Assembly: GCA_028599125.1 (NCBI GenBank)
Contig: JAQRMX010000027.1
Coordinates: forward strand, 1-33,542
DNA: 33,542 nucleotides
Direction: 5' to 3'
Source: Alphaproteobacteria bacterium
GTDB taxonomy: Bacteria; Pseudomonadota; Alphaproteobacteria; Rhizobiales; NORP267
Part shown: positions 1-33,542 of the stretch, piece by piece
Position numbering within the stretch: the first letter of the stretch is position 1
Layout of the letters: every line of letters begins with the position of its first letter
Made by a program: the position numbers and the translations under genes
Notes under the pieces: model-generated
What the model was told of the DNA's origin: nothing
What the model saw: the letters and a program-made list of their open reading frames with translations, nothing else
Database searches by the model: none

Positions 1-264
1 GAAAAAGTGTATTATTTTTCCAAAAAAATATGGCATCGGGCAAAAGATAGCGGCTTTTGGTTAATCAAAATTGCAAATACAAATTAGGCAAGGGAGAATA
101 TTCCTCAACAACCATTTACTTTCAAGGCTCCCTTGCCTAAATCTTACTTTTCCACAAAGACAACGGGGAGGGAGAATCATTTTCTTTTCCTTTCATTCCC
201 AAAGAGCATATGGCTGCTTCATTCAGAGTGTAAACGAAAAAATTCATACATGATGATAAGGCAT

Positions 265-308
265 ACAGGCTGATAAGCCGCATATGACAGGCTGATAAGC
301 CGCATATG
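265..308. repeat. Exact 22-nt tandem duplication
   Basis: acaggctgataagccgcatatg at 265-286 and 287-308. Confidence 0.95.
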
Positions 309-601
309 AGACAGATAAATTTATCCTCAGGAGAACTCTTGCTTCTCCTCCTTGCTCAAAAAAGGGCTAGAAACAGAAAAACTCCCTCTTGGAAAGCAAG
401 CATCAAATTTCCTTTGTCCTGGTAGAGCTACGCCTTTCATAACAGATCCCTGTACGCACACCTCACTTCATTTACCTTAAAACAGGAGTAACGCTTATAA
501 AATTCCCAAACTCTCTTTTTAAAAAAGTAAGATCAAAAAACAACAGAAACAAGAAGATAAGCGTAAATAACTCTCCTTTGTCAGGGTAAAAGAAAAAATC
601 T

Positions 602-1402
602 TCACCCAATAAACTCCTTCAATCCGGTCAAAACCAAGGCAGGCTGGGAAAAGCCCTCTTCTCCCCCCTGTCCTATTGCTCGGCAATAATGCTGTACAGC
701 CATCTCCATCCCGTAAATCAGGGAATCAGCCGTAAGAGAATGACCAATTGACACTTCTTCAAGAAAGGGGATGCTCTGGACCAGAGCAGTTATATTAGCA
801 AGGGTCAAATCATGTCCGGCATTGATGCCCAAACCGCAGGCGCGGGCAGATTCAGCTGCTACAACAAGCTTATCAAGTTCACTCTGTGCTTTTTCCGGAT
901 CATCATACGCAGCACCATAAGGCCCCGTATAAAGCTCAACACGATCCGTCCCCGTCTCTGCTGCCCGGCAAGCCATTTCAACATCTGCATCACAAAAAAG
1001 CGAAAGTCTCATCCCTTGATCCTTAAGTCGATGAACAACAGATTTGAGAAAAGAGTGATAAATTTGAAAATTCCATCCATGATCAGACGTTAACTGCTCC
1101 GGCTTATCTGGCACAAGGGTTACCTGATGAGGTTTCACGCGCTCAACAAGTTCCAAAAACTGACTATCAGGATAACCCTCTATATTGTATTCACATCCTG
1201 GAAAAGTAGCAACGAGTGCAGAAAGAGGAAGAAGATCATCCCGCCTGATATGTCGTTCGTCAGGACGCGGATGAACAGTCAAACCCGCCGCCCCCGCATT
1301 CAAAGCAATATGCCCAACCAGCGAAAGGTCAGGCCAAGGCAAATCGCGTCGATTACGCAGCTGCGCAACTGCATTGAGATTAACTGAAAGTTTTGTAAGC
1401 AT
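602..1402 (-). CDS. pdxJ: Pyridoxine 5'-phosphate synthase PdxJ
   Basis: Translation [60 protein letters not shown]... has PdxJ motifs ([21 protein letters not shown]-like INAGHDLT). The track ORF starts at 1606, but the family-typical start MLTKLSVN is the ATG at 1402. Confidence 0.95.
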
Positions 1403-1898
1403 ATATTTTTTCCCTGAACAAATAAAATGCAGGCAGAGTAAGGCTATCGGTGGCATGACTATACAAAAATCAATCTGTATGATGCAAAAAAGAAGAAATG
1501 CAAACGCATCCTTCAACTGAGAACCGGCAACTATACTAAAATAAGAAGGAAAATTTAGAACAGATTCCATACAGAAAACATAAACCATCCTGCGTCTGTC
1601 ACGCACACTTTCTCTTTACAACAAAATGCCTGTATTAGATAAAAACCGGATCAAATTTACAAAATGAATATCACTGAATCAGAACTTCACTGAAAAAGAA
1701 ATACACAGAAATAATCTTAAGAAAAAAAAGATCCCCCTCCTTATTCTCAAAATACAGGCTATAATATAAAGAAACCTGATCAAAATTTTACTGTCCTCTT
1801 CTTTTTCAGAAATCTGATTTCAGTATAAAATAAGAACGGCCGACGAAAATAAAAGTGATTTACGTCTACTCAGAATTATTGAATAAGAGACCAAATCA

Positions 1899-2852
1899 TC
1901 AATTTTCACAAATACGAAAAATCTGTTCCAAATTCTCATTCAAGGAAAAAGAGCCGGGTTCATAAACGACATGATGCCATCCCGGCATCTGATGACGGAA
2001 CCAAGTTCTTTGCCTTTTTGCATAGCGGCGTGTCGCATTCTTACTGCGAGTAACAGCAACATCAAGAGCCACTTTCCCTTCAAGATATTGAATTAAGTTC
2101 GCAACTCCAAGCGCACGCATAATCGGCAGGGACATATCCAGACCCAAATGCCGCAATGCCTGGACTTCCTCCAGAGCTCCTTCTTGTATCATGAGGTCAA
2201 AACGGGTACTGATAAGTTCACACAAGCATTCAGTACTCGGATTAAGAAATAAACCGATACACTCATCCATGGACAATGATGGAAGTATAGAAGACGATTT
2301 CTCCCACCAATAGCAAAGCGAATGCCCGGTTCCTTCCAGAATCGACAAGGCTCGAACAATACGCTGTGTATCCCCTGCGCACAGCAGGGCTGCCATTTTC
2401 GGATCAGAGCGCATCAGGATATCATAAAGTTCAGACGCCTCAAGCTGGTCAGACCTAGCACGCCAATAATGTACAATCGCTTCAGGAATATCAGGAATTT
2501 CTGCAAATCCTTGCGTTAAGGCCTTAAAATAAAGCCCCGTTCCCCCAACAAAAATCGGAAACAGACCTTCCCGCCTAGCACGATTAAGCTCAATGGAGGC
2601 AAACTTCAACCAATGCCCAACAGAAAAAGGTTCCCATGGTTCTATAATTCCGAAGAGACGATGTTGAACGATTGATTCCTGCTCCAAGGTTGGGCGCGCA
2701 GTAATAACCCTTATTTTATCATAAACCTGCATAGAATCTGCATTGATAATTACATAAGACAGCCTATCTTTTCGACAGGCCAGGCGAATTGCCAAATCAG
2801 TTTTTCCGCTTGCTGTCGGCCCTGCGATAAGGATTGCGCTTGGTCCAGACAT
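1899..2852 (-). CDS. miaA: tRNA dimethylallyltransferase MiaA
   Basis: N-terminal P-loop GPTASGKTDLAI, NADSMQVYDKIRVITARPT, GGTGLYFKAL, and C-terminal TRRYAKRQRTWFRHQ are MiaA signatures. Confidence 0.96.
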   Translation of the reverse strand: MSGPSAILIAGPTASGKTDLAIRLACRKDRLSYVIINADSMQVYDKIRVITARPTLEQESIVQHRLFGIIEPWEPFSVGHWLKFASIELNRARREGLFPIFVGGTGLYFKALTQGFAEIPDIPEAIVHYWRARSDQLEASELYDILMRSDPKMAALLCAGDTQRIVRALSILEGTGHSLCYWWEKSSSILPSLSMDECIGLFLNPSTECLCELISTRFDLMIQEGALEEVQALRHLGLDMSLPIMRALGVANLIQYLEGKVALDVAVTRSKNATRRYAKRQRTWFRHQMPGWHHVVYEPGSFSLNENLEQIFRICEN

Positions 2853-3209
2853 AACTCGCTCCCCCCCAGTAAGTACCGGGAACTTTGCTCATATATTCAT
2901 TTCAATCACAAGGAACTATTCGATATACATGACATAAAATTCAGAAAGAAGAAACATACAGAAAAGAAAGAAGCTAGGATCTTTTTTTGCATTTGATGCT
3001 CAGATAAAAAATTAGGATCCGCAGGAAAAATAAAAACCTTCAAAAATTGACGACAGAAAAGAAAATCGTAGAAGACAAGAGACCGGGAAAAAAGCGGAAA
3101 CGGAGCCCCTCGCCGTATAATGGATAAACCGTCACACCACAAGCTCTTGAACAAGGAGAGAAAACTCAGTCACACTTATGCCACATGAAAATATAAGCCG
3201 GACATTTCT

Positions 3210-4790
3210 TCAGGGACAATTCTCTATCCCGTTCTTATCTTTCTTATCCTTTCTCACACCGCAAGACAGATCTTTTTCAATCGATATAGAAACAAAGCGT
3301 GAGCGTCCTGCTCCATTGGAAAGACGAAGCAAAGCTGACATGTCTCCTTTTTTCTTAAGGGCATTAAGACGATCCTCAATATCACCAGGCGACCAGACCT
3401 CCTCTAACCCAACCTCCGTTATAACAGAACCGGCCATGATACCTTTTTCTACCAGGGGGCTATCGCTATCAATCAAAAGCACAACGACACCATCAATTTC
3501 TCTTGAAATATTCAGCTGTCTGCGCAACTGCATAGTCAATTCCGACATTTCAGCACCAAGAATACGAGTCGTTCCAGATCTTGGATTCGTTAAACGGTCC
3601 CGTTGAGAATAGCTGTTTGTCTTCCCCTCACTCTCTTCAAAAAAAACAATGGCCACTTTCAGATTCATCATTTTCAGATTTTGCTGATCATCTCTACGCA
3701 AAATCGTGAAATTAACGTCCTCTTCGAGATTAGCATCAGCAATCATCATTTTGAACGCAGAGGCAGAGAATAGCTTTTTGCCTTGAAATAAGATAATAAC
3801 GTCCCCACGCTTAAGGCCTGCCATATCAGCAGGACTATTCACTTCAACAGACGTTATTAACAGGCCATGGGGATTATCCATTCCCAGAAATTCTGAAATA
3901 ACAGGAGAAACAGGACGGATATGAACACCAATCCAGCCACGCCGAACTTCCCCGAATTCAACCAGTTGAGAAATGATTTTCTTAACGCTATTGGAAGCTA
4001 AAGCAAAAGCCTTTCCAGAAAAATCACCCGCTATTGAATACGTAGAAACATTAACGCCGACAAGCTTTCCGTCCTTGTTGAACAGGGGGGCACCGGAATT
4101 CACCATTTCAACTGGTATATTGGTCTGTATAAAATCACCATAGGAGCGATCAGGAGCATTGCGATAGCGGCCAGACACGATGCCTACGTCAACAGAGGGA
4201 GTAAACGCAGCAAAACGTGATGCGGTCATGATCCACTCACCGATACGAAGCTTTTTTGAATCAACGAATTCAACAGGCTCAATTTCATCGTTCAACCTGA
4301 CACGCAAGACAGTCAAATTTGTCTCTGTATCATGTCCAACAACTTCTGCTTGATATCTCTCTCCATCCCCAAATTCAACAAAAATTTGATTCACAAGAGG
4401 AGGGATACGAGAACCGGTAAGAAGCAAACCAGACGCATCAATGAAAAAACCAGAGGCGAAAAAAGGTGCTCTCATCTTTTCCTGTGACAGTCGTTTCAGA
4501 TTCGTAATTGCCCCGAAAGATGCTCCAGGATTCACGCTCTCTTTTATAAACTGATCGAAAAAGTTTTGTGATCCTCCCGAAGACAGAGGTGCAGAAGGGT
4601 ATACAGAAATAGTAACGAGAGACTCTTCAATCCGCTCCACCAAGTCTGGAATAAATGAAGAATCAAAAGATTGAGAATGCGCCGGAATCACTGATATTAG
4701 CGCAAAAAAAGAAAAAATCAGTGCAAAGGAAGTAAAAAAAGAAAGGTATCCTTTAGCAAAACCACTTAAAACACTTATAAATCCTCTCAT
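3210..4790 (-). CDS. HtrA/DegP-like periplasmic protein with trypsin-like domain and two PDZ domains; catalytic His and Asp appear substituted
   Basis: Signal-like N-terminus ending ...IPAHSQS; SGFFIDASGLLLTGSRI, VGHDTETNLTVLRV and VNSGAPLFNKDGKLVGVN align with the DegP TNNHV, D..SDIALI and GNSGG blocks; PDZ-like RGWIGVHI...GLLITSVEVNSPADMAGLKRGDVI. Lies directly downstream of hflK-hflC. Confidence 0.9.
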   Translation of the reverse strand: MRGFISVLSGFAKGYLSFFTSFALIFSFFALISVIPAHSQSFDSSFIPDLVERIEESLVTISVYPSAPLSSGGSQNFFDQFIKESVNPGASFGAITNLKRLSQEKMRAPFFASGFFIDASGLLLTGSRIPPLVNQIFVEFGDGERYQAEVVGHDTETNLTVLRVRLNDEIEPVEFVDSKKLRIGEWIMTASRFAAFTPSVDVGIVSGRYRNAPDRSYGDFIQTNIPVEMVNSGAPLFNKDGKLVGVNVSTYSIAGDFSGKAFALASNSVKKIISQLVEFGEVRRGWIGVHIRPVSPVISEFLGMDNPHGLLITSVEVNSPADMAGLKRGDVIILFQGKKLFSASAFKMMIADANLEEDVNFTILRRDDQQNLKMMNLKVAIVFFEESEGKTNSYSQRDRLTNPRSGTTRILGAEMSELTMQLRRQLNISREIDGVVVLLIDSDSPLVEKGIMAGSVITEVGLEEVWSPGDIEDRLNALKKKGDMSALLRLSNGAGRSRFVSISIEKDLSCGVRKDKKDKNGIENCP

Positions 4791-5217
4791 GAAACATCTT
4801 CTCCCTCTGTTCCATAGAAAAAAATCTCCTATCCTAGATACTCTGTGTCTTTACCTTGAAAAAATTTCAAAATCTACATTTCTTTTCCTGGAAAGAAAAA
4901 TTTTAAAACCCGGAGCGAAAATTTCGTCACAAATTGGAAGGAAATGCCTTTCCGGATCCATTACAAGAGGAAAAAATTCCTTGGAAACCGATAAAAAACG
5001 AGTGAAAAAAGAAAGAGCGTACCTTATTATAAATTGGGAAAAAAGCAGAAGATAGAAAAGAATTTCGAAAGAAATAACAGAAGTATCAAATAAAAATTTG
5101 AGCCTCCCGAATAAACAGAAAGAAGAGAAAACACTGAGAAAAGCGAAAAAAGAAAAAAATGGTGTTCGCCTGTCTCTTCGACTCACCTTACACCTCCTCC
5201 GCCTCTACTCCTTCGAA

Positions 5218-6123
5218 TTACGGTGACGGTGGCATATCTTTTTTACCAAATTCATCAATGAAATAGCGGAAAAAACTCGAATCCGGAGAAAGGAGCATTG
5301 TCGCGCTACCCTCTGAACCCATAGCGACCTCATAAGCTTTCAGGGAACGGTAGAAGGAGAAAAATTCAGGGTCTTTACTGAAAGCATTCGCAAAGATCCT
5401 GTTACGTTCAGCATCACCCTCACCTTTCATGATCTCAGCTTCACGGCGCGCATCGGCAACGATAATAACGGCCTTACGATCAGCTTCAGCACGCATACGC
5501 AAAGATTCCTGTGTTCCCTTGGCACGCAATTCAGCTGCCTCAGCCAAGCGCTCTGCACGCATACGCTCAAACGTCTGCTGACTGACCTCAGGGGTCAGAT
5601 CCGTTCTGTGGATCCTCACGTCAACAATCTCAATACCGAGCCGCCCCGCCTTTGAACGAATCTGGTCACGAACTTCCACCATCATTTCCAAACGAAGCTC
5701 AGAAAGGGCGGCCTCAAATGAACGTCGACCGTAAACGCGGCGAAGCGATGCATCAAGCTGGGTACGCATATTATTTTCAGCACGAGATAAAATACCGCCA
5801 ACAGAGCTCCGAAACAGAGCTGCATCCCGAATACGATAAACAATGAAAGCATCAACCAGGTACCAACGTCCATCGCGTACCTGAACGCGGATGTCATCAA
5901 GATCAAGACGAAGTAAACGATCATCAACAAACTGAACATTGTCGACCAGACTTCCAGGAAATTTGAAATAAAGACCAGGTTCTTCAACCACTCGCGTGAT
6001 CTCACCAAACCGCAAAACAACGGCTTTCTCACGCTCATCAACAATAAAAATAGAAAAGAAGCCCAAAAGACCAAAGAGAACAAGCGCTACACTGACAAAA
6101 CTTAGGAAAAAAACTTTTTTCAT
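5218..6123 (-). CDS. hflC: Protease modulator HflC (SPFH/band 7)
   Basis: N-terminal TM, VDEREKAVVLRFGEITRVVEEPGLYFKFP, RSKAGRLGIEIVDVRIHRTDLTPEVSQQTFERMRAERLAEAAELRAKG; start overlaps the hflK stop by 4 nt. Confidence 0.96.
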   Translation of the reverse strand: MKKVFFLSFVSVALVLFGLLGFFSIFIVDEREKAVVLRFGEITRVVEEPGLYFKFPGSLVDNVQFVDDRLLRLDLDDIRVQVRDGRWYLVDAFIVYRIRDAALFRSSVGGILSRAENNMRTQLDASLRRVYGRRSFEAALSELRLEMMVEVRDQIRSKAGRLGIEIVDVRIHRTDLTPEVSQQTFERMRAERLAEAAELRAKGTQESLRMRAEADRKAVIIVADARREAEIMKGEGDAERNRIFANAFSKDPEFFSFYRSLKAYEVAMGSEGSATMLLSPDSSFFRYFIDEFGKKDMPPSP

Positions 6124-7199
6124 TGTGACGCTACTCCTTTGGAACCCGCTTGCTGCGATCCTGACAAGGGAAGGTACGGGATAACGCCAGATCCAGAAAC
6201 GCCGTCCTCAACAATGAACTTGTCAGCTTTACCTAAAACACGCTCCATCGTCTCAAGATATAGACGACGACGAGTAACATTTTTTGCCTTCCTGTATTGA
6301 TCATAGATAGATATAAAACGCTGTGATTCACCTCTTGCTTCGGAGACAACACGATCCTTGTAGCCTTTGGCTTCTTCACGAACCCTAGAAGCATGACCGT
6401 TGGCATCTCCAAAAAGCTTATTTGCGTAGGCTTGCGCTTCCTGTTTATATTTTTCCTGATCTTGCTGCGCACGCTGAACTTCCTCAAAGGCATCTGCCAC
6501 TTCACGCGGCGGGTCAGCACGTTCAAGCTGTATTCCATCAATCCGGATACCCATCCGGTAGAGATCAAGTACAGCTTGAAGCTGACTGCGAACACCCTCT
6601 TCAAGCTCTTCGCGGCGGGTCGTGCGTACGGCTTCACCCCGTGAACGACCAATATACTCGCGCATAGCACTTTCACTCGCTCGACGAATCAGATCACGCT
6701 GATTAACAACGCTGATAAGGAAATCAGCAGGCTCAACAACACGCCAAAGGACTGTAAAAACCACATCAACAATATTCTGATCACCGGAGAGCATGAGACT
6801 TTCCAGTCCTTTACTGGTTCCTACAGGACCGATCATATCGCGCCGTTGCTCAATATTAACCAGTTCCACCTTTTCCATCGGCCACGCTATAAAATGAAGG
6901 CCGGGTTCACTCAACTGCTCTCCCGGCTTACCAAAAACAAACTCAACACCGCGTTCTTCCGGTGAAACCTGATAGACAGCTTGGCTCAACCAGAAAAGGA
7001 GAATAAGAATCGCACCAATTATAAAAAGAAAGCCGCCGGAACCACCTCTAGGGAAAATGCTGTTCAATTTTTCCTGTCCACGACGGATAAGTTCCTCTAT
7101 GTCCGGCGGAGATCGATTATCAAGTCCACCGCCGTTTCCTCCGCTTCCCCAAGGGCTGCCGCCCCAACCATTATCTCCACCGCCCTGACTATTCTGCAC
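6120..7199 (-). CDS. hflK: FtsH protease activity modulator HflK
   Basis: Gly-rich N-terminus (NSQGGGDNGWGGSPWGSGGNGGG), single TM, VSPEERGVEFVFGKPGEQLSEPGLHFIAWP, VQRAQQDQEKYKQEAQAYANK. Confidence 0.96.
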   Translation of the reverse strand: MQNSQGGGDNGWGGSPWGSGGNGGGLDNRSPPDIEELIRRGQEKLNSIFPRGGSGGFLFIIGAILILLFWLSQAVYQVSPEERGVEFVFGKPGEQLSEPGLHFIAWPMEKVELVNIEQRRDMIGPVGTSKGLESLMLSGDQNIVDVVFTVLWRVVEPADFLISVVNQRDLIRRASESAMREYIGRSRGEAVRTTRREELEEGVRSQLQAVLDLYRMGIRIDGIQLERADPPREVADAFEEVQRAQQDQEKYKQEAQAYANKLFGDANGHASRVREEAKGYKDRVVSEARGESQRFISIYDQYRKAKNVTRRRLYLETMERVLGKADKFIVEDGVSGSGVIPYLPLSGSQQAGSKGVASQ

Positions 7200-7346
7200 G
7201 ATCTATATTTCCTCAAAAAAAGCGAGAACCTGAAAAAACAAAAAAAACCCGCTGCCCCGAATATTCGGCGGTTTCCACTTTAAACTAAAAAAAAAGATCT
7301 GTCACCCACAAGCCGCTTTCATCAGCAGAAATAAAGAAACATAACG

Positions 7347-7376
7347 ACCGAAAACACAAATACCGAAAACACAAAT
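7347..7376. repeat. Exact 15-nt tandem duplication
   Basis: accgaaaacacaaat at 7347-7361 and 7362-7376. Confidence 0.95.
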
Positions 7377-7385
7377 ATAAATCCC

Positions 7386-7405
7386 CCTGACGAAAAAACG
7401 TCAGG
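7386..7405. repeat. Perfect inverted repeat CCTGACG-A6-CGTCAGG
   Basis: Arms 7386-7392 and 7399-7405, six-A loop. Confidence 0.9.
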
Positions 7406-7808
7406 AAAAAATGCTATTCTCACAAGCAATACTCATTTTCAGAGTCATCTTGTATCTGATGATGAAAGCAGATGAAATCTAAGCAGAAAAAATTTAAAAA
7501 AATAAAAGGCTTAAAAGACAGACCCTATCATCCAAAGCATTTACTATCGATATTCTGACGATGAAATCTATAATTCCTCTGAAAAATAGAAATTGGTCTG
7601 GATCTGTTCATATTCTTTCTGATTGTATTTTCAAGTGATCACTATCAAAATATTGATCCTGTAAATTACTGATAAAATAATCTTTAATAAGGTTTATATA
7701 GAATATAAAAAATACAAGATTCATTATATCATCTCCATTCCATGAATGGTGAAAAATACTTATCTTCATCGAAGAACCATCGGAGAAAAAAACCGTCGCT
7801 CAGATCGG

Positions 7809-7846
7809 GATAATCATGAATGATGACTGTCGGGGGCATGATTATC
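7809..7846. repeat. Perfect 10-bp inverted repeat GATAATCATG...CATGATTATC
   Basis: Arms 7809-7818 and 7837-7846, 18-nt spacer, in the large non-coding gap. Confidence 0.9.
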
Positions 7847-8502
7847 GAGAACGTAAGAAAAATGAAAAAGAGAAACAATGTCTTCAATATCTGAAATCTC
7901 CGTTTCAGAGAAATTTTATGGTTTTTTTATTTTTTGTAAGTCTACTTGAAAGAAATTCTGAGTAGATATGGATACATAAAAGCAAAAATGAAACCTTAAA
8001 TATCAAGTGTCTTCCAGATAGTTCAAAAAAATAAGGATGAATCCCCTTTTCAAAGGGGACCTGGAGAAATGCTTGAGACTCAAGAACAGCGTGCTAATCG
8101 ACATTTCAAGCGGAAGGATTACCTATAAATCCTGATATTTTGGCTATAATTATTGATTTGATGCATGGCAAGTGCGATGTAAAATCATTCCAGAAACAAG
8201 ATTTTGAAGATTTTAAAGACATCAGCATATTCACGAACAAAAATCCGGTGAACGAATTTAGTGAGAACAAAATACCATATCATCATGGGGTTCAGAAGCA
8301 CTGCTTCACTCCTCGTGTAGGTAAAAAATCAATTGACTAGCTGGTAATCACAGTGATATCCATTACAGAGGATTTCCCCTTTTTTGTGGGGCTACAGCGG
8401 GTTGTTTCCCTTCAGAAGGCGCATCCCCTCTCAAGGTGTTTTAAATTTGAATCTAAGATTTTTAAGTTTTTAAAAGAGCCCTTTGGGCGTGGAGGTTCCT
8501 GA

Positions 8503-8976
8503 ATGCGTACCTATTCGGCGAAGCCGGATGAAATGAAAATGAAGAGAAAATGGTTTGTCGTTGATGCAGAAGGCCTTATCGTTGGCCGTCTCGCCTCTTT
8601 CATCGCTTCCCGTCTCCGTGGAAAACACGATCCGCTTTACACACCACATACAGACTGCGGTGACAGTATTGTTGTTGTCAACGCAAAAAAAGTCGCTTTG
8701 ACCGGACAGAAGCGTCAGAATAAAGTTTATTATCGCCACTCTGGATATCCAGGGGGAATTAAGGGAACCACTGCGCTTGAAATTCTGGAAGGAAAATATC
8801 CGGAACGCGTCCTCATGAAAGCAGTAGAGCGAATGATCCCCCGTGGATCTTTGGGGCGTCGTCAGTTGGGTAAATTGCATGTCTATGCGGGTGAAACTCA
8901 TCCACATCAGGCCCAAGAGCCTGAATTCATTGACGTAGCCGCTTTAAACATCAAGAATCGGGAAAGAAAAGCATGA
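8503..8976 (+). CDS. rplM: 50S ribosomal protein L13
   Basis: [48 protein letters not shown]...RHSGYPGG...[28 protein letters not shown] Shine-Dalgarno at about 8491. Confidence 0.98.
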
Positions 8977-9455
8977 ATGAGCAAGATATTCAGCCTACGG
9001 ACACTGCGGAAAAGGTAACCCCGCTTCTCACCGCAACACCGTCCCTTCGTGAGCAAAAGCTTGACAGCTACGGACGTTCTTATGCCACAGGTCGCAGAAA
9101 AAGTTCCGTTGCCCGTGTCTGGGTAAAGCGTGGAACAGGAAAGATCCTTGTCAACGGGAAAGATTCCAGCAGCTATTTCGCTCGCTCAGCTCTCAGAATT
9201 GTCCTTGAAAAACCTCTGAGCGTTACGGAACGCAGGGAAGAACTTGACGTTATGTGTACAGTTAAGGGTGGTGGTCTTTCCGGACAAGCCGGTGCCATTC
9301 GGCATGGCCTGTCGCGGGCTTTGGTTCTGTACGAGCCAGCCTTGCATATATCTCTCAAGAAAAGCGGATTTATTACCAGAGATTCACGTATCGTAGAACG
9401 GAAAAAATATGGAAGACGTAAAGCACGTCGTTCTTTTCAGTTTTCAAAGCGCTGA
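8973..9455 (+). CDS. rpsI: 30S ribosomal protein S9
   Basis: [29 protein letters not shown]...[21 protein letters not shown]...[28 protein letters not shown] overlap with rplM. Confidence 0.98.
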
Positions 9456-10518
9456 TTCTGGATACTCGAGACCGGATAGCTTTTGTAATTCCGACCTTTA
9501 CCCTTGTAAACACATAATAGTGGAAAAATCCTGTTGGTTTTTTATCTGTTTGTTTTTCTTTATTCACTTTCGCTACCGGGTCCGATATCAGAATCGGGTA
9601 TGATGCATCCCGAATGAACGGACTCAGAAAAAATCATATCCCTGTGATAAAAACGAAACTGGCATCACGGAACGTACTGACCCCATAATAGGACAGATTT
9701 GAAAGGCATTTCTCTTGTGTAGCAGATATTTCCGCTCACATACTCGCTGAGTTTTGCTCTTTTTGGTGGCTCTGCACTCTCTTTTAAATAATCCTTTGTA
9801 TAGAGATAGCCTGATAATGCTCTCTTTCTGTAAGGAAATACACAATAGAGATTCGTATATTTATATTAATGCGTATATTCTCGAACTTGGAATGAAAAGG
9901 AAATATTCATCATCATTTTACACTTCGTGATGCATCTTCCAATTGAATCAGAAGTTTCATACAGACGACCGGCCTCTCCTCCGGCTATTGCTCTTTCTGT
10001 GGTTAAAAAACAGTAAGATCAGCACCTTTTCTCCCGTAGGCAGGTAATAATCTTCACCCACCCCCTTAAGACCGACGCGTAGTCCCTGCTTTTTCGGCCC
10101 CCCTTGAAAGAGCTTCTGTCTGCTGATAACCATCATACCACATCACGATAAGCAACCTGCTTTCCCTCCACAGTTCAAAAACATCATCCATCGTTATCAC
10201 TGGGATAACCGGTTAGCCCCGGGTTCATAAAAATCAGAAAGGAGTGAAGATTGGCCTAGCCCTGAATTAAAGAAAGCACTCTCCTCAGGAATAAGCCGAA
10301 TCATGTGCACAGATAGGCGAAACTGAGAGAGATTTTGTTGGTAAATCCATGATAGACGGGCTCATTTTCGTCTTTAAGACAGTCCCTTACCTTAAGGCAA
10401 GATAATCAAAAAAATGAAGACTAACGGAAATTTCAGAATCAAAAAAATAAGCTTTCAAAAATAGAACATGTTGAAGAAAAATTCTCCTCCAAACCCATAG
10501 ACCCCTCAAAAAAGCCTT

Positions 10519-12123
10519 TTACAAAAAACGCATCTCTTCCAGCAGGTCCGGAAGATCATTTTCATAAAGAATAACATTCCGTGCCTCTTTACCATAAAGT
10601 TCCAGAATCACACGGTGGGCTTCAGAAAAATTCTGAACACCGGAATAGTCTATACCTGCATGAAACAGGGCAGAAATAAAAGTCGGTATCCGAGAGGGAT
10701 TAACGACATACACTCTATCGCAGAGCCCCTTACAAAATAACCCGAGCTCTTCATGAACCTGATCGTGCAAATAACCAAGCTCAACAAGACCCGGCGTCAC
10801 AAGAATGGCCATTCCTCCCCTTTCACGCGCAAGTTGTGAAAGAATCTGTACTGCATTTTTAAAACCTACCTCATTCGCGTTATAGGAATCATCAAGTATG
10901 AGCAGCTTCCCTTCATTTTCTTTCTTCTGGAGACGGTGGGGAATTTGTTCAACCCTGCTCGTTATGAAAGGAAGTCTTTTAATAATCTTGGGATCAATTC
11001 TGGAGGCCATAACAATGGCCAACGCAGAATTTATGACATTATGTGCACCAAGCAACGGTAAGCGGTAAACCATCTGGAATTCATGAGCACACCGACCCTG
11101 CAATTCAATCTCCCACATACCATCAACAAAATCTGCTCTCTTGATCCATATATCAGCCTCCTCATCAAATCCGACAGAGATCAATTGTGAACCGTAATAA
11201 GATTTGAGCTTTCTGAAAGGCTGAAACTGCAAAACATCTGCATTAAGAACAATCTGGCCGCCAGCTTTGCAGACCGATTCGACAAGTTCTGATTTTGCAC
11301 GGGCAATCGTTTCAATATTCCCAAACCGTTCAATATGAGTATCCCCGATAGCTGTAACAATACCATGATGAGGTCGGATAAAAGAACAAAGCCGGCAAAT
11401 TGAACCAAGCCCATACGCACCCATCTCGGCAATGAAATAACAGTGCCCCCACTGCAGCCGTTCTCGAATATGGCGCGTTAGCCCAAGCTCAGTGTTTACA
11501 CTGCCACGACTGTAGAAAACTGGTCCGGACAGACTCAAAAATTCTGCACATATATGCTTTACCGTCGTTTTTCCAAATGACCCTGTAATACCGATCCGCA
11601 GGGGATCCATACGTTTGAGTTTGTTTTTCGCGCTTTCGATATAATGACGGTTAATCTGCTTCTGAAACGGAATAAGAAGGATATTAGCAAAAAGCAGGAA
11701 CAGGGGAAGAACCTGGAGAAGAAAAAGAATAAACAATGGATGCCCTCGACCCAACAGAAGCGCTATTAAAGCCGGAATTATTGAAACCCAATAGATCCGC
11801 TTAGCGCGTTCTGTATAAATCAATGGCTTTTTATAGGTATAGGAACGTTCCTGCCAGGCGATGATGAGAATCAGAATAGAACATACCAAAAGCGGTAAAA
11901 AACCAGCGTTCCACAGCATGCGCTCGGCAAAAAGGACAAATAAAAGAAGGCTGGCCTTGATATCAAACAGGCGGACACGAAAAATAGTATAAACGTAGCG
12001 CGCCGAGTCATATTCTTCCTGTTGAAAATAAGCAAGAAGACTTGCAATACGAACGACTGTCAAACATCCACCTACAAAAATAAGAAAGAGCGCTCCCGCA
12101 CTCTCCGCTACATTTTCGATCAC
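10519..12123 (-). CDS. Membrane-anchored Mur ligase family protein (MurF-like)
   Basis: Multi-TM N-terminal region (roughly 160 aa) followed by Mur ligase motifs: P-loop GITGSFGKTTVKH, TAIGDTHIERFGNIETIARAKSELVES, DDSYNANEVGFKNAVQIL. Confidence 0.88.
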   Translation of the reverse strand: MIENVAESAGALFLIFVGGCLTVVRIASLLAYFQQEEYDSARYVYTIFRVRLFDIKASLLLFVLFAERMLWNAGFLPLLVCSILILIIAWQERSYTYKKPLIYTERAKRIYWVSIIPALIALLLGRGHPLFILFLLQVLPLFLLFANILLIPFQKQINRHYIESAKNKLKRMDPLRIGITGSFGKTTVKHICAEFLSLSGPVFYSRGSVNTELGLTRHIRERLQWGHCYFIAEMGAYGLGSICRLCSFIRPHHGIVTAIGDTHIERFGNIETIARAKSELVESVCKAGGQIVLNADVLQFQPFRKLKSYYGSQLISVGFDEEADIWIKRADFVDGMWEIELQGRCAHEFQMVYRLPLLGAHNVINSALAIVMASRIDPKIIKRLPFITSRVEQIPHRLQKKENEGKLLILDDSYNANEVGFKNAVQILSQLARERGGMAILVTPGLVELGYLHDQVHEELGLFCKGLCDRVYVVNPSRIPTFISALFHAGIDYSGVQNFSEAHRVILELYGKEARNVILYENDLPDLLEEMRFL

Positions 12124-12884
12124 GCAAGCCCCTCCCTGACTGCTAGTGCAATCTGATGTTTTCCTCGACTGAGTATAGAAAAATGGTCAAACACAGGACA
12201 TTCAATAAATACGGAATCAGGAATGAGACGGTGAAATCTTCGGCCAATTTCAGGAGGAGTTACTATATCACCCTCCCCGTAAATCAATGTGGACGGGCAG
12301 TGAACCCTATTAATTTCCGGTAGCAGATTTTCCGAAACAACATGAAGAAAAACATCACGCAGCCCCAATGAGCGACTTTGTACATAGTCAGGACTTCCAT
12401 ACCGTTCCTCAAGCGCAATTAAGGCTGTCCCGGAACCGACAAGATGGCGGGCAAGTCTGAAACAGATCAACCTATAAGCGTTACGCAACCAAACAGATAA
12501 AGGCAAAGAGCAGGGCAACCCCGCTCCTGCCACAATTAACAAATGCCTTATCCCTGAATCCTGATGCGATGCAAGGCATAAACCAATACGCCCACCGAAT
12601 GAGTGCCCAACCCACATAAATTCCTTCAACCCCAAATGATTCTTAAGATATCGTACCAGGTATGTGGCATAGTCCCGTGAGCCCCATGCTTCCTCCGGAG
12701 GCTCACTCATACCAAAGCCCGGAAGATCAAGCAAAAGACTATTGGCAAAGGGAGCAATTGCCTCTGCAACTGGAATAAAGTCGTGATGTGAACGGCCCCA
12801 CCCGTGGCCAAAGACAACATCAGGCATGCCCTGAGTGCCAATTCTAATACTATGAGGTAGTTTCATCCATCTTCCTTGTATCAT
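12120..12884 (-). CDS. Alpha/beta-fold hydrolase
   Basis: FGHGWGRSHHDF (HG motif), nucleophile elbow WVGHSFGGRIGL, acid IYGEGDIVTPPEIG, late His in VFDHFSIL; ATGA-type overlap with the downstream Mur ligase. Confidence 0.9.
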   Translation of the reverse strand: MIQGRWMKLPHSIRIGTQGMPDVVFGHGWGRSHHDFIPVAEAIAPFANSLLLDLPGFGMSEPPEEAWGSRDYATYLVRYLKNHLGLKEFMWVGHSFGGRIGLCLASHQDSGIRHLLIVAGAGLPCSLPLSVWLRNAYRLICFRLARHLVGSGTALIALEERYGSPDYVQSRSLGLRDVFLHVVSENLLPEINRVHCPSTLIYGEGDIVTPPEIGRRFHRLIPDSVFIECPVFDHFSILSRGKHQIALAVREGLA

Positions 12885-12985
12885 TAATTATTCTTCGCAA
12901 GAGTATGGAGCATAAAAAATAAGATTGCCAGAAAGTCTGAAACCGTTCAGAAGGAAAAAGATGGATCTCTCGGAAAGATAAACTC

Positions 12986-14176
12986 ATGAAAGACAAATTG
13001 ACAGGTTTTACAACAGGCCTGCGAGATACAAGAAAAAAATTGAATATCGCGGTCATATTCGGAGGCGCAAGTGAAGAGTGTGACGTTAGCGTCATTAGCG
13101 CACAACAGATGATGGACGCGGTAGACCATCGCAGAATTAACGCTATTCCGATCTACATGGATTTTGAAAATCGATTTTGCACAGGACCGTCTCTCCGAGA
13201 TATCAAGACATTCAGGCCCAAACCGCACGGACTTCAGACGGTCACATTTCAATGGTCTGCGGACGGCCCTGTCATTCAAAAGGAAAATGGCAGGATAACT
13301 CCTGTTGATTGTATCTTTCCTGTCCTTCACGGCTCTTTTGGAGAAGACGGAAGAGTTCAGTCTTATTTCGAATTACTTGGTATCCCAATCGTCGGATTTA
13401 CAGCTACGAATTCAGCCATCGCTATACGAAAAGACGCAACAAAAGCACTCGTTAAATCTGTTGGTGTTAGTGTGCTGGACCATATAAAAATCAGCTACTC
13501 CCAATGGATAAAAGATCAATCTATTCCTGAAACAGACGCACAAAAATTAGGCTACCCTGTTATTATCAAGCCCGCAAACCTTGGTTCAAGCATTGGCGTC
13601 GGAGTAGCCCACAATGAAGAAGAAGCCCATTATCTCATTGAATATATCCTCAGATATGACTGGCTCGTTCTAATAGAGCCAAAAATTAATAATCTTTGTG
13701 AATTCAATATTGCGATTCTGATAAGAAATGAAGACGTGAAATTTTCTGCAATTGAACAGCCGAAAAATGATGCAGACCTCCTAGATTTCAAGAATAAATA
13801 TTTTTCACCTTCAGTGAGCACGAAATCAGACATCCCCCACTCTGGAGGCATGATCTCTCTTTCACGGAAAATCAATCCGGATATTCCTATGAAACTGGAA
13901 GAAAAAATACGTCATTTTGCAAAGAAAGCTTTCCTCATTCTTGGCGGCAGAGGATGCCCGAGAATTGACTTCCTCTATGATGAAAAAACAGAAGAGCTTT
14001 GGTTTAATGAAATTAATGCCATCCCGGGTTCATATGCTTTCTTCCTTTGGGAAGCGGCCCCTGAACCTATGCTATTTCCAGAGCTGATCTATCACCTGAT
14101 AAATGAAGCCCTTCAAGATTCTATCAAGAATTTTAATGATCCCGTTCCTCAAGATGCAACCCTGTTGCAACGGTAA
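12986..14176 (+). CDS. D-alanine--D-alanine ligase-like ATP-grasp protein (atypical subfamily)
   Basis: N-terminal IAVIFGGASEECDVSVISAQQMMDAV resembles Ddl GG.S.E.EVS; GYPVIIKPANLGSSIGV; C-terminal PRIDFLYDEKTEELWFNEINAIPGSYAFFLWE resembles the ATP-grasp metal-binding NE.N..PG. Confidence 0.88.
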   Translation: MKDKLTGFTTGLRDTRKKLNIAVIFGGASEECDVSVISAQQMMDAVDHRRINAIPIYMDFENRFCTGPSLRDIKTFRPKPHGLQTVTFQWSADGPVIQKENGRITPVDCIFPVLHGSFGEDGRVQSYFELLGIPIVGFTATNSAIAIRKDATKALVKSVGVSVLDHIKISYSQWIKDQSIPETDAQKLGYPVIIKPANLGSSIGVGVAHNEEEAHYLIEYILRYDWLVLIEPKINNLCEFNIAILIRNEDVKFSAIEQPKNDADLLDFKNKYFSPSVSTKSDIPHSGGMISLSRKINPDIPMKLEEKIRHFAKKAFLILGGRGCPRIDFLYDEKTEELWFNEINAIPGSYAFFLWEAAPEPMLFPELIYHLINEALQDSIKNFNDPVPQDATLLQR

Positions 14177-14384
14177 CGTCCCCTCATGAAATATTGCCCT
14201 GTAACCAGAAGGGCTTATAAGGGACACGCCTCTTCAGAATAAAAAAGGAAGAAACATAAATCTATTGTGAACCCCCTATTATTCCTGATAGAAGTGAATC
14301 TATTTCTGGTAAGATGAATGTAGCGTTCCAGCAGCACCCTGTCCAATTTTACCTGACTTTTTTCATAAGGAATAAACACGTATC

Positions 14385-15665
14385 ATGAGGTTTGAACGCA
14401 TCCCTGGTTTCAGCACGCGTGCGATTCATGCGGGAGCTACACCGGCATCCCTGAATAAAACGGTAGATCATCAGGCCGCATCCCTTGTATCTGTTGAAAA
14501 TGTCCATACGCTTTACATGATGAGACAATACATACCGGAAAATCCTGAAACAGAAGGACATCCTGTTTGCGTAGCTCTGGAAGAGCGGGTTGCCGCACTG
14601 GAAGGGGGAACAGCTGCTGTCGCCGTTTCCTCAATCAATACAGCACAATTTCTTGTTTTTTATGCACTTATGGAACCTGGGGATGAATTCGTGACAGCAC
14701 GACAGCCCTCCGGTTCCCTGATCAGTCGATTCTGCGAAGTTCCGGGGAAGTGTGGATGGAAGGTCAAATGGGCTGAAATTGATGATATTTCTACCTTTGA
14801 AAACGCAATCACACCCAGAACAAAGGCGATCTTTGTCGAAACAATCGCAAACTCAGGCGGGAAAATCACTGATATTCAGGCTATCTCAAAAGTTGCGCAC
14901 CGAGCCAGGGTTCCATTGATCGTTGACAATAGCCTGGCATCTCCATACCTATGTCGGCCAATTGAACACGGCGCAGACATCGTTTTGCATAATATTAGTC
15001 ATTTTCTCAGCAATCATGGCAACATAACAGGAGGTATCATCGTTGAAGCAGGCTCATTCAACTGGTTACAGGGAAAAAAATACCCCACTTTTTGCAAGCC
15101 CTGCCCCTTCTATAACGGAAAGGTTTTGGCCGAGGAATTCGGGAATTTTGCATTTGCCACAGCCTGCCGCGCATTAAGCCTCAACAATTTCGAAGCCGCT
15201 TTACCACCTTTCAAAGCCTTAATGGTCCTTGATAGCATTGAAACACTTCCTTTGCGCATGCAACGCCATTGTGATAATGCCCGGTCAGTTGCAGAATTTC
15301 TCAACGACCACCCTGACGTCGCATGGATCAATTATGCCGGCCTTCAAGGACACCGTTATTACAAGCAGGCACTCAAATATTGTCCGGATGGTATCGGTGC
15401 AACCTTCACCTTCGGCTTGAATGGTACAAGCGATAATGTGGACAAGTTTATCTCAAGAGTCGAACTCTTGGGCATGAGAAATGACGCAGGGGGGACCCGC
15501 AGTGCACTTATTCGTCCCATGTCCATCATGCCTGCTGGTGAAACTACACAAAATACACATGTCACAGAAGGTACGATACGTTTGTTCGTAGGACTTGAAG
15601 ATAAAGCCGATATCATTGCCGATCTTGATCAAGCTCTCTCACCAACACCAAAGCAGGATATATAG
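14385..15665 (+). CDS. O-acetylhomoserine sulfhydrylase (MetY)-like protein of the Cys/Met metabolism PLP family; PLP lysine apparently absent
   Basis: GFSTRAIHAGA, LEERVAALEGGTAAVAV, TKAIFVETIANSGGKITDIQAI, VPLIVDNSLASPYLCRPIEHGADIVLHN, LPLRMQRHCDNA, IRLFVGLEDKADIIADLDQAL. The expected SxTKxxxGHG block reads ISHFLSNHG. Confidence 0.88.
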   Translation: MRFERIPGFSTRAIHAGATPASLNKTVDHQAASLVSVENVHTLYMMRQYIPENPETEGHPVCVALEERVAALEGGTAAVAVSSINTAQFLVFYALMEPGDEFVTARQPSGSLISRFCEVPGKCGWKVKWAEIDDISTFENAITPRTKAIFVETIANSGGKITDIQAISKVAHRARVPLIVDNSLASPYLCRPIEHGADIVLHNISHFLSNHGNITGGIIVEAGSFNWLQGKKYPTFCKPCPFYNGKVLAEEFGNFAFATACRALSLNNFEAALPPFKALMVLDSIETLPLRMQRHCDNARSVAEFLNDHPDVAWINYAGLQGHRYYKQALKYCPDGIGATFTFGLNGTSDNVDKFISRVELLGMRNDAGGTRSALIRPMSIMPAGETTQNTHVTEGTIRLFVGLEDKADIIADLDQALSPTPKQDI

Positions 15666-15727
15666 TTCTCTACTCCCTTCCTTACGTCTTGCGCCACAGC
15701 ATGTCTCTTTGAGATCTCAGGCTTTTT

Positions 15728-16834
15728 TTATGCCTCCCCAGACTTTTCCTCGCTCTTCGGCCTTTTATGCGGAGATTTTTGCGTAGGAAAAGCAGAAAAA
15801 CATGAGAAATGAGACAGAGAAGCAGCAAAAACAACAAGAGCAAAGATCTGGTGCAAAAGAGCAATAAGAAGCGATACACCTGAAAGGAGTGTCCATACGC
15901 CTAAACCCAGTTGAACGGAAACAAGAAAAAAAAGAAGCGTGGCGCTCTTTTTCTCAGCCGCTGGGGCATAAAATGCGAACCAAACTGCCAATAACCAGAT
16001 TAAATAAGCCAAAATACGATGATCAAATTGTACTGTAAGCGCGTTTTCGAATAGGTTAAGGTACCAGGGTTGCATCACAAACAGACCGCCCGGGATGAAA
16101 GACTCGTCCATCAATGGCCAGCTTGTATACCCCATACCTGCATCCAATCCGGCAACAAGTGCACCTAAGAAACACTGAAAAAAAAGCAATCCCGCCAGTA
16201 TGCCGGCAACAAAATGCATAGAGCCATCAAAAGACCGGGAACCTTTCCAACCGCTCACACCCATCCAAGTCCACCATAACAGACCAAAAATAGTGAATGC
16301 CATACAAAGATGTAGCGCAAGACGGTACTGGCTCACATCTACACGAACGGATAAGCCGCTCTTCACCATATACCAGCCAATACCCCCCTGAACCGCAATC
16401 AGGGTAAATATAGCGAGTAATCGCAAAACCAGCCAATGCGAGAGATGTCCCCTCACCCAGAAAAAAATAAACGGAAAAATAAAGACGAAAGCCAGAAAAC
16501 GGGCTAAAAAGCGATGCCCCCACTCCCACCAGTAAATAAATCTGAATTCACTCAGACTCATGTCCTGATTTACAGACTGATATTCAGGTATTTTCTGATA
16601 GGCTGCAAACGCTTCACGCCAGGCACTCTCACCCAAAGGAGGGATCAGGCCGGATAATAATTGCCACTCAGTAATAGACAAACCAGAATCAGTCAATCGT
16701 GTCGCTCCCCCGACAGCGATCATAATAATGATCAGAAATAACAAACAAATCAGCCATACACGGACAGCAAAACAAACAGAAAAAGATGGAAACTTCACAG
16801 CTTCATCAACCCCACCGTAAACTGCAAGAGACAT
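15728..16834 (-). CDS. ctaA: Heme A synthase (COX15/CtaA)
   Basis: IMIAVGGATRLTDSGLSITEWQLLSGLIPPL, FIYWWEWGHRFLAR, VAGLDAGMGYTSWPLMDESFIPGG, QFDHRILAY; multi-TM. Track ORF starts at 16900; MSLAVYGGVDEAVKFP at 16834 is a likelier start. Confidence 0.95.
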   Translation of the reverse strand: MSLAVYGGVDEAVKFPSFSVCFAVRVWLICLLFLIIIMIAVGGATRLTDSGLSITEWQLLSGLIPPLGESAWREAFAAYQKIPEYQSVNQDMSLSEFRFIYWWEWGHRFLARFLAFVFIFPFIFFWVRGHLSHWLVLRLLAIFTLIAVQGGIGWYMVKSGLSVRVDVSQYRLALHLCMAFTIFGLLWWTWMGVSGWKGSRSFDGSMHFVAGILAGLLFFQCFLGALVAGLDAGMGYTSWPLMDESFIPGGLFVMQPWYLNLFENALTVQFDHRILAYLIWLLAVWFAFYAPAAEKKSATLLFFLVSVQLGLGVWTLLSGVSLLIALLHQIFALVVFAASLSHFSCFSAFPTQKSPHKRPKSEEKSGEA

Positions 16835-17015
16835 GATAGACACCAAATCTCGATACAAAAAAGCACTTCCGGACCCGCAGGAAAATTTGCAATTATCCAC
16901 GGGACAAATTGTATTATTTCAAAATTAACATAAAAACTGTCTGGAGACGTAGACTTCTTTGCATAACCCGTCAATGATACAAAAAGGAAGACACTGAAAG
17001 AAAGATCACCTGTTC

Positions 17016-17249
17016 ATGACGGTACGTATCAGAAAATTTTTTGGCATGCTGCTTCTGTTAAGCCTCATTATTATTTATGCAATCGGAATCACATCGCTCG
17101 CGACGGATGTGCTTGGCGGTATGCCCAAACTGATTCAGCCTGCTTTTTATCTCTTAGCCGGGCTTGCTTGGGTTATCCCAGCAATCATTTTGCTTCGCTG
17201 GATGCAGACACCGCCCTGCAAGCATTCCGGCCCGACGGATTCTCACTGA
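17016..17249 (+). CDS. DUF2842 family small membrane protein
   Basis: 77 aa with two TM segments; IYAIGITSLATDVLG...PAFYLLAGLAWVIPAIILLRWM matches the DUF2842 pattern as I recall it; divergent from ctaA. Confidence 0.75.
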   Translation: MTVRIRKFFGMLLLLSLIIIYAIGITSLATDVLGGMPKLIQPAFYLLAGLAWVIPAIILLRWMQTPPCKHSGPTDSH

Positions 17250-17737
17250 CATTTAGTTTTATCTTACGCATCTACGTATCACGGAGCCAATCTGGAAAAT
17301 TCTCATAATACAGGAAGACCCATAAACCCAATGGGCAAAAACACCTTATCAGGGGCAAAAACTTATTTAATCAGGAAACAATCGCTGTATCAAGTCAATT
17401 TGATCCGGTAAAAACATAATTCATTCTCCCGAATTCCTTTTTCTACAAAGGGATACACGCCCCCTGCTAGAAGGCGGAATACTGGTTCCGGAAGCTAAGC
17501 TGAGAAAAAATCACGTTGCAGCTGTGCCGGATTACACTCCTACGTTCACCACAGGTGGGATATCCTAACTTTCCTTTCCCAAAAAGCCCCCGACAGGCCT
17601 GAAGGGAAGATCGTCTTCCCCTGCAGCTTCCTCTGCTTAACCCCGATCAAAAAACAGGGAAGATGAAACAAAACGCATACAGAAAAAAAGCAAAATCCGT
17701 GACAAAAAGACGAAGAGGCCGCTACCTTCCTCATTGA

Positions 17738-17814
17738 TGGTCGGAGCGGCGGGATTCGAACCCACGACCCCTTGTCCCCCAGACAAGTGCGCTACCGGGC
17801 TGCGCTACGCTCCG
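17738..17814 (-). tRNA. tRNA-Pro (GGG anticodon), encoded CCA
   Basis: Reverse complement CGGAGCGTAGCGCAGCCCGGTAGCGCACTTGTCTGGGGGACAAGGGGTCGTGGGTTCGAACCCCGCCGCTCCGACCA: 7-bp acceptor, anticodon stem CTTGT/ACAAG with GGG, GGTTCGAACC T-arm, 3' CCA. Confidence 0.96.
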
Positions 17815-17963
17815 TCCTTCCTTCTGACTTTTATTTGCAAAATTCAGGATAAAAATCAATGAGGAAAACTATAAAAACAGACAACCAAATACACAAGATC
17901 CCCTTCGCCCAAGGCTAAATAGTAGAAAAATATGGAACATAACACCTAACTCCAGTTATAAAA

Positions 17964-18518
17964 TTAACCCTGATCAAGAAATGCACGGGTCTCTTGCAAG
18001 GAAATCAAAACTTGCCTGAGATCAGTGAGCAAGGCATCCGGCAGGCGACTCTCCCTAGAGGAAACAGTCTCTTTTGCACCAATGTTACTCCCTGCACAAG
18101 GAAGAAAAACGGACACAGGTCCAGTATCTTCTCCAGAACAGATATCTTCGCAGGCCTGTTTAACTTCCTCAATGGAAGAGGGGACCACAAGCTCGCTTTC
18201 CTCAACTTCACGATCGCAATCATCTCCCTCTTTCCAGCACCCCACAACATATGACAACCCCCGCTCCTTGAGTATTTTCTGGACACCTTTTATCGTATAA
18301 CCTTCAGAGTGAAGCAAAAAATGGATGCCACGCAGCAGCTCAATCTCATCGGGACGGTAATAACGACGTCCACCGCCACGTTTCATTGGTTTTATCGCTG
18401 TAAACTTACCTTCCCAGAATCGCAAGACATGCTGCGGTACGCCAAGATCTCCAGAGACCTCGGATATTGTCCGGAACGCCTCCGGTGCCTTAGCCTTCAA
18501 AAGGTGATCCTGACTCAT
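17964..18518 (-). CDS. MerR family transcriptional regulator
   Basis: [76 protein letters not shown] at 18518 (GTG at 18527 also possible); directly downstream of ihfA. Confidence 0.92.
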
Positions 18519-18846
18519 CCCTGTCACGATCCGAAGCCGCTATCCCTCTCGAAATAACAGAATTCACACGCTTCCTGAGCATATTACTCGGCTTGAAAAC
18601 AAGAACCCGGCGGGGCGTGATCGTAACTTCTTCACCAGTCTTGGGGTTTCTCCCCACGCGTGCTCTCTTCTTACGCACAACGAAGGATCCGAAGAGAGAA
18701 AGTTTGACTGTCTCACCTTCCTCCAAACGGGAAATCACTTTTTCAAGAAACTGCTCAACAAGCGAAGCAGATTCTTTCCTGGAAAGACCAACTTCCTTGT
18801 AAACAGCATGACTCAAACTGGCCCTCGTAACCGATTTTTCGCCCAT
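18490..18846 (-). CDS. ihfA: Integration host factor subunit alpha
   Basis: [92 protein letters not shown] at 18846 with AGAAGG upstream (track start is a TTG). Confidence 0.95.
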
Positions 18847-18962
18847 TAATGAACGCCTTCTCAAACTCTCTCTCAAAAGATCTGACGCTAAAGCATCAGA
18901 ATAAATCAGTCAACTTTCTAAAAAAAATTCTGTTTTTTAAATGAAGGAACAAAGGGCAACAA

Positions 18963-19937
18963 TTACCAGCGAAGCAGGGCTGCTCCCCATGTAAAACCGG
19001 CACCCATCGCTTCCATAAGAATGAGGTCTCCGGATTTAAATTTTCCCTCATCACGCGCGACACACAATGCAAGCGGAATGGAAGCCGCAGACGTATTAGC
19101 ATGCTGCGAAAGCGTCATGATGACTTTCTCACGAGAAAGGGACAGCTTGCGTATCATTGCATCAATAATACGGTAATTCGCCTGATGTGGTACAAACCAA
19201 TCAATTTCTTCAATAGTAAATCCACTTTCGTGGAGAGTTTCCTCAACAATGTCCGAAAGCAAGATCACAGCGTGTTTGAATACATCCCCTCCCTGCATGC
19301 AGACATGCCCAACCGTCTGTGTCGTTGATGGTCCACCGTTAACATAAAGCTTATCCCTGTAGCGGCCATCTGCACGCAATTTGGTAGCTAATAAACCCGG
19401 ATCGTTCCTTGTACCCGGCAACTCAACAGCCTCGAGGACAAATGCACCTCCTCCATCTCCAAACAAGACACACGTCGAACGATCCTGCCAATCAAGCAGA
19501 CGTGAAAAGGTTTCAGCCCCGATGACTAAAGCGCAATGAAAAGAACCAGAACGCAGATGGGCATCTGCTGTTGCCAAAGCGTAAATAAACCCCGAGCAAA
19601 CTGCCTGAATATCAAAAGCTGCCCCTTGTCTAATCCCAAGGTTGGCCTGCACTTCAACAGCTGTAGATGGAAATGTATGGTTTGGCGTAGTCGTTGCCAG
19701 TATAACCAAATCAATCCAGGAGGCGTCCACACCTGCATCAGAAAGCGCACGACGCGCAGCGATGGTTGCAATATCAGCGGTAGTTTCACCCTCTGCCGCA
19801 ATACAACGCTCCCGGATACCGGTACGCTGTCTGATCCAGGCATCACTTGTATCAACAGATTTTGACAACTCCTCGTTGGCCACAACACGCAACGGAAGAT
19901 AAGAACCGCATCCCCTGAATAATGACCGTATAATCAT
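18963..19937 (-). CDS. fabH: 3-oxoacyl-ACP synthase III
   Basis: [13 protein letters not shown] (Cys), [11 protein letters not shown] (His), [15 protein letters not shown] (Asn), [13 protein letters not shown]; overlaps the plsX stop. Confidence 0.97.
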
Positions 19938-21001
19938 CACGAAGTAACAACAAGACCCGGCTGACCGGAAGATGACTTTCCATGGTAGCAGGCAAGATCA
20001 CTCTCTATTTTAGCAAGAAGACCATTACGGACCATATCATGCCCTAGACGCACCGCACTGGCAAACGCCCTTGCATCTGCACCTCCATGACTCTTAATGA
20101 CAATACCATTCAAACCCAGAAGGATGCCCCCGTTCATACTGCCAGTGTCCGTAAGACCCCTTAGCTCTCTGAAAACCGGATAGAACAAGATATCCGCCCA
20201 ACGGAGCCACAAAGGCTGCTTTTTCCATATGTTTTTCAGTTGAGTGCGAACGAAACGGGCAACACCTTCAGCAGTCTTGAGCGCAATATTTCCTGAAAAA
20301 CCCTCCGTTACAATAACATCAACATATCCCATGCACAAATCACTGCCCTCAATGAAGCCCGCATATGTTATCGGCAATTCTGAATTCTTTAAAAGCTGGT
20401 GCGCTTTCCGGATCTCATCAAGACCTTTAGCCTCCTCAACGCCAATGTTAAGCAAGGCCAGACGGGGCTGTTCAACACCCAGAAGAGCACGCGCCATCGC
20501 TTCCCCCATAAGCGCAAATTCAACCAATTGCTCCGCAGTTGCCCCAATGGTCGCACCGGCATCAAGCAGAATGCTCTTTTCACCCAAAATGTTCGGCAAA
20601 GTTACAGCTATAGCGGGACGATTGATAGTGGACATCGTTTTCAGGCAAAAAAGAGCCATCGCCATCAATGCCCCTGTATTGCCGGCAGAAACCGTAGCAT
20701 GAGCCTCTCCCTTACGAACGGCATCAAGCGCCAGCCACATACTTGAACGCCAGCGACCACGACGCAGTGCCTGGCTCGGCTTGTCCTCCATGCCAATCAT
20801 CACATCCGTATGAATCAGACGGCTGGAACGCGCAAGCTCGGGACAGGGTTCCAGAAGCGGTTTGATTTGCGTCTGATCCCCACAAAAAATAAAGCGCAAA
20901 GAAGGGTTTTCCTGCAAAGCCAGCATGGCCCCGGAAATAACAATATCTGGAGCATGGTCACCGCCCATTGCATCCAATGCTATCACGACATTCTCTGACA
21001 T
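19937..21001 (-). CDS. plsX: Phosphate acyltransferase PlsX
   Basis: [88 protein letters not shown]. Track ORF extends to 21253; the family-typical start is the ATG at 21001. Confidence 0.97.
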
Positions 21002-21994
21002 AGCTACCGTTACAGACGGTATAAACGCCTGCCCTGCCGATGATGGGGACAAAAAAACCTTGCCATCCTCTTGCACGTTCTCTCCAAACAGCAAAAATCC
21101 GGTCCGAAAAGATTTGCTCCGAAAAAAAAACCACGAAAAAAAACCCACAAAGAGAAAACCTAAAGTACACGAAACAAAAATGCGCTTGATACGGATAAAG
21201 AGAAAAACAGGAAGCAGACGCTCACACACTCCCCTTCCGGATTCAAACACCAAAGACTCAAGAACGATCAGAGACTAAAGATAGCAATCTACAATTTTTA
21301 ATCGGCTGACAAATTTTTTATTTCCCATATCGCTCAGAGGAGTTTCATTTATTATTTCACTTCGTCCTCGTCTATTCAACGAATTTTTAACTTCATCCTG
21401 GCCTTGGAATAGAAAAAGCACTGAAATTACGTAATAAAAAGCATGTATAAATGACGCGAAAACAGCCCTGGAGGCAGGAAAATCCTTCTTGAAATAAAAA
21501 GCTCCAATTTCTTCTATCTGTCTCACGTTAGCTTGTCTCCGTACACAATGTTTGCCCCCTACAAACACACTTTCTCTGGAAAATGAAGCCGTAGAGACCG
21601 TCTCACTGCACAGCAGGAATAACAAGGGAAAAACAGAAACTCCTTAACTTAATTATAAAGATAAATATCCCTCTGTAGCCTGTCCGGAATTATATAATTT
21701 TCCTTTCCCGTTCAAGGATACTGCCCTACGGAAAGAAAAAACATTACACAAATCAAGGAGAATCAAGATCCATTTTCGAATCACGTTCTCCTGAAACAGT
21801 GCCTCCCACAGGGACGGAAGCCATGATAGCAGAAAGGGGAAATCGCCTACGAAAATCAAGACTGAATAAGTCGGAATCCTTCTCATTAAAGCAAACGGTG
21901 CAACATACGAAAGAAATGGCATCCATATGTTGCAAATGCCAAAAAAACAGCTTAGACTTTTCGGATTGTTCAGTGCTCGATTCTGGGACACAGT

Positions 21995-22030
21995 ATCCGG
22001 AGAAGTTTTTTTATCCGGAGGAGTTTTTTT
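21995..22030. repeat. 18-nt tandem duplication with one mismatch
   Basis: atccggagaagttttttt (21995-22012) and atccggaggagttttttt (22013-22030). Confidence 0.95.
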
Positions 22031-22168
22031 GTGCAAAGTTTCAAATTATCTGGAGAAAAGTCAGGGTAAGTATGTTTAAAATGGTTCGGGTTCAAGGTGA
22101 TTTCATTAAAATAGCCTGTAAAATCTTCAGATTTAAGAAATATTCATGGTTAATCAGTGAGGTTTAAT

Positions 22169-22612
22169 ATGCTATTCCTTGGCCGTAGAGTTTTCTTGGC
22201 TACCGCCCTTTTTTCTCTGTTTATTTTCTTACCGGCCTGTCTGGTACGTAACAATGTAACGCGCCACGGCTATATCATCTCATCTGAGGCACTTGCACAA
22301 TTGCAGGTTGGTTCAAGCAGGAAAAAAATTGATCTCGTGATGGGGACGCCCTCCGTTAAAGTTGGAAACCATACCTATTATTATATTTCAGAACTGAGAG
22401 AAGACAGAATCTTTTTGGGACCAAAGATCCTGAAACGTCAGATTCTCGCGGTGTATTTCAACGATAATGACCGCGTCGGACGAGTGGCTAATTACGCCTT
22501 ACAGGATGAATTTGTCGTTGACTTCATAAGTAAACGTACGGTTGAGGAAGGCGAAGAATTCAATTTCGTGCGTGATGTCCTTTACGGAGCAATTTTAGTT
22601 CCCAAAATATAG
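22169..22612 (+). CDS. bamE: Outer membrane protein assembly factor BamE (SmpA/OmlA lipoprotein)
   Basis: Lipobox LPAC; GYIISSEALAQLQVGSSRKKIDLVMGTPSVKVGNHTYYYISE...; position near plsX/fabH fits alphaproteobacterial neighbourhoods. GTG at 22157 is an alternative start. Confidence 0.88.
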   Translation: MLFLGRRVFLATALFSLFIFLPACLVRNNVTRHGYIISSEALAQLQVGSSRKKIDLVMGTPSVKVGNHTYYYISELREDRIFLGPKILKRQILAVYFNDNDRVGRVANYALQDEFVVDFISKRTVEEGEEFNFVRDVLYGAILVPKI

Positions 22613-23084
22613 CTTGAGTAGTTTTAGTAATGGAAAGAAACTGAGAATAAATCATCCTCTAACTCAAGAAAAACAATAAATCGCGCGCTAAAGATCTGTT
22701 AGAAAATGGTTAGTGGGGGCACGGCTCAAATCTCTTCTCGAAGGAAGATTTTTGTTCCTCTTTTCTCTTTTTCTTTTACAAGGAAGTAAAGAATTATTCG
22801 TTGCTCATATCATATGCTCATCGCAAACCTGAAAAGTTCAACTGGCACAAGCATACGGGACCCTTTCGATATTTACAAACCCTTCAAACCTTTCCCTCGT
22901 TCACGATAATCATCTCACTTAACAGAAAATCGAACCCGATTCGGCACATAAAGAACATCAGCTTCTGGAAAATGACTACATCTCTAAGGATGAAAAACAG
23001 GATTATCACAAGAAAACCTGAAATAAGACGAGTTCGCCGATAGAAAAAAAACAAGCGAGAGCAAATTGAGCAGAATAAAAAACC

Positions 23085-23563
23085 TCAGCAAGCGAGTTCC
23101 AATGGACGATGTATGCGTGCAATCGTATCGAGCACGCCATTAACTACACCAACTTCTCCACTATTAAAAAAATCGCGCGCCAATTCCACATATTCATCAA
23201 GAATCACACGAAAAGGAATATCCGATCGCTGACATAATTCATAAGTCCCTGCCCGCAAAATCGCGCGCAAAATTGAATCAATGCGCGTCAATCTCCATCC
23301 TTCCGCAAGATAACGGTCAATAACCGGGTCAAGGTACTGCTGCTCATGAATAACACCTCGCAGTACAGATTCAAAAAAACAGTATCATACACTCCCGTTT
23401 GAGTATCGCTCTCTTCATCAGACCAATGATGAGGACCAAAATCGGCAATCACCTCATTGATCGGTGTGCCTGCAATATCCATCTGATAAAGAGCCTGAAC
23501 GATATACAAGCGTGATAAAGATCGCGTATGCAACTTACCAAGATCTTTTGTATTTTCGCGCAT
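23085..23563 (-). pseudogene. nusB: Transcription antitermination factor NusB, interrupted by a one-nucleotide frameshift (or recoded)
   Basis: The 23288..23563 ORF gives the NusB N-terminal half (SLSRLYIVQALYQMDIAGTPINEVIADF). The other frame continues FESVLRGVIHEQQYLDPVIDRYLAEGWRLTRIDSILRAILRAGTYELCQRSDIPFRVILDEYVELARDFFNSGEVGVVNGVLDTIAR. The switch is at a T7 tract (plus-strand A7, 23373-23379). Confidence 0.9.
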
Positions 23564-23570
23564 CCTAATC

Positions 23571-24008
23571 CTAATTCCTCAGTTGACGATAAAGCTCGGC
23601 CATATCCAACGCAGTCTGTGCCGCAAAACCGCCCTTGTTCTTACCGTTAACACGTGCGCGCATATAAGCCTGATTGGCGTTCTCAACAGTCAAAATTCCG
23701 TTCCCAAGCGCCAGTTTTCTGGAAACAGCAAGATTCATAACAGCGCGGGCAGACTCACAGGCAACAATATCATAATGTGATGTTTCTCCACGAATAACAC
23801 AACCAAGCATGACATAGGCATCATAATTTGCATTTTCCGAAGCCATAGCCAGTGCGATGGGAATCTCCAGCGCACCCGGTACGGCAATGCGATCGAAACA
23901 GGCACTGGATCGCTGTATAACCCTGATAGCTCCTTTGCACAATTCATCTGCAATATCATTATAAAAACGTGCTTCAATGAGAAGAACACGTAAACTCTTC
24001 CTGTTCAT
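23571..24008 (-). CDS. ribH: 6,7-dimethyl-8-ribityllumazine synthase
   Basis: LLIEARFYNDIADEL, VPGALEIPIAL, YDAYVMLGCVIRGETSHYDIV, GNGILTVENANQAYMRA, NKGGFAAQTALDMAEL. Confidence 0.96.
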   Translation of the reverse strand: MNRKSLRVLLIEARFYNDIADELCKGAIRVIQRSSACFDRIAVPGALEIPIALAMASENANYDAYVMLGCVIRGETSHYDIVACESARAVMNLAVSRKLALGNGILTVENANQAYMRARVNGKNKGGFAAQTALDMAELYRQLRN

Positions 24009-24389
24009 TCTCCTTTAAATCCCTTCAAATCATCTATCCCTTGATTATACACCCAGGAAAACTTCCTTAACATTGAGGCGGACAATGATCCTGGTTATCA
24101 GAAAAGTAGCTATCCAGACCTTATAGCTTCCTTATTGAATCTGTATAAGAAAATGACTCCACAGAGATTTTACAGCAACCTTATTGAAAAATAATAAGCA
24201 CACCATAACGCGCTGTACATCTTTAGGCTTCCGGAAGGGGTAACCCCATCAGCCTTCATCAAGACTTCATCCGAAGTGAATGAAAAAATAAACCTCCTGA
24301 CCTACTTCAAAAAAGTGCCAATATCCACGCTGTCCAAGAATTCATGGATTCAGATTTTAAATACCCCCAGCGCGGGTCGCAATCAATTG

Positions 24390-25085
24390 CTATATACTCC
24401 TATCGCCGCCCTGCAGGCGCCGGTAGGAAATCAGATCGGCTATATTCCCTATTTTCATACCGTGATGCCGTGAAAATGCGATCAGATCCGACAGCCTTGC
24501 CATACTTCCGTCCTCATTCATGATTTCACAAATCACGGCAGCAGGCGTCAAATGAGCTAGAAATGAAATATCTACAGCAGCTTCTGTATGACCGGCACGC
24601 ACAAGAACTCCCCCATCACGCGCAACAATCGGGAATACATGACCGGGAACCATGATATCACCCGGCCCCTTGGACGGATCGATCGCTACTGCTACGGTGT
24701 GCGCACGATCATAAGCAGAAATTCCGGTGGAAATTCCATGGCGCGCTTCAATTGAATCCGTAAATGCCGTTGTATGGTTTCCTGAGCGATTTCTCTGAGA
24801 GACGGGATATAGATCAAGCTCCGCGGCACGCTGTGCCGAGAAGGCCAGACAAATCAGACCGCGCCCATATTTACACATGAAATTAATAGCTTTTGGAGTA
24901 GCCATCTGTGCAGGAATGACTAAATCGCCTTCATTTTCACGATCCTCAGCGTCAACAAGAACAAACATACGCCCTTCACGAGCTTCCTCAATGAGGTCCA
25001 AAACAGACGAGAAGGGGGGGCCCGATTCACTCTCTTCTTTCCCAGCACTCTCTGAGGTATCTTTTCTTCCTGTTTCACATTTCAT
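24390..25085 (-). CDS. ribB: 3,4-dihydroxy-2-butanone-4-phosphate synthase (single-domain RibB)
   Basis: MFVLVDAEDRENEGDLVIPAQMATP, GRGLICLAFS, STGISAYDRAHTV, PGHVFPIVARDGGVLVRAGHTEAAVDI; terminates at SYRRLQGGDRSI with no RibA domain. Confidence 0.95.
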   Translation of the reverse strand: MKCETGRKDTSESAGKEESESGPPFSSVLDLIEEAREGRMFVLVDAEDRENEGDLVIPAQMATPKAINFMCKYGRGLICLAFSAQRAAELDLYPVSQRNRSGNHTTAFTDSIEARHGISTGISAYDRAHTVAVAIDPSKGPGDIMVPGHVFPIVARDGGVLVRAGHTEAAVDISFLAHLTPAAVICEIMNEDGSMARLSDLIAFSRHHGMKIGNIADLISYRRLQGGDRSI

Positions 25086-25690
25086 TGCCGGAAACCAATC
25101 AATCTTGCCACATAGCGCGCAAAGGGATCCACTTCAATATTTACCCTCTGACCAGTATAACAATCGCTCCAAACAGTCACTTTCATCGTGTGCTCGATCA
25201 GATTGACACCGAAAGACTTTTCATCAACTTCATTAACTGTCAGGGAAACACCGCCAAGTGCTATGGAACCTTTAACGGCCAAAAAAGGAAGCAATGCCAA
25301 AGGAGGGCATAGCGTAAACCGCCAGGACAGACCATCACGCCACCGCTCTACAATATCTGCGATCCCATCTACATGCCCCGTAACCAAATGCCCACCAAGT
25401 TCATCTCCTGAACGAAGCGCCCGTTCCAAATTAATCTTTCGCCCGACGCTCCATGCACCCAGCGTGGTCAATGAAAGTGATTCATTGGAAACATCCACTT
25501 CAAACTCGCACCCTGGATCCCTTGCTCTGAAAGCCACAACCGTAAGACAGACACCATCGCAGCTTACCGAACATCCGAGAGAGAAACTTTCCGCTGCATA
25601 AGCAGAGCGGATACGAAAATAACGCCCTCCCCCTGACTGGACTTCAACAGCTTCAACAACACCAATATCAGTGACAATACCGGTAAACAT
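25082..25690 (-). CDS. ribE: Riboflavin synthase alpha subunit
   Basis: MFTGIVTDIGVVEAVE, GCSVSCDGVCLTVV, GGHLVTGHVDGIA, GSIALGGVSLTVNEV; two lumazine-binding repeats. ATG at 25690 preferred; ATGA overlap with ribB. Confidence 0.95.
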   Translation of the reverse strand: MFTGIVTDIGVVEAVEVQSGGGRYFRIRSAYAAESFSLGCSVSCDGVCLTVVAFRARDPGCEFEVDVSNESLSLTTLGAWSVGRKINLERALRSGDELGGHLVTGHVDGIADIVERWRDGLSWRFTLCPPLALLPFLAVKGSIALGGVSLTVNEVDEKSFGVNLIEHTMKVTVWSDCYTGQRVNIEVDPFARYVARLIGFRQ

Positions 25691-26075
25691 AAGAGGCAAA
25701 CCCGTTGACTGTAGCATAAAGATGCATCTTGAACCAAAGAAGATACTCTAACAGCAGCCTTTCCACCACCCTAATGAATAAGTTGAGAATCAGAAAAATG
25801 AAAAGAGCTCCACCACAACAAGCCCATCCTGTCACGAGCAAATTAGGAAAGCATCCTGCTGATGTGGCACGTTTCCTCGCAAATTCTGAAATGGCTTCAC
25901 CTCCTCAACAGAAATCAGGAGCACAAGCCATACACTCTACTTCTTTTTTGTGGCACATACTGAATCTGAAACGAACACCTCCCTATAATCCGGAAAAATG
26001 CAACCCTTTCCTAATCAGCGCCCATCTTTTGATTGATAGATCATTTTAAACACCACATCGATCTAAATAGAGTGC

Positions 26076-27227
26076 TCAAATCCTTTTGACATACCTTCGT
26101 AGTGTATCTTGTCCCAAGGCACGCGTCTCAGAAAGACTATAGCTCCGGTTCTGCGCCACAAGCTCCGGGCCAGCCACAGTAAAAGCAGGTAGCCCGCCGC
26201 AATCAATTGCAATATTACCCTCAATCAAAATGATTTCATCTGCCTTTTCGGAGGTAAGAAAGGAGTGGGCCAAAGAGGCCCCTCCTTCTACTAATAACCG
26301 AGTAATCCCTTCATTAGCCAGTAAACGCAGAACTGAATCAAGATCAAGTTTTCTCTGTTCTGTCTGTTTCGCCATGAGAACCCTGACTCCCTTTTCAGTA
26401 AAGGGCAATGTCCGCTCAGAAGAGAAACACTGTCCCGTGACAATCCAGCTGGGTGTCTTCCCGGCGGTCTGAAACAACCGAGAGGACAAGCCCGCGTTCA
26501 AATCTCTATCCAGAACAATACGCACAGGCGATCGTCCCTCAGTACCGGGGATTCGGCAAGTCAGTTCAGGATCATCGGAAGATAGTGTTCCGGCACCAAC
26601 CATAATTGCATCAGCTTTTGCTCTCATGTGATGCACATAGCTATCTGCAATGCCTGCCGTGATACGTAATGGATGATTGCCTGCCCGAGCAATTGAACCA
26701 TTACGACAATGAGCCAGTTTAAGCTGTACAAAGGGCCGTTTTTCTAAAACACGTCGAAGATGACCTATATTCAGCCTATGTGCCGCAGCTTCAAGGACGC
26801 CCTGCTCAAGCGTAATTCCGGCGGCAAGAAGACAAGCATGTCCCTTCCCATTGACCCTCGGATCAGGATCAGACATTGCACTGACAACCCGTCCTATCCC
26901 AGCAGAAATAATTCTGTCGACACAGGGTGGCGTACGACCATAATGCGCACAAGGCTCCAACGTAACGTAAAGGGTTGCCCCCCTCGCTGATTCTCCGGCC
27001 TCTCCCAGTGCGACACTCTCAGCATGGAGACAACCGCCGGGCTGTGTCCAGCCCCGTCCCAAAATGCGTGGAGGAACTGTAGCCATATCCACAATCATGC
27101 AGCCGACTGATGGGTTCGGCCAGACACACCCCAAGCCATGTTTTGCAAGGCACAATGCTTCCGCCATGTAGTGTTCATCTTCTGATGCACTCACAACGCT
27201 GCTGTTTACTATCAGTTCACGCACCAA
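26076..27227 (-). CDS. ribD: Bifunctional riboflavin deaminase/reductase RibD
   Basis: MAEALCLAKHGLGCVWPNPSVGCMIV, zinc motif CLHAESVAL...LEPCAHYGRTPPCVDRII, reductase domain RAKADAIMVGAGTLSSDDPELT, LLVEGGASLAHSFL. Exact start uncertain (GTG/TTG near 27227). Confidence 0.95.
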   Translation of the reverse strand: MVRELIVNSSVVSASEDEHYMAEALCLAKHGLGCVWPNPSVGCMIVDMATVPPRILGRGWTQPGGCLHAESVALGEAGESARGATLYVTLEPCAHYGRTPPCVDRIISAGIGRVVSAMSDPDPRVNGKGHACLLAAGITLEQGVLEAAAHRLNIGHLRRVLEKRPFVQLKLAHCRNGSIARAGNHPLRITAGIADSYVHHMRAKADAIMVGAGTLSSDDPELTCRIPGTEGRSPVRIVLDRDLNAGLSSRLFQTAGKTPSWIVTGQCFSSERTLPFTEKGVRVLMAKQTEQRKLDLDSVLRLLANEGITRLLVEGGASLAHSFLTSEKADEIILIEGNIAIDCGGLPAFTVAGPELVAQNRSYSLSETRALGQDTLRRYVKRI

Positions 27228-27553
27228 TATCTACCATTTGATGTCAAAATTCTCGGAAAATCATTCCCGATATCTCCGGAGAACAGCACTAACAGCTGTG
27301 AAAAAACAGACAACAGGAAAAAGCAGGTAAATGCTCTCACTCCTAGACATAATGTAAGCGTACAGACTCGCGACTCAGACATTCACTCCTCTGCCCCGGT
27401 AACTTTATTATCCTTGTCTTTTCACGACTTATCCCTGAGCATTTGTCCTTATGCAGAATCGTTTCTCCTCACCGGGATACAAAAAACTGAGAAAAACATA
27501 CGGAAATAAGGGACAGCTGAAACGCTTCCAGTCAACAAGGCCCTCTCCTTTTG

Positions 27554-28855
27554 TTAATAGATCGGAAACGCTTTAACCAGATCCAGCACACGCGCACGCA
27601 CAGATACTGTACATTCTCGGGAGCCTTCATCTCCATTGATAACAAGATCTTCAAGTACCTCAACGATCAATGTGCCAATCAGAGACACCTCATCCCGACC
27701 GAAACCACGCGTTGTTACAGCCGATGTCCCGAGACGAATTCCGGACGTTATCGCCGGGCTTTCCGTATCAAAAGGAATACTGTTTTTGTTGCATGTAATG
27801 CACACACGACCAAGAGCACGTTCTGCATCTTTCCCCTTCAAACCTCTGGGACGCAAATCAACGAGCAGAAGATGAGTATCAGTCCCGCCTGAAACAATCT
27901 GAAAACCAGCATCAGAAATGGTTTTGGAGAGAATTTTCGCATTGTCACAAATCGCCTGTGCATAAATCTTGAAAGACGGGTGCAGTGCCTCTCCAAAAGC
28001 AACAGCCTTCGCGGCAATAACATGCATAAGCGGCCCCCCCTGAATACCAGGAAAGAGCGCTGAAGATACCTTTTTTGCGATTTCAGGATCATTTGTCAAA
28101 ACCATTCCGCCTCGCGGACCGCGTAATGTCTTGTGGGTGGTCGAGGTCACAACATGCGCATGAGGAAAGGGATCAGGGTGAACCCCACCAGCAACCAACC
28201 CAGCAAAATGGGCCATATCAACAAGCAAATAAGCCTCGACAGAGTCAGAAATCTTCCGAATCCGGGAAAAATCAATAAATCGAGGATAAGCTGAACCGCC
28301 AGCAATGATCAAACGCGGCCGATGCTCTTTCGCAAGCCGCTCCAGCGCTTCGTAATCTATCAGACAATCTTCACGCCTCACATGATAAGGAACGGCATTG
28401 AACCACTTTCCTGACTGGTTCACCTTTGATCCATGCGTCAGATGCCCGCCATCAGCTAAACCAAGACCCATTATTGTATCACCAGGCTGGAGAAGGGCCA
28501 TCATAACTGCCTGATTAGCCTGAGAGCCTGAATGAGGCTGAATATTGACAAACTGGCAACCAAAAAGCTTTATGGCACGCTCTATAGCCAGTTCTTCAGC
28601 AATATCCACAAACTGACAACCGCCATAATAACGCCGATTAGGGTAGCCCTCAGCATATTTATTCGTCAGAACACTCCCCTGTGCCTCAAGAACGGCACGT
28701 GAAATAATATTCTCGGACGCAATCAACTCAACTCCTTCACGCTGACGCGCTATCTCCTGTGCTATCACATTAGCGATCAGCGGATCGGTCTGGGCCAAAG
28801 TTGCTGTAAAAAAAGGAGAGCTCTCCCTGCATTCCCGACCCTGATCTGAAGACAT
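27554..28855 (-). CDS. glyA: Serine hydroxymethyltransferase
   Basis: [66 protein letters not shown] (PLP Lys present), [20 protein letters not shown]. Confidence 0.98.
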
Positions 28856-29081
28856 TTTTGTTCCTTTCTCACTCTTTATAGCGACTTACACCTCCCCCGG
28901 GCACACCAAACCCGGAAGCGCTGTTCAAAACAGCCCCACGCCACACAGGGAAGACGCTTACCTTGCGGACATTTTATTAAAAGAAAAACTCTAATGAAAG
29001 CCCTCCTCTCAATGAAAGCATAGGCTTTCACTTTGCAGATTTGCTACAAACAGGGAAAAGAAAAGGCCTCTTCTACACTGC

Positions 29082-29279
29082 TCATTTCTTCTCTTTTCTG
29101 GGAAGAACCATTTTCAATTTTTTCAGGGCTAGGCTTTCAAGCGCATCACGCGGCGCTATGGCGGGGCCAGTGATGGAAACTTCAATGCCTGTCCCCGCAT
29201 CAATTGCACTACATTTGACTGATCCACCACACCTTATGTGCTCAAAATAAATCTGCCCCTCCGCCTCACCTATGGTCAC
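29082..29279 (-). CDS. DUF6898-like small conserved protein
   Basis: 65 aa: IYFEHIRCGGSVKCSAIDAGTGIEVSITGPAIAPRDALESLALKKLKMVL; matches my recollection of DUF6898 (AIDxxTGxEVSIxGP). Directly upstream of hemA on the same strand's downstream side. Confidence 0.65.
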   Translation of the reverse strand: MTIGEAEGQIYFEHIRCGGSVKCSAIDAGTGIEVSITGPAIAPRDALESLALKKLKMVLPRKEKK

Positions 29280-29306
29280 AGGGCAGCTCCCGGGATCCCG
29301 TTAGTT

Positions 29307-30521
29307 TCATGGAACACGCCTCAGGCCCATTTCACTCCATAATTCATCAAGTGCATTGGACAGGATATATATCTGTTCCTCCGTGTGCAGTGCGCCCGGT
29401 GTAAGACGGATACGCTCCATACCGTGGGGGACAGTAGGGTAATTAATTGGCTGGACATAGATATCAAACCTTTCAAGCAACATATCAGTTAGCGCCTTGC
29501 ACGCCCTAGAATCACCTAACATAACCGGAACAATATGTCCCTCATTCAGGACAACAGGAAGTGCCCGTTCCTGTAGCGCCTTTTTCAAAGTTCGGGCACA
29601 GTTCTGATGCCGTTCACGCAATTCCGGATGCACACGTAGATAACTAATACTCGCCAAAGCCCCGCAAACAATGGAGGGAGGCAATGATGAAGTAAAAATA
29701 AATCCGGGAGCAAAAGAGCGAATCGCATCAATACAAGCGCTTGACCCGGTAATATAACCACCTGCTAGACCAATGCCCTTGGCCAAAGTTCCTTGAATCA
29801 CATCAATCTGGTCAAGAACGCCTGCCTGTTCTGCAAGACCCGCGCCATGGATCCCATATAACCCCACTGCATGGACCTCATCCAGATAAGTCATCGCTCC
29901 GTAACGCCGCGCAAGCTCACAAATTTCAGTAACAGGCGAAAAATCCCCATCCATTGAATAAACGGACTCAAAGGCAATCAGCTTTGGCATATCAGACGGC
30001 AAAGCTGAAAGAAGATCCTGCAAATGATTCAGGTCATTGTGACGCCAGATACGCTTGTCGCAAAGACCATGGCGAATCCCTTCAATCATGGAGGCATGAT
30101 TCATTTCATCAGATATAATTACAAGTCCAGGGATAAGTCTGGACAGGGTGCTCAATGCTGCTTCGTTGGCATTGTAGCCAGATGTGAACAGTAACCCCGC
30201 CTCCTTATGATGGAGGGAAGCAAGCGCGGCCTCCAATTCAATGTGGTAAGGCGTTGTTCCGGATATATTGCGCGTACCCCCAGAGCCTCCACCTGAAGCA
30301 TCGATTGCTTCATGCATAGCCGCAAGCACAATCGGATTTTGTCCCTGCCCGAGATAATCATTGGAACACCAGACAACCACCTCTCGTTCATTGCCATTTC
30401 TGCAACGGAAAACCGCACACGGAAAGCGCCCGGGCAAGCGCCGCAAATCAGCAAATTCACGATAACGCCCTTCTGAACGGACAGAATCAAGGGCTTTTGT
30501 GAACAGAGCCTCATATTCCAT
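29307..30521 (-). CDS. hemA: 5-aminolevulinate synthase (ALAS)
   Basis: [87 protein letters not shown] (PLP Lys). MEYEALF start at 30521; track start 30545. Confidence 0.97.
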
Positions 30522-30847
30522 AAAAAAATCCTCTGAAAAAAACAAAACCTTAAAAATTCAGGGCTCATGCCCATAAGTCGACAGAAATGCCTCCTGCCAG
30601 ATGCAACAGAAAAGGTATTGTAATGCACCCCTTCACAGGAGAGCTGAATTATACGGGGACAAGCGTCCTTATCAACTGGAAAATTACCTTGGGATCAGAA
30701 AGAAATTTTTCCCGAAGGGCATTTACTTCCGACAGCCCAGAAACGGAAAAAGACAGATTTTTCTCCTAATCTTCAGAAACAGGCGATAAATCTTTCCGTA
30801 TTTTGCCTGCAGAAACCGGATTGATAACCGGAAAAGAGAAACGCTGA

Positions 30848-31357
30848 TCACAAACGATACAGGATCTGGTCAGTCCAGAAGCGTTCCAGACGCGATAATG
30901 TGGAATTGATAAAAGCAAGGTCTTCTGCCTTCACACCACCAGGATGCTCAATGGTTTCAAGCTGACGATCGTAGAGAGAAACCAGAAGATGACGTAATTT
31001 CTTTCCTTTTTCAGTCAATTTTACCTGCACTAACCGGCGGTCAAGTGTTGATCTCTGGTGACTGATATAATCCATATCAACAAGCTTCTTGAGATTATAG
31101 GAAACATTTGAGCCAAGATAACATCCTCGGCTACGCAATTCACCGGCAGTCAATTCTGAATCTCCTATATTATAAAGGAGTAATCCTTGAACTCCGTTCA
31201 GCTCTGTAATACCATTACGATCAAATTCGTCTTTGATCACATCCAACAGACGGCGGTGCAAAATTTCAATCATTAACAAGACATTCATGTAAAAAAACTT
31301 GATGTCTTCTTTCTCTGAATGGCAGTGATGAACAGAAACATGAGGTTCTGCATCCAT
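30848..31357 (-). CDS. MarR family regulator, LdtR-like
   Basis: LLMIEILHRRLLDVIKDEFDRNGITELNGVQGLLLYNIGDSELTAGELRSRGCYLGSNVSYNLKKLVDMDYISHQRSTLDRRLVQVKLTEKG resembles LdtR-type MarR proteins. ATG at 31357 is preceded by GAGGAG; ATG at 31363 is an alternative. Confidence 0.85.
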   Translation of the reverse strand: MDAEPHVSVHHCHSEKEDIKFFYMNVLLMIEILHRRLLDVIKDEFDRNGITELNGVQGLLLYNIGDSELTAGELRSRGCYLGSNVSYNLKKLVDMDYISHQRSTLDRRLVQVKLTEKGKKLRHLLVSLYDRQLETIEHPGGVKAEDLAFINSTLSRLERFWTDQILYRL

Positions 31358-31964
31358 ACTCATCTCCTCAATAAAATGGAACAATATAGCAGACCTTAAA
31401 CAGCTCACAAATATAGCTCTATAAATATAAAATATCATTACAATGAATATGAGTATAAGTATTAAATACAATTCTTGTTTTTATGAATCCACTAATATTA
31501 TAAGGAAATATCCCTACAATTAAAAAATAAAATAATGAGCGAATATCATTTAATAAAAAATTATTATTATTTAATATAAATATAATATATTTAATTAATG
31601 ACAAAATGCTATTTATACAAACAAGTAAATATAAAGTTAGAATATATTAAGAATTTAATTTCTGTCACATAATTGAAAAAAGAACGGGTATATTTCATTT
31701 TCTCAATTTCAGTATAAACTCATCTCTCTGAAGAAGAGTCAAAAGGAAAAAATCACTGTTCTTTTATCTTTTTACAAATATTGATCTGACAGATAATGGC
31801 AAGAAACAAAAAGCGTATTCACTTTCAAGCTTTTTACCAGATTCAAAAATTTTTACTGGTTATTTGATCTAAAAACAGAAAATTTGTAAAAATCTTACTC
31901 TCAGATTTTATACAACAGCGTATTTCTTTTTTCTGAAGAACAGATAGAATCGCACAAATAAATC

Positions 31965-31970
31965 TTGACA
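31965..31970 (+). promoter_or_regulatory. Candidate -35 element (consensus TTGACA)
   Basis: TTGACA at 31965-31970 in AT-rich sequence; the -10 at the expected distance (ctatttg, about 31988-31994) is weak. Confidence 0.3.
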
Positions 31971-32012
31971 GTTTCTTATTTTCCAATCTATTTGGTTATT
32001 GTGCTGGGAGTT

Positions 32013-32053
32013 AAAAAGAGGCAATTGAACCGCTTTCAGTCTTGCCTTTTTTT
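32013..32053 (+). terminator. Intrinsic terminator-like hairpin upstream of the repeat-protein gene
   Basis: AAAAAGAGGCAA (32013-32024) pairs with TTGCCTTTTTTT (32042-32053), one G-U, 17-nt loop, followed by further T-rich sequence ctttttttttctg. Confidence 0.5.
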
Positions 32054-32122
32054 CTTTTTTTTTCTGAGTTCAGAAAGAGATTTTTGTGTTTAAATTTTTT
32101 CTAAATTACCGGGATTATAGAC

Positions 32123-32154
32123 CTTTTTGCACTTTGTCCTTTTTGCAATTTGTC
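32123..32154. repeat. 16-nt tandem duplication with one mismatch
   Basis: ctttttgcactttgtc (32123-32138) and ctttttgcaatttgtc (32139-32154), in the leader of the repeat-protein gene. Confidence 0.95.
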
Positions 32155-32176
32155 TTTGCAATAAGGAAATTAAGAA

Positions 32177-33542
32177 ATGGAACACATTTGGGAGATAAAA
32201 AGAATGTTTTTTAGACATGAAGTCTTTTTTAGACATGAAGTCATGGTTAACTTTAAAAAATCTCAGAATCGGAATCAAATTAAAGAAAAGGAGAACACTG
32301 CTTCAGCAGTCACTTCTTCTAAGGCTTCCGCTCAATTATCTCTTCGCGGACGTTTTCTTTTAGCATGCGGTGCTACCTCTTTTATAGCCATGAGTATGTT
32401 TTCGCCATTTTCGTCTCCCGCTCTTGCTGCATTTTCAGGTGAGCAGGAGGAAAAGTTAGGAAAGTTTATAAATGAATTAACAGACGATCAGATCAATTTA
32501 CTGAGAGAATATGCAAAAAGTTCTGACCTAAATTTAGAATTCGTTAATTCATTGACTGAGGATCAAAGAAATGCTCTGAAGGCATTTGCAGGGCTCAACC
32601 CTACTCAAAGAACTGCTCTGAAGGAATTTGCAGGGCTCAACCTTGCTCAAAGAACTGTTCTGAAGGGATTTTCACTTCTGAGCCCTGGTAAAATCGCTAG
32701 TCTGAACACACTTTCAGGGCTCAGAAGTGAACAAATCACTAATCTGGGGCTACTTGCAAATTACAATTTTAATCAGAATCAGGTCTCTAATCTGGGCACA
32801 CTTTCAGCACTCAGCTCTGATCAAGTCGTTAGTCTGAAGACACTTTCAGGTCTCGTTCTCAACCCTGGTCAAATCTCGAATCTGCAAGCACTTTCAGGGC
32901 TCAGCTCTGATCAAGTCGTTAGTCTGAAGACACTTTCAGGGCTCAATGTCGACTCTGAGGGTGTCACGAGGCTGAATGCACTTTCAGGGCTCAGCTCTGA
33001 TCAAGTCGTTAGTCTGGGGCTACTTGCAAATTACAATTTTAATCCGGATCAGGTCTCTAATCTGGGCAAACTTTCAGAACTCAGCTCTGATCAAGTCGCT
33101 AGTCTGAACACACTTTCAGGGCTCAGCTCTGATCAAGTCGCTAGTCTGAACACACTTTCATGGCTCGTTCTCGACCCTGGTCAAATCTCGAATCTGCAAG
33201 CACTTTCAAATCTCTCTCTCAACCATGGTCAAATCACTAGACTGAAGAAGTTCTCACTACTCAACAATCAGAAGATCTCGAATCTGCAAGCACTTTCAAG
33301 TCTCGTTCTCAACCCTGGTCAAATCATTAATCTGGGCACACTTTCAGCACTCAGCACTGATCAAATCACTAACCTGAAGACACTTTCAGGGCTCAATGTC
33401 GACTCTGAGGGTGTCACGAGGCTGAATGCACTTTCAGGGCTCAGCTCTGATCAAGTCGTTAGTCTGAAGACACTTTCAGGGCTCAATGTCGACTCTGAGG
33501 GTGTCACGAGGCTGAATGCACTTTCAGGGCTCAGCTCTGATC
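32177..33542 (+). CDS. Exported tandem-repeat protein, 3' truncated by the window edge
   Basis: ATG 32177 with AAGGAA upstream opens a frame with no stop to 33542 (about 455 codons). Translation: MEHIWEIKRMFFRHEVFFRHEVMVNFKK...RGRFLLACGATSFIAMSMFSPFSSPALA/AFSG... followed by repeats such as LSGLSSDQVVSLKT and LSGLNVDSEGVTRLNA. Missing from the ORF track because it lacks an in-window stop. ATG 32243 is an alternative start. Confidence 0.88.
   Translation, partial: MEHIWEIKRMFFRHEVFFRHEVMVNFKKSQNRNQIKEKENTASAVTSSKASAQLSLRGRFLLACGATSFIAMSMFSPFSSPALAAFSGEQEEKLGKFINELTDDQINLLREYAKSSDLNLEFVNSLTEDQRNALKAFAGLNPTQRTALKEFAGLNLAQRTVLKGFSLLSPGKIASLNTLSGLRSEQITNLGLLANYNFNQNQVSNLGTLSALSSDQVVSLKTLSGLVLNPGQISNLQALSGLSSDQVVSLKTLSGLNVDSEGVTRLNALSGLSSDQVVSLGLLANYNFNPDQVSNLGKLSELSSDQVASLNTLSGLSSDQVASLNTLSWLVLDPGQISNLQALSNLSLNHGQITRLKKFSLLNNQKISNLQALSSLVLNPGQIINLGTLSALSTDQITNLKTLSGLNVDSEGVTRLNALSGLSSDQVVSLKTLSGLNVDSEGVTRLNALSGLSSD
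32207..32242. repeat. Exact 18-nt tandem duplication, in-frame
   Basis: ttttttagacatgaagtc at 32207-32224 and 32225-32242, encoding FFRHEV FFRHEV. Confidence 0.95.
32500..33542 (+). repeat. In-frame coding tandem repeats of 42 and 48 nt (14/16 aa), including an exact 90-nt superunit
   Basis: aagacactttcagggctcaatgtcgactctgagggtgtcacgaggctgaatgcactttcagggctcagctctgatcaagtcgttagtctg at 33377-33466 recurs from 33467 to the window end and, nearly whole, around 32926-33015. Confidence 0.93.

Follow-up and report, generated by a model that had tools for sequence, protein, structure and literature searches.

Trimeric autotransporter adhesins (type Vc) are exported by Sec, form a twelve-stranded trimeric barrel from three C-termini, and thread the passenger outward (PMC7247746). 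Adhesion is normally mediated mainly by the head (PMC2483945), and coiled-coil stalks serve as the common filler (PMC7247746). Two types, beta-roll and beta-prism, are enough to classify most heads (PMC7247746). These adhesins are modular, and their known heads comprise few structural types. A known helical exception among them is the coiled-coil head of NadA.

The DNA analyzed here (33,542 bp, hereafter the window) is the entire contig C20 of an alphaproteobacterial genome of 1.43 Mb in 84 contigs. It ends within a repeat-containing open reading frame, which we compare with these adhesins and with other repeat proteins.

The open reading frame at the right end of C20

An open frame on the plus strand starts with the ATG at position 32177 and extends over 455 codons without a stop to position 33541, at the right edge of the window. 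The original prediction had described this frame, its signal-like N-terminus, its 14- and 16-aa units and its absence from the ORF list, all of which we confirmed. The frame is missing from the default list because it runs past the contig end. The last 115 bp of C20 (33428-33542, plus strand) are an exact duplicate of positions 32888-33002. The contig thus stops precisely where an exact repeat finishes, which accounts for the assembly break, since a short-read assembler would lose its path there. An assembly artefact had been considered as a possible origin of the array; it was broken by the assembly, not created by it.

The left neighbor, identified by Pfam and used below as a synteny anchor, encodes a MarR-family regulator on the minus strand (30848-31471). 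It is followed by a long AT-rich intergenic stretch 5′ of the frame (31472-32176, plus strand, 25% GC), in which no promoter-like sites exceeding chance were found. The sequence AAGGA is located ∼9 nt upstream of the ATG. Farther to the left, a PLP enzyme resembling 5-aminolevulinate synthase is encoded at 29307-30545, on one side of the locus. Close to the left contig end, non-coding DNA contains two exact tandem copies of a 22-bp sequence (ACAGGCTGATAAGCCGCATATG, 245-309).

Read directly from the sequence, residues 1-84 (32177-32428, plus strand) resemble a long signal peptide. A charged n-region precedes the hydrophobic stretch FLLACGATSFIAMSMF, followed by SSPALA/AFSG with an AxA-like site (SPALA/AF). 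The extended-signal-peptide models of Pfam gave no match to this N-terminus. An exact 18-bp tandem duplication (32207-32242) in the n-region results in FFRHEV being encoded twice. A 16-bp near-duplication is found just 5′ of the coding start (32122-32154), and long T-runs are located at about 32047-32063. At these duplications and T-runs, slippage could occur or the start site could be ambiguous, with other Met residues at positions 10 and 23. The putative signal peptide is followed by a lead-in of divergent units such as LTDDQINLLREYAK (32429-32551, plus strand), predicted to be helical by a single-sequence AlphaFold2 model with a pLDDT of mostly 60-70 in this block.

Repeat units and their relatives

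The tandem array (32552-33541, plus strand) was recognized by direct parsing, by the Pfam family PF20080 and by Tandem Repeats Finder. From residue 130 onward, we counted 22 units (13 of 14 aa and 9 of 16 aa), which mostly alternate and share the consensus Q-[VI]-x-x-L-x-x-L-S-x-L-(3 or 5 aa). The alternation produces a super-period of 30 aa: self-identity peaks at offsets 30, 44, 14, and 16, with 48% identical residues at offset 30. A three-unit DNA pattern of the array occurs four times in the window and in none of 100 dinucleotide shuffles. The array exceeds chance by far.

Within the units, the framework [VI]2-L5-L8-S9-L11 is nearly invariant, while the remaining positions vary freely. The framework codons are almost constant even at synonymous sites (pS 0.025), and it is this homogenization of the core that raises the pN/pS of whole units to 1.55. 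Diversifying (positive) selection at the exposed positions 1, 3, 4, 6, 7, and 10 was considered and dropped (pN/pS 1.03, bootstrap 0.78-1.46). As judged from these sequences, the combination of an invariant core and a variable rest fits homogenization by recombination with relaxed exposed positions. Recombination between near-identical units would probably let the array grow, shrink and become homogenized.

PF20080 (ALTTAQ_rpt) was detected with 40.8 bits against a gathering cut-off of 26.4, and the array alone scored 39.9 bits in six stretches. With a control HMM made from ALTTAQ proteins, the array reached 41.6 bits, compared to a maximum of 19.8 among 300 arrays in which positions were permuted inside each unit. 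The likeness to ALTTAQ repeats thus exceeds what composition and repetitiveness would give, and it may reflect either descent or convergence. The ALTTAQ proteins we examined (800-3,200 aa; Rhizobium, Rhodovastum, other alphaproteobacteria and Pseudomonas) show a strict 8-aa period, and the offsets of the array (30, 44, 14, and 16) differ from the multiples of 8 found in these members. Pfam revealed no YadA part in those of the ALTTAQ proteins that were scanned. The array thus agrees only partially with a known repeat family, with a score above the cut-off but a period of 14/16 instead of 8 aa. The repeat class, originally proposed as possibly undescribed, is accordingly not wholly so.

Several of these ALTTAQ proteins (L028-L033, L075-L077) are giants consisting almost entirely of 8-aa units; they occur here and there among alphaproteobacteria and on a Pseudomonas plasmid. 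One of them is encoded near genes for a FliI/YscN-type ATPase and a glycosyltransferase. In genome G201 (L034:3559-6990), ALTTAQ-like units are part of a large cadherin/VCBS-like protein beside a frame with RTX-type calcium-binding repeats, which places the motif in a type 1 secretion setting as well.

The 14/16-aa form of the repeat is absent from every other genome or plasmid examined. Protein searches of 60 relatives and of 387 class, 398 order, and 399 phylum genomes yielded weak ALTTAQ-like matches but no genuine relatives. The contigs of 85,462 species, among which records of this genome may be left out, gave no hit either with the protein or with the three-unit DNA pattern, which demands GAT-CAR. 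Plasmids showed no DNA match and only weak protein matches (25-32% identity); those examined were ALTTAQ-type proteins. Only five other genomes of the searched set belong to the same family as this one, and a placement in Acetobacteraceae looks unlikely. In the literature searched, we found no mention of ALTTAQ and no trimeric autotransporter whose head is leucine-rich or a helical solenoid.

A probable YadA-type C-terminal half on contig C41

When the ORF was compared with the whole genome, the array turned up at a single further site, at the left end of contig C41 and in the same orientation; it is confined to these two contigs. Instead of meeting a stop just past the window, as the original prediction had considered, the array resumes here, in a 595-aa frame with an open 5′ end (L004, 2-1789, plus strand). 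This frame opens with LSSDQVASLNTLSGL, two 14-aa units that equal C20 units except for one residue. After four units in total and a helical-looking linker, YadA head repeats (SFSLGKSAKADGEGSVAIGRNAKV) lead into a neck (VGNLRRIVNVADATGNKDAANLGQLD). A 193-aa segment separates the neck from a coiled-coil stalk, some modules of which are duplicated, and the last residues of the terminal segment are GVSYSW.

Pfam identified YadA_anchor (E 5.1e-9, 36.5 bits against a cut-off of 22.7), which extends to the last residue of the protein and is the only such domain in the genome. YadA_head was found above its cut-off (E 5e-6), and YadA_stalk/neck scored just below (E 2.7e-5, 24.9 against 28.4). The closest sequence matches in the PDB were trimeric autotransporter chains, among them SadA, YadA, Hia, and Burkholderia chains. 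The suspected C-terminal autotransporter barrel was thus located on C41, and the family that had not been recognized from the window is very likely that of the trimeric autotransporter adhesins. The 193-aa segment between neck and stalk (L004:722-1300) matches no Pfam family and could represent an additional domain of the passenger, as yet undescribed. In the stalk, the DNA shows a near-exact tandem duplication (NVRIDGANEKIQTNKYNITKNETAIIAA, L004:1290-1490), which seems to be a second spot of recombination-driven expansion in this gene.

The genomic neighborhood probably connects the two contig ends. The gene adjoining the array is marR on C20 (by Pfam) and hemB on C41 (L004 1976-3007, named from its sequence). 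In 21 of 25 relatives, marR and hemB are divergent neighbors on one contig, 0.3-6 kb apart, and this pairing is seen in every relative that carries both on one contig. The two genes are on different contigs in three of the remaining relatives, and no marR was found in the fourth. This arrangement is the layout expected if the adhesin gene had been inserted between marR and hemB, with the right end of C20 facing the left end of C41. Based on this synteny and the shared repeat, C20 and C41 very probably carry parts of one gene and are physically joined. The joined protein would comprise at least 1,050 aa, since a middle part is missing. In G001 and G002, the spacing between marR and hemB is tightest (0.27-0.45 kb), indicating that the adhesin is an insertion not common to those relatives; only one of the 25 relatives has a match to its C-terminal half. 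The inserted gene is flanked by two heme-synthesis genes, the 5-aminolevulinate synthase-like gene and hemB, with marR in between.

The gap between C20 and C41 is bridged by neither a read nor a contig, and the contig ends share no unique overlap. With no sequence joining them, the C20 frame could also encode a separate secreted ALTTAQ-like protein, perhaps a substrate of type 1 or type 2 secretion, while the YadA protein on C41 would be the product of a second gene sharing the repeat. ALTTAQ proteins lacking YadA parts do exist, such as the pure 8-aa arrays and the RTX/VCBS-like protein. However, synteny makes neighbors of the contig ends, C41 lacks the N-terminus and C20 the C-terminus, and the array is present on no other contig. 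We consider two separate proteins highly improbable. In all likelihood, the C20 frame represents the N-terminal part of a type Vc trimeric autotransporter adhesin of at least the above length.

Predicted fold of the array and comparison with known systems

We modeled residues 359-455 by AlphaFold2, using four other stretches of the array as alignment (five rows in total). The prediction contains six 11-residue helices (6-16, 22-32, 36-46, 52-62, 66-76, and 82-92), one per unit, connected by loops of alternately 3 and 5 residues. The best model has a pLDDT of 80.8 and a pTM of 0.37, and the five models span a pLDDT from 41 to 81, so the relative packing of the helices is not trustworthy. A helix plus a turn per unit is also suggested by features of the sequence, namely the V2-L5-L8 spacing, the capping-box-like SSDQ, and the NPG turns. 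A helical solenoid is the fold predicted from these data. Comparison of the array model with PDB structures and viral models gave no significant match. An alignment-free model of residues 86-455 was discarded (pLDDT 40); only a hint of helices in its first 60-70 residues was kept.

Two other folds were weighed. Phmmer matches to solved structures are mostly leucine-rich repeat proteins (the Rab family protein 5il7, E 0.002; TLR5; internalin A, E 0.17-0.37), which would be in agreement with an internalin-like head forming a beta/alpha horseshoe. Yet Pfam finds no LRR family at E values up to 5, the units measure 14/16 instead of 20-29 aa, and the Asn ladder is absent. The invariant V2-L5-L8 spacing is that of a helix with a capping-box-like SSDQ, and AlphaFold2 yields helices, making a leucine-rich repeat head very unlikely. 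The view that the units are helical and not true LRRs was hence supported.

Somewhat less improbable, but still unlikely, is an unusual trimeric coiled coil belonging to the stalk. Its period would fit, as 14 aa correspond to two heptads and 14 + 16 = 30 aa to two 15-residue YadA-stalk repeats, and such stalks are the usual filler in trimeric autotransporters (PMC7247746). The hydrophobic spacing of 3-3-3-5, however, is neither a heptad nor a pentadecad core pattern. Gly at position 10 and the Pro-Gly of the 16-mers interrupt a continuous helix, and the AlphaFold2 helix is broken at every unit.

For an adhesin with a helix-turn array, we propose the following mechanism. The long signal peptide would send the chain through Sec, and the C-terminal anchor segments of three chains would form a single outer-membrane barrel. 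The passenger would then thread outward and fold into the coiled-coil stalk, the neck and the short YadA beta-roll, which would stay near the membrane. As the array is N-terminal, it would be located at the far tip, where the array of each chain could serve either as the binding part or as a length-adjustable spacer. We infer trimerization and adhesion of the product. The earlier suggestion of a solenoid-like repeat in an adhesin that is secreted or displayed on the surface is supported.

Secretion and anchoring would be ordinary; the new feature of this unusual variant would be the predicted helical array as its outer part. Because most heads are of the beta-roll or beta-prism type (PMC7247746), a helical solenoid tip would be unusual. 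With a likelihood somewhat below even, the tip may consist of three alpha-solenoid arms of 14/16-aa helix-turn units outside these two classes, with a conserved hydrophobic framework, variable exposed positions and a recombination-flexible length, encoded in a reduced, host-associated-looking genome. If true, a helical repeat tip would widen the range of structures that type Vc secretion can deliver to the surface and present there, and the 30-aa repeat, with its near-invariant core and variable surface, would naturally lend itself as a scaffold for diverse binding. This locus also illustrates how an enigmatic orphan ORF of repeats, truncated at the edge of a contig, can be explained once synteny has revealed its other half.

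Short alpha-hairpin solenoids such as the PBS-lyase HEAT-like repeats use ∼30 aa per two short helices. The array would likewise have ∼30 aa per helix pair, but it shows neither a Pfam sequence match nor a fold match to them. With the ALTTAQ repeat proteins (PF20080), it shares the motif L-[ST]-x-x-Q-[VI]-x-x-L. The members examined keep a strict 8-aa period and those scanned showed no YadA part, whereas the units described here are of 14/16 aa with a 30-aa super-period. The closest resemblance in domain order is to YadA, BadA, Hia, SadA, and BpaC (type Vc): the C-terminal YadA anchor barrel with a final aromatic residue, the coiled-coil stalk, the neck, the YadA head repeats, and the passenger repeats are the same, and the signal-like N-terminus on C20 would correspond to their N-terminal signal peptide. 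In those adhesins, the heads are beta-rolls or beta-prisms (PMC7247746), whereas the outermost part here would be the 14/16-aa array, which is predicted to be helical.
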